DNA of 64,000 nucleotides from the NCBI GenBank assembly GCA_035653615.1, contig DASRBN010000007.1, forward strand, positions 62,001 to 126,000. Direction: 5' to 3'. The translations under genes and the position numbers were made by a program. Of this stretch, positions 1 to 64,000 are shown piece after piece. How positions within the stretch are numbered: the first letter of the stretch is position 1; each line of letters opens with the position of its first letter. The notes under the pieces are model-generated. The model saw only the letters and a program-made list of their open reading frames with translations. It searched no databases and was not told where the DNA came from. Origin of the DNA: Ktedonobacteraceae bacterium (GTDB taxonomy: Bacteria > Chloroflexota > Ktedonobacteria > Ktedonobacterales > Ktedonobacteraceae).

Positions 1-664
1 TCCGTTTCCCATCACTATTGATGAACACCCGGTCTTGAATGGAGAGCGTCAAATCTGTTCCCTCGCCCTGAATACGCACCTGCTTATGACCAGCAAGCCA
101 GTCTACCAGTCGTTGCTGCTTTGCCGCCAGTTCCTTCCAGCGCGCTATCGGATCGGCATCATTGAGGAAGCACACATCGAACACAAACTCCTCAAATTCG
201 CGCAGTGACATACCGGCATCCTGGGCATAGGCCATTGTGGGATAGAGGGTTGATGACCAGCGGAATGTCTTCTCCTGGGCGCGTTTGCGCAATACGTGGG
301 TGACACTTTGATTGGCCTGCCGCCGTTTCGCCACGCGTGCCGGCACAATCCCGCTCCAGGCACGTGTATTGCCTTCCGACTCGATAGTAAGCCGGGCATC
401 GACCTTTTCTGCCAGCGCATTCATCACAGGCGATGGCCTCAGCAGTTGCTCATTGCTTCCTTCCTGCAAAAGAATCTCATCGAGGCTTTCCAGGTCAATT
501 AAAGGCACAGGGAAAGCCCCGACATGTAACAGTTCGCTATAAACGGCCTCCACCAGCGGCGCAGCCAATGGGGTAGCGCGAATTAAGACCGTTTCTCCTG
601 CTTTCACATACAGGCAATAACGGACGAGCGTGTGCGCCCATCGCTCAATACGGATATCATGCAT
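1..664 (-). CDS. M29-family aminopeptidase, N-terminal part (runs off the left edge)
   Basis: The frame is open from the start codon to the window edge, giving about 221 residues of the N-terminal half. The opening (MHDIRIERWAHTLVRYCLYV, then KAGETVLIRAT) is typical of family M29 (AmpS/PepS-like) metallo-aminopeptidases, which are cytoplasmic enzymes that trim N-terminal residues from peptides. The metal ligands of the family lie in the C-terminal half, outside the window, so activity cannot be judged. An in-frame ATG eight codons upstream (position 688) is possible, but the family start fits 664 better. It is transcribed away from the window with no visible operon partner. Confidence 0.8.
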   Translation of the reverse strand, partial: MHDIRIERWAHTLVRYCLYVKAGETVLIRATPLAAPLVEAVYSELLHVGAFPVPLIDLESLDEILLQEGSNEQLLRPSPVMNALAEKVDARLTIESEGNTRAWSGIVPARVAKRRQANQSVTHVLRKRAQEKTFRWSSTLYPTMAYAQDAGMSLREFEEFVFDVCFLNDADPIARWKELAAKQQRLVDWLAGHKQVRIQGEGTDLTLSIQDRVFINSDGKR

Positions 665-679
665 ACTCGTTGTTTCTAG

Positions 680-712
680 AAAGGGCATTTTCACCAGTCA
701 GGCATGCCCTTT
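680..712. repeat. Inverted repeat upstream of the aminopeptidase
   Basis: Perfect 9-bp arms AAAGGGCAT / ATGCCCTTT are separated by 15 bases and followed on the + strand by a short T run. No + strand gene ends here, so it is more likely a regulatory hairpin or operator in the aminopeptidase leader than a terminator. Confidence 0.4.
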
Positions 713-714
713 TT

Positions 715-1081
715 ACCTCCTTATAATAATGCTAATGTTAGATACAACGATTATGGGCAAGGGTGGGGTTCAAAATACTGAGGGCTTTCTGGCAATCGCC
801 TGGATGGGAAAACGATATGACCGTCTTTTCCGTCTATAGTAATGGGCCAGGAGACCTTGCGCTGCAACATACCTGGGACGAATACAAGGCGCATCCCAAG
901 ACTGTAAAAGATATATAACCGGCAAGAGAACATTGGGATCAGGAAGCTGCCGATTGTCAATCTCCTGATCTCCAACTCTTTTGCATAGCGGATGCCCTCA
1001 CAGGCGTGATAAGATGGGTGATGGCGCTCTTGCCTGAGGTAATATCTTAGATCAATTTATCTTATATGAAAGGGAAGCCGC
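715..1081. other. Gene-poor stretch with possible gene remnants
   Basis: About 370 bases without a convincing gene. A + strand reading frame of 33 codons (817-918) and a second open stretch ending just before 1050 read like protein fragments in different frames, which could be a decayed gene. Neither has a good ribosome-binding site and I recognise no family. The last 50 bases carry the Shine-Dalgarno-like AAGGGA of the next gene. Confidence 0.35.
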
Positions 1082-1627
1082 ATGAAGCACGTTCTTTCTG
1101 CCCTGGCAATAATCGCCGTTTTGTCGTTACTCTTATGCGGATGTGATGTAACCATAACGTCGAGTGGTTCAGCGACTGCTACTCCCTCGTCCGGCGCCAC
1201 TCACTTTGGGGTACAGACAAAAACATCAGGTTGTCAAGCGCATGGAGGGCTTCCCGATTCGGCCTGTACCCCTGGCGCGATCTTCCCAAATGCGACAGCG
1301 CAGGAAATTTGCAAGTCTGGATACGCAAGCTCAGTACGCAACGTACCAACAAGTGAAAAAGATCAGGCCTATGCTGAGTATGGAATTACACATCACTCTT
1401 CAGGCCAATACGAAGTCGATCACCTCGTCTCCTTAGAGTTAGGTGGCTCCAATGACATCGCAAATCTCTGGCCTGAAGCGGCATCGCCAACTCCGGGGTT
1501 CCACCAGAAAGACCAGGTTGAAAACTACTTGCACAATCAGGTATGTTCAGGAGCTATTTCCTTGAAAGAGGCACAGATTGAAATCGCGACCAATTGGCTT
1601 GCCGTATATCAACGCATGCCCCATTAA
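1082..1627 (+). CDS. Secreted HNH-nuclease-like lipoprotein
   Basis: 181 residues. The N-terminus is a lipoprotein signal: a hydrophobic stretch followed by LLLCGC, the lipobox whose Cys would be lipidated, so the protein should sit outside the membrane. A Ser/Thr-rich spacer follows. The C-terminal half contains YEVDHLVSLELGGSNDIANL and the following WPE, the pattern of small HNH endonuclease-like proteins (Asp-His pair, then Asn-Leu-Trp-Pro). Four Cys in the mature part could form disulfides. A nuclease on the cell surface could serve DNA scavenging or competition, but activity is inferred only. The start has AAGGGA upstream. The next gene follows after 39 bases and may be co-transcribed. 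Confidence 0.7.
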   Translation: MKHVLSALAIIAVLSLLLCGCDVTITSSGSATATPSSGATHFGVQTKTSGCQAHGGLPDSACTPGAIFPNATAQEICKSGYASSVRNVPTSEKDQAYAEYGITHHSSGQYEVDHLVSLELGGSNDIANLWPEAASPTPGFHQKDQVENYLHNQVCSGAISLKEAQIEIATNWLAVYQRMPH

Positions 1628-1666
1628 CAGGCATGAAGAGCATCATGAGATGGAGGATTCTTAAAT

Positions 1667-2050
1667 ATGACACAACAAAGTGACCGGGCTACCATGTTCC
1701 TGCTGGCAGGTGAAGGGGTGAAGATTTCTTACTACGTCAACGAGGATAATTCGTCCGAGCTTGACTATGAAGATGCTAATGGAACCCTCACCTTTCAGAG
1801 TGATCACCTGAACATCCAGAATTCCTCGCTGGGAACGCTCATCACCGCTACTCTCAAGTCGGCTGCTGATTCCGGTGCAAGGATGTTTACCCTGGTGCTA
1901 CCACAAGTCAAGCTCGGCGGACAGACAGAGCAGCCCTTAGAAACATTAGGAATTATTACGCAGGACAATAGCACAAAATCAAAAGCAGGCGCGCAGCTCA
2001 CCTATCAAGTGATACCTCTAAAAGGTACCGGGCAATATACAGATTATTAA
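1667..2050 (+). CDS. Hypothetical protein, small and beta-rich
   Basis: 127 residues with no signal peptide or membrane segment. I do not recognise a family. The sequence alternates hydrophobic and polar residues (for example TLITATLKSA and FTLVLPQVKL), suggesting a small beta-barrel or sandwich. A GGAGG-like site (tggagga) lies shortly upstream of the ATG. It follows the HNH-like lipoprotein by 39 bases on the same strand, so it may be its partner or an immunity-like protein, but nothing in the sequence shows that. Confidence 0.55.
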   Translation: MTQQSDRATMFLLAGEGVKISYYVNEDNSSELDYEDANGTLTFQSDHLNIQNSSLGTLITATLKSAADSGARMFTLVLPQVKLGGQTEQPLETLGIITQDNSTKSKAGAQLTYQVIPLKGTGQYTDY

Positions 2051-2202
2051 GCCTGTGCCCATTTTGTATACAGCGACTCACTCATGAAGCATATTGAACA
2101 GAACTGGCAGGCGGAATACGAATGGGTTTGCGGCATTCGGAGCAGGAACTGGCAAAGATGGAAACATTGCAGCCTGGCAACAACCAGCAGTGAGAACAAC
2201 TG

Positions 2203-2727
2203 CTACTCCCCGCGCAGTTTGCTATACACGACAATATCATGCCAATCGCCAGTTCGCCATTGAGCTTTGCGCATTACGCCATCACGTTGAAAGCCTGCTT
2301 TTTCCAGCGCCTTTTGTTCTGGGATATTTTCTATATCGGTTGAAGCCTCGACGCGCATGATCGGATATATTGCGAAGAGATAGGCGGCCAGGAGTTTTTG
2401 GGCCTCGCTGCCATAGCCCTTGCCGCGATATTCCGGCGAGAGGCTAATACCAATGTTATACGCAATGCTGCCCTCATTCGGCCCATAGCGCTCCTGGTGA
2501 TAGCTCACCGATCCCACAACCTCGTCATCATAGTTGACCACCAGTAGCTCACCCTGGCGCGATCCGATCAGCCCATCCTCGGCAAAGCGCTTTTGTAAAG
2601 GGCCTGATGGATGAAAGCCGAAGTCATTGAACTCACCGTCATGCTTCGGATCAACATTCCAGGACTCGAGTAATGCCAGGTCAGCCTGTCTAACTGGCCG
2701 CAGATAAACCTTTTCACCTCGTATCAT
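2203..2727 (-). CDS. GNAT N-acetyltransferase (RimJ/RimL type)
   Basis: 174 residues, the usual size. It begins MIRGEKVYLRPVRQADLALL, the characteristic beta1-alpha1 of RimJ/RimL-like acetyltransferases, and has the acetyl-CoA-binding motif A around residues 97-110 (SPEYRGKGYGSEA) and a motif-B-like end (NIPEQKALEKAGFQRDG). It would transfer an acetyl group from acetyl-CoA to an amine, either on a protein N-terminus or a small molecule; the substrate is unknown. It is a single gene, facing the two small + strand genes. Confidence 0.85.
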   Translation of the reverse strand: MIRGEKVYLRPVRQADLALLESWNVDPKHDGEFNDFGFHPSGPLQKRFAEDGLIGSRQGELLVVNYDDEVVGSVSYHQERYGPNEGSIAYNIGISLSPEYRGKGYGSEAQKLLAAYLFAIYPIMRVEASTDIENIPEQKALEKAGFQRDGVMRKAQWRTGDWHDIVVYSKLRGE

Positions 2728-3148
2728 ACTTTATCAATCCTTCTCATTAAAAATGCTTCCTGGTAACAAAAGTATAACATATAGCTATTCTTTTCTCCTT
2801 GCGCCGCTATGACAAACATCTACACGCGCATATCCAGAAATCCTCACCTATGCTCCAGCAGAAAATGCTTCATGAAGCGAACACGAAACGGGATATCCCT
2901 TATACTGAAAGTATGAGATAATGCAACAGCTAAAGGGAGGAGGTTCCTTTTCTGAATATATGAGATTATTCACAGTACTATTGTGCTGCAATTTCTACAC
3001 ATGAAAAAAATGCTATGCTACAACGTCTATTGTGAAGTATAGATTTCGACTCATTACAGAGCACTTGCACTGACGTGGGAAGAAACGAACGGCAGCATCC
3101 AGTTGTCTGTGAAAGCAGGCCTTATCGATAGAGCAAAGGAGACCGCTT
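2728..3148. other. Intergenic region between divergent genes
   Basis: About 420 AT-rich bases between the acetyltransferase (leftward) and the antiporter (rightward). It presumably carries both promoters, but I cannot pick a convincing -35/-10 pair. An AAAGGAG ribosome-binding site lies at about 3135-3141, seven bases before the antiporter ATG. No repeat or RNA structure stands out. Confidence 0.5.
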
Positions 3149-4414
3149 ATGATGCTCACCAGTGTCATCCTTCTACAGCTGATCGTCATCTTGCTTGTTG
3201 TGCAATGCTTCGGTTATCTCGCTCGCCTTATTGGGCAGCAATGGGTAATCGGAGAAATCCTTGCCGGTCTTGCCCTGGGTCCTTCACTGCTGGGTCACTT
3301 CTTCCCCAGTGTCGAGGCGGCCGTCTTCCCGGCAAGCGCGCTACCAACACTGCAAACGCTAGGTGATATTGGGCTGATCCTGTACATGTTTACATTAGGC
3401 ACCCATATCGACATTCCTATGATGTTACGCCAGAGCCGCAAAGCTGGAGTAATCTCCGTGGCGAGCATAGCCCTTCCCCTGATCATGGGTGCAATTCTGG
3501 CCTATTTCCTGTTTCCTGGCCTGGCCGGTCCAAAGGCAACCTTGCTTACTTTCATGTTCCTGGTGGGAACAGCCATATCTCTGACCGCCTTTCCCGTATT
3601 GGCACGTCTTTTGACCGAAAGAAATATGTTGAGCACCAGAATTGGAACACTGGCATTGACGAGCGCGGCCGCAAATGACGTTATCGCCTGGTTCTTATTA
3701 GCGCTCATCATCGCTCTTGTTAATGCCAGGGGTGCGACCGCGGCACTGATCACAATAGGAGAAACGCTTCTCTTTATAGCGATTATGATTGGCATAATCC
3801 GCCCGTTGTTACTCTTAGCTGATAAGCGCATACCATCGAAGCCCCTGGTGCTTGCCATCACCATCATCCTGCTCCTGCTGTCCGCCTATACAACAAACAC
3901 TATTGGCATTCACCCGGTGTTTGGTGCATTTATCATGGGCATCATCGTGCCTCGCAACGTCCTGTTTGTTGATCTGGTGCGCAGCGTAGATAAGACGAAC
4001 GGCCTCTTGTTCCTGCCTCTCTACTTTGTCGCCACCGGCCTGCGAACCCAAATCGGATTGATAGGTAGTCCTGTTCTATGGCTCATCTGCTTGCTGGTGC
4101 TTGCTGTGGCCTGTTCTGGCAAAATCTTTGGAGCCACATTCTCCGCCCGCATGTTCGGAGATTCCTGGCGCGAATCGCTTAGCCTTGGCGTACTGATGAA
4201 TACGCGAGGGTTGGTTGAACTCATCGTCCTCAATATTGGCCTGGACCTGGGTGTTCTTTCCCCAACCCTTTTCGCCATACTGGTAATCATGGCCGTCGTT
4301 ACAACCATGATGGCTTCGCCGATCTTACCTTTACTTGGATACAAACGCATGAATCAGAAGGTAACCAGGGTACTCGAAGAGTATGTAGAAGGAAACGTCG
4401 TGTCAACAAAATGA
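3149..4414 (+). CDS. Cation:proton antiporter, CPA2/Kef type
   Basis: 421 residues, almost entirely hydrophobic, about 12 membrane helices. The first helices contain GQQWVIGEILAGLALGPSLL, the family signature of the Na+/H+ exchanger domain, and the ion-binding region reads LTSAAANDVIAWFLLALI, where the buried Asp is the expected transport residue. It would exchange H+ for Na+ or K+ across the cytoplasmic membrane. There is no C-terminal RCK/TrkA_N domain, unlike full KefB/C, so nucleotide gating is not expected. The start follows AAAGGAG. The gene is monocistronic and ends at a clear terminator. Confidence 0.88.
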   Translation: MMLTSVILLQLIVILLVVQCFGYLARLIGQQWVIGEILAGLALGPSLLGHFFPSVEAAVFPASALPTLQTLGDIGLILYMFTLGTHIDIPMMLRQSRKAGVISVASIALPLIMGAILAYFLFPGLAGPKATLLTFMFLVGTAISLTAFPVLARLLTERNMLSTRIGTLALTSAAANDVIAWFLLALIIALVNARGATAALITIGETLLFIAIMIGIIRPLLLLADKRIPSKPLVLAITIILLLLSAYTTNTIGIHPVFGAFIMGIIVPRNVLFVDLVRSVDKTNGLLFLPLYFVATGLRTQIGLIGSPVLWLICLLVLAVACSGKIFGATFSARMFGDSWRESLSLGVLMNTRGLVELIVLNIGLDLGVLSPTLFAILVIMAVVTTMMASPILPLLGYKRMNQKVTRVLEEYVEGNVVSTK

Positions 4415-4443
4415 CTTTCGAATCAAAATGACATACGAACAAA

Positions 4444-4478
4444 GAAAGGATGGCTATTTGAGGCCATCCTTTCTTTTC
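4444..4478 (+). terminator. Rho-independent terminator of the antiporter gene
   Basis: A perfect 11-bp stem (GAAAGGATGGC / GCCATCCTTTC) with an 8-base loop, followed by TTTTC. It lies 30 bases past the stop codon and just before the convergent hydroxylase operon. Confidence 0.85.
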
Positions 4479-4502
4479 ATACTTTGAAAGAGACAGGTTG
4501 TT

Positions 4503-5372
4503 CTACTGAGCCCTCTCCGCCGCCTTTTGAATCGCCCGTCGCATCATCACCTTCGTCATATCACCACGATACGCCTGAGAGCCATGAATATCGCTCACCA
4601 GCTCCAGGTCATCGGCAGCATGACTGGCAGCTTCCGCGACGGTCGCGTCATCCAGTTGCTTGCCCACAAGGGCCGACTCCGTCGCGCTCGCGCGTGTGGG
4701 TTTCACCGAGGCACCGGTTATTGCCAGGCTTGCGGCGGAGCACGTGCCATCCTGACCCAGCGTGATAACTGCCGCGCAGCCGACAACAGCGTAATGTGAA
4801 GCCTTATTTTCCAGCTTCATATACGCGCTTCCGGTATGGGCCGGCGGAATGGCAAAACGCAGCTCTGTAACAATCTCACCCTGCTCAAGAGCGGTTGTGA
4901 AGACATCCACGAAGAAATCGTCGGCCTTGATGGTACGCTCACCGTTGGGTCCTTTGACTACGATATCGGCCTTAAGCGCCATCACGATAGCCGTCATATC
5001 AGCCGCGGGATCGGCATGTGAAACAGCCCCGCCAATCGTACCGCGATTGCGCACCTGCGGGTCGCCGATTACCGAGGCGGCGTCCGAGAGCGACGCAAAA
5101 TGCTGGCGTATTACATCGGAACGTGCCAGCGTTGCATAGGTCGTCAGCGCGCCGACGGCAACTACTCCATTGTCTTCACGGATATAGGAAAGGCCTTGAA
5201 TCCTGCCGATATCGATCAACACGCCGGGTTGAGCCAGGCGCAGCTTCATCATTGGCAGCAGGCTATGCCCGCCCGCCAGCAACTTGGCATCTTCCCCATG
5301 TTGCTGTAAGAGCGAGATAGCCTCATCCACCGACGTAGCGGGATAGTAATCAAATGCTGCTGGTACAGACAT
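4503..5372 (-). CDS. Molybdenum hydroxylase FAD-binding (medium) subunit, CutM/CoxM-like
   Basis: 289 residues. The FAD-binding motif of the xanthine dehydrogenase family is present near the N-terminus (LLAGGHSLLPMMKLR) with the second flavin motif RNRGTIGGAVSHADPAAD. It passes electrons from the iron-sulfur subunit to FAD and onward. The frame is open up to 5474, but the start at 5372 has AGGAG at the right spacing and gives the family N-terminus MSVPAAFDYYPA. It is the last gene of a small-large-medium operon, 46 bases after the large subunit. Confidence 0.88.
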   Translation of the reverse strand: MSVPAAFDYYPATSVDEAISLLQQHGEDAKLLAGGHSLLPMMKLRLAQPGVLIDIGRIQGLSYIREDNGVVAVGALTTYATLARSDVIRQHFASLSDAASVIGDPQVRNRGTIGGAVSHADPAADMTAIVMALKADIVVKGPNGERTIKADDFFVDVFTTALEQGEIVTELRFAIPPAHTGSAYMKLENKASHYAVVGCAAVITLGQDGTCSAASLAITGASVKPTRASATESALVGKQLDDATVAEAASHAADDLELVSDIHGSQAYRGDMTKVMMRRAIQKAAERAQ

Positions 5373-5418
5373 ACTCTTTTCTCCTTTTTCATCTATTGAA
5401 GGCGAGGAATTTTCAACC

Positions 5419-7758
5419 TTACGCCTGGTGGATGACTTTCCACAGATTCTCCGGCTTGAACGGCATATCGACATGCGCTACACTGAGCGCGTCCGCAATC
5501 GCGTTAGCAACTGCCGGTGTCGAACCGATTGTGCCGGCCTCACCGACGCCCTTCACACCCAGAGGATTGACCGGCGTCAATGTGACCGTATGATCCAGTT
5601 CGAAGCTCGGTAATTCTGAAGCAATTGGCATCGCGTAGTCCATCAAGGTTCCCGTCAGCAACTGGCCGTCCTCGCCATAGACGACGCCCTCCCACATTGC
5701 CTGCCCAACGCCCTGGGCAATGCCGCCGTGAACCTGACCCTGCACAAGCATCGGATTGAGCTGCCGCCCGCAGTCATCAACCGCGATATAACGCGTGATT
5801 TCAGCCTCTCCGGTATCCTTATCAACCTCGACCACGCAAACATGCGTGCCGAATGGGAAGACGCAGGCTTCAGGCTCCCAGAAAACCGTTGTCTCTAATC
5901 CAGGCTCGATACCAGGGGGTAGCGTATTCGAGAGGTTAGCGGTCAAGGCCACTTCCGCGAAGGTGACGGCCTTCTGTGGCGAACCGGTCACAAAGAATTT
6001 GCCGTCCTCCAGCGTCACATCTGAGGCGCTAGCCTCCAGCATGTGTGCCGCGATCTGCTTCATCTTTTCTTTCAATCGCTGGGCCGCCTCATAGACTGCC
6101 GAGCCACCGACTGCCGTCGTGCGGCTGCCATACGTGCCACGACCCTCAGGAGTCGAATCGGTATCGCCATGGATGATCATTACATTCTCAACCGGAATAC
6201 CGTACTCCTCGGCGACGATCTGAGCGAACGTCGTCTCTTCACCCTGGCCATGGGGGGAAGAACCTGTATAGACCATGACTGTACCGCTCTGCTCGACACG
6301 CATACGGGCGCTCTCATAGAGACCGACCGGCGCCGTACCTTTTGGACCAAAGCCGCAGATCTCGATGTAGGAAGAAAGACCAATGCCCATCAGCTTGCCG
6401 TTGCCGTCAGCACGCCTGCGAGCTTGCTCCGCGCGCAGGTTTTGATAGTCCGCTATCGCCAGCGCCTTGTCCAGCGCTCCTTCGTAGTCGCCGGTATCAT
6501 AGACAGCTCCGGCCGCCGACTTGTAGGGAAACTGGTCTGGTTTGACGAAGTTGAGTCTGCGCACCTCGGCAGGGTCTTTACCCAGCTCGCGCGCCACCAG
6601 GTCGATGGCTCGCTCAATAATATACGTCGCTTCTGGACGGCCAGCGCCCCGATACGCATCGGTGGGAACTTTGTTCGTGAAGACGATGTCACCACTGAGG
6701 TAAATATTCGGAATATCATAAGCACCGCAGGACACCGGGAATCCAAAGGCAATCATGATCACATCGGTGAACAGCTGCGAATACGCACCCAGATCGGAGA
6801 TGCCGTGAATCTTCAGAGCGGTGATCTTGCCTTCTTTCGTAGCCGCAACCTCGACATAGTCAACCTGGTCGCGTCCGTGGATGGTCGCCGCCAGGTTCTC
6901 GCTGCGATCCTCAATCCATTTGACCGGGTGCCCCGTCTTCATCGCAGCAAATGCCGCGCAGATTTCTTCGGGGTAAACATTCAGCTTGCAACCAAAGCCA
7001 CCACCAACTTCAGGGACAATTACGCGCACCTGGTGCTGTGGCAGGCCAACGGTAGCCGCGAGAATGTTGCGTAGCAGATGCGGTATCTGCGACGAGCTCC
7101 AGACATTTAGCGTTTTGAGCGCCTTATGATACTCTGCCACGACACCTCTCGTCTCCATAGGTACAGGAGCGAGTCGCTGGTTCACCATGCGTGTTTTGAC
7201 AACGACACCGCCATCAGCCTTTGTCTGATCAAAGACCTTGTCAATTTCTTCAGATGAGGGATGCATGCTGAAAGCGACGTTCGTGCCAAATTCTTCGTAG
7301 AGTAGTGGCGCATCCGGCTGCATGGCTTTCTCAACATCGATAGCGGCGGGTAGTGGCTCATAATCGACCTCGATCAGGTCGCGCGCGTCGCGAGCCGTAT
7401 AGCGGTCTTCCGCGATCACAACGGCCACGGGGTCGCCGTAGAAACGCACTTTGCCCTCGGCCAGTGGCTTACGAATGCCCATACCCTCGGTCATCTTCCC
7501 AAGAGGTACTGCCACGGCGATATCGCCAACTGCGCCTTTGAGATCTTCTGCGGTGTAGACGGCCACAACGCCAGGCTGATTACGGGCCGCCTCCGTATTG
7601 ATGCCCTTAATGCGGGCGTGCCCATAAGGGCTACGCAATACGGCCATATGAAGCATACCGGGGAGTTTGATATCATCGACATAAGTCGCCTGTCCGGTAA
7701 TCAGGCGCGGATCTTCTCGCCTCTTAATTGGCGAGCCAAGCATAGCTGCAATACCCAT
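5419..7758 (-). CDS. Molybdenum hydroxylase large (molybdopterin) subunit, form-II CoxL-like
   Basis: 779 residues, full length. It carries the molybdopterin-cytosine-dinucleotide subunit of an aerobic molybdenum hydroxylase. The active-site loop at about residues 368-374 reads AYRGAGR, the form II pattern, not the AYxCSFR loop of proven (form I) CO dehydrogenases. The catalytic-Glu motif GVGEAG is near the C-terminus. The likely reaction is hydroxylation of an aldehyde, purine, other heteroaromatic or possibly CO, with the cofactors Mo, two [2Fe-2S] and FAD spread over three subunits. The gene order S-L-M also matches form II clusters. The substrate is undetermined. Confidence 0.87.
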   Translation of the reverse strand: MGIAAMLGSPIKRREDPRLITGQATYVDDIKLPGMLHMAVLRSPYGHARIKGINTEAARNQPGVVAVYTAEDLKGAVGDIAVAVPLGKMTEGMGIRKPLAEGKVRFYGDPVAVVIAEDRYTARDARDLIEVDYEPLPAAIDVEKAMQPDAPLLYEEFGTNVAFSMHPSSEEIDKVFDQTKADGGVVVKTRMVNQRLAPVPMETRGVVAEYHKALKTLNVWSSSQIPHLLRNILAATVGLPQHQVRVIVPEVGGGFGCKLNVYPEEICAAFAAMKTGHPVKWIEDRSENLAATIHGRDQVDYVEVAATKEGKITALKIHGISDLGAYSQLFTDVIMIAFGFPVSCGAYDIPNIYLSGDIVFTNKVPTDAYRGAGRPEATYIIERAIDLVARELGKDPAEVRRLNFVKPDQFPYKSAAGAVYDTGDYEGALDKALAIADYQNLRAEQARRRADGNGKLMGIGLSSYIEICGFGPKGTAPVGLYESARMRVEQSGTVMVYTGSSPHGQGEETTFAQIVAEEYGIPVENVMIIHGDTDSTPEGRGTYGSRTTAVGGSAVYEAAQRLKEKMKQIAAHMLEASASDVTLEDGKFFVTGSPQKAVTFAEVALTANLSNTLPPGIEPGLETTVFWEPEACVFPFGTHVCVVEVDKDTGEAEITRYIAVDDCGRQLNPMLVQGQVHGGIAQGVGQAMWEGVVYGEDGQLLTGTLMDYAMPIASELPSFELDHTVTLTPVNPLGVKGVGEAGTIGSTPAVANAIADALSVAHVDMPFKPENLWKVIHQA

Positions 7759-7845
7759 ACGTATGCCTATCCTTTCTCATCGCGAACAAGGCAAGAGCAT
7801 CTTTGACTCGTGCATGTGTATCTTCGCGATAGCTACTCGCCGGTA

Positions 7846-8352
7846 CTAGTCACCAGTTCCAACAGGCTCGGCAGCGCCGGTACGCATCTGCTCGGCAGCG
7901 TACTGGACTGCGCGCACAATGTTTTGATAGCCGGTGCAGCGGCAGATATTGCCCTCAAGCCCCTTGCGGATCTCTTCTTCTGTCGGATTGGGGTTATCCT
8001 TGAGCAATTGATACGAGGCCATAATCATGCCGGGCGTGCAAAAGCCACACTGCAGACCGTGCTTCTCCCAGAAACCTTCCTGGATGGGGTGCAGACTTCC
8101 CTCAGGTGCCAGTCCCTCGATGGTTGTCACTTCGCCACCATCGGCCTGTACTGCCAGCACCGTACAGGATTTGACGGTTTCGCCATTGAGTAGTACAGTG
8201 CAGGCTCCACATTGCGAGGTATCACAGCCAATGTGCGTTCCTGTAAGGTCCAGCACGTCTCGTAGATAATGAACGAGCAACAAACGGGGTTCAACCGATG
8301 AATGGTATTGCTTGCCATTCACCGTGACGGTGATTTCGCGCTTCATCGTCAT
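7846..8352 (-). CDS. Molybdenum hydroxylase [2Fe-2S] (small) subunit, CutS/CoxS-like
   Basis: 168 residues. The plant-ferredoxin-type cluster has Cys at 43, 48, 51 and 63 ([10 protein letters not shown]...C), and the second cluster has Cys at 102, 105, 137 and 139 (CGFC...CRC). Both are complete, so electron transfer should work. The frame is open to 8391, but ATG 8352 has AAGGAG eight bases upstream; ATG 8346 is an alternative. It is the first gene of the operon, 87 bases before the large subunit. No maturation genes of the CoxD/E/F type are visible within the window. Confidence 0.9.
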
Positions 8353-8719
8353 CGATGTTTCTCCTTGCAATACAAATAGAGGGTACAACAAACAAGGATG
8401 AATCTCGATACCTACCTCGGGTTATGCCCGATAAACGATACTCCTCCTACTAGTGAATACGCCTATCAGTTGCGAATGGTTAATATTATTCGCGCTAGTG
8501 CCTGGCGACACCCTGTCCTTCTTTTCTGGTAGGTAACACTATAGAGCGTATCATACAGGAGGTAACATGTCAATGTTGCTGGTATATGCGAAGCCGCTCT
8601 ACACAGTACCTCATCAAATTCAAGCTGCTTGATTGCCATATCTCAAATTGTGCCCCAGGAATAGATATGGTATCATATACACTAAGTATCTTACGAAGAA
8701 AGGTAGTTGAAAAATCATC
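8353..8719. other. Divergent intergenic region between hydroxylase operon and pncB
   Basis: About 370 bases that must carry the promoters of both transcription units. The only clear element is a tiny ORF with a strong Shine-Dalgarno sequence at 8567-8632 (listed separately). A short TATGGTATCATA imperfect dyad lies near 8665-8676. Confidence 0.5.
8567..8632 (+). CDS. Possible 21-residue leader peptide upstream of pncB
   Basis: ATG is preceded by AGGAGGT with a 3-base spacing, the best ribosome-binding site in the vicinity. The peptide starts MSMLLVYAKPLYTV and ends QAA before TGA. It ends 87 bases before pncB on the same strand. It is too short to judge coding bias. It may be a translated leader controlling pncB or a small membrane-associated peptide, or a chance ORF. 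Confidence 0.35.
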   Translation: MSMLLVYAKPLYTVPHQIQAA

Positions 8720-10120
8720 ATGAATCGTCGCGCACCACAGTATCATCCAGCTTTAATGACAGATATGTACCATCCAGATTCCGCTTATGTTTCATGGCGA
8801 ACAGGTCTCAATGGACTGACAACCTTTGATCTCTATACCCGTACCGCTCCTTTCGGTGGCGCCTATCTGCTGGTGGCCGGAGTGGAGTCCGCGCTCGAAT
8901 TTGTGCAGGCTTTTCACTATACACCCGATGAACTGCGTTTCCTGGCGCAAATTCGCGATTATGATAGCGCTTTTCTCGATGAACTGGCGAAACTGCGTTT
9001 TACCGGCGAGATACTCGCGCTGCCCGAAGGCTCCATTGCTTTTCCTAATGAGCCAATCATGCGCGTCACAGCTCCGTTTCGTGAAGCCATCCTGCTCGAG
9101 GCGGGGCTGGTTCAGGCCATCAACCTCTCCACCTTGATCGCAACAAAGGCATCTCGCATTGTCTTCGCGGCAGAACAGGGGCGCCCTCGCCGGGTCGCCG
9201 AGTTCGCTTTTCGCCGCGCGCAAGAGCCACTGACCGTCGCTCGCGCTTCCTACATCGGCGGCTGCTCCAGCACTTCGCTGCTCAATGCCGCCTACGAGTA
9301 TCGCTTACCGGCAACCGGCACTGTCCCCCACGCCTTGATCGAACTCTTCCCCACTGAGGAAGAAGCCTTCGACGCCATCGCGGAGGCCTATAATCGCTAT
9401 ACGCTTCTGCTCGATACCTATGATCCACGCCAGGCCATCCATACTGCTATCAGCGTCGCACTGCATTCGCAAGAAACGCTCGGCCATACACTCGCCGCTG
9501 TTCGCCTCGATAGCGGAGATATCGTCGCCGATAGCAAATACATTCGCGAACAACTCGACAAGGCGGGACTCGACAGCGTGCGCATCCTCGCGAGCGGCGA
9601 CCTTGACGAATGGAAAATTAGCGATATGCTGGCGGCAGGAGCCGAGGTTGACTCGTTTGGAGTAGGCACCTCCCTCGGCTTTGGCAGCGGCTCCATTGAA
9701 CTCGATATTCCCGGTGGAGCGCTTGGCGCCGTGTATAAAGAGGTTTCGTACATGGATGAAGCAGGCAACGAGATTCCCAAAGTGAAGCTCGCCGGCCCCA
9801 AGTCTACCTGGCCCGGCAGGAAAGAAATCTATCGCCATCCTGAATGGAAAGAAGATGTTGTCCAGCTCGCCAACGAACCCCGTCCCGATAACTACCATCG
9901 CCTGCTGCGCCCGGTTATGCGCAACGGTGAGATGATTCCTGGCAGCCTGCCTCCGCTCTCAGAAATACGCGAACTGGCCCAGCAGAACTTACAAATGCTC
10001 CCGTTACAATACCGGCAACTCACAGTAGATCAGCCCTATCCCGTGCGTTTCAGCGACGGGTTGCAAGCGCTGCGCAAACAGGCAGAGAGGCTGCTGGAGA
10101 ATCACCTACCAGAGGAATAA
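8720..10120 (+). CDS. pncB: Nicotinate phosphoribosyltransferase
   Basis: 466 residues. It begins with the family signature ALMTDMYHPDSAYV and keeps the phosphoribosyl-binding parts RRAQEP, AAVRLDSGDI and ASGDLDEWKI and the GVGTSLGFGSG loop. It makes nicotinate mononucleotide from nicotinate and PRPP, with ATP hydrolysis, the first committed step of NAD salvage through the Preiss-Handler pathway, in the cytoplasm. It is transcribed alone, divergent from the molybdenum hydroxylase operon. Confidence 0.92.
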   Translation: MNRRAPQYHPALMTDMYHPDSAYVSWRTGLNGLTTFDLYTRTAPFGGAYLLVAGVESALEFVQAFHYTPDELRFLAQIRDYDSAFLDELAKLRFTGEILALPEGSIAFPNEPIMRVTAPFREAILLEAGLVQAINLSTLIATKASRIVFAAEQGRPRRVAEFAFRRAQEPLTVARASYIGGCSSTSLLNAAYEYRLPATGTVPHALIELFPTEEEAFDAIAEAYNRYTLLLDTYDPRQAIHTAISVALHSQETLGHTLAAVRLDSGDIVADSKYIREQLDKAGLDSVRILASGDLDEWKISDMLAAGAEVDSFGVGTSLGFGSGSIELDIPGGALGAVYKEVSYMDEAGNEIPKVKLAGPKSTWPGRKEIYRHPEWKEDVVQLANEPRPDNYHRLLRPVMRNGEMIPGSLPPLSEIRELAQQNLQMLPLQYRQLTVDQPYPVRFSDGLQALRKQAERLLENHLPEE

Positions 10121-10486
10121 CCAGCTGGTAGATAATGGGCATACATCCACATCAACGCTCCGCGCAATCATGAATTGCCGGGCAGGGCAAAAATTTGTGC
10201 TGCCCGGCAACCCAATCTTCTTCAGCATCCCCTAAAACTGTTCCTTCTCTACTATAAAAATCGCAAGAAAATAGGATTCTTATGGCATCATTTCTATTCT
10301 TAAAGTAAGATTAGCAGAAAACTTAAAATTGACTTAGCGTTTTCATTGTTGACTTGATTCGCATTTCTACAGTAGATTATCCTTTACTCACAAAAGAAAA
10401 AACGACCGGTTCGTTGACGAGAAAAGGACCGGTCGGTTGCACATTCATGCTACTTACTCATTCACAACGATTAGAGAGGAGTCTGT
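10121..10486. other. Intergenic region with two inverted repeats
   Basis: Between pncB and the channel gene. It holds the pncB hairpin (10175-10210) and a second dyad, CGACCGGT / ACCGGTCG at 10403-10435, about 50 bases before the channel start, where an operator would be expected. The stretch between them is AT-rich and likely carries the channel promoter. Confidence 0.5.
10175..10210. terminator. Hairpin after pncB
   Basis: Perfect 11-bp arms TTGCCGGGCAG / CTGCCCGGCAA around a 14-base loop, 55 bases past the pncB stop. No T run follows, so termination is likely but not classical. Confidence 0.5.
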
Positions 10487-11398
10487 ATGGTTACGAACTG
10501 GGGCACATCCATTTTCAATGCCCTCAGCAACGCGGTGAATCTCATTCTGACGTTCATCCCGCGTATTATCGGCTTTCTGGTCATTTTGATCATTGGCTGG
10601 ATCATTGCTACCCTTGTTGCCAAGGCGGTAACATTCCTGTTGCGCAAGGTCGGTTTTGACCGCATGGCAAACCGCATCGGTCTGAATCGCTTTGAGCAGC
10701 GCATGGGGGTTACATTGGATCCTGCCGGAGTTCTAGGCAAGGTCGTTTTCTGGTTCTTGCTCTTGATTTTCCTGGTTCCCGCAACCGATGCTCTGGGGTT
10801 GCCAACCGTCAGTAACATTCTGAATACGCTGGTGGCCTACATTCCGAACGTGTTTGTAGCTATCCTCGTACTGTTTCTGGGTACGTTGCTGGCTACCTTC
10901 GTTGCCGACCTGGTGCGTGGAGCAACTGCCTCCACAAATATCGGTAACCCATCCATTTTTGCGGGCATCGCTCGCTGGGCCATCATCGCCTTTGCCGCGC
11001 TGGTCGCGCTTGAGCAGTTAAAGATCACGCCCGACCTGATTAATGAGCTATTCGGCGCTGTTGTCTTAGCGCTGGCTATCGCTTTCGGACTGGCTTTTGG
11101 TCTTGGTGGGCAGGATGCAGCGCGTCGCTGGCTCGCTCGCGGAGAAAATACGGTAAGCAGTGCGGCCTCACAGATCAGTGCTCAACAGAGCATGAATCAG
11201 GCCAATGCTGCTCAGATGCAGGTACCTCAAGCTGCCACTTACCAGCAGCCCGTACCGGCGCAGGGTTATCAGCAGCCCTATCCGCCTCAGCAGCCTTACC
11301 CTGCACAACAACAACCTTATCCACCCCAGCAGCCTTATCCGCCACAGTATGCGGATAACACTGAACCCACGCCGCCCATGCGGCCCAATCAGCGTTAA
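10487..11398 (+). CDS. Small mechanosensitive-type channel, conserved TM-helix family
   Basis: 303 residues. The first 200 residues form about five membrane helices with the duplicated conserved TM-helix pattern (FIPRIIGFLVILIIGWIIA and YIPNVFVAILVLFLGTLLA) found in small MscS-related or CmpX-like proteins. The last helix ends AIAFGLAFGLGGQDAARRW, as in MscS pore helices. The MscS beta domain is missing; instead there is a Gln/Pro/Tyr-rich tail (about residues 235-303) with QQPYPPQQPYP repeats, likely disordered. It would act in the cytoplasmic membrane, probably as a turgor-related channel or scaffold. The start follows AGAGAGGAG. A terminator follows the gene. Confidence 0.75.
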   Translation: MVTNWGTSIFNALSNAVNLILTFIPRIIGFLVILIIGWIIATLVAKAVTFLLRKVGFDRMANRIGLNRFEQRMGVTLDPAGVLGKVVFWFLLLIFLVPATDALGLPTVSNILNTLVAYIPNVFVAILVLFLGTLLATFVADLVRGATASTNIGNPSIFAGIARWAIIAFAALVALEQLKITPDLINELFGAVVLALAIAFGLAFGLGGQDAARRWLARGENTVSSAASQISAQQSMNQANAAQMQVPQAATYQQPVPAQGYQQPYPPQQPYPAQQQPYPPQQPYPPQYADNTEPTPPMRPNQR

Positions 11399-11450
11399 CG
11401 TGCTGCTAAATGTCCGATAAGCGTAGGAAGTTGTAGTTCAACACAAAAAG

Positions 11451-11494
11451 AAATGCGACGGAGTGCAATCAATGCTACTCCGCCGCATTTTTTA
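11451..11494 (+). terminator. Rho-independent terminator of the channel gene
   Basis: The stem AAATGCG-A-CGGAGT / ACTCCG-C-CGCATTT has one mismatch and a 12-base loop, with TTTTTT at its end. It also lies just before the convergent zinc-ribbon gene and could act on both. Confidence 0.8.
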
Positions 11495-11537
11495 TATTAA
11501 CAGCAGACTTCCGATGAGCAGTCAGGAAAGATCCTCA

Positions 11538-12365
11538 CTACACCTTCGGCCTGCCGCAGTTGGGGCAAAAGTTCCCCGCGTTGCGATCAGAAGTAAATCC
11601 ACACGCGCACAGGTAAGGCTGGTTAACTGCCGCCCGTACAGTCTGTTCTGCCGGAATTTGCGCCGCGCTGGGACCTGGAGTTCGTAGTGTCTGCTGGGCA
11701 TCAAGCGGGATGGGACCTGGGCTTACAAATTGCGCCGCCTGCGGGCCTGCGAATTGAGCCGGATTGGGACCCGCGAACTGAACAGGTTGCTGAACCGCAA
11801 ATTGAGCCGGATTCGGGCCCGCAAACTGCGGCTGCGCACCAGCGAAAGCAGGCGCAACTCGCGGTGGCTCCAGTGGATTGGCGACACCAACTTGCTGCTG
11901 GGCAGGATATGGTACAGCCGGGGCCGGACTTACTCTCGTGGCACGACTGATCAACCATTGCCCACCCTGATAGCGCCAATTTAGGAAGAACAGGCGGAGC
12001 GGCCCCTGTAACAGCAAAAAGATGCTCAGCCAGATCAGCCCATACTGGATCAAGAAGACAGGAAATGGCGGGGGCGTTTTAATACCTGGCAGATGTACTG
12101 TAATGATCAGTACCCAGATCAAAGCGCCTTCCACTATACCTGCTGCTACCTGGAAGCTCGTCGGCCAATCGCGGTCCCAACGAAACGTCGTGATAAACTG
12201 GTACAGTATATCCCAGACCAATCCAAAGACCAGCACGTACAGCAGCGCCCATAATGGCGTGAGGTAGTTATGAATGACCAGCCCCACCAGCAACGTGATG
12301 ATAAGTCCGGCAGTCGGCAGTAAAAAGAGCCGAATCTGCCAGCGACCGAATAATGTTGGTGTCAT
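11538..12365 (-). CDS. Membrane protein with disordered repeats and C-terminal zinc ribbon
   Basis: 275 residues in three parts. Residues 10-135 form four membrane helices. Residues 140-245 are Pro/Ala/Gln-rich with repeats of FAGPNPAQ. The last 25 residues contain CACGFTSDRNAGNFCPNCG, a zinc ribbon with two CxC/CxxC knuckles. The function is unknown; the layout suggests a membrane anchor that holds a cytoplasmic zinc-ribbon module. The ATG overlaps the stop of the upstream FHA-oxidoreductase gene (ATGA, four bases), so the two are translated together and probably work together. Confidence 0.7.
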   Translation of the reverse strand: MTPTLFGRWQIRLFLLPTAGLIITLLVGLVIHNYLTPLWALLYVLVFGLVWDILYQFITTFRWDRDWPTSFQVAAGIVEGALIWVLIITVHLPGIKTPPPFPVFLIQYGLIWLSIFLLLQGPLRLFFLNWRYQGGQWLISRATRVSPAPAVPYPAQQQVGVANPLEPPRVAPAFAGAQPQFAGPNPAQFAVQQPVQFAGPNPAQFAGPQAAQFVSPGPIPLDAQQTLRTPGPSAAQIPAEQTVRAAVNQPYLCACGFTSDRNAGNFCPNCGRPKV

Positions 12366-14482
12366 ACGCGTACTCCTTGTCCTTGTGCTTGTCCTTGAAA
12401 TCCGCCTGCATATGCTGTACCGGTCGGAGCTGACGAACTCCTGTTCGGCTCAGCGCCACGCACCCAACGCATCCATTGAGAGAATGAACGCAGTGGAGTG
12501 AGCTTGCGCAATCCCGGCGCGCGCAATCTAACCAGGTCTTCTACAGCACGAAGACCCGCGTATTGCAATCCTAGAAAACTGTCGACAACCGCGTGAGGCC
12601 CACCAAGTGTCATCGCTCCGCAGGCATAGACTCTTCCCGGCCCATTACTCATACCCTCCACCTCAAAATCATTCGTCACCCGTAACCGGCCCTTGGGATT
12701 TAATCCCAAACTGTACGTGTTTACCATATCATTTAACATAGGGTTCTTATCGATGGCCGCTGTCAACCCTGTACAGTCAATGATATAGTCTGTAATCAGC
12801 GCTATCTCGGGCTGGTTCGGCTTGCCCGTTGAAAGCTGCGTCACGACCTGCCCCTTGCCGCTACGCTCAAGGCGCTTAACCTCTCCGAAGTAGATCTGAT
12901 ACCAGCCTTCTCGCAGCCCCCGATTCGCAATCTTCTGCCAGTCTGTACGGTCCGCCGTGGTCGTTCCTCCCCAATCGTTTAGCAACCGGTCGCGCTCCGC
13001 ATCATCCGCCCTCTCAAGCCGGATGCGCATCGATCCTGTCCAGCAACCCTTGGGCCAGTTGAACGGCTGCAGCTCGACATGGTTGATCACTCGCCTGACA
13101 GCGCGCCCGTCTCGATGACCCTTCGGCACCGGGTTGCGGTGAACGTGGATAATAACGATATTCTTATTCTGCTGGCGCACCTCGTATAGTCGCTGGATCA
13201 CCCGTGAAGCCACAATTCCTCGCCCGCGAATCATCACTACTCCCCCATTCTTTTTCAGATCCTCATACACGTGATTGTGCTCTTCATAGGCGTTGACCGT
13301 GTGCTTGTAGTCCCTGGTTCGCTCGCGGTACTCATTGATATCATCCAGAATCTTTATTCCAGGGTAGCCCATCGCCAGCTGGACATAGCGCCCTACCGCC
13401 AGGTGATGAACCATTTGCCCTCGCTGGTCAGGCGCCATATAGGCCACCACATACCGGCCATCATCTGTTTTACGTATCGCCTGCGCCCGGCCATAGCGCC
13501 AGATGCGTCCCCAGCCGATGCGCTGAGCCTCTTTATCCACAGATCTGAAAACATCTCCTGAACGCGGCGTGTAGGTATACGTCAGCGAAGGCTCACCAAA
13601 AACATGCTTTGCGACCCACCACGCGTTCCCCAACTCACCCTTACCAAGGGAACGAAAGATTTCACGCAGACCGTAGGATGGCCAGCCCCAGATATTGTCC
13701 GGGCACGACTCGCTGTTGGAACGTAATCGCTCGTGGAGCGGTATCTGCGAGTTGCCACATAGGCGCGAGTAGCGACCCATGGGCCTCGGCTCCAGACCTA
13801 TCGCGGCAATCTGGTCGGCAGGTACCCCGAAGATGCGCAGGTGATCAACCCAGGCGAAGCTGCCTATTCCGCCACCAACAGCGAGGTACGTCGTCTCTAT
13901 GACAGGCAATCCGCTGCGGTATATCTCATTCATTGGGATAATGGGCTGGCGCATGCCACCCAGGGGTAAGGATTCCTCTACAGGCTCCTTCGTCGCTTCT
14001 GGCAGCAGTTTGTCGTCATGGCTGAACACAAGAGCGGACTCGCCAACCGGCAATCCGGCAAACCGGCCCAGGAAACTTTGCGAAAAAAGGGCCGACTTCT
14101 CAAGACCCTTACGTGTCGTCGACAACTGCGCTGCCTGCACAGCTGCCGCGGGCACTTCCCTCACCGTAAAATGGAAAGGGCCGATCTGGAAGCTACTACC
14201 GCTGGCCAGTTGTACTTCAGTAATACGCTCGTCGTTGACGAATGTGCCGTTGGTACTCTGAAGATCTTGAAGGATCAGTCTCCCACCATCAGCTCGTAAT
14301 GTCGCGTGCCGGCGCGATACCCTGTTGCTGCTGAGAACAACTGTATTCTCATCAGTTCGTCCAAATGTAACCGGTAGTGGTCCCACGAATTCTCGGCCTT
14401 CACCGGTTGCTACATCACTCCAGGTCAACTGTACATTAAGCGTTTGTGAATCTGCTGGCATAGGCAAAGCCTCCATTACCAA
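12362..14482 (-). CDS. FHA domain fused to an FAD/NAD(P)-binding oxidoreductase-like protein
   Basis: 706 residues. Residues about 25-110 form an FHA phosphothreonine-binding domain with the conserved VTFGRTDENTVVLSSNRVSRRHA and LQDLQSTNGTFVND signatures (each cited within 20-residue pieces of a longer motif). A linker leads to a Rossmann-type flavoprotein region with AVGGGIGSFAWVDHL (near residue 205), an internal second nucleotide-binding-like stretch (VVMIRGRGIVASRVI) and the C-terminal FAD-type motif GRVYACGAMTLGGPH. It would be a redox enzyme recruited by, or controlled through, Ser/Thr phosphorylation; a membrane kinase is encoded 1.6 kb away. The substrate is unknown. It is translationally coupled to the downstream zinc-ribbon membrane gene. 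Confidence 0.75.
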   Translation of the reverse strand: MVMEALPMPADSQTLNVQLTWSDVATGEGREFVGPLPVTFGRTDENTVVLSSNRVSRRHATLRADGGRLILQDLQSTNGTFVNDERITEVQLASGSSFQIGPFHFTVREVPAAAVQAAQLSTTRKGLEKSALFSQSFLGRFAGLPVGESALVFSHDDKLLPEATKEPVEESLPLGGMRQPIIPMNEIYRSGLPVIETTYLAVGGGIGSFAWVDHLRIFGVPADQIAAIGLEPRPMGRYSRLCGNSQIPLHERLRSNSESCPDNIWGWPSYGLREIFRSLGKGELGNAWWVAKHVFGEPSLTYTYTPRSGDVFRSVDKEAQRIGWGRIWRYGRAQAIRKTDDGRYVVAYMAPDQRGQMVHHLAVGRYVQLAMGYPGIKILDDINEYRERTRDYKHTVNAYEEHNHVYEDLKKNGGVVMIRGRGIVASRVIQRLYEVRQQNKNIVIIHVHRNPVPKGHRDGRAVRRVINHVELQPFNWPKGCWTGSMRIRLERADDAERDRLLNDWGGTTTADRTDWQKIANRGLREGWYQIYFGEVKRLERSGKGQVVTQLSTGKPNQPEIALITDYIIDCTGLTAAIDKNPMLNDMVNTYSLGLNPKGRLRVTNDFEVEGMSNGPGRVYACGAMTLGGPHAVVDSFLGLQYAGLRAVEDLVRLRAPGLRKLTPLRSFSQWMRWVRGAEPNRSSSAPTGTAYAGGFQGQAQGQGVRV

Positions 14483-14997
14483 TATAACCGGCTGTTAGCA
14501 GCTGGTAACAAAAACGATTGTACCGGGACAGTCAATATTCCCAAATTCAGCCCTTGCCACCTGGTTTTTCCCTGCATTGCATCTGAACGGTGCAACTCGG
14601 TTCACGGAAAAAGTATAAACTTCTGCCCTATAAAAAGCAAGAGCTTCAATCCACAAAAAATATATGTTAAAGATCACTCTGGTTTTTGCAATAATGAATC
14701 GGCAATCATCTTAAAACGTGAAGTAACGCTCATATTTTTATCAGGAATACTAATCTATCGGGATATGAATTCCATGTAACTACTCCAGCCTTGCAAACTC
14801 CTCCCAGGTCACAGCAGCCATAACTGAATGGTAAACGTCCAGAGCCAACTTTTTTTGCATGTAAGCTGCATAATATTACCGATACTGATCCCTCGTTGTA
14901 CTTGCCGGCAATTTCAGCGAAAATATCGCCGGCGACATTGCCCGCGAAGCAGCAAAGGTGTATCATTAACAGCGTTGCAGGGGGTATCAAAACACCT
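14483..14997. other. Intergenic region, divergent
   Basis: About 500 AT-rich bases between the FHA gene and a membrane protein gene. Weak reading frames exist on both strands but none has a ribosome-binding site or a recognisable product. The promoter of the FHA gene should lie at the left end. I see no hairpin or repeat worth naming. Confidence 0.45.
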
Positions 14998-15933
14998 ATG
15001 GCTGAACGTCTAACTGAATCAGGTACAGAACATACCGGGGAACCAGAAACAACAACACGAGAGAGTATTGTGGTGAATGAAAACATGCCAGCGGCAGATG
15101 GACTTTCTATGACCGGAACAGACAGTGTCTGGACGCCTTTCTTCATGGTCACATTTGCTTCACTACTGGTACTGGGATTGAGTGGGGATGCGCTGCTTGC
15201 CGAGGGATGGCTCGCTCATTTCTATACGGGACAATGGATTATGCAGGCGCATGTCGCTATTGCCGGCATACTCTGGCTGCTGTTGGCGATATTTGCTCGC
15301 TCGCAATGGGCGCGTATCGGGGCTATTTTCGGATGTATCTGGGCAATCTTCATGAACCTCGATATCATCATTATCTCAACTTCTGGCAATATCGGTTCGC
15401 CGCTTATTCCTCCTGTCAACGCGGCTCTCTGCATTGCTCTGCTTGGCGCCTACACCTGCCTTTCCATGGAGCAAATCCCATTCCGGCGCTGGGATGCCCT
15501 GTTCTTTGGACTTGCCCCCATTGGGGGAATTCTGGCCGTTGTACTGGCTTATTTTCTTACCCCTGCCGGTACATGGTCATTGGGCATGTTCGAGGGGTAC
15601 GTTGCGGCAACCGCCCTGGTTCTTGCCACACTCGTATGGTGGCTGCGCCCTTCATGCTGGACAGCACAGCCAGGACCTACATTCTTGTTCGGGGTCGCGC
15701 CTCTTATCCTCTTGCTCCTTGCAATTCCCAGCGAGGGATTTAACGAATCAAACTTTTTTCTTGCTCAGGTTGTACTGATCCCTTTGTCTTCCCAAACCAT
15801 TACAGAAGCTAATTTCTTTTTCTCTGAAGTCGTCCTTTTATGCCTGATCCTGGGAACTTTACGCATGTTGAAAGGTCAGTTTATCCGCTCCGACATCCCG
15901 AGCCTGGATAGACATTCTCCAACAGTAAGATAG
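14998..15933 (+). CDS. Multi-pass membrane protein of unknown function
   Basis: 311 residues from the chosen ATG. A polar N-terminus of about 40 residues precedes eight or nine membrane helices (for example FFMVTFASLLVLGLSGDALL and GILWLLLAIFARSQWARI). I do not recognise the family, and there is no conserved charged residue in the helices suggesting transport. The frame is open to 14896; the ATG at 14998 has AGGGGG about 13 bases upstream, and ATG 15085, preceded by GGTGA, is a good alternative. It is transcribed alone towards the kinase gene. Confidence 0.6.
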   Translation: MAERLTESGTEHTGEPETTTRESIVVNENMPAADGLSMTGTDSVWTPFFMVTFASLLVLGLSGDALLAEGWLAHFYTGQWIMQAHVAIAGILWLLLAIFARSQWARIGAIFGCIWAIFMNLDIIIISTSGNIGSPLIPPVNAALCIALLGAYTCLSMEQIPFRRWDALFFGLAPIGGILAVVLAYFLTPAGTWSLGMFEGYVAATALVLATLVWWLRPSCWTAQPGPTFLFGVAPLILLLLAIPSEGFNESNFFLAQVVLIPLSSQTITEANFFFSEVVLLCLILGTLRMLKGQFIRSDIPSLDRHSPTVR

Positions 15934-16074
15934 TTCCTCGCAAAACTGTGAACTAAACGATAGACCGGCTCACATAGATAAACTATACTGTATCTATCAG
16001 TTTATTCTCTAGTAAATTAATCTTGCGAGTATCCGAAAAGGCTACGAAAACGCAGTGTTAAAGTGAGGTCCGGC

Positions 16075-17709
16075 ATGTCGATCTTTGAAAATCAGACCGG
16101 AAGAATACCCCGGCAATCCATCTTGCACCAGCGCTATGCCATCGTTGGTCCGCTTGGCCGCGGCGGAATGAGCGCGGTATACCAGGCAGTAGATACTCAA
16201 GAGGCTAACCGGCGCGTCGCCATTAAGGAGATGAGCCAGGGCCATCTCAGCGGCCCTGATCTCGATGAAGCCATCAGGCGGTTTCAACAGGAAGCCACCC
16301 TGCTACATTCGCTTCGACATCCTAATCTACCTCGCATCTTTGATATATTCGAAGAGCAGGGACGTTCTTACCTCGTCATGGAATTCATTGAGGGCAAAAA
16401 CCTGTTCCAATTGCTGCAGGAAAACAAAATGCGCCCGCTTCCCGTGGCGCAGGTCGTGGATTATGCCCTTCAATTATGCGATGTGCTTATTTACCTGCAT
16501 GGACTGCAACCGCCAATCATCTTTCGCGATCTTAAGCCAACCAATGTGATGGTTACCGGGGATGGTCATATTTATTTGATCGACTTCGGCATTGCGCGCT
16601 TCTTTAAGGAAGGCCAACAGCAGGACACTATTCTTCTAGGTTCACCAGGATATGCGCCCCCCGAACAGCATGGCAGCGGACAAACGAATCCCCGTTCTGA
16701 TCTCTACTCATTAGGTGCTACACTCCACTGCTGCCTGACGGGAAAAGACCCCTATCTCTCAACAGAACGCTTCATCTTTACCCCGGTGCGCCAGGTTAAC
16801 CCGCAGGTCCCGCTTGAACTCGATCAGCTCATCCAGCGTTTAGTGATAGTAGATGAACGCTATCGTCCGGCCAGCGCTCTAGAAGTCCAGCAATGGCTGC
16901 GCCAGATCAGGCAACAGGCAGCAGGTGATACTGTGCAAGTGAGTCCTCGTCCTGCCGCTCCCGCGTATGCTCCAACCCAAAATGTCCCGCCGAACGCTCT
17001 ATCTCCCGCATCCCCTCACAATACTTACCAGGCGCCGCAACTACCTCCAACAGTGGCAGTAAGAACCGCGGCACCGTCTCCCCAACTTCCTCAAAGATCA
17101 GCTCGCGGTCATCCGCAAGCGTCAGCTGCCGGCTTTCGTCGTAAGGCAACATGGACAGCTCCTTTCACCACCCTATTCCTTGGCATGCTTATCCTTACCG
17201 CAGGTGGCACCCTCTATGCGCTCAACTTCATCGTGAACTCGGATCATATGGTTGAATTCGGGTTATCTGCTCTCCTGCTTCTGGTTGCGATTGGAGCTAC
17301 CCTGTTCGTTCACAAATTCGTTCCCCTATTAATCCTTATGGTCATCGCGCTTGGCAGCATGGCATCTGGCATAGCTTTTCTCATGCAGGCAACACCCGGT
17401 ATCCAGCTCATCGAGAACCTGGTACATGTCAGCGACAACAACCTGTTTACGGCAGGATTAGGAATTGCTGCGCTTGTCTTACTCTGCTGGCTATTTCGCT
17501 CAATCTCCTGGCCGGGCCGTCTCCTGCTCTTTGTGGTATCTGGCGCTGCCACTATCTGCCTGTTTATTCAGTATCCTCTTAGCGATGCGAACTCTCTCGG
17601 AGGAAACGAGGGGGATATCAAGCACACATTATTGCTCACAGCCATCATTCTACTTATCCAGAGTACGTTGCTGGCGGTACAGGCAGAAAGGGCTAGATCT
17701 CATTCATAA
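16075..17709 (+). CDS. Membrane Ser/Thr protein kinase
   Basis: 544 residues. The kinase domain (about 20-285) has a Gly-rich loop GPLGRGGMSAVY, catalytic Lys51, Glu73, the catalytic loop FRDLKPTNVM (Asp152), IDFG (Asp170) and the activation segment SPGYAPPEQ. The usual His of HRD is Phe150, a substitution seen in some bacterial kinases. A Pro/Ala-rich linker (about 290-355) leads to six hydrophobic helices, so the kinase faces the cytoplasm. It could phosphorylate FHA partners such as the nearby FHA-oxidoreductase. ATG 16075 has GAGG at good spacing; the GTG four codons upstream lacks one. It converges on the PQQ-propeller lipoprotein gene with nine bases between. Confidence 0.88.
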   Translation: MSIFENQTGRIPRQSILHQRYAIVGPLGRGGMSAVYQAVDTQEANRRVAIKEMSQGHLSGPDLDEAIRRFQQEATLLHSLRHPNLPRIFDIFEEQGRSYLVMEFIEGKNLFQLLQENKMRPLPVAQVVDYALQLCDVLIYLHGLQPPIIFRDLKPTNVMVTGDGHIYLIDFGIARFFKEGQQQDTILLGSPGYAPPEQHGSGQTNPRSDLYSLGATLHCCLTGKDPYLSTERFIFTPVRQVNPQVPLELDQLIQRLVIVDERYRPASALEVQQWLRQIRQQAAGDTVQVSPRPAAPAYAPTQNVPPNALSPASPHNTYQAPQLPPTVAVRTAAPSPQLPQRSARGHPQASAAGFRRKATWTAPFTTLFLGMLILTAGGTLYALNFIVNSDHMVEFGLSALLLLVAIGATLFVHKFVPLLILMVIALGSMASGIAFLMQATPGIQLIENLVHVSDNNLFTAGLGIAALVLLCWLFRSISWPGRLLLFVVSGAATICLFIQYPLSDANSLGGNEGDIKHTLLLTAIILLIQSTLLAVQAERARSHS

Positions 17710-17718
17710 TCGGTTCTG

Positions 17719-18924
17719 CTATCTAAATGCATACACCATCCCGTTGAGGCTGCCCACATACAGGCGCCCATTGGCTAACGAGGCAGAACCCCGTATCTCG
17801 CCCGTCGCATAACGCCAGATAGGACGCCCGGTTTTACTATCCAGCGCATAAAAGAAACCATCTCCAGAGCCGATATATATGCGTTCACCTGCCACAACCG
17901 GTGTCGCAAGAACCTGCGCGCCTGTTGCGAAACGCCAGATCAGCTTCCCATGCAGCGCGTCAATACATAAAATCGAGCCGCGATAGTCTCCCATATAGAG
18001 TCTGTTATTCGCCTGGGCCATGCTACCGCCCACACCATCAACCACATTTTGATTATGCACCGTGTTCAGCAGATAGACCCAGCGCAATTGGCCATTGCTA
18101 CGGTTCAGGGCAAAAATCTTTCCCTGCCATGTAGCGATATAAACGGTATCTCCCTGCACGAGCGGGCTACTTGTGATGCGATCTCCGGTATCGAATGACC
18201 ATAAGACGTGTCCATTCGTAAGACTCAGCGCCCAGAGCTGGGTTCCCGTTCCCAGGCCAATATAGACCGCGTTGCCCATAATTGCCGGAGAACCCATTGT
18301 AGGCCATCCGCTCGCCCCGTGTTTGAATGTCCATATAACTCGCCCGCTGGCTGCATCAAGAACCCACAAATGAGTGAGAGAAGCGACATACACACGTCCA
18401 CCAACGACAACCGGCGGGGCCTGAATCTTCTCACCCACACTGAACGACCAGTACATCTGACCCGTCTCCGCGTTGAAAGCAGCGATGGCCTTACTCTGCA
18501 TAGCCACAAATACTACCTGGCCTTCCAGGGATGGGGTCGCATCCGTCAGCGAATTATTCAGTTTCGCGCGCCATACTACAGCCCCCGAATCCTGCCTCAG
18601 AGCATATAAATAACCATCGGTGCCGGCAATATACAGCATGTTTAGACCGGCTACGGGCGAGGAGAAGATGGGGCTTAGCCGCCGGGTCCATACTATCTTG
18701 CCATCAATTGTACGCGGGTGTACCAGCGGATCGACGAAACCGGTATGTCCTGGATCATAACCAAACATCGGCCAATCACCGGCGCTCGAACCCTCCAACA
18801 GGCTCGCATCAATTACGCGATTTTGAGTTGTAGATGTGCTCGCCCCTGGAGAAGCAGCACTACCACATCCGGCCAGCACTATCAACACGAGGCCCAGGAC
18901 GAACACCTGAAATAGACGCTGCAC
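17719..18924 (-). CDS. PQQ-like beta-propeller lipoprotein
   Basis: 401 residues from a GTG start. The signal sequence ends in a lipobox (IVLAGCGS), so the protein is lipid-anchored outside the membrane. Repeats of about 40 residues of the form VYIGSGDGFFYALDSKTGRP plus IWRYATG make an eight-blade-type PQQ-like propeller, as in BamB; nothing suggests PQQ binding itself. The frame is open to a TTG at 18963, but GTG 18924 follows AGAGG at seven bases and starts the signal peptide directly. It probably acts as an extracytoplasmic scaffold or sensor. Confidence 0.83.
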   Translation of the reverse strand: MQRLFQVFVLGLVLIVLAGCGSAASPGASTSTTQNRVIDASLLEGSSAGDWPMFGYDPGHTGFVDPLVHPRTIDGKIVWTRRLSPIFSSPVAGLNMLYIAGTDGYLYALRQDSGAVVWRAKLNNSLTDATPSLEGQVVFVAMQSKAIAAFNAETGQMYWSFSVGEKIQAPPVVVGGRVYVASLTHLWVLDAASGRVIWTFKHGASGWPTMGSPAIMGNAVYIGLGTGTQLWALSLTNGHVLWSFDTGDRITSSPLVQGDTVYIATWQGKIFALNRSNGQLRWVYLLNTVHNQNVVDGVGGSMAQANNRLYMGDYRGSILCIDALHGKLIWRFATGAQVLATPVVAGERIYIGSGDGFFYALDSKTGRPIWRYATGEIRGSASLANGRLYVGSLNGMVYAFR

Positions 18925-19216
18925 TACCGTACCTCTCAATACATAAAAATAATCACTGTTCAACTAAACGGCCCTGGCAAGAAATTCTGTCTACGCTCTA
19001 AAACTGCCCCCAAAGTGTGCTAATCATCCTACGGGCGCCTGTTTATTTGCTATAGGGACCGGCTTCATCATGCCCGGTGAGCAATATCAAGCGCAAAGGT
19101 AGGAGAAATCTAGACATCTGAGGCTTTCCAGGTCTAGCGCGCAAAGCCCTGTATTAGCTATATGATGAGGCAGACCCGGCAACAAAAGAAAAACGTCAAA
19201 TGTAAGGAGTAGAGTA

Positions 19217-21304
19217 GTGCAAACGAACAACAAAAGTTGGCTGCGCCAACACCTCACTACCATTCTATCTTCCGCGGCAGTTCTGACCCTACTTATTTCG
19301 TCAATCGTCATTATCCCTCGCGCCATTTCAATTCACGCCGTATCCAACACCTTACCCAAAGCTCAGTACGTCCCCTCGACCGTCTTCGGTGATACCGATG
19401 ATCTGCCGAAGGGGTCGATCAGGCCAGTCAGACAAGGGTTAGCAGCCGGTTCTGCGTCTGTCAGCGGCGTCGTTACCGATGCTACTACCGGACAGCCGGT
19501 CGCGAACGCTCAGGTCGGTATCAGCGTTGGTACCGTGAGCTCAACAGCGCAATACACGACAACCGCCAGCAATGGCAGCTACAGCTTCACCGGCATCGCC
19601 GCCGGGACATACAACCTGGAAGCAGATCGCTACACCATTAGCGGAACGCAGCCTTTCTATAAAGATGCGGAGCAAATGCAGGTGAATGTCAACGGCAGTG
19701 TGACGGTCAACTTTAGCCTGACTCCCATTGCCGTGCCGGGTTCGCGCACCATTCCGGCAGGACACGCCAAAAATCTGATTATCGTGGACTACGACGAAAC
19801 CTACTACGAGTCCTGGTTCACCGATACACAATCCATGGCCAATAATTCACCTGCCACCCATCAACTTGCGCAAAATGGCGTGCTAGCCTCAGAGACCTGG
19901 ACACAGTACGGCTACTCACCCATCGATCATTACCAGATCGCTGTTGGCTCGTACCCTGCATGGCGCACACCCGATGCTCCGGCCAAAGTATGGGGCCAGC
20001 CAAATGGACTCGACACCAACATCTGGTACGGCGGATCAGAAGTTTTCGGCCAGGAATCAATCTTCGATGTCGCCAAAAGCTATGGCATGAGTACCGCCGT
20101 CATCGGTGGCAATGACTATCCAACCGGGCACATTACCGATGCCAACGTAGACCAGATTTCCCTGGGCCAAAACATCAATGGTGTTCCTACCCAGTGGGTT
20201 ACCGAGGTGGAGAATTTCTTGACGGCTCACGCCTCGAACGCCAATGGCTCCCTGGTGTATATGCCGGTCACAGAGGCGGAGGGTAAATCTATAGAAAGTA
20301 CCAGCCCGGATGTCTCCGGTAGCCTCTATCAACAGGCCAGTTCCTGGGATGACCAGGCATTCGGAGAATTACAGACATGGCTGCAGCAGAATAACTATAT
20401 GAGCAATACCGCCATCGCCATCGTCTCTGACGAGGCACAAAATGACGGCACCCAGTATGATAACTTCTATGGCCTGGGCGATACGGGCATGGGTTCAACG
20501 CGCCATCTTCCATTCGTCTTCTCAGGCCCAGGCATAGCGACCGGCAAGACCTATACAGGCAATGTGGGCATCGATGACATGAGCGCGACCTTTATGTATG
20601 AGCTTGGCCTCCCCGCACCTGTCGATAGCAGAGGACAAATTATCTCAGGCTTCTTCACAGGCGGTGTGACTCCGACGCCCACGCCATCACCATCCCCAAC
20701 CGGCACGCCCTCACCTACACCCACGACCACAAACACGCCATCTCCCACGGCCACGAATACCCCTTCGCCGACAAATACCAGTACGCCATCTCCCACGCCC
20801 ACCAAAACACCCACGCCTCCTCCCACCAGCACACCCCCTCCAGGAAATAATCTGATTATCAATGGAGGCTTTGAATCGAGTGGCAACTGGGTGTATGGGG
20901 GTACGAGTCATCCCGCGCGCAGTAGTACGCAAGTACATAGCGGGCATTATTCCTTAAAGGTGGGACTTAGCAGTGGGCAACAGGGCGATTCGACTGCCTA
21001 TCAAACGGTAACCATTCCAGCTGGCACAAAGCATGCTACCCTCAGCTTCTACTACTGGCCAGCCAGCAATGACTCCAGCACCTACGGCTGGCAAGAAGCT
21101 GATGTGATTAATAGCAATGGCCAGGTCGTGCAGCAACTCTTCCAGAACACGACCAATGACCAGGTCTGGATTCAAATGTCCTTTGATCTCTCGGCATACG
21201 CCGGTCAGACCATCGGCATCCAATTCCTGGATCACGAGGAGTCCAACGGCTATTCGTACTACACCTATATGTATGTGGACGATGTAACCTTGACGGTGAG
21301 CTAA
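19217..21304 (+). CDS. Secreted phosphoesterase-like protein with C-terminal jelly-roll module
   Basis: 695 residues from GTG, which has TAAGGAG eight bases upstream. The order is signal anchor (15-38); carboxypeptidase-regulatory-like beta domain (about 78-175, VSGVVTDATTGQPVANAQV); an alkaline-phosphatase-superfamily domain related to bacterial acid phosphatase/phosphoesterases (about 185-475, with AIAIVSDEAQNDG and LPFVFSGPGIATGK); a Thr/Pro linker (about 480-545) of PTPSPSP repeats; and a C-terminal carbohydrate-binding-like jelly roll (from NLIINGGFESSGNW). The family's usual ExN metal motif is replaced by DYDETYYE, so catalysis is uncertain. It is exported and may act on cell-wall or polymer phosphates. 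Confidence 0.7.
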   Translation: MQTNNKSWLRQHLTTILSSAAVLTLLISSIVIIPRAISIHAVSNTLPKAQYVPSTVFGDTDDLPKGSIRPVRQGLAAGSASVSGVVTDATTGQPVANAQVGISVGTVSSTAQYTTTASNGSYSFTGIAAGTYNLEADRYTISGTQPFYKDAEQMQVNVNGSVTVNFSLTPIAVPGSRTIPAGHAKNLIIVDYDETYYESWFTDTQSMANNSPATHQLAQNGVLASETWTQYGYSPIDHYQIAVGSYPAWRTPDAPAKVWGQPNGLDTNIWYGGSEVFGQESIFDVAKSYGMSTAVIGGNDYPTGHITDANVDQISLGQNINGVPTQWVTEVENFLTAHASNANGSLVYMPVTEAEGKSIESTSPDVSGSLYQQASSWDDQAFGELQTWLQQNNYMSNTAIAIVSDEAQNDGTQYDNFYGLGDTGMGSTRHLPFVFSGPGIATGKTYTGNVGIDDMSATFMYELGLPAPVDSRGQIISGFFTGGVTPTPTPSPSPTGTPSPTPTTTNTPSPTATNTPSPTNTSTPSPTPTKTPTPPPTSTPPPGNNLIINGGFESSGNWVYGGTSHPARSSTQVHSGHYSLKVGLSSGQQGDSTAYQTVTIPAGTKHATLSFYYWPASNDSSTYGWQEADVINSNGQVVQQLFQNTTNDQVWIQMSFDLSAYAGQTIGIQFLDHEESNGYSYYTYMYVDDVTLTVS

Positions 21305-21632
21305 CGGGCTAATTCACCACGTACACACCGCCGATTCATCGGCTCGCGTCCGTTGCTGAACTATTTTGTGAAAACTCATTGCCGGCCCTGGCAGCCGAAT
21401 TATTTCATGAAGTTCGCAAAGTCATGGCTAAAACCATAAATAAGAAAAGACGAACGACAGTCAGAACGCCGTGCCTGCTACAACACGGTAGGGCAACGGA
21501 ACCGGACAGTTTGGCAACGGTCGTGAGGGCTTTTTAATCAATTCACTACTACCCCTGTTCCCGGCAGCGCAGTAACGAAAGTGCAAAATCTGCCGGGAAC
21601 AGGGGTAGCAGGGCAAAAAGAAGTAGGGGTAA
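21305..21632. other. Intergenic region with a long inverted repeat
   Basis: Lies between two convergent secreted-enzyme genes. Most of it is featureless; the right part contains the 22-base-arm inverted repeat at 21546-21611. Confidence 0.5.
21546..21611. repeat. Long inverted repeat between convergent genes
   Basis: Arms of 22 bases match at 21 positions (core CTACCCCTGTTCCCGGCAG / CTGCCGGGAACAGGGGTAG) around a 22-base loop. It lies 22 bases past the GH5 stop codon. Neither side has a T run, so it may be a bidirectional terminator, a REP-like element or the remains of a miniature transposon. Confidence 0.65.
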
Positions 21633-22952
21633 CTAAACATATCCCCGTAATCGTGCATACACCAACTGGCCCATTCCGGGCACCGGTGTTCCATGATAAT
21701 TCTCGATGAGCTGGGGATAGCCGCATGGAGAACCTTGCACGACCCAGGCCCATGCCACCCAGCCGATATGATGCGCATCGAAGTAAGTGAGCAATTTGCT
21801 CATAAAACTTGTGCCGCAATCGTACTCGCCGCTTTCAGCCGATATCACGGGGTACGTATTGCTGATTGCCCCGAATGCCGCATTCCAGCTCGACGGCATT
21901 TTCTCAGTATAGGGATAGGGATGGGTATCATACACCACATTCGAGCCGCTAATGTGGTACACGCCTACCTGGCTCAAGTTAAAACCCCAGTCCATACCAG
22001 CCACCAGCACCAGGTTTGTCGCGCCTGTATTACGTACTGCATCCACCAATGCCTGCATACCCACACTATCAAAAGTCAATGTCTTTGTGCAGTGGCAATC
22101 AGCCGAATAAGCCTGGCCGGTGATGGTACACGCGGATAGCCAGCACGTCCAGGAAGATGGATGCGGCTCGTTAAATAGCTCGAACAGGACATTTGAATAG
22201 CTGCCATATATTCCCGCTACCTGCTGCCAGAACGTGACGCTATCAGCATCCGGCATTGCCCACGGTCCGCCGCCCTGCAGTGATTGACCACCGGCATCCG
22301 ACCATTGCAGATCAAGGATAACATTCAATCTCAATGCCGTCAGCGCATTCACGACCTGCTTGACAAGGGCCCGGTACTGCGTCGCGGTACATGCCGGGGA
22401 AGATTGACCATAGAGCCAGAAGCCCTCGGAGAGCGGAAGGCGCACAGTATTCGCTCTCCAATAGGTTATACCGGCCCGATTCGTACCGGAGCCCATATAT
22501 GCTAGTTCCTGGGAGTCAAAATGCCCATCGCCGGTACAGGAATATTCAAGCCCATCACGTCCTATGCCATGAAACAGATATGGTTTCCCATCGGCGGCCA
22601 GGATAAGATTGCCCTGAACCGTATATGGACCCAACGCGTAAGCCTCCCTCATTGAGGGAACAGGGGTTGGAGTAACAGGAACAGTGGCTGTTGGTGACGG
22701 CTGTTGCGTAGGCACCGGTGTGATAGTCGGCGCAGGTTTCTGCGTTGGGCTTACACGCGCAGTTGGCGAGGCTCTTCCTTCAGGAACCTCATTTACAGTA
22801 CTTAGTCCTGCCCGACTGGAATTCTCATGAAAGCTCGTTACACCTGGCTCTCCCTTAACATGCTCAGGGCCAAACCATAAAACTCCCGCGACAATTATCA
22901 TCACCACCACACCCAACAATACAATCTTCAATAAACGTGGCATGCGTTGCAT
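21633..22952 (-). CDS. Secreted glycoside hydrolase family 5 enzyme
   Basis: 439 residues. An N-terminal membrane anchor or signal (8-28) is followed by a Thr/Pro-rich linker (about 60-100) and a TIM-barrel GH5 domain. The acid/base is in LFELFNEPHPSS and the nucleophile in VISAESGEYDCG. Eight or so Cys in the catalytic domain suggest disulfides outside the cell. It would hydrolyse beta-glucans or mannans such as cellulose. The phosphoesterase-like neighbour has the same linker style, so the two may form a surface polymer-degrading pair. Confidence 0.85.
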   Translation of the reverse strand: MQRMPRLLKIVLLGVVVMIIVAGVLWFGPEHVKGEPGVTSFHENSSRAGLSTVNEVPEGRASPTARVSPTQKPAPTITPVPTQQPSPTATVPVTPTPVPSMREAYALGPYTVQGNLILAADGKPYLFHGIGRDGLEYSCTGDGHFDSQELAYMGSGTNRAGITYWRANTVRLPLSEGFWLYGQSSPACTATQYRALVKQVVNALTALRLNVILDLQWSDAGGQSLQGGGPWAMPDADSVTFWQQVAGIYGSYSNVLFELFNEPHPSSWTCWLSACTITGQAYSADCHCTKTLTFDSVGMQALVDAVRNTGATNLVLVAGMDWGFNLSQVGVYHISGSNVVYDTHPYPYTEKMPSSWNAAFGAISNTYPVISAESGEYDCGTSFMSKLLTYFDAHHIGWVAWAWVVQGSPCGYPQLIENYHGTPVPGMGQLVYARLRGYV

Positions 22953-23103
22953 TCCTTCATGCGCGTAATCATAATGACAAATGTTGATACACCTTTATCT
23001 CTTAGTAGTAAACGGGAGAAATGGGGATATCTTCATATAGTATGGTTCTTGAGCCAGTCCATTTACGATGCGAACATAGGCCCTATGAAACCTTCTGTCA
23101 GTA

Positions 23104-23112
23104 TGCTATAAT
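23104..23112 (+). promoter_or_regulatory. Extended -10 promoter of miaB
   Basis: TGCTATAAT is a perfect extended -10 (TGn plus TATAAT), about 68 bases before the miaB start. No good -35 lies upstream, as is common for extended -10 promoters. Confidence 0.55.
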
Positions 23113-23179
23113 ACCGTCCTTAGAGATAAGACACCAGAAAATCACCGGACGAATGAACCATGCTTGGAGTGACAAAAGG

Positions 23180-24709
23180 ATGACTACGACGACGAATATC
23201 GCACGCGGGAAATATCATATCTGGACCGTGGGGTGCCAGATGAATCAGGCCGATTCCCAGCGCATACAGACGATGCTCGATGAAATGGGGTGGGAAGAGA
23301 CCAGTATGGATCAGGCCAACCTCGTCATTCTCAATACGTGCAGCGTTCGTAAGGCGCCGGAAGAGAAGGCGCATAACCAGCTGGCGCAACTCAAGCATGC
23401 CAAGGCCAAACGCAGTGACTTGCTCGTCGCTCTCATGGGCTGCATGATCGGTAACCAGAAGACCATCGACGAATTGAGCAGGCGCTACCCACATATCGAC
23501 CTCTTCATGAAGGTTGAGCAAGCTGATATTCTGCCACGTTTCCTGGAGGAGCGCTGGACGCCTATCTCAGGCGCGGGCTGTCTCGACATAGAATATGCGC
23601 CTCCCGATGAGGATATTCCGGTCGAGCCTATTGAGCGCCTCCTGCCGACATTTGCCACCTCAACCAGTACCATTGGCAAGCGCACAGTGCTACCGATGGC
23701 AATCACGCCGAAGCCGGGCGAGCGCACGGCCCATTATCCTACCAAAATCGAACCGGCAAAAGCGAGTCCAACCGCCTGGTTGCCCGTGATTCTAGGCTGC
23801 AACAAGGTCTGCACCTACTGCATCGTGCCCTATCGCCGTGGTCGCGAGCGCAGCCGTCCCGTGGAGGAGCTGGTTACCGAGGCGCGCTCGCTGGTCGCCA
23901 GGGGCGCGAAGGAATTGACGCTGCTTGGACAGACTGTTGAAGCCTATGGATTGGATTTGCCGGATAAGCCCGACCTTGCCGTACTGATGAGCCACCTTAG
24001 CGAGATCGACGGCCTGGAGCGTATTCGTTTCATGACTTCATACCCGCGCCACATGAACGATAGCATGATCGAGCGTATGGCAGCGTTACCAAAAGTCTGC
24101 GAGCACGTCAATATTCCTGTACAGGCCGGAGATGATGCCGTACTCAAGCGCATGAAACGTGGCTATACCATCGATGAGTACCGCGACCGCATTCAAAGGC
24201 TACGCGCACTGTGGCCGGGTGTATCGCTTTCCACCGATATCATCGTGGGCTTCTGTGGAGAAACTGAGGAGGAGTTCCAGCACACGCTCGATTTGCTTGA
24301 AGAAATCCGTTTCGACGTTGTACATGTCGCGGCATACTCGGTACGTCCTGGAACCGTAGCTGCGCGCTGGGAAGATGATGTGCCATTAGCAGAAAAGAAA
24401 CGTCGCTTGCATGCCGTGGAGGAGCTACAGGCATCCATCGCGCTCGACTTGAACCGCCCGCATATCGGCAAGATCGAGGAAGTACTGGTCGAGGACACGA
24501 ACTATTCGCATGGTCGCATGCAATGGAAAGGGCGCAATCGCACGAACAAACTGGTCTTTTTCCCGCAGCCCGGCGAGGAGACTTTCGAAGATGGAGCACC
24601 ACCAGCTGATTGGAGCCAGGCGCCGCGTGTTATTCAGCCCGGCGATCTTGTGCAGGTACGCATAGAACGAGCAACAGCGTGGTCTTTGCAGGGATGTGCA
24701 GTCGCATAG
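23180..24709 (+). CDS. miaB: tRNA-2-methylthio-N6-dimethylallyladenosine synthase
   Basis: 509 residues. The N-terminal UPF0004 domain carries Cys19, Cys54 and Cys88 for the auxiliary cluster, and the radical-SAM domain has the CxxxCxxC motif (Cys207, 211, 214) in GCNKVCTYCIVPYRRGRERS. A TRAM RNA-binding domain forms the end. It methylthiolates i6A37 in tRNAs reading UNN codons. A segment of about 70 residues (125-200) between the first two domains is longer than usual. The frame is open to 23021, but ATG 23180 has GGAG ten bases upstream; ATG 23153 lacks one. Confidence 0.9.
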   Translation: MTTTTNIARGKYHIWTVGCQMNQADSQRIQTMLDEMGWEETSMDQANLVILNTCSVRKAPEEKAHNQLAQLKHAKAKRSDLLVALMGCMIGNQKTIDELSRRYPHIDLFMKVEQADILPRFLEERWTPISGAGCLDIEYAPPDEDIPVEPIERLLPTFATSTSTIGKRTVLPMAITPKPGERTAHYPTKIEPAKASPTAWLPVILGCNKVCTYCIVPYRRGRERSRPVEELVTEARSLVARGAKELTLLGQTVEAYGLDLPDKPDLAVLMSHLSEIDGLERIRFMTSYPRHMNDSMIERMAALPKVCEHVNIPVQAGDDAVLKRMKRGYTIDEYRDRIQRLRALWPGVSLSTDIIVGFCGETEEEFQHTLDLLEEIRFDVVHVAAYSVRPGTVAARWEDDVPLAEKKRRLHAVEELQASIALDLNRPHIGKIEEVLVEDTNYSHGRMQWKGRNRTNKLVFFPQPGEETFEDGAPPADWSQAPRVIQPGDLVQVRIERATAWSLQGCAVA

Positions 24710-24721
24710 ACATGGAATAAC

Positions 24722-24749
24722 TTGCACTGTTGCGTAGTTGCTGTATAAT
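24722..24749 (+). promoter_or_regulatory. Promoter of the TPR gene
   Basis: -35 TTGCAC and -10 TATAAT are 16 bases apart, about 50 bases before the start codon at 24799. Confidence 0.65.
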
Positions 24750-24798
24750 AGGCAAATTATAAACGAGTACATCCCTGCTATGGATGGAGGAGGCGTCG

Positions 24799-25617
24799 AT
24801 GACACAACAAACACAATCGGCTGAAGAGAAAGCACGCTTGAAAAAACAATGGACGGAAATGGCCATTCAACAGGCGCTGGCGAGTCAATGGGAAGATGCA
24901 GTCGTTACGAACAGGAATATCTTGAATCTCTTTCCTAACGATCCTGAAGCCTACAACCGTCTGGGTAAAGCCTACAGCGAACTGGGACAGTATACCGAGG
25001 CCCGGCAAGCTTATTCCCAGACCTTGAAATTTAGCCCAAACAATACCATTGCTAAAAAGAATCTGGACCGGCTCTCAATGCTTGGAGAAACTCCTGTGCA
25101 GATTCATACAGGGGTCGAGCGCATCGATCCACGGCTCTTCATTGAAGAGACCGGCAAAACCGGCATGACGGAGTTGATCAACCTTGCTCCCACTTCTGTC
25201 CTCGCAACGGTGGGCGTGGGCGACCGGGTAAATTTGCATGTCAATGGGCACACGATATTTGTGCAGAACGCCGCCGGAGAGGACATAGGTCAGATAGAGC
25301 CGCGTCTTTCTAACCGCCTGATCAACTTTATGGAGGGTGGCAATCGCTACGCCGCCGCGATTCTTAATATGGATAATGGCAAGGTGCGTTTGATCATACG
25401 CGAGGAGTACCAGCATCCCAGCATGTTCGGCAAAGTTAGCTTCCCGTCTCAGGGCGGTGGCGACACGATCCGGGCATACATCAAGGACAGCATGCTGCGC
25501 TATGATCGCGAGGATGACGAAGATATCGCCAATGATGATGAATACTACGACGGCACCGACGAAGCCGAAGAAATGACCGAGATTGATTTCGAAGGCAGCG
25601 TAGAGGGTGAAGAATAA
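24799..25617 (+). CDS. TPR protein with acidic C-terminus
   Basis: 272 residues. Two TPR units cover about 20-85 (NLFPNDPEAYNRLGKAYSEL, then KFSPNNTIAKKNL). A beta-rich central domain (about 130-225), with VGVGDRVNLHVNGHTIFVQN, may be an independent fold. The last 45 residues are strongly acidic. It is cytoplasmic with no signal; the role is unknown, likely a protein-interaction adaptor. The start was moved to ATG 24799 because GGAGGAGG lies six bases before it. The 39-residue basic protein gene follows 20 bases later, so acidic and basic products are co-expressed. Confidence 0.75.
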   Translation: MTQQTQSAEEKARLKKQWTEMAIQQALASQWEDAVVTNRNILNLFPNDPEAYNRLGKAYSELGQYTEARQAYSQTLKFSPNNTIAKKNLDRLSMLGETPVQIHTGVERIDPRLFIEETGKTGMTELINLAPTSVLATVGVGDRVNLHVNGHTIFVQNAAGEDIGQIEPRLSNRLINFMEGGNRYAAAILNMDNGKVRLIIREEYQHPSMFGKVSFPSQGGGDTIRAYIKDSMLRYDREDDEDIANDDEYYDGTDEAEEMTEIDFEGSVEGEE

Positions 25618-25637
25618 CAAAAGAAGGGAAAAACAGG

Positions 25638-25757
25638 ATGAACAAAACCAAAAGAGTAGCCTGGCGCAAACATCGTATCAAAGCTAAGAAGTACGAAGAG
25701 AAGCGCAAAGCGCAAAAAGCCAGCGGCACTGCTGCCACATCTCCAGCGCGGCGATAA
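25638..25757 (+). CDS. 39-residue basic protein, COX24/mS38-like (possible ribosomal protein)
   Basis: The sequence begins MNKTKRVAWRKHRIKAKKYE and is made almost wholly of Lys/Arg residues. This matches the small AURKAIP1/COX24 (mS38-like) proteins that bind the small ribosomal subunit in mitochondria and actinobacteria; the pattern K-x-x-x-R-x-K-H-R-x-K-x-K-K is the shared part. It has an ACAGG ribosome-binding site and a terminator fused to its stop codon. It directly follows the TPR gene. It is easily missed because of its size. Confidence 0.6.
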   Translation: MNKTKRVAWRKHRIKAKKYEEKRKAQKASGTAATSPARR

Positions 25758-25767
25758 TCGCCGCGCT
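25745..25767 (+). terminator. Terminator overlapping the stop of the 39-residue gene
   Basis: Perfect 10-bp arms AGCGCGGCGA / TCGCCGCGCT with the stop codon TAA itself as loop, followed by TCCTATTT. It separates the TPR unit from the PucR unit. Confidence 0.65.
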
Positions 25768-25787
25768 TCCTATTTGTGTATGGAGCA

Positions 25788-27434
25788 ATGAGCAGTTCGC
25801 CTTCCCCCACATCTTCGGCCTCTGTCCGTAACATTCTTACTCTCCTGGTCGCACAAGATGCGCAACTGGTTGCAGGAGCGGGAGGATTGGAACGCAAGGT
25901 CGTATGGGCCACTCGTATGCGAGCACGCCTTCCAGCATTTGAAAGCGTGCGTGGAGGGGAACTCGCTCTGCTGGCACTCTCACTATTACGTCGTCATGAT
26001 GAAACCCTACCACATGTACTGCAAAGCCTGCATCAGGAGGGGATTACCGCTATTGCCGTCGCTGCTCCATCCATCGAAGCTCTCGGACAAGAATCCCTCA
26101 CCCTTGCAAACCAGCTACATTTGCCTTTAATCCTCCTTCCTCTATCGGCTCCCCTGGAAGAGATCGAACGCGAAGTCATCACTTTTGTCGTTGGTTTCCG
26201 GGGTGAAATCGAACGTAGAGCGACTGAAATCTCGCACCGGCTCATGCAATTGAGCATTCAGGGTACAGGTATCAAGGGCCTGTGCGAACAACTCGCACGC
26301 AGTTGCGAAAAATGGGTCGTTTTGCGAGACGCGGAGCAGCATATTCTCTATCAGATACCACCCTCAGAGGAGCATAGCCAGGCGCTGCCGGCAGAATTGT
26401 CGGACGAAAATTTGCGGCAGGCCAACTTAACGCGCATCACGGTCCCAATTCAGATCCGCCATGAAACAGTAGGCTACCTCTCACTCATCGGCGGGGATAG
26501 CGATTTCGACCACCTTGAGCGCCTCATCCTGGGGCAGGTCGTGCCCATCCTGGCACTGGAATTCGCGCACGAACGCGAGCGCAGCGAGGTCGAAACACGC
26601 TATCAAGCCGAGGCGTTCATGGATGTTTTGCAGGGCAATTACCAGCAAGCTGACGAAATGTTAGCGCGCGCCCGTTTACTTGGCCACGACCTCGCCGTCC
26701 CCCAGGTCGTCGTCATCTTCGAAGTTGCTCCTGCCGAACCAGAATATCCCGTCGATAGCTTCTCGCAATGGCATAGAAGGATTCGTGATGAGCTGTTGCG
26801 GGTGTGGCCATCTTGCTGGATACTCGCGGAGCAGCGCCGCGTTACAGCTCTACTGCCCTACCAGCCCAATGGCAATAACCCGGAAGCACTACGCGACTGC
26901 GAGCAAATCATCTTCAAACGCCTGGAGCGGGTACAGGCGCGAGTGCAGCAGAACATGGGAAGCAATGGCAGCCTGCCGGCGTATTCGGCGGGCATCGGCC
27001 ATCTCGCCAGAAGTCTGCCTGATATCCCCCAATCCTATCGTGAGGCGCGGCAAGCTCTGGAGATCGGACAGAGGCTCTTCGGCGAGGGCAACTTGCATTC
27101 ATTCGCTCGTCTAGGCATCTATCGTCTCCTGTTCCATCTCCATGGTCAGAAGGAACTCACCGATTTTTACCATGAAACATTAGGCCCATTGCTTGATTCC
27201 GATAATCGCAGCAATGGAGCGTTGATTGAAACCCTCGAAGGATTCTTTCGCTGCAACGGCAATCTCAGCGAGACGGCTCGTACCATGCACCTGCATAGAA
27301 ATTCCCTGCTCTACAGGCTGGGACGCATCGAAGAATTATTGGGAAGATCTCTGGAAGACCCTGAATTGCGCCTGTCTTTGCAAATCGCGTTGAAGGTGCG
27401 TCATCTGTTCCCTGAAAACAAAAAGGATTCGTAA
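25788..27434 (+). CDS. PucR-family transcriptional regulator
   Basis: 548 residues. The N-terminal PucR domain (about 10-130) is followed by a GAF/GGDEF-like middle part (about 150-420) and ends in the PucR C-terminal helix-turn-helix (about 470-540): NGNLSETARTMHLHRNSLLY, then RLGRIEELLG. This family controls purine and amino-acid catabolism genes. It is followed two bases later by an M20 peptidase, so regulator and peptidase form an operon, and the peptidase pathway is a plausible target. ATG 25788 is used; GGAG sits only two bases away, so the start is not certain. Confidence 0.88.
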   Translation: MSSSPSPTSSASVRNILTLLVAQDAQLVAGAGGLERKVVWATRMRARLPAFESVRGGELALLALSLLRRHDETLPHVLQSLHQEGITAIAVAAPSIEALGQESLTLANQLHLPLILLPLSAPLEEIEREVITFVVGFRGEIERRATEISHRLMQLSIQGTGIKGLCEQLARSCEKWVVLRDAEQHILYQIPPSEEHSQALPAELSDENLRQANLTRITVPIQIRHETVGYLSLIGGDSDFDHLERLILGQVVPILALEFAHERERSEVETRYQAEAFMDVLQGNYQQADEMLARARLLGHDLAVPQVVVIFEVAPAEPEYPVDSFSQWHRRIRDELLRVWPSCWILAEQRRVTALLPYQPNGNNPEALRDCEQIIFKRLERVQARVQQNMGSNGSLPAYSAGIGHLARSLPDIPQSYREARQALEIGQRLFGEGNLHSFARLGIYRLLFHLHGQKELTDFYHETLGPLLDSDNRSNGALIETLEGFFRCNGNLSETARTMHLHRNSLLYRLGRIEELLGRSLEDPELRLSLQIALKVRHLFPENKKDS

Positions 27435-27436
27435 TT

Positions 27437-28570
27437 ATGAGTGAAATCGTCAAACTTTTACGTCAACTCGTCGCTATCGACTCCATCAATCCCGACCTCG
27501 TGCCTGGAGGAGCAGGCGAGGAAAAAATTGCCCGTTTCATAGCCGACTGGCTACAGGAGGCAGGTCTGGAAGTTCATTGGGACGAACCTGCGCCGGGACG
27601 CCCCAACGTCATCGGCATCGCTCGTGGTACGGGCGGCGGACGTTCACTTATGCTCAATGCCCATATGGATACCGTTGGAGTTGCCGGTATGGAGCGGCCT
27701 CACGATCCATATATACAGGACAACCGGCTCTATGGGCGTGGAGCCTATGATATGAAAGGCGGGCTTGCTGCTATCATGGCCACCGGTGCCGCCGCAAAAC
27801 AACTGCAACTTCGTGGCGATGTTATCATTACAGCTGTCGCGGACGAGGAATATGCGAGCATCGGCACCGGTTCCATCGTCAAACGCTGGCACGCGGACGC
27901 CGCTATCGTGACGGAACCTACCGATTTAAATATTTGCGTTGCCCACAAGGGCTTCATCTGGTTCGAGGTAGAAACATCAGGCGTGGCGGCCCATGGCTCC
28001 CTGCCCGAAATAGGCGTCGATGCCATCGCCAAAATGGGCAAAGTTCTCGCCGGGCTGGAAGAACTTGATCAGAGGCTCCGTTCCGCTCCTTCTCATCGTC
28101 TTCTAAAAAGCGGCTCCGTACATGCTTCCCTGATTCACGGAGGGCAGGAACTCTCAAGCTATCCCAAAAGCTGCGTCTTAGGCGTGGAGCGGCGCACTAT
28201 ACCCGGCGAAACGAAGCAGCAGGTCGAGTCTGAGCTACCTGAAATTTTTGAACGAATAGCGGCAACCGATCCCAACTTCAAAGCCGCCGTCAAGACATTG
28301 CTTGCACGAGATGCGTTCGAAGTCTCGGAAGATGAACTTATCGTCCAGACTCTCCGCCGTCACGCAGCCGCTCAACTCGGCGAAGAGCCTGAGATAATCG
28401 GACAGTTTGCCTGGATGGATTCGGCCATCCTCTCGACTGCCGGTATACCAACTGTGATCTTTGGTCCAGGTGGAGAGGGTGCGCATGCCGTAATCGAATG
28501 GTCAGATCTTGAGCAAGTAGCAAAGTGCGCCCAGATTTTGACCGCCGTAGCAAAAGAGTTCTGCGGCTAA
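27437..28570 (+). CDS. M20-family metallopeptidase/deacylase (ArgE/DapE type)
   Basis: 377 residues. The zinc-binding and catalytic motifs are in order: LMLNAHMDTVG (His and Asp), GRGAYDMKGG (bridging Asp), AVADEEYAS (general-base Glu and ligand Glu), TEPTD and GPGGEGAH near the end. A lid/dimerisation domain lies between about 175 and 285. It removes acyl groups or peptides from amino acids; the exact substrate is unknown. It is translated right after the PucR regulator. Confidence 0.87.
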   Translation: MSEIVKLLRQLVAIDSINPDLVPGGAGEEKIARFIADWLQEAGLEVHWDEPAPGRPNVIGIARGTGGGRSLMLNAHMDTVGVAGMERPHDPYIQDNRLYGRGAYDMKGGLAAIMATGAAAKQLQLRGDVIITAVADEEYASIGTGSIVKRWHADAAIVTEPTDLNICVAHKGFIWFEVETSGVAAHGSLPEIGVDAIAKMGKVLAGLEELDQRLRSAPSHRLLKSGSVHASLIHGGQELSSYPKSCVLGVERRTIPGETKQQVESELPEIFERIAATDPNFKAAVKTLLARDAFEVSEDELIVQTLRRHAAAQLGEEPEIIGQFAWMDSAILSTAGIPTVIFGPGGEGAHAVIEWSDLEQVAKCAQILTAVAKEFCG

Positions 28571-28585
28571 CAATTTGCCGGAACC

Positions 28586-29407
28586 TTATACAGCGGCCTT
28601 ACTGCGCTTATTGCGCGTTCCACTTCTCCCCGGTCTCATTGTTAATGCAGCCATCCGTGCCGAAAAGGACATTGGGACCAGGCGTGCAAGCGCAGCAAGT
28701 AGAGCATTCATACGTCCATCAACTGCAATACTCCGACCGCGCTCCAGGGCTCGTAGGGCTGTTGTTACCACCTGCTGCGGTGTACGCTTCCGTCCGACCG
28801 CTGCATCCTCTGTCCCCACAACATTGAAGAAATTAGTTGCCGTTGCTCCAGGGCAGAGTACGATCACGCGAATCCCACGCCGGCGATACTCCTGGGCCAG
28901 AGCCACAGAGAATGAGACTACAAAAGCCTTTGTTGCCCCGTAGACAGCCATATAAGGGAGTGGTTGGAATGCCGCGGTCGAGGCAACATTGATAATCGCT
29001 CCTTCTCTAAGTGACACCATCGATGGAACGAATACATGTGTCAGATCAACGAGAGCGATAACGTTCAGCATGATTTCGTCATGGTCGCGCGTCGCATCTA
29101 GCGTCTCGAAACGACCATGCGTGGCGAAACCGGCATTATTGATGAGCAGATCAACATTCAATCCTCTGCGCTGTACCTCCTCATATACATCCTGCGCGGC
29201 ACCTTCACGTCCCAGGTCGATAGCAATTACCTCTGCGCGAACTCCAAACTGTCCCATAATCTCGTTTGCCAGTTCGCGCAACTTGTCTTCGCTGCGTGCC
29301 ACAAGAATGACATGCATACCTTTCGCCGCCAATATACGCGCGAATGCCGTGCCAATACCCGAAGATGCCCCCGTAATGAGAGCCGTCTTACCTTGATAAG
29401 CGTACAT
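28586..29407 (-). CDS. Short-chain dehydrogenase/reductase
   Basis: 273 residues, classical SDR. TGASSGIG at 12-19 binds NAD(P); NNAG is at 90-93; the catalytic Ser143, Tyr156 and Lys160 (YGATK) are complete. Arg38 (VARSEDKL) suggests NADP(H). The substrate is unknown. It converges on the M20 gene 15 bases away. Its upstream region carries a palindrome typical of TetR-type repressors, so expression is probably controlled by a ligand. Confidence 0.88.
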   Translation of the reverse strand: MYAYQGKTALITGASSGIGTAFARILAAKGMHVILVARSEDKLRELANEIMGQFGVRAEVIAIDLGREGAAQDVYEEVQRRGLNVDLLINNAGFATHGRFETLDATRDHDEIMLNVIALVDLTHVFVPSMVSLREGAIINVASTAAFQPLPYMAVYGATKAFVVSFSVALAQEYRRRGIRVIVLCPGATATNFFNVVGTEDAAVGRKRTPQQVVTTALRALERGRSIAVDGRMNALLAALARLVPMSFSARMAALTMRPGRSGTRNKRSKAAV

Positions 29408-29455
29408 AGAAGTAATTTCTCCTCTTTAACATTTGTTGAGCAACGCTATTGTGAT

Positions 29456-29474
29456 TTGGTAACGGCGTTACCAA
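29456..29474. promoter_or_regulatory. Palindromic operator upstream of the SDR gene
   Basis: TTGGTAACG G CGTTACCAA: perfect 9-bp arms around one central base, 49 bases before the SDR start codon. Size and shape match TetR-family operators. No tetR gene is adjacent. Confidence 0.6.
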
Positions 29475-29621
29475 GACAAAAAACATTCTACCAATCTAAT
29501 ACCTTGCACTTGCAACTCTACGCAAGATATCTTTCAATTGTATCTTTTGCATAGTGAATAGGATCAAATCCGCACGAATTTGAGGCGAATGTAAGAAAAT
29601 CCACCGAAACAGAGGAAGCAT

Positions 29622-30197
29622 ATGAATAATCAGAGAAGCATCATCCAGACAATCCAGACTGCACAGGCTCCGAATGGGATGACCACCAGGATTATCGCCA
29701 TTGATGGTCCAGGCGGCGCGGGGAAAAGCTCGTTTGCCGAGCAGTTATCACAGCAATTAGGCAATGCACCTATTCTTCACACCGATGATTTTGCCAGTTG
29801 GGAGAATCCGCTCAACTGGTGGCCCCGCTTGCTCAGGCAAGTACTTGAGCCACTCTCTCACAATGAAACAGCGCGCTACCAACGCTATGATTGGGTCACA
29901 AAACGCCTGGCAGAGTGGCACGAAATACAGCCCGCCGGGTATCTTCTCCTTGAGGGAGTCTCTTCGTCAAGAGAGGCTTTTCGGCCATACCTCACATTCT
30001 CCATCTGGATTGAAACGCCACGCCAGGAGCGGCTACAGCGCGGTCTACAACGTGATGGGGAAGCTGCTCGTCCACAATGGGAGGAATGGATGGCACACGA
30101 GGATGAGTATATCGAGCGTGAGCACCCAGAACAAAAGGCAGACCTGGTGATTGACGGCACACGACCTTACGATCTATCAGTGCTTTTTAGCAGCTAG
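29622..30197 (+). CDS. Uridine-kinase-like P-loop phosphotransferase
   Basis: 191 residues. The Walker A motif GPGGAGKS is at 29-36, after AIDG, and a Walker-B-like GYLLLEGV follows near 105. Homologues are nucleoside or (deoxy)uridine kinases; the product would phosphorylate a small molecule with ATP. The C-terminal part with RGLQRDGEA and EYIEREHPEQKADLVIDG fits the family lid. GAGGAAG precedes the ATG. It is divergent from the SDR gene and stands alone. Confidence 0.8.
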   Translation: MNNQRSIIQTIQTAQAPNGMTTRIIAIDGPGGAGKSSFAEQLSQQLGNAPILHTDDFASWENPLNWWPRLLRQVLEPLSHNETARYQRYDWVTKRLAEWHEIQPAGYLLLEGVSSSREAFRPYLTFSIWIETPRQERLQRGLQRDGEAARPQWEEWMAHEDEYIEREHPEQKADLVIDGTRPYDLSVLFSS

Positions 30198-30225
30198 ATA
30201 CCCGGCAGCAGTTTAAAATTTCTAT

Positions 30226-31224
30226 TCACATCGAAGGCTCTGAACCCCTACTTTTAAAAATGTGCGAATGGTAGCGGATCGCTAAAAACAAGCATACAAG
30301 GCCTATTATCGAGCCGATGAGTAGAGCTATGAGTACATTGTACGGCCCTACCGTGGCATAATCGATTGTGATATGAGGGGGAATCAGGTATGGTGTTTGT
30401 GAGGCGCCCCACCAGAGCAGTAGTAGGGCGGTTTCGATAATCATGAGATTGCGCGCGCGATGATATGCCTCCTGGAAGAGCGACCACACCATCCAGAGCC
30501 AGAAAAATGTTGTCACTACCAGTAGAAAGATGCCCTGTTTGATCATGCCATGCCATAATATCGGGACATCTGCGCGAGCCAGAATCAGCCCAACTAGCGC
30601 GAGAATGGTTGTGACAGCAACAGCAATCAGTGAACGCGAGCGAAGCGCTGCTATCAGTGTATCATTCTCCGCCTCCTCAGCCCTTACCAATAGATACAGA
30701 CATGCCTGTAAACTACACAACGCGACTACAAAAGCTCCCATCACGACCGCAAATGGAATCACATAGCTGTTCCATAGATTTACAGGAACGAGCTGATCTT
30801 GCTGGAAAATAATCTGCCCACTCGCTATAACTCCGGCTATTGTTCCCAGCAGAAAAAGGGCCAGCAAACTGACCAAACGCAACAGCCGACTCAACATTGC
30901 GTTAATTGAAAGGAGAATCAGAGCTATAACGCGCAAGACTATTGCAACAAGGATGAGAATAGCTGGTACCAGGAACACTGTTGATAGCACTGAATAGACA
31001 AATGGATACGCCAGAAACAGGCCAAATGGCAGGTAAATGAGCAGCAGATGGCTTGCCTCCCAGGTGGGGCCAATTGCTTTGTGAATGAAAAGACGATATT
31101 GCGCTCCCTGCTCTTTAGGAGGAAAGAGCTCCCAGGTAGCCATGCCCAGGGCGGTGCCGCCCAGAATGATATACACGATCAGCACGAACCAGAGCAGGAA
31201 AGTAACCAGTTTAATGAGATTCAT
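30226..31224 (-). CDS. Cytochrome bd oxidase subunit II-like membrane protein (CydB-like)
   Basis: 332 residues, about nine membrane helices. The N-terminus has LGGTALGMATWELFPPKEQ and IGPTWEASHLLLIYLP, which correspond to the conserved start of CydB/AppB (GTALGMATW, then the GPTWEANHVW-like segment). CydB normally forms the quinol oxidase with CydA, which is not in the window, so this is an orphan. The start is ATG 31224 with GGGGGAG upstream, not the open frame to 31254. It follows the WD40 gene by 14 bases, so both are one operon. Confidence 0.6.
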   Translation of the reverse strand: MNLIKLVTFLLWFVLIVYIILGGTALGMATWELFPPKEQGAQYRLFIHKAIGPTWEASHLLLIYLPFGLFLAYPFVYSVLSTVFLVPAILILVAIVLRVIALILLSINAMLSRLLRLVSLLALFLLGTIAGVIASGQIIFQQDQLVPVNLWNSYVIPFAVVMGAFVVALCSLQACLYLLVRAEEAENDTLIAALRSRSLIAVAVTTILALVGLILARADVPILWHGMIKQGIFLLVVTTFFWLWMVWSLFQEAYHRARNLMIIETALLLLWWGASQTPYLIPPHITIDYATVGPYNVLIALLIGSIIGLVCLFLAIRYHSHIFKSRGSEPSM

Positions 31225-31238
31225 TGCATTCTCTCCCC

Positions 31239-32351
31239 CTACGGCAATTGCCATACCTGTACAGTTTTATCAGCGCTCGCACTGGCAATGAATTTTCCAT
31301 CCGGCGACCATTTCGCGCTCCGGACGGTATAATAGCCATCCGGGTATGTATGACCTTCATACGTATAGATAACTCTACCTGTCATAGCATCCCAGACTTT
31401 TGGTACGAACCCGGCTCCTGCCGAGACAATCAGCTTCCCATCCGGAGACCAGTCTACCGTAAAAATTGGCTCCTCAGACCCTTGAAAGTTGAGCAAAAGT
31501 TTTCCTGTGCTGGCATTCCAGATTTGTACAGAACCGGTATTAAAATAGCCAGAAGCTATGTATTTGCCATCTGGTGACCATGCTACACACCAGGGCTCAT
31601 CATATTCACCACGAGGATCATATTTACTGGGAACGAAAACGTGATGATAAACCACAACATTCGCTCCTGTCGTCGCATCCCATGCCTGAGTGGTCTCATC
31701 TCCAGAACCGGAGACTACACGCGTACTGTCGGGAGACCATGCAACTGCTTGCACGTCAATGGAATGACCCTTATAGGCAAAAATGAGCCTCCCATCTGCC
31801 GCATCAAACACTTCCACTTCATGACCCTGATGATTATCGTCCACAACTTCTCCGGCTGCAATGTATTTTCCATTCGGAGACCAGGCCACTGCACGTAAAT
31901 AAGAGGTAGCATGACATAGAAATGCATCCCTCCCTGTTCCGGCATTCACTATCCGAACAGCCGTATCCTCTTGCGACCCTACCGCTATCAAACGGCCATC
32001 AGGCGACCATGCTACCACGTCTAAAGTTGCAGAATTTTCTTCATAGATTGAGTCACGAACTGGATTCCGGTAAGTAAAGATACGCTCCCCTGTGAAAGCG
32101 TTCCATACCTGCATGGTGCCATCATCGGAAACAGAAGCAATCTTTTTCCCATCCGGCGACCATGCCAGGGCATTTACGCGGTCACTGTGGCCAGTATAGA
32201 TCAGGGGTTTGGGATAATACAGGAAGCCGCCAACTACGCCCCCGGTGATGACTAATCCGCCTAACGCGGCTAGCAGAGTCCGGCGCGAGATACGCGCTTG
32301 ATTCGATTGTGAGTGATCCTGAGCGTCCTTCATTTTTGATTCTGTTGCCAT
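31239..32351 (-). CDS. Membrane-anchored or exported WD40 propeller protein
   Basis: 370 residues. RISRRTLLAALGG at the N-terminus looks like a twin-arginine (Tat) signal before a hydrophobic stretch. Seven WD-type repeats follow, each with WSPDGK and ending in a VW or similar pair, enough for one seven-bladed propeller. It would sit outside the membrane as an interaction platform. ATG 32351 has GGAGG seven bases upstream. It is the first gene of a two-gene operon with the orphan CydB-like protein. Confidence 0.8.
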   Translation of the reverse strand: MATESKMKDAQDHSQSNQARISRRTLLAALGGLVITGGVVGGFLYYPKPLIYTGHSDRVNALAWSPDGKKIASVSDDGTMQVWNAFTGERIFTYRNPVRDSIYEENSATLDVVAWSPDGRLIAVGSQEDTAVRIVNAGTGRDAFLCHATSYLRAVAWSPNGKYIAAGEVVDDNHQGHEVEVFDAADGRLIFAYKGHSIDVQAVAWSPDSTRVVSGSGDETTQAWDATTGANVVVYHHVFVPSKYDPRGEYDEPWCVAWSPDGKYIASGYFNTGSVQIWNASTGKLLLNFQGSEEPIFTVDWSPDGKLIVSAGAGFVPKVWDAMTGRVIYTYEGHTYPDGYYTVRSAKWSPDGKFIASASADKTVQVWQLP

Positions 32352-32683
32352 AATAAAACCTCCGGCATGTAAACGTTCAGTCAACCAGAAATTTGTTGCC
32401 GATTATGAAATTTTCATAGGCTGAACAATTGCAAAAGCCAGGGTCACTATTGATCCAGTGATGAGATTGTTACGTATGTGATAGTAGAAATCCCCGCTAT
32501 AAGGTTTCTCCAGGTGTAGTTATTGATATAATCCATGCAGAGGATAGGGACAATACAAGAATGGATAAGCAAGGGAGCCGGCATGCTCCTTGCCGGGAAA
32601 TAGGCATTTCCCTACCAGTCTAGTATTGAAAGGAAGAAACTATGTTGTGGGCTATCATAGTCATCCAATGGCGGCATATACTA
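32352..32683. other. Intergenic region downstream of the STAND gene
   Basis: About 330 AT-rich bases. It contains the promoter of the WD40 unit and two small dyads, GGGAAAT / ATTTCCC (32596-32613) and CCGGCA / TGCCGG nearby, which might end the STAND transcript. No gene. Confidence 0.45.
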
Positions 32684-35305
32684 TCAGGCATTCCGTGGTT
32701 CTGATAAGGAGGACAACCAGGCTTTCACCTGCTCTTTTATCCGGTTTCCCATAGCCTCAAACATTTGCAGGCTTTCTGCGGCCAGTCGTTGCGCTTCTTG
32801 CATGTTTCCCCGGGCGGCACTCACACGTGCCAGCCCGAATAATGTTAATGCCACCACTTCCTTGCTCCCGCCGGCAGCAACATTGCTTGCCTCTTCAAAT
32901 GCTGCATATGCGTCATTGATCCGGCCTTGTTTGAGTTGCAGTTCACCATATTCGTTCAACATCATACCAAGCATCCAGATATCGCCGATCTTATGTGCTA
33001 TTTCCAATGATTCCCGCAGGTATTGCTCAGCCTGCTCATAATGTCCCTGCTTCAGAGCCAGACTTCCCAGGGAGCCAACATTGGTGCCTACGAATCGTAT
33101 ATCATCGATACGCCGGGCTACATCAAGCGCCTCGACGATATACGATTCGGCATTGTCATACTCTCCTCGCTCCAGTGCTACCCCGCCAAGATTGGTTAAT
33201 ATGGCGCTCATAGCATCAAGAAATCCAATCTCACGCGCTAGAGCAAGGGCTTGCTGGCCATACCTTTCCGCCGCCTCATAATCCCCTCTCAGTACCGCAA
33301 TAGCATTCAAATTGATTAGTAACTGCGCCATCCCGCCACGATCGTCAAGAGCGCGCACGATGGTCAATCCCTCCAGGTTATAGGTCTCGGCATCAGCATA
33401 GTGTCCCTTGTCACTCAGGACACAGCCCAGATTTCCCAACACGTCACTGAGCAACTTCGAATCTCCGGTCTGGCGCGCTAAGTCCAGGCTTTCCCGTAGG
33501 TATGTCTCCGCCAGTTCATATGATACGCGAAAGCGATACAGTACTCCCAGCACCATCAAGATTTCGCTGAGCAGTCTGGCATCACTCCCCTTGCTCGCTA
33601 TTGCTCGTGCCTCCTGTAAGCATTGCTCTGCTTTGGCATAATTCCCCTGCTTATAGGCGACTTTCCCTTGATTAAGTAGCGCAGTAGCTAAAGCATCATC
33701 ATCGTTGAGATGGCGCGCAGCCTCTACTGCGCGTTCGATATATATTCCGGCTTCCTGAGCATGCAGACCGCGTGTGAAAAGAAAATGGAAAAGAGCATTG
33801 ACGCAGCGCACAAGGTTTTTGTCCTGACCTGTTGCATACGCGGCGTCTAAAGAGGCGAATATATTGGGCATTTCCTGATCCAGCGCATCAAAATGTCTCG
33901 CATTTTGCTCAACAAATTCCGCAAAATAGTCTGCCATGCGGGTGAACGCGTCTCTATCGTCCAGAAAAGTCCGGGCATAATCGGCAACTATCTGGTGCAG
34001 CGTATAGCGACCCGGGCCACTAACTTCAAGCAGGCCCGCATCGCTCAATGCGTCAAGCACCTCCACGGGAGCGGCGCTTACGGCGATGGCTGCTGCTTCT
34101 GAAAAGCTATTGGGCTTGGCAGGAAAGACGGAGAGCGCCCGCAAGGCCTGTTTTTCATCGTCCTCCAACTGCTGATCGCTGACAGAGAGCACTGTTTGTA
34201 AGGATAAGGGAGCAGCCGGAGCAAGATGAGGAGGACGCTCAAGAGGAGAGATAGGCTCGACGAGGCGCAAGCGCTCTTCAGCTATGTGCAATCTTTCAAG
34301 AGCTGCACGGATGCGGCGTGGTTGCCCGCTGTGCGATTGAGCGCGCAGATAGCGGCCCATCAGTGTGAGTGCGAGCGGTAATCCTCCAACAGCCTCCACC
34401 AGCTTGCGCGCGCTATCCGGTTCGTTTTTCACTACCTCGGGGGTCAGGCGAGCTAACAACGCGAAGCCATCGGCCGTACTCAATTCCTGCAAGACTATAG
34501 ATACGCCCTTATCAGCAGCAAAGTGCAAGGCGATATTGGGGAAACGGGTTGTTAAGAGGTAGGCACATCGAGAACCGCCCACCTTGAAAGCGAGCGCAGC
34601 TTCAATGCGCCATGCGTCATCGATCACAAGCAAGAGCTGTCGCTGGCCGATCACCGCTCGCAGCGTCCTCGACCAATCTTCAATACTTTTCAACTTAGCG
34701 GCCTGCTGAGCAGGAATCCCAAGCAACGTTCCCCAGTGATTAAGGGTCGCAAAGACATCGGGGGTCGGACCAAGGCCGGCCCATAATACCCCATCTTTGT
34801 AACGAGCCAGCACCTGCTCGTCATGGGCTAATTCTATAGCTAGCGTTGTTTTACCTACGCCTGGTAATCCATTGATGGCCGCCAGTACTTCTCCTTTGCC
34901 TTCGCATAGATGCTCTCGCAGCTGCGATAAGACGCCGTCTCGCCCAATTGGTTTCGCCGTATCTCCAGTGGGAGGTGGAAGCATTGGATCATAGAGCGGA
35001 ATTGCAATACCAATTGAAGGCGAAGTTCGATCATCAGAGATGGCTGGCGGAAGCCCATCACCCGTCTTCTGCGGCACCTTCGTATCCTTGTCACGGATGA
35101 GGCCAAGCTCGCGTGCATCCTTTCCAAAAAGCTCACACAGTTTCTGGCGATAGTAGGGACTTGGTGAGGCGGTGCCATGCTCCCAACGGCTCAGATAGTA
35201 GTAATCAGCGCCGATCTCATTAGCAACATATTTCTGCGACCAGCCACGTAGTTCTCTCGCTTCCTTCAGGCGCAAATTGGGTATCGCGACCGTTGACTTT
35301 TTCAT
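32684..35305 (-). CDS. HTH-NB-ARC-TPR regulator (STAND ATPase)
   Basis: 873 residues. An XRE-type helix-turn-helix (about 12-65) is followed by a NB-ARC ATPase with Walker A GLPGVGKT (146-153) and Walker B LLLVIDDAW (near 220), a winged-helix region (to about 460), and about eight TPRs (480-860). It belongs to the STAND switches that oligomerise when a signal reaches the TPRs; with an HTH in place of a toxin, it is likely a transcription regulator, though defence roles exist. It faces the APC permease gene. The promoter is probably at 35306-35400. Confidence 0.85.
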   Translation of the reverse strand: MKKSTVAIPNLRLKEARELRGWSQKYVANEIGADYYYLSRWEHGTASPSPYYRQKLCELFGKDARELGLIRDKDTKVPQKTGDGLPPAISDDRTSPSIGIAIPLYDPMLPPPTGDTAKPIGRDGVLSQLREHLCEGKGEVLAAINGLPGVGKTTLAIELAHDEQVLARYKDGVLWAGLGPTPDVFATLNHWGTLLGIPAQQAAKLKSIEDWSRTLRAVIGQRQLLLVIDDAWRIEAALAFKVGGSRCAYLLTTRFPNIALHFAADKGVSIVLQELSTADGFALLARLTPEVVKNEPDSARKLVEAVGGLPLALTLMGRYLRAQSHSGQPRRIRAALERLHIAEERLRLVEPISPLERPPHLAPAAPLSLQTVLSVSDQQLEDDEKQALRALSVFPAKPNSFSEAAAIAVSAAPVEVLDALSDAGLLEVSGPGRYTLHQIVADYARTFLDDRDAFTRMADYFAEFVEQNARHFDALDQEMPNIFASLDAAYATGQDKNLVRCVNALFHFLFTRGLHAQEAGIYIERAVEAARHLNDDDALATALLNQGKVAYKQGNYAKAEQCLQEARAIASKGSDARLLSEILMVLGVLYRFRVSYELAETYLRESLDLARQTGDSKLLSDVLGNLGCVLSDKGHYADAETYNLEGLTIVRALDDRGGMAQLLINLNAIAVLRGDYEAAERYGQQALALAREIGFLDAMSAILTNLGGVALERGEYDNAESYIVEALDVARRIDDIRFVGTNVGSLGSLALKQGHYEQAEQYLRESLEIAHKIGDIWMLGMMLNEYGELQLKQGRINDAYAAFEEASNVAAGGSKEVVALTLFGLARVSAARGNMQEAQRLAAESLQMFEAMGNRIKEQVKAWLSSLSEPRNA

Positions 35306-35538
35306 GGGTAACTATGCTCTCCTCCTAAATATGTTACGTTACACATTCATAGCAATTATTCATTTTGTCCCTCCTATTCAGTTCATTGTTGATGCCTCTC
35401 CTTGCACGCCACTATCCTATCTTGTTCGGAATTTCTTTGCAAGAGGCTGCGTCAGTCAGTCTTCCTGGCCATTGACAACCATTTCATTTTCCAGTACGCT
35501 TCAGTTACCCTGACTACTGTATTGAAAGGTGGCATTCC

Positions 35539-36948
35539 ATGAGTAAACCCGTCTCGTTGCGTCGTGTTCTCAAATTCCGCACCGTCGTCTCTACCAGTAC
35601 CGGATTGGCATATGCCGCGATTAGTCTGCTTGGTTGCGTGCAGCTGGCATCATTAGTTGGAGGAGATTCGGGCTGGATCGCCATTGTGATTGCTGGTCTG
35701 CTGGCAGTGCTGGCCGCGCTGTGTTTTTCCGAACTGAACGCGCTCTATCCCACGGCAGCAGCGATTCGCCAGTACATGAGAGAGGCCTTCAACGACAATT
35801 TCTCGCTCACCATCACCTTTGGTTATATGCTCACCATCATTGCCGTGATTGCCGCCGATAGTTACATTGTCGGCAGCGCCATTACTTACGCCTTTGGGCT
35901 GCCGAACTGGGCCTCGCTGATCTGGATACTTGCCCTGCTTGGACTCTCCATGGGAGCCAACCTGAGGGGCATTCGCATTGCCGGTTTGTTGCAGGATATC
36001 ACTACTTACAGCCTGCTCGCATTTGCCATCATCATTTCCCTGATCGCCCTCGGTCAGCACGGTTTTCAGTTACATGCCCCTTTCGACGCGCTGGGCCATC
36101 CCGACGCGCTCATCAACGCCATCGCCGTAGGTGTTTTCATATTTTCAGCTTTTGAATGGGTTACGCCGTTATCGGAGGAAATCTCAGATATCCGCCTGAT
36201 CCCAAGAGGCATGTTCATCGCCCTTGCGCTACTTGGTATTTCTTACGCGCTCTATACTGTCGCATCCAGCAGCTTCCTGAACGTCCACAGCCCGGCCATT
36301 TACAACTCTCCTGTTCCGCAAATGTTGCTGGGCAAAGCGGTGCTTGGTCAACTGGGCATCTGGCTGATGCTCCTGGCTACCCTTTTAACGGCCATTATGA
36401 CCTTCAACGGTGGCTTCGCGACCGCCTCGCGCTTCCTGTATGCAGCCGCGCGCGAAGATACCTTGCCGACTTTCTTTGCGCGTCTCAGCATCACGTTCGC
36501 CGTCCCATATGCAAGCGTTATTTTCCTGACCATCGCATCCGCCGCCATCGCGGTTATCATCTTTTTCACGGGACAGTTCCAGGTTCTGATTCTAGTAGGC
36601 GCGGTACTCGAAGCGATGATCTATACCGTCGCGGGGCTATGCGTCATCCAATTGCGCAGACGACAGCCTTCCACAGAACGCGCGTTCCGCATCCGCGGAG
36701 GCTGGACCATCCCCATATTGACCATTCTCATTTTTGGCATCCTCGCTCTACTGGCCTCGCTCGGCATTGGCTCAAATATTCAGGCAGGATTGCCGCTCGT
36801 TATCACCATCATCATTTTTATCATTTCAGCGCTCTACGTTTTCCTGGTTGTGCCACGCCTGCGGGCCGCAGGTGAAGCACGCAGGGCCGCCAGCCGCAGA
36901 AGACGACCGCGTAGAGAGACGAGCAATACGGAGATAAGCCAGGGATAG
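35539..36948 (+). CDS. APC-superfamily amino acid permease
   Basis: 469 residues, about 12 membrane helices. The N-terminus LRRVLKFRTVVSTSTGLAYA and GFATASRFLYAAAREDTLP (near 295) are typical of APC family transporters. It would take up or exchange amino acids or amines at the cytoplasmic membrane; the substrate cannot be predicted. The C-terminal 20 residues are Arg-rich. ATG follows AAAGGTGG. It is monocistronic, and its 3' end faces the CHAT operon. Confidence 0.87.
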   Translation: MSKPVSLRRVLKFRTVVSTSTGLAYAAISLLGCVQLASLVGGDSGWIAIVIAGLLAVLAALCFSELNALYPTAAAIRQYMREAFNDNFSLTITFGYMLTIIAVIAADSYIVGSAITYAFGLPNWASLIWILALLGLSMGANLRGIRIAGLLQDITTYSLLAFAIIISLIALGQHGFQLHAPFDALGHPDALINAIAVGVFIFSAFEWVTPLSEEISDIRLIPRGMFIALALLGISYALYTVASSSFLNVHSPAIYNSPVPQMLLGKAVLGQLGIWLMLLATLLTAIMTFNGGFATASRFLYAAAREDTLPTFFARLSITFAVPYASVIFLTIASAAIAVIIFFTGQFQVLILVGAVLEAMIYTVAGLCVIQLRRRQPSTERAFRIRGGWTIPILTILIFGILALLASLGIGSNIQAGLPLVITIIIFIISALYVFLVVPRLRAAGEARRAASRRRRPRRETSNTEISQG

Positions 36949-36987
36949 ATTTTTAGATGAGAGGATCAAGGAGAAAATTTATTTATG

Positions 36988-37662
36988 TTACTTGATCGCA
37001 GCAGCAAAAGAGCTATCCAGGAGACGCTCTAGAGGAAAGCGGATATCCTGAATAGAAGTGCCTTTTCGCGCCATATCTCGTAGGATGCGAGTGATATCTC
37101 CACGTGTATAGCGCGCCAGAACTGCCTGAACCAGTACCGGGTAGATTTCACGTAGTCGCGCAAGATGATACTCAATATCGTCAATGCTAATCAATTGCGC
37201 TACATGCCGAACAAGAATATCGTATATCATTTCCCTTAGTACATCAGAAGATGGTTCATCTGCCAGGGAGAGCGGAATAATATAATCATTTATTTTGACA
37301 GAAAAAACATCGGCGTCTTCAGATAGTGAAAGGACAAATTTTGGAGCAATCACACCCAGTTCATCAAATAATCTCTTCGCTAACCATGGCAAAGAAACAG
37401 AGAACTGCTCTTCAAAATTGAAACTATCCGAGCTTTCTTCGATAAGGAAAAGGGGTTGATACTTTACGGGACTGATAATCTCAATAGAATCGGCTCGCAA
37501 GCGGGCAAAAGCAAGTTCTGCGCAATCCTCTGCCGAGAAATGATACTTCTGATATCTTCCAAACAACTTCTGTAGCATGTCTCTATTTTCAGTTGAGATA
37601 CCAAGCTCTTCAAGGTACCGAAGAAAGAGCTTGAACATATTTTTCTGATTTGCGTCTTCCAT
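36988..37662 (-). CDS. FHIPEP-like protein, short (second export-gate-like domain)
   Basis: 224 residues, soluble. Residues 93-130 (LAKRLFDELGVIAPKFVLSL, then FSVKINDYIIPL) parallel the 'IR..L..ELG..PP' and following segment of FlhA's cytoplasmic domain. Residues 145-216 (LARLREIYPVLVQAVLARYT, then RILRDMARKGTSIQDIR) parallel the 'REYP-LV-EL' and 'VLQNLLRERVSIRDLRTIL' part. The membrane half of FlhA is absent. It is the last gene of the CHAT operon, nine bases after the 1231-aa gene, with AAGGAGG before its ATG. It may bind its larger partner. The family assignment is by eye. Confidence 0.6.
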   Translation of the reverse strand: MEDANQKNMFKLFLRYLEELGISTENRDMLQKLFGRYQKYHFSAEDCAELAFARLRADSIEIISPVKYQPLFLIEESSDSFNFEEQFSVSLPWLAKRLFDELGVIAPKFVLSLSEDADVFSVKINDYIIPLSLADEPSSDVLREMIYDILVRHVAQLISIDDIEYHLARLREIYPVLVQAVLARYTRGDITRILRDMARKGTSIQDIRFPLERLLDSSFAAAIK

Positions 37663-37671
37663 TTGGCCTCC

Positions 37672-40600
37672 TTAGCTAGCACTTACCTGCTTATCTAGCA
37701 CTTCTTGCCCGAGGATACCTCGTATGTACCTGGCAATCTCATCAACCTCAAGCCCCTTCTTATCTTTAAAGGCTTTGAGGATAGTGCCTAAATCAGCAAC
37801 AGATATTCGTTCCCTTACTAATCTGCGCAAGACCTGGGCCAGCCGTGCGACAGAAAGTTCATCTGGCAATGCCTCACTCATAAGCGTGCGGTATTCTTCA
37901 CCTCCCTCCTTCTTCCACTCATCCAGAGTAAACTGCACCTCTTGCGTACCCAGCAAAATATCAAGATTCGCCAGAAGAAGCTCTTCCATTTGAGAGAGGA
38001 TTACATGATATGCTTCGAGCATGCCATCCGAAGAGTTGTTGACATCAATAGTTTCCGTCACAAAAGGGGTATTGTAAAAGAGTATCTGATAACCATAGTA
38101 AGGCAAAGACAGGTTGTCACGCAATTGGATGCCGGGAACATGTACACCCATGTTTTGGTGAACACGCTTTCTCATTTCAGGTATATCAATTTTGATAACC
38201 TGCTCATTCAGAAGCCGTTCATCAATTAAGCCTAATCCTAATTCAATAGTAAGACAGCCGGCAGCAATAAATTGTGGAGTAAGTTGCTCGAAGTCCTTTT
38301 CCTTCCTAGAAGGATGCATCGTTGCCAGATAGCTATTTTTGCTGAGTTCTAATTGAGCAATGCTTAGGCCATGACGTCGTTGTGTATCTACAGCAGACTC
38401 ATTCGCCAGTAAATGTATGATTTCGCTGATTGCCAGGTAATGTTCCCGCGTAGTTATACGTGCATACACGTCTTGTATGATCTTCTGTCCCATATTATCC
38501 TGTTTAGCATCGTTATACAGTTGGAGGCTGTGATACAGGGCCTCTACTGCGTCCTCGATCTGTCCCTCGAAGGCTTTTTCGATTCCCACCTCTTTAAAAG
38601 CTCGTGCCAAGCCAATTCGGGCCTCTGGCATGAGCAGTTGTTCGTTTGAATCATAGGCTTCAACGAGCATAGAATAGTATTCAATAGCCTTATCAAATTG
38701 TTGAGTGCGTAGGGAGAGGCGAGCAGCACCCGCAAGGGAACTTACCCATTCTATACTTCCTGCTTCGAACTGGTTCTCCTCTATTGGCTGTACAAGTTCC
38801 AGAACGGCTCCGCTGTCTCGTTCCGCCTGCTCTCGCACCTGCCGCAGCTTCTTCTCTAATTCATCCCGATAGAGAGCAAGGACCTCACGAGTGTATAAGG
38901 TCTTCGCATTTTCGCGAAGATGGAATTGTTCGAACTCATTGAGATCCTGCAGGTTAGAATGAAGCTGTAATGTTAGAGCAGGGATTTGCTTTAAAGCATC
39001 CAGGCAGGCTTTTTTTGCATCGTCTATGTTTTCTAAGTTCAGGTAGCAAAACATTAAAGCAGAATAAATATCAAAATAACTTGCGGAAGCCTTTTCAATA
39101 GCTACCTGTAATATATCAATTGCATCTGTATAGTAGCCGAGTTCGTATCCTGCGTATGCACGTTTCATAAGATTGCCGGGGATATCAAGCGGCAGTCCAG
39201 GTGTGGTTTTCTTCCAGATTTGCTGAAAGTTAGCTTGAGCTTGTACATCATCTCCTAATAGACGGTATATACGTCCACGTAAGATCCAAGCGTTAAAGTG
39301 ATTTTCATCAATTGCTATGCATTGATCGAGTTGCTCTATAGCCCCTGAAAAATCTTTCTTGAGATAGAGAAGCCAGGCATATGCTAATCTTAAATCAATA
39401 GTTTTGTTGTGGTCATCTATAGATTGAAAAGCCTCACCGGCATGCTCGTCCTCAAGAAATATAAGCATTAACGCCTTCAAATACAGTAATTCTGCGGAAC
39501 CTGGTACCAGAGGCATTGTTACCAATGCACTCGTAGACCTCGAAAGACTCATATAGCAGAGGCTTAGAAGCGATAAGTATGTATCCTCGTCTGGCTGCAG
39601 AAGCACGGCACGTTCTACGTAAAAAGCCGATTTCCAGAATAGTTCTGTTTCTCCTGTGCGTCGCTCTACGGTAAATGCCTGTTGCCAAAGGCAGAAGGCA
39701 TAAATAAAATAGGCCCAGGAAAGGAAAGATGTTGAAAACCCAAGAACTTCACCATTTTCCCAAAGTTGACATGCCTGTTTAAGTTTTTCTTCTCGAACTT
39801 TCTCTTCCTCAGAACTCAGTGGTGAATCCTCTGTGGCGGAAAAAGCAAGAGCCGCACAGCAGTAGAGGTAGGATAGCGCATGCTCCGGCCTAAGCTCTAT
39901 TGCCTTCTTCAGACCAGCTTCAGCTTCAGTATACAACTGCTGATTATAAAAAAGTATGCCTGCTTCATAGTAGTGGCTGGCCGCCTGCTCTGCCTCAGGT
40001 TGAGAAAGGTCAAGGCCTTTATTACGTACAGATGCAACCAGTATATCCCCTCTTAATTGCTGGGCAGGGGCCTCAAGTTTACTGGCTGCTATCAGGAATT
40101 GTAACTCGAAAGCGCGTTTGATCTCCTGTTCTGCCTGTTGATAGTACGTGATTTCAGAATCGTGCGAGAATGTAAAATAGAGTTGTGCGCGAAAGTAATG
40201 CATTCTTGCATCATTTTCACGCACGCTAAAAGAAGCCGATTGAATACGCTCTATGAGCGTCTCTTCCTTGCCGTCCTCTCGGTACGTCTCTAGCAGCCTG
40301 AGCCCTTGAGCAAGATCGATGTTGCCCTCGATCAGTGCCTGCGCCTGGTAAAAGAGTATATCGCCGTTTGAGGGATTGCGCTGCAATGCCTCATTTGTTG
40401 CACTCACTGCCTGTTCATGCTCTCCTAGTGCAATATAAGCCTGGGCGCAGAGAAGATATGGTTCGCAATCCGTTGGACGACTTTCGGCTGCCGACTTCGC
40501 AGCGATAAGTGCTTCTTGTGGTTCGCCAAGCGCAAGATGACAGAGGCCACCGACCATCAAAAATTCATAGGCAAACGGCATATTCGTCATGATATCAGCA

Positions 40601-41367
40601 GGCATGTAAGATAAAGCATTTTTATACTGACCTGCGGCCGCAAGAGCCTGTACGAGTTTGGCATTCGTTGGTATCAGTCGATCAGATTGCTCTACCTGTC
40701 TTGCCAGTTCATAGGCTTTGCGCAAAATATTCACTGCGCGCTCAGTTTTACCACTGCGCCACAGTGCCTGCCCAAGCCCCTCAAGCACTCGTACATCACC
40801 CGGCATTTCGCGCTGAGCTTGCTCAAAGTCGTCTACAGCGGCATCATACATACGCAAATGCAAATGCACCCGTCCTATAAATTGATTTATACTGTTGAGT
40901 TGCTTCTGGTCAAGTCCGGGACTGGTACGTATCGCTATCCATTCATGCAATAGCCATTCGCTTTCCGCACGCACAATCCCTCTTTTCCTGGTAATCAGCC
41001 CGTGTGCCCGCTCCAGTAACAAATTAGCGTGCTGTGGTTCCTGTAAAGCAGCTTCGAGATAGGCATGGAAAGCAGCCTGTATATCTTCATTTTTTTCATA
41101 TGCTGCCGCCAGATAGACATAAACTTCCCAGTCCGGTATAGTAGAAGAGTCTTTATCTTCCTGCAAAGCCTGGTTAAAAGTGATGATAGCTTCTCCGGCT
41201 CGCGCCGGCAATGCATCTAACAAAGCTCTTCCACAATCGAAATAAAGGTTGCGCAACGAAGCCGGCTCAGCATAACGTCCTGGCAACACCAGTTCTTTAT
41301 GCAGTTGACGAGAATAGGAAGAATGTTCTCGCCGATTGGATAAAAATTGCTGTATGCTTTCTCTCAT
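37672..41367 (-). CDS. TPR array with C-terminal FHIPEP (FlhA cytoplasmic) domain
   Basis: 1231 residues, cytoplasmic, no membrane helix. Residues about 40-1000 are TPR/TPR-like repeats (for example VRVLEGLGQALWRSGKTERA). Residues about 1029-1225 strongly resemble the cytoplasmic domain of FlhA: CLTIELGLGLI, EMRKRVHQNMGVHVPGIQLR then DN (1083-1085 RDN), LLGTQEVQFTLDEW, and VLRRLVRERISVADLGTILK. In FlhA this part binds export substrates and chaperones; here it would act as a soluble docking or assembly domain. Start and stop are coupled: ATGA overlap with CHAT, nine bases to the next gene. No flagellar genes are nearby. Confidence 0.75.
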   Translation of the reverse strand: MRESIQQFLSNRREHSSYSRQLHKELVLPGRYAEPASLRNLYFDCGRALLDALPARAGEAIITFNQALQEDKDSSTIPDWEVYVYLAAAYEKNEDIQAAFHAYLEAALQEPQHANLLLERAHGLITRKRGIVRAESEWLLHEWIAIRTSPGLDQKQLNSINQFIGRVHLHLRMYDAAVDDFEQAQREMPGDVRVLEGLGQALWRSGKTERAVNILRKAYELARQVEQSDRLIPTNAKLVQALAAAGQYKNALSYMPADIMTNMPFAYEFLMVGGLCHLALGEPQEALIAAKSAAESRPTDCEPYLLCAQAYIALGEHEQAVSATNEALQRNPSNGDILFYQAQALIEGNIDLAQGLRLLETYREDGKEETLIERIQSASFSVRENDARMHYFRAQLYFTFSHDSEITYYQQAEQEIKRAFELQFLIAASKLEAPAQQLRGDILVASVRNKGLDLSQPEAEQAASHYYEAGILFYNQQLYTEAEAGLKKAIELRPEHALSYLYCCAALAFSATEDSPLSSEEEKVREEKLKQACQLWENGEVLGFSTSFLSWAYFIYAFCLWQQAFTVERRTGETELFWKSAFYVERAVLLQPDEDTYLSLLSLCYMSLSRSTSALVTMPLVPGSAELLYLKALMLIFLEDEHAGEAFQSIDDHNKTIDLRLAYAWLLYLKKDFSGAIEQLDQCIAIDENHFNAWILRGRIYRLLGDDVQAQANFQQIWKKTTPGLPLDIPGNLMKRAYAGYELGYYTDAIDILQVAIEKASASYFDIYSALMFCYLNLENIDDAKKACLDALKQIPALTLQLHSNLQDLNEFEQFHLRENAKTLYTREVLALYRDELEKKLRQVREQAERDSGAVLELVQPIEENQFEAGSIEWVSSLAGAARLSLRTQQFDKAIEYYSMLVEAYDSNEQLLMPEARIGLARAFKEVGIEKAFEGQIEDAVEALYHSLQLYNDAKQDNMGQKIIQDVYARITTREHYLAISEIIHLLANESAVDTQRRHGLSIAQLELSKNSYLATMHPSRKEKDFEQLTPQFIAAGCLTIELGLGLIDERLLNEQVIKIDIPEMRKRVHQNMGVHVPGIQLRDNLSLPYYGYQILFYNTPFVTETIDVNNSSDGMLEAYHVILSQMEELLLANLDILLGTQEVQFTLDEWKKEGGEEYRTLMSEALPDELSVARLAQVLRRLVRERISVADLGTILKAFKDKKGLEVDEIARYIRGILGQEVLDKQVSAS

Positions 41368-42911
41368 AGCGGTCCTGTTTTTCCCGTTCTGCTAAAACTA
41401 TCTGTCGAGACTGTATCTGCAGGAAGAGGGGGTAATGCCAGAGGAGTTGGGGGAAAACAATATGGACAGAAGCGAGCTTTCTCATTCTTAAGAGTAGTTA
41501 TTATAGGTCTTTTACACTTACTACAAAAGAAAGGCGTCCCACATTCAACGCATCCCGTCACGCCTGCTTCATAAAAAGCATGGCATCGCGGGCAATAGCC
41601 GGAATCGGGTGTGCCGATAAATTGGTTAGAATTCTCAGAAAGGCTACCCTCATTAGTGTTTGGGGTTGAACGCTGCTTTTGCTTAGGTGGCAGCAAAATG
41701 CTATCGTTGCTGCGTAAGTAGAGCACTGGCAAACCGAATGCCTTGCTTACAGACCAGTCTCCCAGATCTTGCAGCAGTTTCTCTCTACCTTGTAATACTG
41801 CTGCTTCTATCGCCCTTGATTCAAGCAGTGCCGTATAAAACTCTTTTGCGAAGCGGTTACTTTCTTTGTTTGAAATTTTTGATTGCATCGCCACTACAGC
41901 AGGGATATTTTCAGCTGCAAGTCTGCTAGCAATACCAGAAATAGCTCTGTAGGGATTGGCTATTTTACCACCAACGCCACTTTCGCAGGCCTGTAAAAAT
42001 ACCAGTCGCACTTCCTTTATCCCCTTGAGTTCTCTGGCTATGGCTTCTTGATTAATCCAATGAGCGCTATGAGACTCATCAGCGGTTAAAAACGCTATTT
42101 CTCCCTTGTCTTTCTCAAAACGACCATGGCCAACAAAATGAATAATATTGGGTCTATAGGTAGCAACAAGCGTCTTAAAAGCTTGCCATGTGGCAAAACC
42201 GCGCCTGAGTTTATCATTATCTACCCCATTTTGTACATCTTCTTCATTATTGGCGATCAGGAGAGGTTCTAATAAATCAATTTTACTTCTGATAGGCTCT
42301 TCATTGAACATTTCAAAAAGGATCGCACTTTGTACTCTACTGAGTTGCGGTTCATCAGGGCTTGCCTTGGGGCTTGCGCAAACAAATAATACCCTTGGTT
42401 TGTCCCTATCTTTGATCAACAGGTCACGCTTGTTCTCCCCCTTACGTAAAAAGAGGCGCCGGGTAAGAACTAATTGTGTGACCTCAGACAAAAACATCTG
42501 CTGCTGCCAGCAATAAAGATATTCCCAGGGCCAGCTTAGAAATTCTAATTTATCGCTGTTTATGCCATACTCATCCTCTTCAAACTCAAGCTCAAGACGC
42601 AATATAGCACCTTCTTGCTTGTCAAAACCGGATTTTTCTGAAATGATGCGATTAATCAGGTCCCCAACCGGATTGTTTAGCAAGAATTCGTATAAATTCG
42701 CGCCCAGGGTACGAAATTCATCCTCTTCAAGCAACCGGCCTTCACGAAATATCTTTGAAAGTGTGGTAATTGTGTCCCATTGAACAGCGGAAGCTGGTTT
42801 CAAATAGGCGGTTGGAAAACCTATATCACGATTCAATGTGTGCTGAGTAGTGATCTTTCTATCAATGCCAACAGTTACTTTGAACAGTTGGACATTATCC
42901 TCTTCTTGCAT
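41364..42911 (-). CDS. CHAT-domain protease with C-terminal tandem zinc ribbons
   Basis: 515 residues. The CHAT domain (about 170-400) has the catalytic dyad His262 (in IIHFVGHGRFE) and Cys309 (in VRLVFLQACESG), as in caspase-like proteases. An N-terminal region of about 160 residues is of unknown fold. After a Ser/Asn linker, eight Cys at 440, 443, 454, 457, 463, 466, 482 and 485 form two probable zinc ribbons. It would cleave proteins after activation. It is the second gene of the operon, 20 bases after the 310-aa gene, and overlaps the TPR-FHIPEP gene by four bases (ATGA). The TPR protein is the obvious partner. Confidence 0.85.
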   Translation of the reverse strand: MQEEDNVQLFKVTVGIDRKITTQHTLNRDIGFPTAYLKPASAVQWDTITTLSKIFREGRLLEEDEFRTLGANLYEFLLNNPVGDLINRIISEKSGFDKQEGAILRLELEFEEDEYGINSDKLEFLSWPWEYLYCWQQQMFLSEVTQLVLTRRLFLRKGENKRDLLIKDRDKPRVLFVCASPKASPDEPQLSRVQSAILFEMFNEEPIRSKIDLLEPLLIANNEEDVQNGVDNDKLRRGFATWQAFKTLVATYRPNIIHFVGHGRFEKDKGEIAFLTADESHSAHWINQEAIARELKGIKEVRLVFLQACESGVGGKIANPYRAISGIASRLAAENIPAVVAMQSKISNKESNRFAKEFYTALLESRAIEAAVLQGREKLLQDLGDWSVSKAFGLPVLYLRSNDSILLPPKQKQRSTPNTNEGSLSENSNQFIGTPDSGYCPRCHAFYEAGVTGCVECGTPFFCSKCKRPIITTLKNEKARFCPYCFPPTPLALPPLPADTVSTDSFSRTGKTGPL

Positions 42912-42931
42912 GCAGGACTCCTTCTACGTAG

Positions 42932-43864
42932 TTACAAGAAGCGTGTCATATCCCATGGACTATCTTCCGGGGTTTTTACATGAATAGGAGCACCTTTTTG
43001 AAACAGTTCCCTGAATTTCGCCGGCAGATCCTCGATTGCCTCACGTAGATTGGCAGGCGCATATTTAAAAGAACGCGCTACATCCATCTCGCCTCTGATC
43101 TTGAATTCTCGGGTGCCTTTCGGTACCTGAACAATCACAGAAAGTAATGGCCGGTGTTCGCGCGAGAATTCCTTTCCATGCAGTTCCCACCATACCTTTT
43201 CTAACATGGGAGGAGCATGCGTAATTTTATCGGCCTTAAGGGATAAAATATGAGGCGGAATTTCGAATCCGAGACTAAGATTATTTTTTGTACCCACTCC
43301 CGCCGAAAGATCAGTGATGATAGGCAGAGGTGCCGTAGCTGCTGGTATATGAATACTGGGAAGCTGAGCAACCAGGTTCAAATTCGCATCAAGTCCTACC
43401 TGGGCCTGAGCATGAACTTTCATATATTCGACAAACTGCTCGTCTGGAAAAATTTGATACGCCTTGGGGCGCGTACCATCTTTAGGAGCATACGGATTAA
43501 ACTCGATGTCAACCCTTATCTGATTAAAAGCCCACTTTGTTTTCGGATGCAGGTTGATCGTAATATCCAACCAGTAGAAATCATTGCGCGCGGCAAGTTG
43601 TTTGAAGCTATAGGGTACCGTCTTATCCGGCAATTGAAGAAAATACTGTTCAGTAATCTTATACATGGTGGGGATATCGGCAAACTCCGCCTCATCATCG
43701 GCAAATGCCCGTATCTGCTGAGCTGCAACACTTTCAGCTTTTGTACTATCACCGGGCCCCAGGTGGTTTTCGAGATCATCAAGCCGCTCGGCGGCTTCAA
43801 GCAGCAAAGAGCGCCGATCTAATCCCCTACTATAGCTAAAATCAGGAGGGTTATCAATCACCAT
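42932..43864 (-). CDS. Unknown 310-residue protein, first gene of the CHAT operon
   Basis: 310 residues, soluble. I recognise no family. Parts look beta-rich (YWLDITINLHP, IRVDIEFNPYAP, LLSVIVQVPKGTREF), and the sequence carries a helical N-terminus (residues 15-60) with a weak coiled-coil pattern. The product precedes CHAT by 20 bases and is therefore presumably a sensor or cleavage target of the system. ATG 43864 is preceded by GAGGTGA with almost no spacing; GTG 43861 is an alternative start. A -10/-35 pair lies upstream. Confidence 0.65.
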   Translation of the reverse strand: MVIDNPPDFSYSRGLDRRSLLLEAAERLDDLENHLGPGDSTKAESVAAQQIRAFADDEAEFADIPTMYKITEQYFLQLPDKTVPYSFKQLAARNDFYWLDITINLHPKTKWAFNQIRVDIEFNPYAPKDGTRPKAYQIFPDEQFVEYMKVHAQAQVGLDANLNLVAQLPSIHIPAATAPLPIITDLSAGVGTKNNLSLGFEIPPHILSLKADKITHAPPMLEKVWWELHGKEFSREHRPLLSVIVQVPKGTREFKIRGEMDVARSFKYAPANLREAIEDLPAKFRELFQKGAPIHVKTPEDSPWDMTRFL

Positions 43865-43936
43865 TCACCTCAAACACTTAACACAAACCATCAAATCGCT
43901 TTAAGAAAACTCTATTGACCTTCGGGAATTTATGTT

Positions 43937-43966
43937 ACTATACAATAGATCATATTTCATTGTCAA
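43937..43966 (-). promoter_or_regulatory. Promoter of the CHAT operon
   Basis: Reading leftward: -35 TTGACA (43966-43961), an 18-base spacer and -10 TATAGT (43942-43937), about 72 bases before the first start codon. The surroundings are very AT-rich. Confidence 0.7.
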
Positions 43967-44137
43967 TATTCGCGAATGATAACATCAAATAACACAATAA
44001 CTTATAGCTGTTCACAAGGCAAAGATATATACAGAACCAATTGGAAGAGGTGCATAAAATGTTACAAGTCCAGAATCTATCATGGCATAAGCAAAAGCAT
44101 TGTTTTTTACATCCTTGACTAGTTGATAGAGAGCTCG

Positions 44138-45217
44138 TCAAGGTATTTCACACGGCACTACTTTGCCACCCGCTGCCTTCAACAACCGGTCACGTATGGC
44201 CAGTCCCAGCCCATGTTCATCAAAGCTACGGCAAAGAATCACATCTACGCCCGCCGATTCCAATGCGCGCAAACCCGCAAACAATGCCGTTGCTATCTGC
44301 CGCGGATCATTCGCGCTTCCCAGCGTCCGAATAGCCGCTTCGCTGTCCTCAAAAACTGGCACATCTTCATCGGCTATGAGTACTCCAACTCGTTCTCCAG
44401 ACGAACGCCTGCGCCGCAACTCATCCAGCATTGCATTGCGCATGGCCTCAAGCCCGCCATCAAAGAGCAGTAACGGGATAACAGGAGCATAATGGATGAG
44501 CATCTGACCGGGAGCTACCTGCGCCTCTGCTTCATTCACCTGCTCAGGAGTGCGTAGCACCGGCGGTTGAACTTCCGGCAAAACACTTCGCAAGGCTTCC
44601 AGACTGACCCCGCCCGGACGTAAAATTCTGGGTACTTCAGAGCAAAGATCAAGCACCGTCGATTCCACTCCCACCTCACTGGGACCACCATCCAGAATTA
44701 AAGGCACGCGCCCATCCAGGTCGGCAAACGCGTGCTGCGCCATTGTGGGGCTGACATGCATGAAACGGTTGGCGCTGGGCGCGGCAATAGGTGAACCGGT
44801 CGCACGAATAAGTGCCTGCGCAACAGGGTGGCGCGGCATGCGCACCGCGACCGTATCCAACCCTGCTGTAACCAATCGGGGCACTCGCGACCCCCGTGGA
44901 AGGATCAGCGTAAGAGGCCCGGGCCAGAATGCCTGTGCTAAGCGCCTCGCCCGTTCAGGAATAGAAGCAGTCAATAGTCCAAGCGCATCTTCCCCTGCGA
45001 TATGCACAATCAGGGGATCGCTGAATGGACGACCTTTAGCCGCAAAAATTCGCTCCAGGGCCACCGGTTGAAAGGCATCCGCACCCAGCCCGTACACCGT
45101 TTCAGTAGGAAACACAACCACTTCACCTTGCTGTATCAGCGCAGCGGCATACTCGATTATCGATGCTTCGGGATGAGTGGGATTTATCTTTAGGACTTCC
45201 GTCTTCATAAGCTCCAT
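44138..45217 (-). CDS. sua5: L-threonylcarbamoyladenylate synthase (Sua5 type)
   Basis: 359 residues. The YrdC domain (about 15-205) has VVVFPTETVYGLGADA, KGRPFSDPLIVHI, FWPGPLTLIL and SANRF, all typical of Sua5/TsaC. A C-terminal Sua5 domain (about 235-355) is present, so it is the long type. It makes threonylcarbamoyl-AMP, the precursor of t6A37 in tRNA. ATG 45217 is chosen because GGAAGAGG lies before it. It stands alone in the leftward direction upstream of the CHAT operon, with a hairpin at its 3' end (CCTTGAC / GTCAAGG, 44113-44143). Confidence 0.9.
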   Translation of the reverse strand: MELMKTEVLKINPTHPEASIIEYAAALIQQGEVVVFPTETVYGLGADAFQPVALERIFAAKGRPFSDPLIVHIAGEDALGLLTASIPERARRLAQAFWPGPLTLILPRGSRVPRLVTAGLDTVAVRMPRHPVAQALIRATGSPIAAPSANRFMHVSPTMAQHAFADLDGRVPLILDGGPSEVGVESTVLDLCSEVPRILRPGGVSLEALRSVLPEVQPPVLRTPEQVNEAEAQVAPGQMLIHYAPVIPLLLFDGGLEAMRNAMLDELRRRRSSGERVGVLIADEDVPVFEDSEAAIRTLGSANDPRQIATALFAGLRALESAGVDVILCRSFDEHGLGLAIRDRLLKAAGGKVVPCEIP

Positions 45218-45511
45218 GAAGCCTCTTCCTTGATGTTTTAGAAAAAAGTATAGCATTGTTCATCTAACCACACAACTATCTCAAACGCCAGTCATGAAGA
45301 AACAACAGAGACAAACTGGCAGATCCTATTAAGTATTTATCCTGAGAATATCTAAATTGTGAAGTAGCTCACAGTTAACTCCTGTATTTCCACATAGACT
45401 GTTCTGTAAGAGATCTCTTCTACTGTTCCCTCAACCAATGTCTAAATGTAGCTTTAAACACTTGAATGCGAACATATTAGCAAAAGGTACATCTACCAGA
45501 AAGAGATGATC

Positions 45512-46696
45512 ATGAAACACGCCAAAAAATGTTTTCTCGTATCCCTGTTTTTAGCCATGTTTATTGCCTTGCAGCTAACAGCGGGAGTTGCCGGCGCCAC
45601 CTCCCGGCAAGCCGCCGGTGAAGCGAAGGTGATCACGAACCATTTGCTGACCGCCGTAGCAGCAATCTCGACCAATGATGTCTGGGCCGTTGGCTATTCA
45701 TTCACCAGCAATGGCGCACCTCAAACGCTGACCGAACACTGGAACGGCACACAATGGAGTATTGTCTCCAGCCCCAATGTCGGGACAGGAGATAACTACC
45801 TGAACGGCGTAGCAGCCGTTTCGACCAATGATGTCTGGGCGGTCGGGGATTACTACAGTATGGGGTTCTATCATGGGCTGATCGAGCATTGGGATGGTTC
45901 TAGCTGGAAGACTGTTACAGCCCCAAGTATGGGTTCTGGCAACCACCTGCAAGCAGTAGCGGTCGTCTCTCAGAACAATCTCTGGGCCGTAGGATACTAC
46001 TTCAATGGCAGCATCTTCCAGACGCTGATCGAGCAGTGGAACGGCAGTAGTTGGAGCGTTGTCGCCAGCCCCAGTGCCGGCACAAACAACAACTACCTGC
46101 AAAGCTTGTCGGTCGTTTCCGGCAACGCCAACGACATCTGGACTGTTGGCTTCTCCTTCACTCCTGATAACATAGCGCAAACTCTGACCGAACACTGGAA
46201 TGGCTCGAGTTGGAGCATTGTCACCAGCCCTGATGCTGGGACAAACGGCAGCAACCTCTGGGGAGTGGCCGCCACTTCGCACAATGATGTCTGGACTGTT
46301 GGCTCCTATGCTCCTAACAGCACCCTTTTCCAGACCTTGATTGAGCATTGGAATGGCTCCCAATGGAGCATCGTCAAAAGTCCCAATGTTGGAACAGGTG
46401 ACAACATCCTTAATGGTGTAGCCGTAGTTTCATCGAACAATGTCTGGACGGTAGGATCCTCTATCAACAGCGCAGGTTCAGGCCGGACGCTAATCGAGCA
46501 GTGGAACGGCTCTCAATGGAACATCGTCAAAAGCCCTGACATCGGCAAACAAAGCAACAATCCTTCTGCATTGGCTGTTGTTTCCGCCAGCGACATCTGG
46601 ACGGTGGGCGACTACTTGACTGCCAATTTAAAATACCAGGCCTTGATCGAACACTGGAACGGCACAAAATGGAGCATTGTCAAAAGCCCTAAATAA
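45512..46696 (+). CDS. Secreted seven-repeat propeller-like protein
   Basis: 394 residues. The N-terminal signal peptide (FLVSLFLAMFIALQLTAGVA) is followed by seven repeats of about 50 residues, each with NDVWAVG, LIEHWNGSSWSIV and a PNVGTGDN loop. Seven repeats suggest a single beta-propeller exported from the cell. I cannot name the family; W-rich repeats of this kind are common in Ktedonobacteria-like genomes. The repeats carry no catalytic motif. ATG 45512 is preceded by AAAGAG at six bases; the ATG at 45506 is weaker. Confidence 0.7.
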   Translation: MKHAKKCFLVSLFLAMFIALQLTAGVAGATSRQAAGEAKVITNHLLTAVAAISTNDVWAVGYSFTSNGAPQTLTEHWNGTQWSIVSSPNVGTGDNYLNGVAAVSTNDVWAVGDYYSMGFYHGLIEHWDGSSWKTVTAPSMGSGNHLQAVAVVSQNNLWAVGYYFNGSIFQTLIEQWNGSSWSVVASPSAGTNNNYLQSLSVVSGNANDIWTVGFSFTPDNIAQTLTEHWNGSSWSIVTSPDAGTNGSNLWGVAATSHNDVWTVGSYAPNSTLFQTLIEHWNGSQWSIVKSPNVGTGDNILNGVAVVSSNNVWTVGSSINSAGSGRTLIEQWNGSQWNIVKSPDIGKQSNNPSALAVVSASDIWTVGDYLTANLKYQALIEHWNGTKWSIVKSPK

Positions 46697-46728
46697 GATT
46701 GAGTCAATCTTCATATCAAGACGCTAGA

Positions 46729-46794
46729 CGAGACCTCCTGCGCTGTTGAGTACATCACCTTCGCTATGCATTCAGCAGGACTCAGGAGGTCTCG
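46729..46794. terminator. Hairpin between convergent genes
   Basis: Perfect 12-base arms CGAGACCTCCTG / CAGGAGGTCTCG with a 42-base loop, lying between the propeller gene and the opposite-strand hydrolase gene. It probably terminates from both sides, though T runs are weak. Confidence 0.6.
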
Positions 46795-46804
46795 CACTAT
46801 TAGA

Positions 46805-47809
46805 TTATTGCTCGGGTCTCATCATCTCTAAAACTGCCGCCTCTTCCTCATCGTGTGGCTCGTATTCTCCGGCAATCTTATCGATACGCCAGACGATACC
46901 CTGGCGAATAACATATCTCCATTCCAGGTTCTCGCTATTGCTGAAATCGGCGGGCGTTGCCGTCTTGAGCAGATCCAGCACATTGCCTGGAACCGGTGTA
47001 GTGATATCCAATTTTCCAGATTGTACACCTTGTACATAGCCGGCAAAAATACCTTCGGGATCGTCGCGAAAGAGGACGCGATGCATGTTATGTAGATTAC
47101 TGATAGCAGCATCCTGGTGTTCCGGAATCGCCAGATCGTTTATGATGCGACGGCGCAGTGCCTCGAAAAAGCTATATTGCACCATCCCGCTACAAATGAA
47201 ATGCAGCATGTTCGTGGCCGTATCACTATCCTCATCCCACTTTCTAAAGAGGTCGGCAATAGCGGCTGCCGCATCAGCTACGCCAGGAATGGAGCCGAAA
47301 TGCCGCTTTGCCAGGCGTTCAGCATACAACGCCGTCATTTCATAGACCGTTTTATGATCGTACAAGCTATTGATGTGGTCAAGCGCTATGCCACGCACGT
47401 GGCGGAGATAGCTAATACCATGTGTATCTTCTGGATCATGCGGGTCATGGCGAGATTTTTCGTATGGTGTCTCTGCATACCAATCCACATTCAGCCGTTT
47501 GATGCCGATGGTAAATTCTTTGAAAGGATAAATCTCCTTGCGCCAGCTTGCAACACGCGCACCCTTCGTCGTTACTTCAATCAAAAAAGTATTATCATAT
47601 CCCTGGTGAGGATCGTTTAACAGGTAGACCAGCGCCGAATGACTCCAGGGACTCGCGGTAGCCAGCCGGATCAAGCGGGAGAAAAGCTCTTTGGCACTCT
47701 TGTTCTCGCGTATTACTACATCGGCAATACGCAGGCGATGTTCTTCATCATGCTCCTGAAGAAAATAATCCAGTGGATCTCCGGCAACACATACAGGACG
47801 ATATCCCAT
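46805..47809 (-). CDS. Putative permuted papain-like (NlpC/P60-type) hydrolase
   Basis: 334 residues. The N-terminal part has SPWSHSALVYLLNDP followed by FLIEVT, the His-containing half, and the second half has MLHFICSGMVQYSFFEAL, where the Cys sits in a CSxxV pattern. His before Cys is the order of circularly permuted papain-like proteins such as YiiX/YaeF. The likely role is a peptidase or amidase acting on cell-wall or lipid substrates, but catalysis is inferred. No signal peptide. The start is ATG 47809, with AAAGGA nine bases upstream; the ATG at 47818 sits on this site. Confidence 0.55.
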   Translation of the reverse strand: MGYRPVCVAGDPLDYFLQEHDEEHRLRIADVVIRENKSAKELFSRLIRLATASPWSHSALVYLLNDPHQGYDNTFLIEVTTKGARVASWRKEIYPFKEFTIGIKRLNVDWYAETPYEKSRHDPHDPEDTHGISYLRHVRGIALDHINSLYDHKTVYEMTALYAERLAKRHFGSIPGVADAAAAIADLFRKWDEDSDTATNMLHFICSGMVQYSFFEALRRRIINDLAIPEHQDAAISNLHNMHRVLFRDDPEGIFAGYVQGVQSGKLDITTPVPGNVLDLLKTATPADFSNSENLEWRYVIRQGIVWRIDKIAGEYEPHDEEEAAVLEMMRPEQ

Positions 47810-47939
47810 ATTCAACATCCTTTCCCAACGACATTACTGGCTTATAAAGCTCATAAAAAGTATGCAATTTTACGGTAGTGGATTGCAAGAGAAATCGACT
47901 TAAATAGCCTCTAGCCGGCGTCCATTTCCCATTTTGGAT

Positions 47940-47968
47940 TTGACATTTCTTGTGCGACGTGCTACAAT
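47940..47968 (+). promoter_or_regulatory. Promoter of the PolX-type HhH gene
   Basis: A near-consensus promoter: -35 TTGACA, 17-base spacer, -10 TACAAT, about 120 bases before the ATG at 48088. One of the best promoter matches in the window. Confidence 0.8.
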
Positions 47969-48087
47969 TAGAACAAGCATTCAACGTAATTTGTACACTA
48001 ACTCATCATAGATCATCCATTTTATCGTCTAGCTTAGCATGTTACAAGCCAGTTATGAAAATGCCCATAAAGGAAGGGGCGTAACTC

Positions 48088-48702
48088 ATGAGTATCATAC
48101 AACTGACACAAACAATACAAATTTTGCCATCTGCCTATAGGCCCGGTAAATATCCCTTACAGCCCATGTTGCCAGGGATGGAGCCGGAGGATACAACGCC
48201 TGCAATCATTACGAATCGCCAGATTGCCGAAGTGCTCTCAAGCGTTGCGAACGTGTTGGAGTCGGCGAACAGTAATCCTTATCGCGTTCAGGCCTACCGT
48301 AATGCAGCTCGCGGCGTTCTTGAATTGCAGGAACAGGCAGCAACTATTCTGGCGCGCGGTGAGGAACTGCCGGTGCCAGGCCTGGGAGAGCGTCTACGCA
48401 GGCGCATTGCGGAGCTTGTTCAAACCGGCACGATGACCTTCTACAATGATCTTTGCATGCAAGCTCTGCCGACCGGCGCGCGAGCATTGCTGGCCATCGA
48501 ACATGTAGGCCCTCATACCGCCATCCGGTTGCACGAGGAACTCGGCATAGATACGCCGGAAAAGCTCTGGTGGGCCGCCCACCAGCAGCGCATTCGCAGA
48601 CTACCAGGCTTCGGCCCTCGCAGCGAGGCTCGCCTGAAGGAGGCAGCAGCGCAGGTCGCCGGACGTAATAGCGAAACAAACACTTTGAGTGGAGTAGCAT
48701 AG
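48088..48702 (+). CDS. Stand-alone helix-hairpin-helix protein of the PolX N-terminal type
   Basis: 204 residues. From about 40, the sequence NRQIAEVLSSVANVLESANS and NPYRVQAYRNAARGV is the 8-kDa-like domain start of PolX; LPVPGLGERLRRRIAELVQT, then LLAIEHVGPHTAIRLHEELG and RRLPGFGPRSEARL, are three helix-hairpin-helix units. The polymerase palm and PHP domains of PolX are missing. It likely binds DNA ends or gaps, perhaps as a regulator. Strong promoter and AGGAAGGGG ribosome-binding site. Confidence 0.8.
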   Translation: MSIIQLTQTIQILPSAYRPGKYPLQPMLPGMEPEDTTPAIITNRQIAEVLSSVANVLESANSNPYRVQAYRNAARGVLELQEQAATILARGEELPVPGLGERLRRRIAELVQTGTMTFYNDLCMQALPTGARALLAIEHVGPHTAIRLHEELGIDTPEKLWWAAHQQRIRRLPGFGPRSEARLKEAAAQVAGRNSETNTLSGVA

Positions 48703-49066
48703 ACCCGCTCGCGGAGAGCTTCTGCCAGTTTCAGCGAATGCACCCCTCTTGAAGGACGAGGTCTAGAACAGCCTGCCCGGGTTCGCATGCGTTCTCCGGC
48801 AGGCAATCTTTCGAGCCTGAAGGCCGGTGTTCTACATGAGTACCGGCCCACTCTGACCAGTTTGCATCTTTCGACTCTCCGAAGTATACCCCATCATCAA
48901 CCCGGCGAACCAATGCTGCATACTAGATGGCTGCTTCCCCATGCCTCATTTGGCGGTACAAAGCCAGCACCTGGATATGGTAAAATGGTACGAGATGGTA
49001 TATGAACTGACTGTCCTGGCTATACCTCGTTAGCACTGTCCTATCTTCTCAAATCAGGAGGCACCA
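48703..49066. other. Intergenic region with two hairpins before gabT
   Basis: About 360 bases. Two clear dyads follow one another: GCCTGCC / GGCAGGC (48771-48804) and GGCCGGT / ACCGGCC (48822-48848). A 60-codon open frame on the minus strand (48731-48913) has no known family. The structured stretch could be a terminator zone, a leader or a small RNA. I do not recognise a riboswitch. Confidence 0.45.
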
Positions 49067-50425
49067 ATGTCCGAAAATGTTCCCTACTACGACATCCCTG
49101 GAGCAAATTCACGCGAGCTCCTGGCTAAACGCCAGCAATTTGTAGCGCGCGGCGTTTCTTCCTACACCAGCATATTTGCGGCGAAAGCTGATGGCGCTAT
49201 TATCGAGGATGTCGATGGCAATCGCTATATTGATTTCGCGGGTGGCATCGGCGCGATGAATATTGGGCATGCACGACCGGAAGTGACTCAAGCTATAGCA
49301 GAGCAGGCCGCTAAATTCACGCATACCTGCTTCAGCGTCGTAATGTATGAACCTTACGTTGACCTGGCCGAGCGCATCGTCAAGCTAGCCCCCGGCAACT
49401 TCCCGAAAAAAGCCATTTTCTTCAACAGCGGCGCGGAGGCCGTCGAAAATGCGGTAAAGATTGCTCGCTGGGCCACGGGCCGGCCGGGCATCATCACGTT
49501 TGATAACGCTTTCCATGGCAGGACATTGATGACCATGACGATGACCTCAAAGGTGAAACCCTATAAGTTCGGTTTCGGCCCTTACGCACCGGAAGTCTAC
49601 CGCGCGCCTTTCCCCTATGCCTATCGTATGAATATGACTGATCAGGAGGCCTCGGCATTCTGCATTGCGGAGCTTGAGCGCATGTTCAGCGGAGACGTGG
49701 CGCCGGAACAGGTAGCCGCCATCGTTATCGAGCCTGTGCAGGGCGAGGGCGGCTTCATGGTTGCGCCTCCTGGATTTTTACGTGCGCTCAAAGCCATCTG
49801 TGAAAAATACGGTATCCTGTTCGTCGCAGACGAGATTCAATCCGGTTTTTGCCGCACCGGCAGGATGTTCGCGGTCGAGCATGATGGCGTTGCACCCGAT
49901 ATGATGATTATCGCGAAGTCTATGGGCGCGGGCATGCCTATCAGCGGCGTAGTTGGTCGTGCTGAAATCATGGATGCGCCTCCTCCCGGAACTCTTGGCG
50001 GTACATATAGCGGCAACCCGGTCGCGTGCGCAGCCGCGATTGCTGTGCTGGACCTCTTTGAAAAAGACGATTATGCCGCCCGCTCGCGAGAGATCGGACA
50101 CGCTGTTACCGAACGTTTCTTGAGGCTTCAAGAGCGATTCCCGATGATCGGCGATGTACGTGGTCTGGGCGGCATGGTGGCGATGGAACTGGTAAAGGAC
50201 CGCACGACCAAAGAACCTGATTCGCATGCGGCAAGCGACGTGCTGGCGGCTGCGCATCATCGCGGCCTGATACTGATTAAAGCGGGAATGTACGATAATG
50301 TCCTGCGCGTACTGGTGCCTCTCTGCATTACCAACGAACAGTTGCAGCAAGGCCTGGACATCTTCGAGGATGCCTTTGTAGCGGTCGCGGGAGCGGCAAC
50401 CGCGCAGGTCAGTTCCGTTGGATAA
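49067..50425 (+). CDS. gabT: Class III aminotransferase, probable 4-aminobutyrate aminotransferase
   Basis: 452 residues. PLP-dependent: Asp255 (FVADEIQSGFCRTG) contacts the pyridine ring and Lys284 (MMIIAKSMGAGMP) forms the Schiff base. FFNSGAEAVENAVK and AFHGRT are the cofactor-phosphate and substrate regions of GABA/ornithine-type enzymes. It would convert 4-aminobutyrate and 2-oxoglutarate to succinate semialdehyde and glutamate, but a related diamine or lysine transaminase is possible. AGGAGG precedes the ATG. It is monocistronic. Confidence 0.83.
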   Translation: MSENVPYYDIPGANSRELLAKRQQFVARGVSSYTSIFAAKADGAIIEDVDGNRYIDFAGGIGAMNIGHARPEVTQAIAEQAAKFTHTCFSVVMYEPYVDLAERIVKLAPGNFPKKAIFFNSGAEAVENAVKIARWATGRPGIITFDNAFHGRTLMTMTMTSKVKPYKFGFGPYAPEVYRAPFPYAYRMNMTDQEASAFCIAELERMFSGDVAPEQVAAIVIEPVQGEGGFMVAPPGFLRALKAICEKYGILFVADEIQSGFCRTGRMFAVEHDGVAPDMMIIAKSMGAGMPISGVVGRAEIMDAPPPGTLGGTYSGNPVACAAAIAVLDLFEKDDYAARSREIGHAVTERFLRLQERFPMIGDVRGLGGMVAMELVKDRTTKEPDSHAASDVLAAAHHRGLILIKAGMYDNVLRVLVPLCITNEQLQQGLDIFEDAFVAVAGAATAQVSSVG

Positions 50426-50454
50426 ATCTTCAAATAACTATAAGTGACCTATCC

Positions 50455-50485
50455 GTGGTGCAACGATATGGTTCCGTTGCACCAC
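50455..50485. terminator. Hairpin between convergent aminotransferase genes
   Basis: Perfect 10-base arms GTGGTGCAAC / GTTGCACCAC with an 11-base loop, 30 bases past gabT and seven before the opposite gene's end. A shared terminator with no strong T run. Confidence 0.6.
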
Positions 50486-50491
50486 AACTGT

Positions 50492-51337
50492 TCATGAGAA
50501 ATTGCCCTGCTCTATCATCTCAATAAATCGCTGCTCCAGCTCGTATGTCCTTGAACCCGGCTTCCCATCGCCAATTGCTCGCTCATCAATCTGCACAATG
50601 GGTGTAATCTCCCTTGATGACGAGGTGATAAATGCCTCATCTGCGGCCAACAATTCCGTCATCAGGATAGGCCGTTCCTCAATCGCAAAGCGCCCCCGCG
50701 CCAATTCCAGCACGACATTGCGCGTAATGCCGATTAATACTCCCTCTCGCGGTGTGACGAGTGTATCTCCCAGAAAAATGAAGAAATTGCTACGGGTAGC
50801 TTCCAGCACGTGTCCCTGTTCGCTGACAAAAAGCGCATCGTTCGCACCTCGCAATTCCGCCTCCTTTAGAGCACGAACAGCAGCTATATAATTGGTCGTC
50901 TTGGCTTCCGGCGAGACACGCTGTAAGCTACTCGTGATCAACTTGTATCCCCTGGCAAAGCGCTCCATATCTCGCTCGCCCAGCGGAGTAATCATCACGA
51001 TCAGTTTTGGTGAGCCGGATGGTAAAATGCCATCCTCGCTTTCGCCCCCCGTAACCAGCAATCGCAAGGCAGCATGCCGGTAGGTATTTCGCGCAATAAT
51101 CTCTCGTATTACACCGGCAATATGCTCTCGCGGCCAGGGAATCGTCATCTCAATCAATTCGGCAGAGCGATAGAGGCGATCCAGGTGATCGTCCAGGTAA
51201 AAAGGACGCCGGTCATACGTGCGCATCGACTCAAAGACACTGTACCCGCGCAAGACGGCAATATCATTTACGGAAAGAGAGGCTTCGTGCGGATGTACCC
51301 ACTGGCCATCAACGTACCACAGCGCTTGCTTGTCCAT
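50492..51337 (-). CDS. Class IV aminotransferase (branched-chain/D-amino acid/ADC-lyase type)
   Basis: 281 residues, the class IV size. It starts WYVDGQWVHPHEASLSVNDI and has GYSVFESMRTY, the fold-IV PLP enzyme opening; Lys146 in SPEAKTTNYI is the expected Schiff-base Lys, and ATRSNFFIF is the typical C-terminal substrate loop. It may be a branched-chain amino acid aminotransferase or aminodeoxychorismate lyase; the sequence alone does not decide. It converges on gabT. Confidence 0.83.
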   Translation of the reverse strand: MDKQALWYVDGQWVHPHEASLSVNDIAVLRGYSVFESMRTYDRRPFYLDDHLDRLYRSAELIEMTIPWPREHIAGVIREIIARNTYRHAALRLLVTGGESEDGILPSGSPKLIVMITPLGERDMERFARGYKLITSSLQRVSPEAKTTNYIAAVRALKEAELRGANDALFVSEQGHVLEATRSNFFIFLGDTLVTPREGVLIGITRNVVLELARGRFAIEERPILMTELLAADEAFITSSSREITPIVQIDERAIGDGKPGSRTYELEQRFIEMIEQGNFS

Positions 51338-51380
51338 ATCGCTTGATTCTTTCTAGCTGTCCCATAACGTCGTTCTGATT

Positions 51381-51782
51381 CTACAATACCTTCCTCTCCT
51401 TGAGCCAGGCGACCACATTCTCCGGAACGGCCATCGTTGAGAGGCGTCCCTGGCGCACCAGGCTCCAGTCATCGAATTTATGGCTCTCCTTGATCTCCTT
51501 CAGCGTAACGGGTTCCGCGAACCGGCGCACAAACTCCATATCCACTACCCAGCTTTTGTCGTCATTTGGATCTGGACGAGGCTCCGATGCCACGCGAGCA
51601 AGGCCGACAATCGCCGCATCACCCTGGCTGTGATAGATCAGCACCTCATCCCCGGGCCGCATGTCCTTAATAACACGTACCGCTTGCGGATTCCGTACTC
51701 CATCCCACACGGTTACCTTGTCTCTCTCCAAATCGGCGAGGGAGTAGTGATCAGGGTCAGTTTTTGCTAGAAAATATGCCAT
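51381..51782 (-). CDS. EVE-domain protein
   Basis: 133 residues, exactly one EVE/PUA-like domain: MAYFLAKTDPDHYSLADL, VTVWDGVRNPQAV, GDEVLIYHSQGDAAIVGLAR and the C-terminal SLVRQGRLSTMAVPE. EVE proteins bind modified nucleobases in DNA or RNA. No fused partner is present. The start has AAGGCGG upstream. Its stop lies 43 bases from the aminotransferase start, so both may share a transcript. Confidence 0.87.
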   Translation of the reverse strand: MAYFLAKTDPDHYSLADLERDKVTVWDGVRNPQAVRVIKDMRPGDEVLIYHSQGDAAIVGLARVASEPRPDPNDDKSWVVDMEFVRRFAEPVTLKEIKESHKFDDWSLVRQGRLSTMAVPENVVAWLKERKVL

Positions 51783-52001
51783 AGAATACCGCCTTTTCTT
51801 CTGAGTACAATCGGAACAGCCATAAGCAACTTCTCTAACCCAATCCAGGCTGTCTCCGTATATAAGATGTAGCCGTGAAGATAATAGACGGGACTACATC
51901 TAGCCAGAGCATAGCATATCACAACTCAGGTTGTGAAGCGCATGTATCCATAGGCGGGTATTGACTAAATAGACCGATACATATTCAAGGAGGAGATGAA
52001 G

Positions 52002-52307
52002 ATGACACAGGCAGATCCAAACAATGTTGAACAGAGGGCCAGCTACCAGGAAGAGCTTCAGGTAATGGGCGAGCAACTCGTCTCGAAGGTGAAAGAGTTG
52101 CTCCACGAGGGCAATGTGCGCCGCATTATCATTAAGCAAGAGGGCCACACAATTCTGGAAATCCCTCTATCCGTTGGCGTTGTTGGTGTCCTCGTGGCTC
52201 CACTGTGGGCCGCGCTTGGCGCAATTGGTGCGCTGTTAGCCCAGTGTTCGATTGAGGTGGTTCGCGCCGAGCGACCAACTTCTGATGAGCCCCCTGCGGC
52301 CCTCTAA
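52002..52307 (+). CDS. DUF4342 protein
   Basis: 101 residues. The central part (VMGEQLVSKVKELLHEGNVR, RIIIKQEGHTILEIPLSVGV) is the DUF4342 signature, with a short hydrophobic stretch near 55-80 that may contact the membrane. Function unknown. AGGAGGAG lies at 51988-51995 and fits ATG 52002 better than ATG 51996. It is followed by a strong terminator. Confidence 0.8.
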   Translation: MTQADPNNVEQRASYQEELQVMGEQLVSKVKELLHEGNVRRIIIKQEGHTILEIPLSVGVVGVLVAPLWAALGAIGALLAQCSIEVVRAERPTSDEPPAAL

Positions 52308-52340
52308 ACCTGGGCATCCGCAACCACATGTAGCATACTC

Positions 52341-52387
52341 TTCCGAGGCCAGTTCTAGCCATTAGAAGCCTGGTCCTCGGAATTTTT
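52341..52387 (+). terminator. Rho-independent terminator of the DUF4342 gene
   Basis: A 12-bp stem TTCCGAGGCCAG / CTGG-T-CCTCGGAA with one bulged T, a 17-base loop and TTTTT. It separates the gene from the crotonase. Confidence 0.85.
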
Positions 52388-52405
52388 ATTTGAAAGGAAC
52401 ACATT

Positions 52406-53176
52406 ATGCCAGATACGAACGAGGTTGAAGTACGACACGAAGGCCCCATTACCATTATTCGCATCAATCGCCCACAGGTCAGGAATGCCATTAACAAGAT
52501 GACGGCTACGGCGCTGAGGAAAGCCTGGATGGATTTCGAGGCGGACGAAAACGCGCTGGCCGGCATTTTAACCGGTGGAGACGAGGTATTTTGTGCCGGC
52601 GCTGATCTTCACGATATTAACCAGTTCGATGTGGACATAGAGGGTCCGGGCCCGCTCGGTTTCACTCGTTTGTTCGTCAGCAAACCTACTATCGCTGCCA
52701 TTGCCGGCTATTGTGTCGCAGGCGGGCTTGAACTCGCCTGCTGGTGCGACCTGCGAATCGCGGACGAAAGCGCCATATTTGGCTGTTTTGAACGACGCTT
52801 CGGCGTACCCTTGATTGATGGCGGAACACAGCGACTGCCGCGTATCATTGGCCTTGGCCGCGCCCTGGAAATGATTCTGACCGGTCGCGCAGTACCGGCC
52901 AACGAGGCGCTCGACTGGGGCCTGGCAAACGAGGTGGTTCCGCGCGGGCAAAGCTTACAACGTGCAATGGAATTGGCTCACATGCTGGCACAATTTCCAC
53001 AGACTGCTATGCGCAACGACCGGCAGGCAGCATATCAAGGTCTGGGCAAGGACCTGGCGGAAGGACTTCGCCAGGAAGCAAGACTTGGAGCTGATACGCT
53101 AAACAGCGGCGAGGCGGCAGAAGGCGCGAAGCAATTCCAGCAGGGCAAGGGACGCAAGGGCGATTTCAGCGCCTAA
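52406..53176 (+). CDS. Enoyl-CoA hydratase/isomerase (crotonase family)
   Basis: 256 residues. HEGPITIIRINRPQVRNAIN, FCAGADLHDI and AAIAGYCVAGGLELACWCDL are the crotonase fold and oxyanion-hole motifs, followed by FGVPLIDGGTQRLPRIIGLG. The family hydrates enoyl-CoA or isomerises related CoA esters. The second hydratase Glu is not clearly present, so the exact reaction is open. AAAGGAA precedes the ATG. It is a single gene. Confidence 0.85.
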   Translation: MPDTNEVEVRHEGPITIIRINRPQVRNAINKMTATALRKAWMDFEADENALAGILTGGDEVFCAGADLHDINQFDVDIEGPGPLGFTRLFVSKPTIAAIAGYCVAGGLELACWCDLRIADESAIFGCFERRFGVPLIDGGTQRLPRIIGLGRALEMILTGRAVPANEALDWGLANEVVPRGQSLQRAMELAHMLAQFPQTAMRNDRQAAYQGLGKDLAEGLRQEARLGADTLNSGEAAEGAKQFQQGKGRKGDFSA

Positions 53177-53262
53177 TGGTCATGCCCGCAAACATCTCAC
53201 CATGCTTGCGTATATAATAGTGATATCCGAAATGCTCTACACGTAAAAAGGATCTTATAGCT

Positions 53263-53793
53263 ATGTCGCGTACACTCTCAAGACGGGCTGCCGTGCGGCG
53301 TAACAGCCGCTGGCAGTCATTTGCCCTGCTGCTGTTCGGCATCATCTTCTTGCTATTGGCCTGGCTAAAACCTCTCGACTACCATACGTACCCTGCTGGC
53401 GTCTTTATTTTTGGCCTGGCAATACTCGTGGCAGCAGTGATCAACCCGTATCGCCTGATAATGGCCGGATTTCTTGTGACATTGATCGGTTTAGCCGTTT
53501 ACTTTTCCCTTAAACCCACCTTCGCAATTTTCAAAGGTCAGGGCCTGGCATTATTTGTGCTCGCCATTGGCATCGGGCTGTTGGGAATCGCTTTGATGGC
53601 GCGGCGTGGCTACATCAGTATTGGGGCAGTGACGCCAGCAATGATCGTGATCGTAGCCGGCATTATCGAGTTTCTGCTGGCCGCGAATTTGACGCCGGGT
53701 GGCTTTGTGCCGTTTTTCCTTTCATTCTGGCTGCCCGGTACCGGTTCTCTAGTGCTTGGTTTGATTTACTTATTTGTAAGCGTCAGGGCATAA
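53263..53793 (+). CDS. Small multi-pass membrane protein
   Basis: 176 residues, with a basic N-terminus and about six membrane helices (FALLLFGIIFLLLAWL, GVFIFGLAILVAAVI, LALFVLAIGIGLLGIALM, MIVIVAGIIEFLLA). I do not recognise the family. No charged residue stands out within a helix. AAAGGA lies upstream of the ATG. It stands alone. Confidence 0.65.
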   Translation: MSRTLSRRAAVRRNSRWQSFALLLFGIIFLLLAWLKPLDYHTYPAGVFIFGLAILVAAVINPYRLIMAGFLVTLIGLAVYFSLKPTFAIFKGQGLALFVLAIGIGLLGIALMARRGYISIGAVTPAMIVIVAGIIEFLLAANLTPGGFVPFFLSFWLPGTGSLVLGLIYLFVSVRA

Positions 53794-53820
53794 ATTCTGG
53801 TGCATTTACCCTTGTCATGT

Positions 53821-54609
53821 TCAGGTTTGGCTGCTATACTCTCCCCACGCAGAAGCGGCAGGACCCGGACCTTTTCCCGGCGGGGATTGAAACCCATACT
53901 TCTCTCGCAACAGAACCAGGTCTGGGTCCTGATGCGACCACTCTACAAGCTCAGGATTAAGTCGCAGAGATTCTTTCAACACAGGCAAAGCCTCATCAAG
54001 CCGGTTGGCTCTAGCATAAAAGCAGGCCAGATTGTAGAGTGTATCCCCTCTTGCGGACGCAGCTGCATCCCATTGTTGCAAGGCATTATTTAAGGCGTGC
54101 GCCAGCTTCTCTGCAATGCTCAGAGCTTTTTCGTAATTGCCACGGTCAAAGTAAAACTGCGCCAGGTGCTCCTGCACGTGCCAGTAGCCATTGACCAAAA
54201 TTGCGGATAAGAGCAGGCGCCCTCTCTGCCAGGCAAAAAGCGAGGTACTTAATAGATCATCATCGGTCAGTTTTTGTACTTGCTCGATAAGCTTATCTTG
54301 ACTGTCTTTATCCTCAAGCAACACTTCCGGCCATGAACGATAGCGATGCTCCTCGAACCTTTTCTGATTGCGCCGTTCAACTTCATCAGCATCGAGTGGC
54401 GCATTATCAAGTGAGACATCAGTCAGCCGATTAACCGTTTGCTCTCTCCAAAAAGCGATATGCGCTATGTTATCCTTTACTGACCAATGCTGCGGCGTGC
54501 CGGCTTCATTACGCTCGGCTTCGCTTAGCCCATTGAGTACGTCTTGCTCTTCGTTCCAGGCAAGCTGGAGCAGGTCGAGTAGCCCTGACTTGAGCGTTGT
54601 GTTCGTCAT
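53821..54609 (-). CDS. DinB-like four-helix protein fused to TPR
   Basis: 262 residues. The first 150 residues are a DinB/DfsB-type bundle; the family's metal-binding His are in HWSVKDNIAHIAFWRE and in HVQEHLAQFYF. From about 150 to 235 the sequence becomes two TPRs (RGDTLYNLACFYARANRLDE, ALPVLKESLRLNPELVEW). Such bundles act as thiol-dependent transferases or as metal-dependent hydrolases. The start is preceded by AAAAAGGAAA. It converges on the small membrane protein gene 27 bases away. Confidence 0.75.
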   Translation of the reverse strand: MTNTTLKSGLLDLLQLAWNEEQDVLNGLSEAERNEAGTPQHWSVKDNIAHIAFWREQTVNRLTDVSLDNAPLDADEVERRNQKRFEEHRYRSWPEVLLEDKDSQDKLIEQVQKLTDDDLLSTSLFAWQRGRLLLSAILVNGYWHVQEHLAQFYFDRGNYEKALSIAEKLAHALNNALQQWDAAASARGDTLYNLACFYARANRLDEALPVLKESLRLNPELVEWSHQDPDLVLLREKYGFQSPPGKGPGPAASAWGEYSSQT

Positions 54610-54678
54610 ACGCTTTTCCTTTTTCAGGACGCTACCAGTAGCGATCCTTTACGGCTTTTCTCTTTTCACAACCAGGAT

Positions 54679-57168
54679 TCATACTCCTAATTTTACCACT
54701 CCTAGCACATGCCCATTCACCAGCGGCACACCCTTCCTCGCTCGATTGAGAGATTTCAACTCGCTCACTTTGATCGCCTTCACCTGTTCGTTGCCATCGC
54801 CATTCCAGATGACCAGCAGGTAATCGTGTTCATCCATGATCATTGCCAGCAGCACACGATCCTTCGCAAGCAATTCCGTCGTTACAACACCGCCCGTTGC
54901 TCGTCCCTTTTGAGGATACTGGTCCAGCGACACCTTCTTGGCCAGACCCGACTCAGTTATCACGAACAGGCTTAGAGAGGCATCCAAAGTCTCCTGGGAT
55001 TCGCCATCCAGGTAGGAAGCGCTTACAACCCTGGCGCCCGGAGTAAGAGCAATAGCAGCAACGCCCTGACCTACACGCCCCTGAGCACGCAATGCTTCGT
55101 CACTGAAACGCAGGGTCTGCGCATTGTCCGTCGTCACGAAGTATTCGCCTTGCCCACGCGCTATCAACGCAGTGACGACCACATCTCCATCCGCGAGCTT
55201 CATATCCTGCAAGCCATCCACATCAGCTGTACGATACTCGCTCAGAGCGGATTTCTTCACCTTGCCCAGCTTGCTAAAGGTAACCAGGTAGCGGTCGTCA
55301 TCATAAGCATCAACAGGCAAAATCGTCACTATTTCCTCGTTCGCGGCCAGTTCCAACAGCTTGCGTACTGGCTCACCACGCGCTGGTCGCGTCCCTTGCG
55401 GAATCTTATGCGACGCGACCTGAAAAACGCGACCGGCTGAAGAGACACACAACACATAATCCTGCGAGGTCGCGGCAACTACCTGCCGCAACTGCTCATC
55501 CCCACGCACCGGGACGTATTCAGCATCACCATTTTTGCCTTTCGGCTTATACGTCTCTGCCGGAAGCGTCTTGAGCGTGCCATTGCGTGTGAAGGCAATA
55601 GTCAGGGGTTCGCGCTCATGCAGGCTCGCCACCTCGATGATGGGCGCATGCGCCTGGCCTTCCACCTCGATAAGCGTGCGGCGCTCATCGCCAAACTGCT
55701 TGATTAGCTGCTGCATCTCTTTTTTCAAAAGTGCAATCAGCGCTTTGCGGTCGGCCAGTAGCAATTCTAACTCGTGAATGCGGGCTTGCAGCTCCTCTTT
55801 CTCTTTCGCATACTTGCTTGCATCCAGCCGCGTCACCTGCGCCAGCGTCATAGAGGCAATGACTTCGGATTGGATCGATGTCAGCTTATAGGTAGTCTCG
55901 ATCTTTTTGCGCGCTTCTGCCCGGTCCGCTGCCTGCTGGAAAATCTTGACGATACGATCAGCGTTGGCCGCGCCTATAATCAGGCCTTCGACGATATGCA
56001 GGCGCTCCTGGGCTTTACGCAGATCAAACTGTGCCCGGCGCGTCAATACATCGATCTGGTGCGCATTCCAGTAGTTGAGGAGTTCGATCATCCCCACCTG
56101 CTTCGGCTGGCGTGCGGCCTGCATCGGCTCACCAAAGAGATAGACCATCTGGAACGAGAGCGAGACCTGCAAATCTGTTTCGCTGAAAAGCTGCGAGAGA
56201 GCCTGCGCCGCATCAGCATCCTTGCGCAGTTCCAGCACGATACGCGTACCCTTTTCAGTATCGCTTTCATCGCGCAAATCAGGCATCAGCCCTTCCAGTT
56301 TGCGCGCATTGATGGCTTTGACGATTGAGGCTTTTACCTTATCTCTACCAATCGGCGGCAGCTGTGTCACAATCAGAGCACGACTGCGCGGCGTTTCTTC
56401 CAGGCGCACTTCCGCCCGCACAATGATGCGCCCCTTGCCAGTCGTCAGGTAATCGCGAATGCCCTCAATGCCCATAATGCGACCACCCTGGCAAAAATCA
56501 GGTCCCTGGATATAGGTCATCAACTCATCAACGGTCATATGAGGGCGGTCCAGCAGGGCGATGCAGGCACGCAATACCTCGGTTAGATTATGCGGTGGAA
56601 TGTTGGTTGAGAGACCTACAGCGATACCACTGGATGGATTGACAACCGGCGGAATGCGTCCCGGAAGGTAATCCGGCTCCACAACTTTCGGGTCCTGCTT
56701 GTAGGTGGGATGCAGCGGAACCGTCTCGCGCTCCATATCTGCCATCAGCGCTTCAGCTAACGGAGAGAGGCGCATTTCAGTGTAGCGATAGGCAGCGGGC
56801 GCATCTCCATCCTCGCTGCCCATATTGCCCTGGCCCTCGATTAAGGGATAGCGCAGAGTAAAGGGCTGCGCGAGGCGAACGGCAGCGTCATAGACCGAGG
56901 CATCGCCATGGGGATGATAATTGCCCAGAATGAGACCAACCACTTCGGCGCTTTTCACCGTCGGACGGCTGGAGAGGAAACGGGCATCGCGCATACCCGC
57001 GAGAATACGCCGCTGCACAGGTTTCAGACCGTCACGTGCATCAGGCAGCGCCCGGTCGGTCACAACCGAGAGGCCATAGGTCGCGAAGGCCTGCGTCATG
57101 ATGACAGAAAAATCTTCTTCGCGAATAATCCCAACTTCTGGTGTAGTATTTTCAGTCACACGAGCCAT
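54679..57168 (-). CDS. parC: Type II topoisomerase subunit A, ParC/GyrA-like
   Basis: 829 residues. The catalytic Tyr129 lies in AAYRYTEMRLS. The breakage-reunion domain spans to about 480 (QRRIL, HPHGDASVYD, PGRIPPVVNPSSGIAVGLST), and the C-terminal beta-pinwheel follows with six blades. A clear GyrA box (QRRGGKG) is not seen; QKGRATGG is the nearest, so it is more likely ParC. It acts with ParE to decatenate or relax DNA. Position 90 is Ala where E. coli GyrA has Ser83. It is three bases after parE. Confidence 0.88.
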   Translation of the reverse strand: MARVTENTTPEVGIIREEDFSVIMTQAFATYGLSVVTDRALPDARDGLKPVQRRILAGMRDARFLSSRPTVKSAEVVGLILGNYHPHGDASVYDAAVRLAQPFTLRYPLIEGQGNMGSEDGDAPAAYRYTEMRLSPLAEALMADMERETVPLHPTYKQDPKVVEPDYLPGRIPPVVNPSSGIAVGLSTNIPPHNLTEVLRACIALLDRPHMTVDELMTYIQGPDFCQGGRIMGIEGIRDYLTTGKGRIIVRAEVRLEETPRSRALIVTQLPPIGRDKVKASIVKAINARKLEGLMPDLRDESDTEKGTRIVLELRKDADAAQALSQLFSETDLQVSLSFQMVYLFGEPMQAARQPKQVGMIELLNYWNAHQIDVLTRRAQFDLRKAQERLHIVEGLIIGAANADRIVKIFQQAADRAEARKKIETTYKLTSIQSEVIASMTLAQVTRLDASKYAKEKEELQARIHELELLLADRKALIALLKKEMQQLIKQFGDERRTLIEVEGQAHAPIIEVASLHEREPLTIAFTRNGTLKTLPAETYKPKGKNGDAEYVPVRGDEQLRQVVAATSQDYVLCVSSAGRVFQVASHKIPQGTRPARGEPVRKLLELAANEEIVTILPVDAYDDDRYLVTFSKLGKVKKSALSEYRTADVDGLQDMKLADGDVVVTALIARGQGEYFVTTDNAQTLRFSDEALRAQGRVGQGVAAIALTPGARVVSASYLDGESQETLDASLSLFVITESGLAKKVSLDQYPQKGRATGGVVTTELLAKDRVLLAMIMDEHDYLLVIWNGDGNEQVKAIKVSELKSLNRARKGVPLVNGHVLGVVKLGV

Positions 57169-57171
57169 TTT

Positions 57172-59274
57172 TTAAACATCCAGTTCTTTAATCTTGCGCG
57201 CATGCTCCGCCAGAAACGTGCGGCGTGCTTCCGCGTTCTCATCTTCCATCAGTTCTGCTACCAGGCGCGCAGCCAGCACGCCATCTTCCATCGTGACGCG
57301 CTTCAGTGTGCGGCGAGCAGGATCAAACATCGTATCGCGCAGTTCTTTGGGATTCATCTCGCCCAATCCCTTGAAACGCTTGAACTCCAACTCCGCGGCA
57401 TCCGCGTGTGTTTTGACAAATTGAATGCGCGCCTCGTCATCCAGCAGCCAGTGTACTTTGCCCTTGTACTTGACCGAATAAAGCGGCGGGCAGGCGATGA
57501 AGACATGACCTCGTTCAATCAGGTCGCTGAACTCCTGGTGAAAGAGCGTGAGCAACAGGCACTGGATGTGCAGTCCGTCCACATCCGCATCGGTCGCAAT
57601 GATGACGCGATGAAACTTCAAGCGCCCAATATCAAACGAATCGCGAGTGCCTGTTCCCAGCACGTTGATGATGGTGCGAATCTCCTCGTTCTCAACGATG
57701 CGTTTGAGATCGGCCTTTGCCACATTCAGTGGTTTTCCTTTCAGCTTCAGCACAGCCTGAAATTCCGAGAAGCGTCCCTGCCCGGCGCTACCACCCGCGG
57801 AGTCGCCTTCGACGATAAACAATTCTGAGCGCTCAGGGTCAGAGGAATTGCAGCGCAAGAACTTTTTGGATAAGGTCGTATCGATCAACTCGCCATTTTT
57901 CTTCGTGCCCGCCCGCGCTAACTCCTCAACAAGCTGAGCCTCGTTGCGCGCCTTTTGCATTTGCTGGATTTTCTTGAGCCACTCTTTCCCGGCGCTTGTA
58001 TTGCGATCAAACCACTCCTTCAACCCTTCATCAACCACTGAGCGGACAATGCCCTCAACCGGCGCGTTATTGAGGCGATCCTTGGTCTGTCCCTGGAATT
58101 GTGGATTCGCCAGCTTTACAGAGATCACCACGTTCAATCCCTGCTGAATGACCTCCGGCTTGAACCCTTCTTTCTCACGACTTTTGATAACGCCCAATTT
58201 CAGAGCATAATCATTCACAACTTTCGTGAGGGCTGCTTTGAAACCGGTCTCATGCACGCCGCCATCCCGCGTGCGAACGGCATTGGCAAAACTGTACATC
58301 GTGATCTTATAGCCGGTGGTTGGCTGTAATGCCACCTCAACCTGCACGCCGTCTTTTTCTTTGACAATCCCGATAACCTGTTTGAAAAGGGGCGCGCTGG
58401 TGCTTGTCGCGAGATCTCGCACATAATCGGGCAGGCCATCTCGCGAGTAGAAGACGCGGCTGACCTGCTCCTCGGCGGCATCATCCCAGGCATCGAGATG
58501 AAAGGTTACGCCGCGATTGAGATAAGCAGCAGCTTTGAGGCGGCTTTCGATGGCCTCCAACGAATAATAGGCGTCGGCATCGAAGATAGTGCGATCATAC
58601 AACCAGCGCAGCTGCGTCCCATGCAACTTAGGGTCGCAGGACGCAATGTGATGCGGCATGGCAGTGCCCCGGCTGAAAACCTGGGTAAATTGCTGCCCGT
58701 CCTTCCAGATGGTCAATTCCAGCTTTTCGGAGAGAGCGTTTATGACGGTTGAACCGACACCATGCAGGCCGCCTGCTGTCTTATACGCCCCCTCTTCAAA
58801 CTTGCCACCGGAATGAGGCACCGTTAGAATAACCGTCGCGGCAGGCAGGTAATCTCCCTGGTAGAGCATGGGATCAAACGGCATGCCGCGCGCCTCGTCC
58901 CGCACCGTTACCCAACCATTTCTATCAATGGTAATCCATATGTGCTTGCCATATCCGGCCACCGCTTCATCGACCGCATTATCAAGCGCCTCCCAAACAA
59001 GGTGGTGCAAACCGGATGATGATGTTGAACCAATATACATCCCCGGACGATGGCGGATAGCAGCGATACCTTCCAGAACCTGGATATCCGCCGCTGAATA
59101 ATTACCCTGCTTTTTGGACCGGGTCGTACTTTTAGCCGGTGCTGTATTCTTCGCTTCTATTGTATGCGTAGTCGAATCTATTTCCTCAGTTGTTCTCCGT
59201 GAAGCAAACAGTGAAAGCTGCTCATGATCTAACTCATTTTGTATCACCGGGGATAATTTGGGAGAACGAGCCAT
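57172..59274 (-). CDS. parE: Type II topoisomerase subunit B, ParE/GyrB-like
   Basis: 700 residues. The N-terminal 70 residues are a non-conserved extension. The GHKL ATPase has RPGMYIGST, ALDNAVDEA and GLHGVGSTVINAL; the Toprim domain has FIVEGDSAGGSA and DADVDG; LKLKGKPLNVAKA is closer to ParE than to GyrB. It forms a heterotetramer with ParC. AGAGGA lies upstream of the ATG and a near-consensus promoter is 42 bases upstream. Confidence 0.9.
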   Translation of the reverse strand: MARSPKLSPVIQNELDHEQLSLFASRRTTEEIDSTTHTIEAKNTAPAKSTTRSKKQGNYSAADIQVLEGIAAIRHRPGMYIGSTSSSGLHHLVWEALDNAVDEAVAGYGKHIWITIDRNGWVTVRDEARGMPFDPMLYQGDYLPAATVILTVPHSGGKFEEGAYKTAGGLHGVGSTVINALSEKLELTIWKDGQQFTQVFSRGTAMPHHIASCDPKLHGTQLRWLYDRTIFDADAYYSLEAIESRLKAAAYLNRGVTFHLDAWDDAAEEQVSRVFYSRDGLPDYVRDLATSTSAPLFKQVIGIVKEKDGVQVEVALQPTTGYKITMYSFANAVRTRDGGVHETGFKAALTKVVNDYALKLGVIKSREKEGFKPEVIQQGLNVVISVKLANPQFQGQTKDRLNNAPVEGIVRSVVDEGLKEWFDRNTSAGKEWLKKIQQMQKARNEAQLVEELARAGTKKNGELIDTTLSKKFLRCNSSDPERSELFIVEGDSAGGSAGQGRFSEFQAVLKLKGKPLNVAKADLKRIVENEEIRTIINVLGTGTRDSFDIGRLKFHRVIIATDADVDGLHIQCLLLTLFHQEFSDLIERGHVFIACPPLYSVKYKGKVHWLLDDEARIQFVKTHADAAELEFKRFKGLGEMNPKELRDTMFDPARRTLKRVTMEDGVLAARLVAELMEDENAEARRTFLAEHARKIKELDV

Positions 59275-59741
59275 ATAGCTGGATTCCTCTCTATTAAAAG
59301 ATATTCTTGCCTTTCAGCATACAGTCTTCTATTCCAAATGTCAATAGGAATTTCGGTCATTCGTTCTAACACATAAGCAGGTGAGAAAGCAAGCGCTAAA
59401 AGTACCGTCTTCTTGCGTCTATGGGGAAGGAGACAAATTTTTTACTGTAAAATAGGTCAAAAGAACCTCTCTTTTTGAAGATAATTCTGTTTTATGAAAT
59501 TCTATTGTATAATTGAACTGTAGGCATGGGTAGTTCAGACGGTTTCTATATCGAGGACAGGCCATATGCGCTCATAAGCCTGTTTTTGTTTATCCACCTC
59601 GTCAAGCGTAACACGCGAAAATTTTGAGATTTTTTAATCGATTACCTCGTTGTATTACTAAACCAACTTATGCGGCAAAATATAGTACTGGATTAGTCCA
59701 TCGTGCTAATCCGGCGAAGAATAGATATCAAGGAAGGATGT
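59275..59741. other. Intergenic region, divergent
   Basis: About 470 bases between parE and the HTH-TPR gene. It contains the parE promoter and a TATAAT at 59508-59513 that could serve the rightward gene with a long leader. A short open frame at 59624-59741 merges into the HTH gene but lacks a ribosome-binding site. Nothing else is visible. Confidence 0.45.
59316..59344 (-). promoter_or_regulatory. Promoter of parE-parC
   Basis: Reading leftward: -35 TTGACA (59344-59339), 17-base spacer, -10 TATGCT (59321-59316), 42 bases before the parE ATG. Confidence 0.7.
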
Positions 59742-61133
59742 ATGCCACGTCCATCAAAACAGGTTCCCCCCAATACCTTAGGAGGACGAATTCGATCCGC
59801 GAGACAGAAACAGGGTCTCTCCCTGGCCGAGGTGGCGGGAGAAAAATATAGTACGAGCTTGATTTCGCAGATTGAGCGAAATCGTGTGGACCCCTCTCGG
59901 GATAGCCTGGAATATCTGGCCGACCGCCTGCGACTCCCGTTGGAAGAGCTCGTAGTCTTAGATCAACGACATCGTGTATCTGAATCCGAGTCGAATACAT
60001 ACAAATTTGTTGAAGATCAAAGGAGAGTTGCTACCCAGTTGCTCTCCGACAAATTACCACGGCATGCTCTGGATGAATTGAAACACGTCACTATTAGCCA
60101 GTTGCCGAACTCCCTACGCTGGAGGATTCTCGCGTTACGCGGAGAATGTCACTTCGCTCTGCGCAGGTTTGTGCCCGCTCAGCAGGATTTCCTTTCCGCG
60201 GTCGCCTTGCTTCCAGATGAGATACCGCCGGATCAAGCAATGGAAGTTTTAACACTGCGTCTTCACCTGGCAGCCGCGACCAGGGAACTCGCGCAACTGA
60301 AGGAAGCGTTGGATTTTTACCAACAAGCTCTGAACTTGATGAATGATTCTACCCCGCTCCGTTATATAGCTGAGGCGCATTGGGGCATGGCACTGGTGGT
60401 TTTTGAACAAACAGGGAAGGTGACGCCAGACAATGCTAACGCTGAATCAGCGTCATCAACCGATACCCAGTCACAAATGCAGATTGCGATGAGTCACGCG
60501 GAAAGCGCCTGTATTCTTTACAACTCCATCGGTGAAAAACTACGCGCAGCTTTACTCAATTGCCAGATTGCCCTCATCGAGCATTCAGAGGGCAAAACCG
60601 GGGCCGCCAGTAAACGGCTCAATGAGGTCCTGACCATCTGGAAACCGACACTTGAGGCAATGGAGCCAAATGGGCATACCAGCAACAATCATAATGGCAA
60701 AAACCGCTACTCGCTAAAAGAACGGGCCAATGTTGTCTCAGCCGCGGCCTGTTACCTGGCCGGAATTGAAAACGAAGCGGGTAACCGCGAGAAAGCGATG
60801 GAATATATTCAACTGGCTATCGATGCAGGCGGGCAGAGTTATACCCTGCGCCGGGCTGAAGCCTACATGATGAAAGGGCAAATCCTGGCAGCCAGCACAC
60901 CTGATGATCCAGAGGTGGAGGAAGCATTCCGAAAGGCCATCGCGGAACTTGTGAAGACGGACCGGCTCGGAGCCAGGGCTCGCGTTCATATCCTGCTCGG
61001 AAACTACTTGATTAAGCAGGGCAGGGAGAAGGAAGGCAAAGCTGAACACGATATGGCCATACGCCTCTCCAACATTGGTTCAGGATTCACCGACTATTCC
61101 CCAGACATAAATGCCGGGGCTTCTATGGATTGA
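59742..61133 (+). CDS. HTH-TPR regulator
   Basis: 463 residues. An XRE-type HTH occupies about 15-70 (GGRIRSARQKQGLSLAEVAG, then STSLISQIERNRVDPSRDSL). The remaining part is TPR-rich (about 100-440). This layout is that of single-protein regulators that sense a peptide or partner through the TPRs, with no ATPase in between, unlike the STAND protein at 35.3 kb. ATG 59742 has AAGGAAGG upstream; the frame opens 13 codons earlier. A long palindrome and the zinc-ribbon gene follow. Confidence 0.82.
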   Translation: MPRPSKQVPPNTLGGRIRSARQKQGLSLAEVAGEKYSTSLISQIERNRVDPSRDSLEYLADRLRLPLEELVVLDQRHRVSESESNTYKFVEDQRRVATQLLSDKLPRHALDELKHVTISQLPNSLRWRILALRGECHFALRRFVPAQQDFLSAVALLPDEIPPDQAMEVLTLRLHLAAATRELAQLKEALDFYQQALNLMNDSTPLRYIAEAHWGMALVVFEQTGKVTPDNANAESASSTDTQSQMQIAMSHAESACILYNSIGEKLRAALLNCQIALIEHSEGKTGAASKRLNEVLTIWKPTLEAMEPNGHTSNNHNGKNRYSLKERANVVSAAACYLAGIENEAGNREKAMEYIQLAIDAGGQSYTLRRAEAYMMKGQILAASTPDDPEVEEAFRKAIAELVKTDRLGARARVHILLGNYLIKQGREKEGKAEHDMAIRLSNIGSGFTDYSPDINAGASMD

Positions 61134-61213
61134 GCATTTTGTTGAATTATTATGTCAAAGTGCATCATTATGTCCTGGGGTGGGGTTGTTCTCTCAGTAG
61201 CATCTGTTGCCAC

Positions 61214-61255
61214 ATCATCCACAAGCACGCGAGCGCTCGCGTGCTTGTGGATGAT
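61214..61255. repeat. 42-bp perfect palindrome without a spacer
   Basis: Two 21-base arms are complementary at every position around a GAGCGCTC centre, with no loop base. The right end overlaps an extended -10 element (TGATATAAT, 61252-61260). It may terminate the HTH-TPR transcript, or act as an operator for the zinc-ribbon gene, or both. Confidence 0.85.
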
Positions 61256-61260
61256 ATAAT
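61252..61260 (+). promoter_or_regulatory. Extended -10 promoter of the zinc-ribbon gene
   Basis: TGATATAAT is a perfect extended -10 overlapping the palindrome's right end, about 49 bases before the ATG. The palindrome covers the -35 position, so a protein bound there should block or modulate RNA polymerase. Confidence 0.55.
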
Positions 61261-61308
61261 GACATCACTATCAGGAACAATAAACCTTTTGCAGAAGGAC
61301 ACTTTACG

Positions 61309-62028
61309 ATGCAATCGATCACCGGACAATACGAGTGTTCCCACCGCTCTGGAATAGGGCTTGACTTCTTCACTTCGCGTTTAGACCGGCTTACATTGTT
61401 GGCAAACGGGCGTTTTACCATGATCGTGCAGGAACACAGCCGGCTTACTCATGCCGCCCAATCTGTAATAAGCGGACAACAAATCAGTACCCAGGTGCCG
61501 GAAACAAAACGCGAGGGAACCTATACATACCAGGGAAACAGTATTACGCTCAATTTCGATGATGGCACGCAAGAGCAGGGTCAACTTGTTGCCAACGGCA
61601 TACAGCTTGGCCAGAATATGTTTGAGAAGATCTCAGACTCTACTTTGTTGCCGCCCACCAATCGTTTAAAGATGGATATGGAAGACATCGCTAAGGGGCT
61701 TAAAATCGCGAGCGCTATCGGTGGCGCCGCTATCAAGGCAGCGAAAACCATCCAGGACACCTTGCAGAGCAATCAGAGTCCTCCATCAACGTCATCCCCA
61801 GCAGCACAATCTCCCCAGCAGCAACCAGGTCAAAGGTATCAGGCTCCCGCTGCTTCGCCCCAGCCTGGGCCAGCACAGCCCGCCCGGTCAGCCCCCGCGT
61901 ATTCACAACCACCTGTTCAAGGTACGATAGAGAACCAGGACGATGAGACACTTTTCTGCGACCAGTGCGGCGCGCCGGTTCGTCCCGGCAAGCGTTTCTG
62001 CAACCATTGCGGAGCGCGATTGCCTTAA
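61309..62028 (+). CDS. Zinc-ribbon protein with disordered linker
   Basis: 239 residues. The first 110 residues form a beta-rich domain (GQYECSHRSGIGLDFFTSRL, GTYTYQGNSITLNFDDGTQE). A hydrophobic-helical stretch (LKIASAIGGAAIKAAK) and a Gln/Pro/Ser linker (about 145-210) lead to the zinc ribbon FCDQCGAPVRPGKRFCNHCG. Function unknown; the design resembles the C-terminal half of the zinc-ribbon membrane gene at 11.5 kb. GAAGGA precedes the ATG. Its stop overlaps the end of the convergent J-domain gene by four bases. Confidence 0.72.
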   Translation: MQSITGQYECSHRSGIGLDFFTSRLDRLTLLANGRFTMIVQEHSRLTHAAQSVISGQQISTQVPETKREGTYTYQGNSITLNFDDGTQEQGQLVANGIQLGQNMFEKISDSTLLPPTNRLKMDMEDIAKGLKIASAIGGAAIKAAKTIQDTLQSNQSPPSTSSPAAQSPQQQPGQRYQAPAASPQPGPAQPARSAPAYSQPPVQGTIENQDDETLFCDQCGAPVRPGKRFCNHCGARLP

Positions 62029-62339
62029 TCAGGCCGCTCCTGGCCTTTTTGTGACATATCCTTCATCAGGAATTCATAGGCAGCAATGATACGTTGCATC
62101 TGCTGCTGATCACCGCCCTTATCTGGATGATATTGTTTGGCCAGGGTGCGATAGCGACGTTTAATTTGCTGTCGAGTCGCATTGGCGGGAAGTCCCAGTA
62201 TATTGAGCGCTTGCTGGCGTGCCAACATGCCACGAACGGGATTGCCGGGGTTCATCCAGAGCGCGCGCGCGCTTATACGGATCACATGCCATAAAAGAGA
62301 GGCAAAACTCTGTTGTCTCGGCGGGGGTTGCGAACTCAT
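62025..62339 (-). CDS. J-domain protein
   Basis: 104 residues. The J-domain covers about 42-95, with the HPD motif at 71-73 (KQYHPDKGGD) and helix I/II LNILGLPANATRQQIKRRYR. HPD is the Hsp70-activating contact, so the protein would stimulate a DnaK ATPase. An N-terminal hydrophobic stretch (FASLLWHVIRISARALWM) may attach it to membrane. There is no zinc-finger or substrate domain as in DnaJ. It is convergent with the zinc-ribbon gene. Confidence 0.83.
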   Translation of the reverse strand: MSSQPPPRQQSFASLLWHVIRISARALWMNPGNPVRGMLARQQALNILGLPANATRQQIKRRYRTLAKQYHPDKGGDQQQMQRIIAAYEFLMKDMSQKGQERPD

Positions 62340-62507
62340 ACCTATCTTTCAACCTGGCAACATAATTTCTTCATTGGGCTTAACGTATTGTACCTCCATA
62401 TGATACTATCCGCAATGAAACGTCTGAGCACATCAAACCGTGCATACAATAGCAGAATGAGAACCTTTGATATCATTCACTGTTCAGGTAATTAGGGAGG
62501 TGAGATC

Positions 62508-63773
62508 ATGGTAACACAGGCGAAGGAATCAAAACCAAAAGAGGAAATACAACGCATCACATCCTCGAAAGATGTTAAAAAGGTTGCGAAAGATGTCAAA
62601 CCGATCCAGCAGTTCTTTTCAAAATTCAACAACGACTGGGTCATGAACTTTGCCTCAGGTCTGGCATTCAACGTCTTAACAGCTATCTTTCCCATCCTGA
62701 TCGCGCTCATCGCCATTTTCGGCCTCATTGTCGGAAACCTGGCACCGGGTTCAGAAAAGCAGCTTATTGACGGCATCCAGAATGCCTTTCCCAAACAAAT
62801 ACAGGCCGGTAATCTACTGGTGCCTGTCTTTAATTCCCTGAATCGTAATGCCGGCCCTCTACTCATTATTGCTATCCTCACAGCCCTATTCGGCGGCTCG
62901 CGCCTTTTCGTGGCGTTAGAGGGATACTTTGATATCATTTTTCATACTCGTCCACGCAACGTCATCCGGCAAAACATCATGGCATTCGTGATGCTGCTGC
63001 TGTTTATCGTCCTGATACCTCTTATCATTTTTGGTAGCGCTTTACCGGCCCTTGTCGTCTCGCTTTTAAAAACAACCCCACTGAACAATGTTCCTGGCAG
63101 TGGGATTTTCTTTACGGCGATCGGTATTGTATTCGCCATACTTTTCGCGTGGATCCTCTTCGAGACCATCTACGTCGTCGTGCCCAATCAGAAAATCAGC
63201 TTCCGCAATAGCTGGTTAGGCGCGCTCGTAGCAGCGGTATTAGTAGAAATTTACCTCATCCTCTTTCCTTTCTATGTGACCCATTTCATGAACACCTACA
63301 CAGGAACAGCAGGTTTCGCCGTCATTCTGCTATTCTTCCTCTACTACTTCTCGGTGATTTTGTTGCTGGGCGCTGAAGTGAACGCGTTCATCGCCGAGAA
63401 GGTACGCGCTACACCGGCTGATATTCCCACGATGATCCACGAGTTAACCAGCCACCTGCAAACAAACGAGCAGGCTATTCAGCAACAGGCAGCAGTCTCG
63501 CACAAAGATGAGCAGCCAAAAGCTATCCTTCCCAAAGGTGAAGCCAGTAAATTGAAACAGCAGGCTCAGAAGACTGGCTCTAATGGCAAGACGGCAGCGA
63601 GTTCTGACGGTCAGATGCAAACACCGTCAGAAACAGAGCATAAAGAGAATAATAAGAAGAAAGGGAAAGGTCGTACTCCGGGAGCCTCCAATAGATTTAC
63701 CATCCTGGAGGTCGTGGCAGGGACTGCCCTGGCCTTTATGATTGAGCTTTTCCGCGAGCGCAAGGGGAAATAA
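62508..63773 (+). CDS. YihY/BrkB-family membrane protein
   Basis: 421 residues. The first 50 are polar and charged; six membrane helices follow up to about residue 305, with VMNFASGLAFNVLTAIFPIL and ALFGGSRLFVALEGYFDIIF typical of the YihY/virulence factor BrkB family. A hydrophilic Lys/Gln-rich tail of about 110 residues is likely disordered, and a short hydrophobic end (AGTALAFMIEL) closes the protein. Function in the family is unsettled. The start follows GGGAGG. Confidence 0.83.
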   Translation: MVTQAKESKPKEEIQRITSSKDVKKVAKDVKPIQQFFSKFNNDWVMNFASGLAFNVLTAIFPILIALIAIFGLIVGNLAPGSEKQLIDGIQNAFPKQIQAGNLLVPVFNSLNRNAGPLLIIAILTALFGGSRLFVALEGYFDIIFHTRPRNVIRQNIMAFVMLLLFIVLIPLIIFGSALPALVVSLLKTTPLNNVPGSGIFFTAIGIVFAILFAWILFETIYVVVPNQKISFRNSWLGALVAAVLVEIYLILFPFYVTHFMNTYTGTAGFAVILLFFLYYFSVILLLGAEVNAFIAEKVRATPADIPTMIHELTSHLQTNEQAIQQQAAVSHKDEQPKAILPKGEASKLKQQAQKTGSNGKTAASSDGQMQTPSETEHKENNKKKGKGRTPGASNRFTILEVVAGTALAFMIELFRERKGK

Positions 63774-64000
63774 AGGGATTGCTTTCCTGGCTTCTTCTCG
63801 ATGCTGGCATACTAGCTAGATGCCTATCGAAGTTGAGAGCTGACCCGCGGTCTGTAAAAGACCGCGGGTCAGTTTCATCATCGAAACTACTGATCGCCCC
63901 GGAAATTTGTAACTGCCCTACTATTTCAGCGGCAATACCATGACCATAGAGGCCCTCCGCTACTGTCGCTGCCCCTAGAGCCGCTTCAAAGCCCTGAAAT
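63738..64000 (-). CDS. Possible C-terminal part of a leftward gene (uncertain)
   Basis: On the minus strand one frame is open from the window's right edge to a TAA near 63738, giving about 87 codons; the edge part begins FQGFEAALGAATVAEGLYGH. It runs through the hairpin at 63840-63875 and overlaps the last bases of the YihY gene. The first 40 residues look like real protein; the rest looks non-coding. It may be a chance frame. Confidence 0.2.
63840..63875 (+). terminator. Rho-independent terminator of the YihY/BrkB gene
   Basis: A perfect 14-bp stem CTGACCCGCGGTCT / AGACCGCGGGTCAG with a 5-base loop and TTTC. It lies 67 bases past the stop codon. Confidence 0.75.

Follow-up and report, generated by a model that had tools for sequence, protein, structure and literature searches.

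The window, by which we mean the whole 64,000-nucleotide stretch of Ktedonobacteraceae DNA that was analysed, carries on its reverse strand an FHA-flavoprotein gene that runs directly into a gene for a 4TM membrane protein. The first-pass annotation had described this ATGA junction accurately: both ORFs are present, and the TGA of one and the ATG of the other are shared at 12362-12365. The features of the pair are as follows.

12362..14482 (-): FHA-flavoprotein ORF, 706 aa, with a TTG start at 14482 and an alternative ATG at 14476
14180..14371 (-): FHA domain, residues 38-101 (PF00498, E 4.1e-19)
12497..13909 (-): two-dinucleotide-binding flavoprotein domain, residues ~192-662 (AlphaFold2 model, Foldseek, VIA-align)
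13859..13876 (-): first Rossmann glycine motif GGGIGS (GxGxxS), residues 203-208, presumed FAD site (conservation)
13208..13225 (-): second Rossmann motif GRGIVA (GxGxxA), residues 420-425, presumed NADP(H) site (conservation)
12373..12378 (-): AAGGAG, Shine-Dalgarno-like, 7 nt upstream of the ATG of the 4TM gene (read from the sequence)
12362..12365 (-): ATGA stop/start overlap, flavoprotein TGA and 4TM protein ATG
11538..12365 (-): 4TM membrane protein with a C-terminal zinc-ribbon tail, 275 aa (ORF call)
11952..12365 (-): conserved 4TM core, residues 1-138 (MTPTLFGRWQ...RYQGGQWL; alignment of 23 sequences)
11553..11609 (-): zinc-ribbon-like CAC...CPNCG, residues 253-271, behind a low-complexity linker (motif)

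Sequence searches recovered flavoprotein relatives at 50-60% identity to the window protein, and relatives are present in Nostoc and Anabaena. Five loci (the window, L010, L013, L093, and L126) preserve the 4-base NTGA overlap; three are from Chloroflexota, one from Actinomycetota, and one from Cyanobacteriota. A promoter and terminator scan of 11380-15100 gave counts near the shuffled expectation.

Domain content and fold of the FHA-flavoprotein

The FHA domain scores 69.2 bits against PF00498, for which the curated cut-off is 20.7. FHA domains bind phosphothreonine through a set of G, R, S, H, and N residues. Among 33 aligned sequences, G41, R42, S56, R57, H59, and G79 of this site are invariant and N78 is retained in 32, and all 37 sampled cyanobacterial flavoprotein copies have the domain, with matches starting at model positions 2-6. 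The best PDB sequence match is GarA (E 8.8e-10), of the GarA/OdhI type; these are small stand-alone FHA proteins that regulate enzymes in trans, whereas the window FHA domain is part of the enzyme chain itself.

The ~580 aa outside the FHA domain matched no Pfam or NCBIfam model. In the AlphaFold2 model (mean pLDDT 77.8), residues ~192-662 adopt the two-Rossmann fold of two-dinucleotide-binding flavoproteins, with PvdA as the best Foldseek match (E 4.8e-18) and a VIA-align Z of 24. Together with the Pfam match, this modelled fold bears out the proposal that an FHA domain is joined to a flavin-type oxidoreductase. The nearest folds appear to be those of the N-hydroxylating monooxygenases and YpdA. 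The likeness to PvdA, SidA, and DfoA lies in the two-Rossmann FAD/NADPH fold (VIA-align Z 22-24 over 379-393 residues) at ~11-15% identity and with no sequence-profile match, and the window protein has no match at E 1 to PF13434, the model for N-hydroxylating monooxygenases. These three are soluble single-domain enzymes and are not known to have an FHA domain or a 4TM partner. The bacillithiol disulfide reductase YpdA (Z 24.4, rmsd 2.9 over 312 residues) is smaller and also lacks an FHA domain. Disulfide reductases require cysteines, but no Cys stands among the invariant columns of the flavoprotein when the Nonomuraea row is included, and C242 and C260 are invariant only within the 33 FHA-bearing rows. 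Because a sequence-profile search of the PDB with the flavoprotein domain returned no relative (best E 1.3), substrate and cofactor cannot be transferred from solved structures. A bridge is provided by L012, a 425-aa GxGxxG FAD-type protein (Pyr_redox_3-type) from a distant Chloroflexota genome, which aligns with an hhalign probability of 97.8 and 24% identity over 390 columns; it has no FHA domain by Pfam, and its genome has no 4TM protein.

Both dinucleotide-binding sites carry GxGxxG-type motifs with the last glycine replaced (GxGxxS/N and GxGxxA) and the first two glycines kept in all 33 aligned sequences. At the first site, which we take to be that of FAD from its position in the fold and its motif, G203, G205, and G207 occur in 33/33 and S208 in 32/33. 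At the second, GRGIVA is invariant in 33/33 and is followed by an invariant R449, a residue that suggests a preference for NADPH. An absence of FAD-binding residues, which the first-pass annotation had named as contrary evidence, is therefore not seen, and the flavoprotein would be expected to bind FAD and NADPH.

The 4TM protein, the zinc ribbons, and the distribution of the pair

Four long helices are predicted by AlphaFold2 for residues 1-139 of the 4TM protein, and across the 23 aligned sequences the core is 39-64% identical to that of the window. Conservation is concentrated in the N-terminus (0.94), the middle loop (0.85), and the C-terminus (0.86), against 0.34 and 0.52 in the other two loops. 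Searches of Pfam, NCBIfam, and PADLOC gave nothing over the cut-off, and a Foldseek search of the PDB found no known fold at a best E of 0.45, which does not in itself exclude one.

The CxC...CPxCG tail of the window protein is a zinc ribbon by motif, its best Pfam match (E 0.039) falling below the cut-off, and it is absent in the 22 other aligned 4TM rows. The description of a membrane protein ending in a zinc ribbon thus stands for the four-helix membrane protein, whereas the ribbon is a window-only fusion among the 23 aligned sequences and elsewhere sits on a separate FHA protein. The gene for that third protein, with FHA and zinc ribbon, lies upstream in 30 of the 36 carriers among the cyanobacteria and also in the two remaining Chloroflexota relatives, G084 and L013; the search used did not recognize it in the other 6 cyanobacterial carriers. 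The window genome lacks this gene and has the tail on its 4TM protein instead. Homology between the two ribbons was considered but is not shown, both being only CxxC-type motifs.

Of 594 sampled genomes (194 cyanobacterial and 400 Chloroflexota), 38 have the flavoprotein and the same 38, with no others, have the 4TM protein, five genomes with unlinked copies included; the genomes counted are related to each other rather than independent. The 38 comprise 36 cyanobacteria, with no genome carrying one gene alone, and 2 Chloroflexota with the full-length flavoprotein; two Chloroflexota genomes that have only a distant flavoprotein are without the 4TM protein. Since the pairing recurs in all 38 carriers, it is more than chance, and the conserved overlap and identical phyletic distribution uphold the earlier view of the two proteins as one functional unit.

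Within the order to which the window belongs, 47 genomes were covered and only 2 encode the full protein. In the tree, the cyanobacteria all lie beside a single clade made up of the three Chloroflexota rows (98/79, not starred), none of which is nested among them, and the tree therefore does not support the window genome as a recent recipient of the gene from cyanobacteria; patchy loss or an older transfer may account for the spread within the order. Viral carriage was rejected, as five pattern matches in viral contigs included no relative. Phage defence was likewise rejected, there being no PADLOC match at E 0.01 for the flavoprotein, the 4TM protein, or two FHA-zinc-ribbon proteins.

A putative membrane-docked flavoenzyme and its rivals

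We favor, at a probability of about 0.6, a phosphothreonine-assembled, membrane-docked NADPH flavoenzyme, a reading that builds on the computed domain content, fold, overlap, co-occurrence, and conservation. The flavoprotein and the 4TM protein are probably one membrane redox complex, and their two genes would encode the core of this membrane-docked, NADPH-dependent assembly. The soluble flavoprotein would hold FAD in its first Rossmann domain and NADPH in its second, and would need the 4TM protein in order to act. The conserved face of the 4TM protein (N-terminus, middle loop, and C-terminus) would be the cytosolic one, and the protein may carry two acidic residues inside the membrane. From these features we infer the physical complex, its membrane topology, and its phospho-dependence. 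The most likely chemistry would be to hydroxylate or reduce a substrate associated with the membrane.

The strongest competitor, although an unlikely one, is that the flavoprotein is not an oxygenase but, once recruited to the membrane, donates electrons through the 4TM protein to a quinone or some other carrier. The fold matches include YpdA and ferredoxin-NADP reductases (VIA-align Z 24.4 and 21.6), and the two conserved intramembrane acids of the 4TM protein, D/E52 and E79, could serve proton or quinone chemistry. However, no invariant His or Cys was found among the 23 aligned 4TM sequences, leaving no haem or disulfide site, and the widest fold coverage was with the N-hydroxylating monooxygenases, even if fold alone does not decide.

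Somewhat less probable still is that the two genes share a pathway without forming a complex, their co-occurrence marking a common metabolic trait. The genes are unlinked in 4 of the 36 cyanobacterial carriers, and genes for a GDSL esterase, a CPBP protease, and others lie between them in many Nostocales. One genome (G576) encodes two flavoproteins and two 4TM proteins, with one pair adjacent and the other unlinked. Yet the exact one-to-one presence, to which even this duplicated pair conforms, and the repeated 4-base overlaps exceed ordinary pathway linkage. Loss of catalysis, with the flavoprotein retained as a redox or NADPH sensor and the FHA domain and 4TM protein serving signalling, is improbable. 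In the 33 aligned sequences the first glycine motif has S or N instead of G as its sixth residue, and modules that combine a zinc ribbon with two phospho-readers resemble signalling assemblies; against this, more than 80 of ~490 flavoprotein columns are invariant even when the FHA-less Nonomuraea row is counted, more than expected of a degenerate enzyme.

For the favored membrane-docked flavoenzyme, phospho-control appears to be a later layer. The Nonomuraea homologue lacks the FHA domain, but its gene still overlaps that of a 4TM protein. The core is therefore the flavoprotein with the 4TM protein, the FHA domain is an added control, and phospho-control is not essential to that core. The FHA domain would have been added to an older FHA-free enzyme and would dock it onto a phosphothreonine produced by one of the cell's Ser/Thr kinases, tying assembly or activity to phosphorylation. 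An FHA-less syntenic homologue, which the first-pass annotation had listed as adverse, makes such control a lineage feature and not intrinsic to the enzyme. The FHA ligand is given as pTxx[I/L/V] in PMC8786283. All 55 4TM proteins examined that accompany an enzyme of the FHA-bearing clade begin MTPTL, which fits pTxxL at Thr2, and the one 4TM protein that accompanies an FHA-less enzyme begins (L/M)IPTL, with no threonine there. The unit would also include the second FHA protein, with its zinc ribbon, in cyanobacteria and in two further Chloroflexota, whereas in the window genome a zinc ribbon is on the 4TM protein. These features make conceivable, though on balance doubtful, a redox system not previously described, in which phosphorylation of Thr2 at the 4TM partner's N-terminus switches a soluble flavoenzyme onto the membrane and the second FHA-zinc-ribbon protein bridges or oligomerises the complex, the ribbon having moved onto the 4TM protein in the window genome. 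PMC7880944 lists an FHA domain protein, A1557/slr1624, among those of thylakoid and other membrane fractions.

The nearby Ser/Thr kinase at 16063-17709(+) (PF00069, E 7.4e-43) was rejected as evidence for the module, contrary to the earlier proposal: with at least 67 kinase domains encoded in the window genome, one as near is expected by chance ~8-11% of the time, and among 82 loci whose flanks were covered to at most 6 kb, a kinase was present at only 7. That this kinase is the dedicated controller is very unlikely, for although it lies 1.6 kb away, G084 has a kinase-WD40 gene whose kinase domain is 4.5 kb upstream and on the same strand, and a kinase gene directly follows the 4TM gene in the cyanobacterium G460, the window kinase is on the opposite strand with another ORF intervening.

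The open-access literature searched contained no description of the FHA-flavoprotein fusion or of its 4TM pair. The pairing matters beyond the window, as Pfam and NCBIfam have no family for either the flavoprotein domain or the 4TM protein, and the pair is retained one-to-one in about a fifth of the sampled cyanobacterial species (36/194), with relatives in Nostoc and Anabaena, where genetics is possible. Bacterial phosphothreonine readers are best known acting in trans; a reader within a redox enzyme would give bacterial Ser/Thr kinases a direct, testable handle on membrane redox chemistry.

A conserved pairing of a flavoprotein with a membrane protein

The first-pass annotation described an FHA domain fused to an oxidoreductase and coupled to a membrane protein with a zinc ribbon, and this description was borne out, with both reading frames found as proposed. 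The genes concerned are:

12362-14482, minus strand: flavoprotein of 706 aa with an N-terminal FHA domain
11538-12365, minus strand: four-helix membrane protein (4TM protein) of 275 aa with a C-terminal zinc-ribbon-like tail
16063-17709, plus strand: membrane Ser/Thr kinase (Pfam)

The flavoprotein-4TM pair is a real, conserved redox module, and no description of it was found in the open-access literature searched. The two frames overlap in ATGA, and on reading the sequence a Shine-Dalgarno-like AAGGAG lies 7 nt before the 4TM start. The FHA domain (residues 38-101; PF00498, E 4.1e-19) attracts every Pfam and NCBIfam match of the flavoprotein, the remainder having none, and the 4TM protein matches no Pfam or NCBIfam family above cut-off. 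The window genome has a single full-length flavoprotein and a single 4TM protein; its other flavoprotein matches are FHA domains only.

An AlphaFold2 model of the flavoprotein, built on an alignment of 33 relatives, reached a mean pLDDT of 77.8 and a pTM of 0.72; confidence was low at residues 116-169, 253-265, and 682-706. Foldseek ranked two ornithine hydroxylases at the top of its PDB matches, PvdA (E 4.8e-18) and SidA; by VIA-align, YpdA (Z 24.4, rmsd 2.9 over 312 residues) and PvdA (Z 24.3, rmsd 4.1 over 379 residues) are tied as fold matches. The sequence profile found no related chain in the PDB (best E 1.3). A 425-aa FAD-type protein from a distant Chloroflexota genome provides a bridge to known families, as it aligns to the flavoprotein with an hhalign probability of 97.8 and itself matches Pyr_redox_3 over the cut-off. 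The presumed FAD-binding residues, whose absence was named as grounds against the redox reading, are present, with both glycine motifs kept: G203, G205, and G207 in 33/33 aligned rows and S208 in 32/33, followed by G420, G422, and A425 in 33/33. Because both motifs are retained and R449, behind the second, is invariant in the 33 rows, the flavoprotein likely binds FAD and NADPH.

Distribution, co-occurrence, and gene order

In a one-genome-per-species scan, the best 80 of 212 relatives were retained, comprising one Thermomicrobiales record and 79 cyanobacterial titles; the match takes in the FHA domain in 79 of these 80, and the last (L086) is cut by a contig end. Two FHA domains are present in each of L010 and L013, and L088 has a second, weaker FHA match. 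Among Cyanobacteria, 36/194 genomes carry the flavoprotein (37 copies, every one starting in the FHA domain). The full protein occurs in 2/400 Chloroflexota genomes (G000 and G084), two more having a distant flavoprotein only, and in 2/47 genomes of the window's order, where the remaining matches are lone FHA domains.

Profile searches with the 4TM protein recovered the identical 36/194 cyanobacterial and 2/400 Chloroflexota genomes, and the protein is absent from G062 and G016, which have the distant flavoprotein only. The chance of identical sets by random placement in the cyanobacterial sample is 5e-40, a significance that is overstated as the genomes share ancestry. The two genes lie on different contigs or >20 kb apart in G470, G569, G527, G559, and the first-listed G576 copies, so their joint retention is not mere linkage. 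Cyanobacterial gene family 5 of the neighborhood clustering, present in 41/82 loci, turned out to be the membrane protein of the window (BLASTP up to 1.3e-36); 41/85 originally fetched loci had no 4TM gene inside the fetched DNA, a count that includes contig ends and two distant relatives. The cyanobacterium G576 has two flavoproteins and two 4TM proteins, forming two pairs, with L129 as the second copy. This second flavoprotein falls in a separate, well-supported clade, which suggests an old duplication or transfer.

Where both genes were placed, the -4 overlap recurs in the window, G084, L013 (a Thermomicrobiales MAG), L093 (Nonomuraea, as TTGA), and the cyanobacterium G460. The remaining cyanobacterial loci in this order have gaps of 5 to 3330 bases, and genes for a CPBP protease and a GDSL esterase often lie in the gap. 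Two loci have the 4TM gene on the other strand, and one (L032) has it upstream. Endonuclease V, an SPFH-type protein (named from sequence, not by family call), the CPBP protease, the GDSL esterase, and an Na/H exchanger recur around the module in the set of cyanobacterial loci (L013-L092).

Neighboring kinases

The kinase is genuine, and its proximity, 1.6 kb from the pair, had been taken as pointing to possible phosphorylation control. That argument fails: the 6.6-Mb window genome contains at least 67 kinase domains (93 candidates, 67 scored), so a kinase this near is expected with a probability of 0.08-0.11. Kinases flank 7/82 loci, which we judge, without a formal test, to be background, given that 25 carrier genomes have 9-67 scored kinase matches each. 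Some kinase may still act on the module, since kinases lie near it in G084 and G460 and a kinase-like end does so in G458 (by eye). In G460, a Ser/Thr kinase (L126, 4680-5999, plus strand; PF00069, E 8.5e-33) directly follows the 4TM gene on the same strand. Two other neighbors were observed in the window. A plus-strand gene at 10487-11398, convergent with the 4TM gene, encodes a mechanosensitive-channel conserved TM helix (PF05552, E 6.2e-26) and a PQQPY-rich tail; the translation of 7846-8391 (minus strand), read by eye, resembles a molybdenum hydroxylase 2Fe-2S subunit of the xanthine-dehydrogenase type.

FHA modules around a probable ancient core

A third component, a protein with an FHA domain and a C-terminal zinc ribbon (family 1), was found in 76/82 loci; endonuclease V, present in 69/82 loci, usually sits directly upstream of its gene. 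By profile search, the third gene is adjacent in 30/36 cyanobacterial carriers and absent in G453, G466, G489, G505, G555, and G557; upstream copies are present as well in G084 (L109, 3515-3949) and L013. The window genome has FHA matches, none covering the zinc-ribbon part, and among the 23 aligned 4TM proteins only that of the window has a C-terminal extension that carries a zinc-ribbon motif. The ribbon may have been transferred between these partners; the two ribbons are too short to show homology.

The 4TM protein (predicted helices 5-31, 35-59, 69-89, and 101-126) returned no known fold with Foldseek. Its even helix number and basic residues suggest that both termini lie inside, and the conserved face would then point towards the cytosolic flavoprotein: mean conservation is 0.94 at the N-terminus, 0.85 in the middle loop, and 0.86 at the C-terminus, but falls to 0.34 and 0.52 in the loops on the opposite side, of which there are two. 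D/E52 (inside helix 2) and E79 (inside helix 3) are acidic in 23/23 sequences, and no His or Cys is invariant among them. MTPTL starts 55/56 4TM proteins, the exception being Nonomuraea, with (L/M)IPTL, whose enzyme has no FHA domain; this is a single contrast in a segment conserved throughout, and in overlapping genes the stop codon fixes the first base of codon 2. PMC8786283 reports pTxx[I/L/V] as an FHA ligand. With pThr2 and Leu5 fitting this pattern, the 4TM N-terminus is a possible FHA docking site.

The FHA domain did not hold up as a fixed part of the enzyme. In Nonomuraea, a 505-aa flavoprotein starts past the FHA region and is followed by the overlapping 4TM gene, an outcome that the first-pass annotation had listed as counting against its proposal. 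In the flavoprotein tree, the three Chloroflexota rows form one clade (98/79) beside all cyanobacteria, and Nonomuraea sits on a very long branch. From this one FHA-free case, we infer that the domain was gained elsewhere, not lost in Nonomuraea. The claim therefore shifts to the flavoprotein and 4TM protein as the ancient unit, with FHA as a probable addition to this core.

Follow-up and report, generated by a model that had tools for sequence, protein, structure and literature searches.

The window, a stretch of 64,000 nucleotides from a Ktedonobacteraceae genome, carries on its minus strand a co-directional operon of four genes. In order, they encode a CHAT-partner protein, a CHAT protease, a fusion of a TPR array with an FlhA/SctV-type cytoplasmic domain (FlhA_C), and a short FlhA_C protein. 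The genes are spaced by 20, -4 and 9 bases.

43937-43966, minus strand: promoter-like TTGACA-18-TATAGT, lying 73 bases upstream of the operon's first gene
42932-43864, minus strand: CHAT-partner protein, 310 aa; relatives adjoin CHAT genes in other genomes
41364-42911, minus strand: CHAT (caspase-like) protease, 515 aa; Pfam CHAT PF12770, E=3.2e-18
37672-41367, minus strand: TPR array and FlhA_C fusion, 1231 aa; open reading frame with Pfam TPR and FHIPEP matches
38224-38244, minus strand: motif ELGLGLI of the fusion
38113-38175, minus strand: motif MRKRVHQNMGVHVPGIQLRDN of the fusion
37933-37956, minus strand: motif LLGTQEVQ of the fusion
37774-37821, minus strand: motif LVRERISVADLGTILK of the fusion
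38047-38271, minus strand: N-terminal half of SD1 in the fusion, residues 1033-1107; custom HMM i-E 1.8e-9, Pfam profile 314-405
38020-38046, minus strand: 9-residue bridge replacing SD2; the profile position goes from 445 to 496 between protein residues 1107 and 1117
37696-38019, minus strand: C-terminal part of SD1 and SD3 in the fusion, residues 1117-1224; i-E 1.1e-13, Pfam profile 451-562
36988-37662, minus strand: short FlhA_C protein, 224 aa; Pfam FHIPEP match, relative in genome G046, structural model

The CHAT protease gene overlaps the TPR-FlhA_C gene by 4 bases on its upstream side, and the short FlhA_C gene starts 9 bases downstream of the fusion gene. The protease has both residues of the catalytic dyad, His262 in an HG motif and Cys309 in a QAC motif, and ends in zinc-ribbon-like CxxC motifs; judged from its sequence it looks intact, and proteolytic activity is predicted. 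The 310-aa partner matched no Pfam family. The idea that it is a gasdermin found no support: a profile of three relatives returned nothing credible in the PDB. The promoter-like sequence is the best of 14 matches, with 12.5 expected by chance, and is only suggestive of a promoter of the operon. MoxR AAA+ and vWA genes were absent in a Pfam scan of the four operon proteins and their neighbours, and none of the defence-system models compared with the operon fits it, except for weak CHAT models. Near the operon lies the gene of a STAND-type regulator with HTH, NB-ARC and TPR regions (873 aa, 32684-35305, minus strand), separated from it by an amino-acid permease gene; the gene at 31239-32384 on the minus strand encodes a WD40 protein, a beta-propeller with about seven repeats.

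The fusion protein consists of a long TPR array followed, in its last ~200 residues, by the FlhA/SctV-type cytoplasmic domain. The original prediction had read these last 200 residues as FlhA-like from the order of four motifs and had proposed a profile comparison with FHIPEP (PF00771). All four motifs are found in their expected places in the reading frame, and two stretches of the region together match FHIPEP at E=2.1e-22, with 79.8 bits where the cut-off is 29.1. Among NCBIfam models, FlhA (E=1.2e-20) and SctV (E=1.4e-13) both match. A custom HMM of 107 proteins (34 FlhA from Chloroflexota and 73 SctV, mostly chlamydial) scores the fusion C-terminus at 69.5 bits, against 4.7 bits for the best of 1000 shuffles. 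On this sequence evidence, the C-terminus of the fusion is a true homologue of the FlhA/SctV cytoplasmic domain. Whether the domain is of flagellar or injectisome type cannot be confidently separated: FlhA models score better for the fusion and SctV models for its relative, and in the tree P0006C and P0004 are grouped (0.98) and the fusion's domain joins FlhA. The tree branches are very long, so that the domain may derive from either FlhA or SctV. A structural model of the fusion C-terminus, built from 35 sequences, gave no fold match at E<=0.001 (CdsV ranked second, E 3.4), and VIA listed no FlhA/SctV entries for it; with a pLDDT of only 52.7, the fold search with this model is uninformative.

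The two matching stretches delimit a deletion. In the custom HMM alignment, fusion residues 1033-1107 correspond to profile positions 367-445 and residues 1117-1224 to positions 496-600, so that ~50 profile columns are replaced by 9 residues. In YscV, SD1 spans 372-438 and 493-513, SD2 439-492, SD3 514-600 and SD4 601-704, SD2 being an insertion within SD1 (PMC9163089). The stretch skipped in the fusion agrees with the limits of SD2. The loss of SD2 corresponds to the shortened segment between the RDN and LLG motifs remarked on in the original prediction, which measures 56 residues against medians of 96 in FlhA and 98 in SctV. The custom HMM found no SD4, and the chain ends just past SD3. Neither Pfam nor the custom HMM produced a match to the N-terminal membrane domain of FlhA outside the cytoplasmic part of the fusion, and the protein has no transmembrane segment, its hydropathy peaking at 1.69, where a true FlhA reaches 3.13.

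The domain recurs in the next gene. The original prediction rightly identified the domain in the fusion and overlooked both this second FlhA_C gene downstream and the CHAT-centred operon. The short protein has the layout of the fusion domain (SD1 without SD2, then SD3, no SD4) behind N-terminal helices; residues 1-60 form a helical part without a clear match. Its FHIPEP match (E=2.8e-6) lies just below Pfam's cut-off, and it shares 31% identity with the FlhA_C protein of G046 (E=6e-13). The AlphaFold model has a pLDDT of 71.9, with ~73-94 per ten-residue block over residues 91-220. The best PDB matches of this model in Foldseek are FlhA/SctV cytoplasmic domains, with E-values down to 2e-5, and VIA returned 22 FlhA/SctV entries at Z 8.9-11.1, the next unrelated entry scoring 4.7. 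Against YscV (7qij), the model covers chain residues 391-577 with 134 residues aligned, which is what the absence of the 54-residue SD2 would give. Since the alignment behind the model contained SctV sequences, the fold match supports homology rather than proving it independently.

Of the hallmarks of the FlhA/SctV family, the cytoplasmic SD1/SD3 profile is present in the window proteins, and the membrane domain, SD2, SD4 and the genomic partners are absent. The host genome (95% complete, 44 contigs) contains no match to FliP/SctR, control searches being positive, and a Pfam FHIPEP search of it found no full-length FlhA or other FHIPEP protein besides the two window proteins. In a genome without FliP and without a full FlhA, these proteins are not an export gate; the homology of their SD1-SD3 core to FlhA/SctV stands, and the export-gate role does not. 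A relic, left when a flagellar or type III secretion gene decayed and was joined by chance to a TPR gene, would explain the truncation of the domain and accords with the flagellar-type FlhA carried by fellow members of the order (G002, G003, G005, G006). Yet both frames are intact and lie in a tight operon, SD2 has been lost at approximately the domain limits, the arrangement occurs in a second genus and FliP is absent; we regard decay as the least probable of the explanations considered, close to negligible. It is also very improbable that FlhA_C serves as a decoy or guard, mimicking something that effectors of phages or competitors act on, and tripping CHAT when attacked. A domain copied from a widespread machine, stripped down and placed where a sensor would sit, would suit such a role, but the host lacks an export apparatus that could be mimicked, and the exposed docking surfaces, SD2 and SD4, are gone.

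The set was found in 2 of the 47 genomes surveyed in the class Ktedonobacteria: the host and G046, a member of the same family, Ktedonobacteraceae, in a different genus. On contig CATPCK010000908.1 of G046 the order is the same, with a first gene followed by CHAT, TPR and FlhA_C genes, and this CHAT protein is the closest to the window CHAT among the 47 genomes. The G046 FlhA_C protein (523 aa) keeps SD1, SD3 and SD4 and again lacks SD2. A second SD1-SD3 unit, seen by eye in its N-terminal 200 residues, received no support from HMM and hhalign comparisons. After a frame change, the TPR gene of G046 runs into an SD4 piece near 7985 (profile 662-699; Pfam E=9e-4), so that FlhA_C parts occur both in the TPR protein and in its neighbour in each of the two genomes, though not split in the same way. 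Several frame changes interrupt the CHAT and TPR genes of G046 (L041, G046:C908, 7832-10628, unmended MAG sequence), through either sequencing error or decay. The first gene of G046 (P0008, L041 10676-11851), before the CHAT gene, encodes a 391-aa protein without a Pfam family; it is not detectably related to the window partner and has no relative in the 46 other class genomes. It is possibly an exchangeable effector or substrate.

By phylum, the FHIPEP profile was sampled in Chloroflexota, and among 400 genomes nearly all other matches are full-length or contig-cut flagellar-type FlhA. Assembled genome contigs yielded the G046 contig and further hits; 41 of these were examined, and they are SctV proteins of chlamydial type, either complete or cut off by a contig end. 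From plasmids and phages came SctV/FlhA proteins or no match at all, and pattern scans of viral contigs found no such FlhA_C arrangement.

Relatives of the other half of the operon occur elsewhere. Distant relatives of the 310-aa partner, whose family apparently has no Pfam name, directly adjoin CHAT genes in Anabaena cylindrica (plasmid pANACY.03), Planktothrix agardhii and G025. In G025, a Ktedonobacter-type genome from the same family as the host, a 298-aa partner-family protein stands with a CHAT gene (L150 3820-6732) and no FlhA_C gene follows; this CHAT protein has a CxxC zinc-ribbon-like tail and, close to the C-terminal end, a hydrophobic segment. In Anabaena (L145 5818-11891), partner-family and CHAT genes are accompanied by iSTAND, MoxR-type AAA, vWA and formylglycine-generating enzyme genes, and the CHAT protein has a weak EAD9-like tail. 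The composition of the Anabaena neighbourhood resembles that of the iSTAND ternary conflict systems described by Kaur et al. (PMC7159879). The partner and CHAT pairs tie the core of the window operon to this conflict-system network. As the pairs elsewhere lack FlhA_C, the window operon looks like a partner and CHAT core with added TPR-FlhA_C and FlhA_C.

These neighbourhoods also bear on a more ordinary role, in which CHAT, scaffolded by FlhA_C, would control development or division in a bacterium that grows as multicellular filaments. Ktedonobacteria form filaments, and HetF is a CHAT-domain protein. HetF is described as a component of the divisome in a filamentous cyanobacterium (PMC8406250). 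Set against this are the patchy distribution of the set and the position of the core relatives beside MoxR, vWA and iSTAND genes, and we consider regulation of this kind rather unlikely.

The cytoplasmic domain of an export gate assembles into a ring of nine, onto which chaperone-substrate pairs dock; the nonamer is reported to require SD3 together with SD4, and chaperones bind in the cleft between SD2 and SD4 (PMC9163089). The window proteins lack the chaperone cleft and have the SD1-SD3 core, and the most economical inference is that assembly has been retained. We tentatively favour the explanation, at a little under an even chance, that a CHAT-protease operon took over the docking domain of a type III export gate as a soluble module, whose SD1-SD3 scaffold controls the protease. 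Starting from the homology of both proteins, the operon, the losses, the fusion and the recurrence, this explanation proposes an assembly, an activation and a role in defence. The SD1-SD3 core, which in export gates contributes to the packing of subunits in the nine-fold ring, would let TPR-FlhA_C and the short FlhA_C assemble with each other, and the TPR array would hold the CHAT protease, a trigger protein or both. A signal would change the assembly, bring CHAT subunits together and switch the protease on; activated CHAT would then cleave a target, perhaps the partner protein encoded by the first gene. In outline this would resemble a caspase-activating platform and serve in conflict, either against phages or in cell death. 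Without SD4, which both window proteins lack, a classical ring may not form; this is the chief objection to one. The rarity of the set also counts against the explanation: it is seen in two genomes only, one of them a MAG with several frame changes, and the first genes are not detectably related. So does the comparison with defence-system models, of which only weak CHAT models fit.

The main rival to the scaffold explanation is a docking receptor, in which FlhA_C would recognise a helical or chaperone-bound protein, for example from phage or foreign secretion, and then activate CHAT. Gates bind chaperone:substrate pairs that include the TPR chaperone SctY (PMC9163089), here TPR and gate are combined in one chain, and the G046 copies keep SD4; the chaperone-binding SD2-SD4 cleft is, however, missing from both window proteins, and we judge such a receptor possible and distinctly less probable than the scaffold. 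About as probable as the receptor is a more far-reaching reading, in which the ring domain of a type III export gate, converted twice in one operon, would serve a caspase-like protease of an immune system as its platform for oligomerisation. FlhA_C would there replace the AAA+/STAND NTPases, giving an NTPase-free, secretion-derived counterpart of the apoptosome.

FlhA and SctV are otherwise known from secretion machinery; a soluble form of their docking domain next to a CHAT protease, in a genome lacking FliP and a full FlhA, would be, as far as our searches show, the first case of its reuse outside secretion. A full-text literature search, with most subscription papers outside its coverage, found no description of FlhA/FHIPEP in an arrangement with CHAT, TPR or a conflict system. 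The window proteins share with FlhA/SctV (FHIPEP, PF00771) the SD1/SD3 motifs and, in the short protein, the predicted fold; they differ in lacking the membrane domain, SD2 and SD4, in the TPR fusion and in belonging to a genome without FliP. As a natural SD2-less and SD4-less version, the pair is useful for testing the SD1-SD3 core alone. SctV-SctX-SctY likewise combines a TPR protein with an SctV-type domain, but SctY binds the SD2-SD4 cleft missing here, and the window has TPR and gate in one chain; TPRs are ubiquitous, and the parallel is therefore only a lead. Craspase TPR-CHAT (Csx29) also pairs a TPR array with a CHAT protease, whereas in the window TPR and CHAT are on separate proteins, the operon has no CRISPR effector, and Craspase has no counterpart of FlhA_C. 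With the CHAT conflict systems of multicellular bacteria (vWA-MoxR, iSTAND, VMAP; PMC7159879), the operon shares CHAT and a conserved partner gene. In place of their MoxR, vWA, STAND and EAD components it carries TPR-FlhA_C and FlhA_C, possibly a new kind of control module for CHAT conflict systems.
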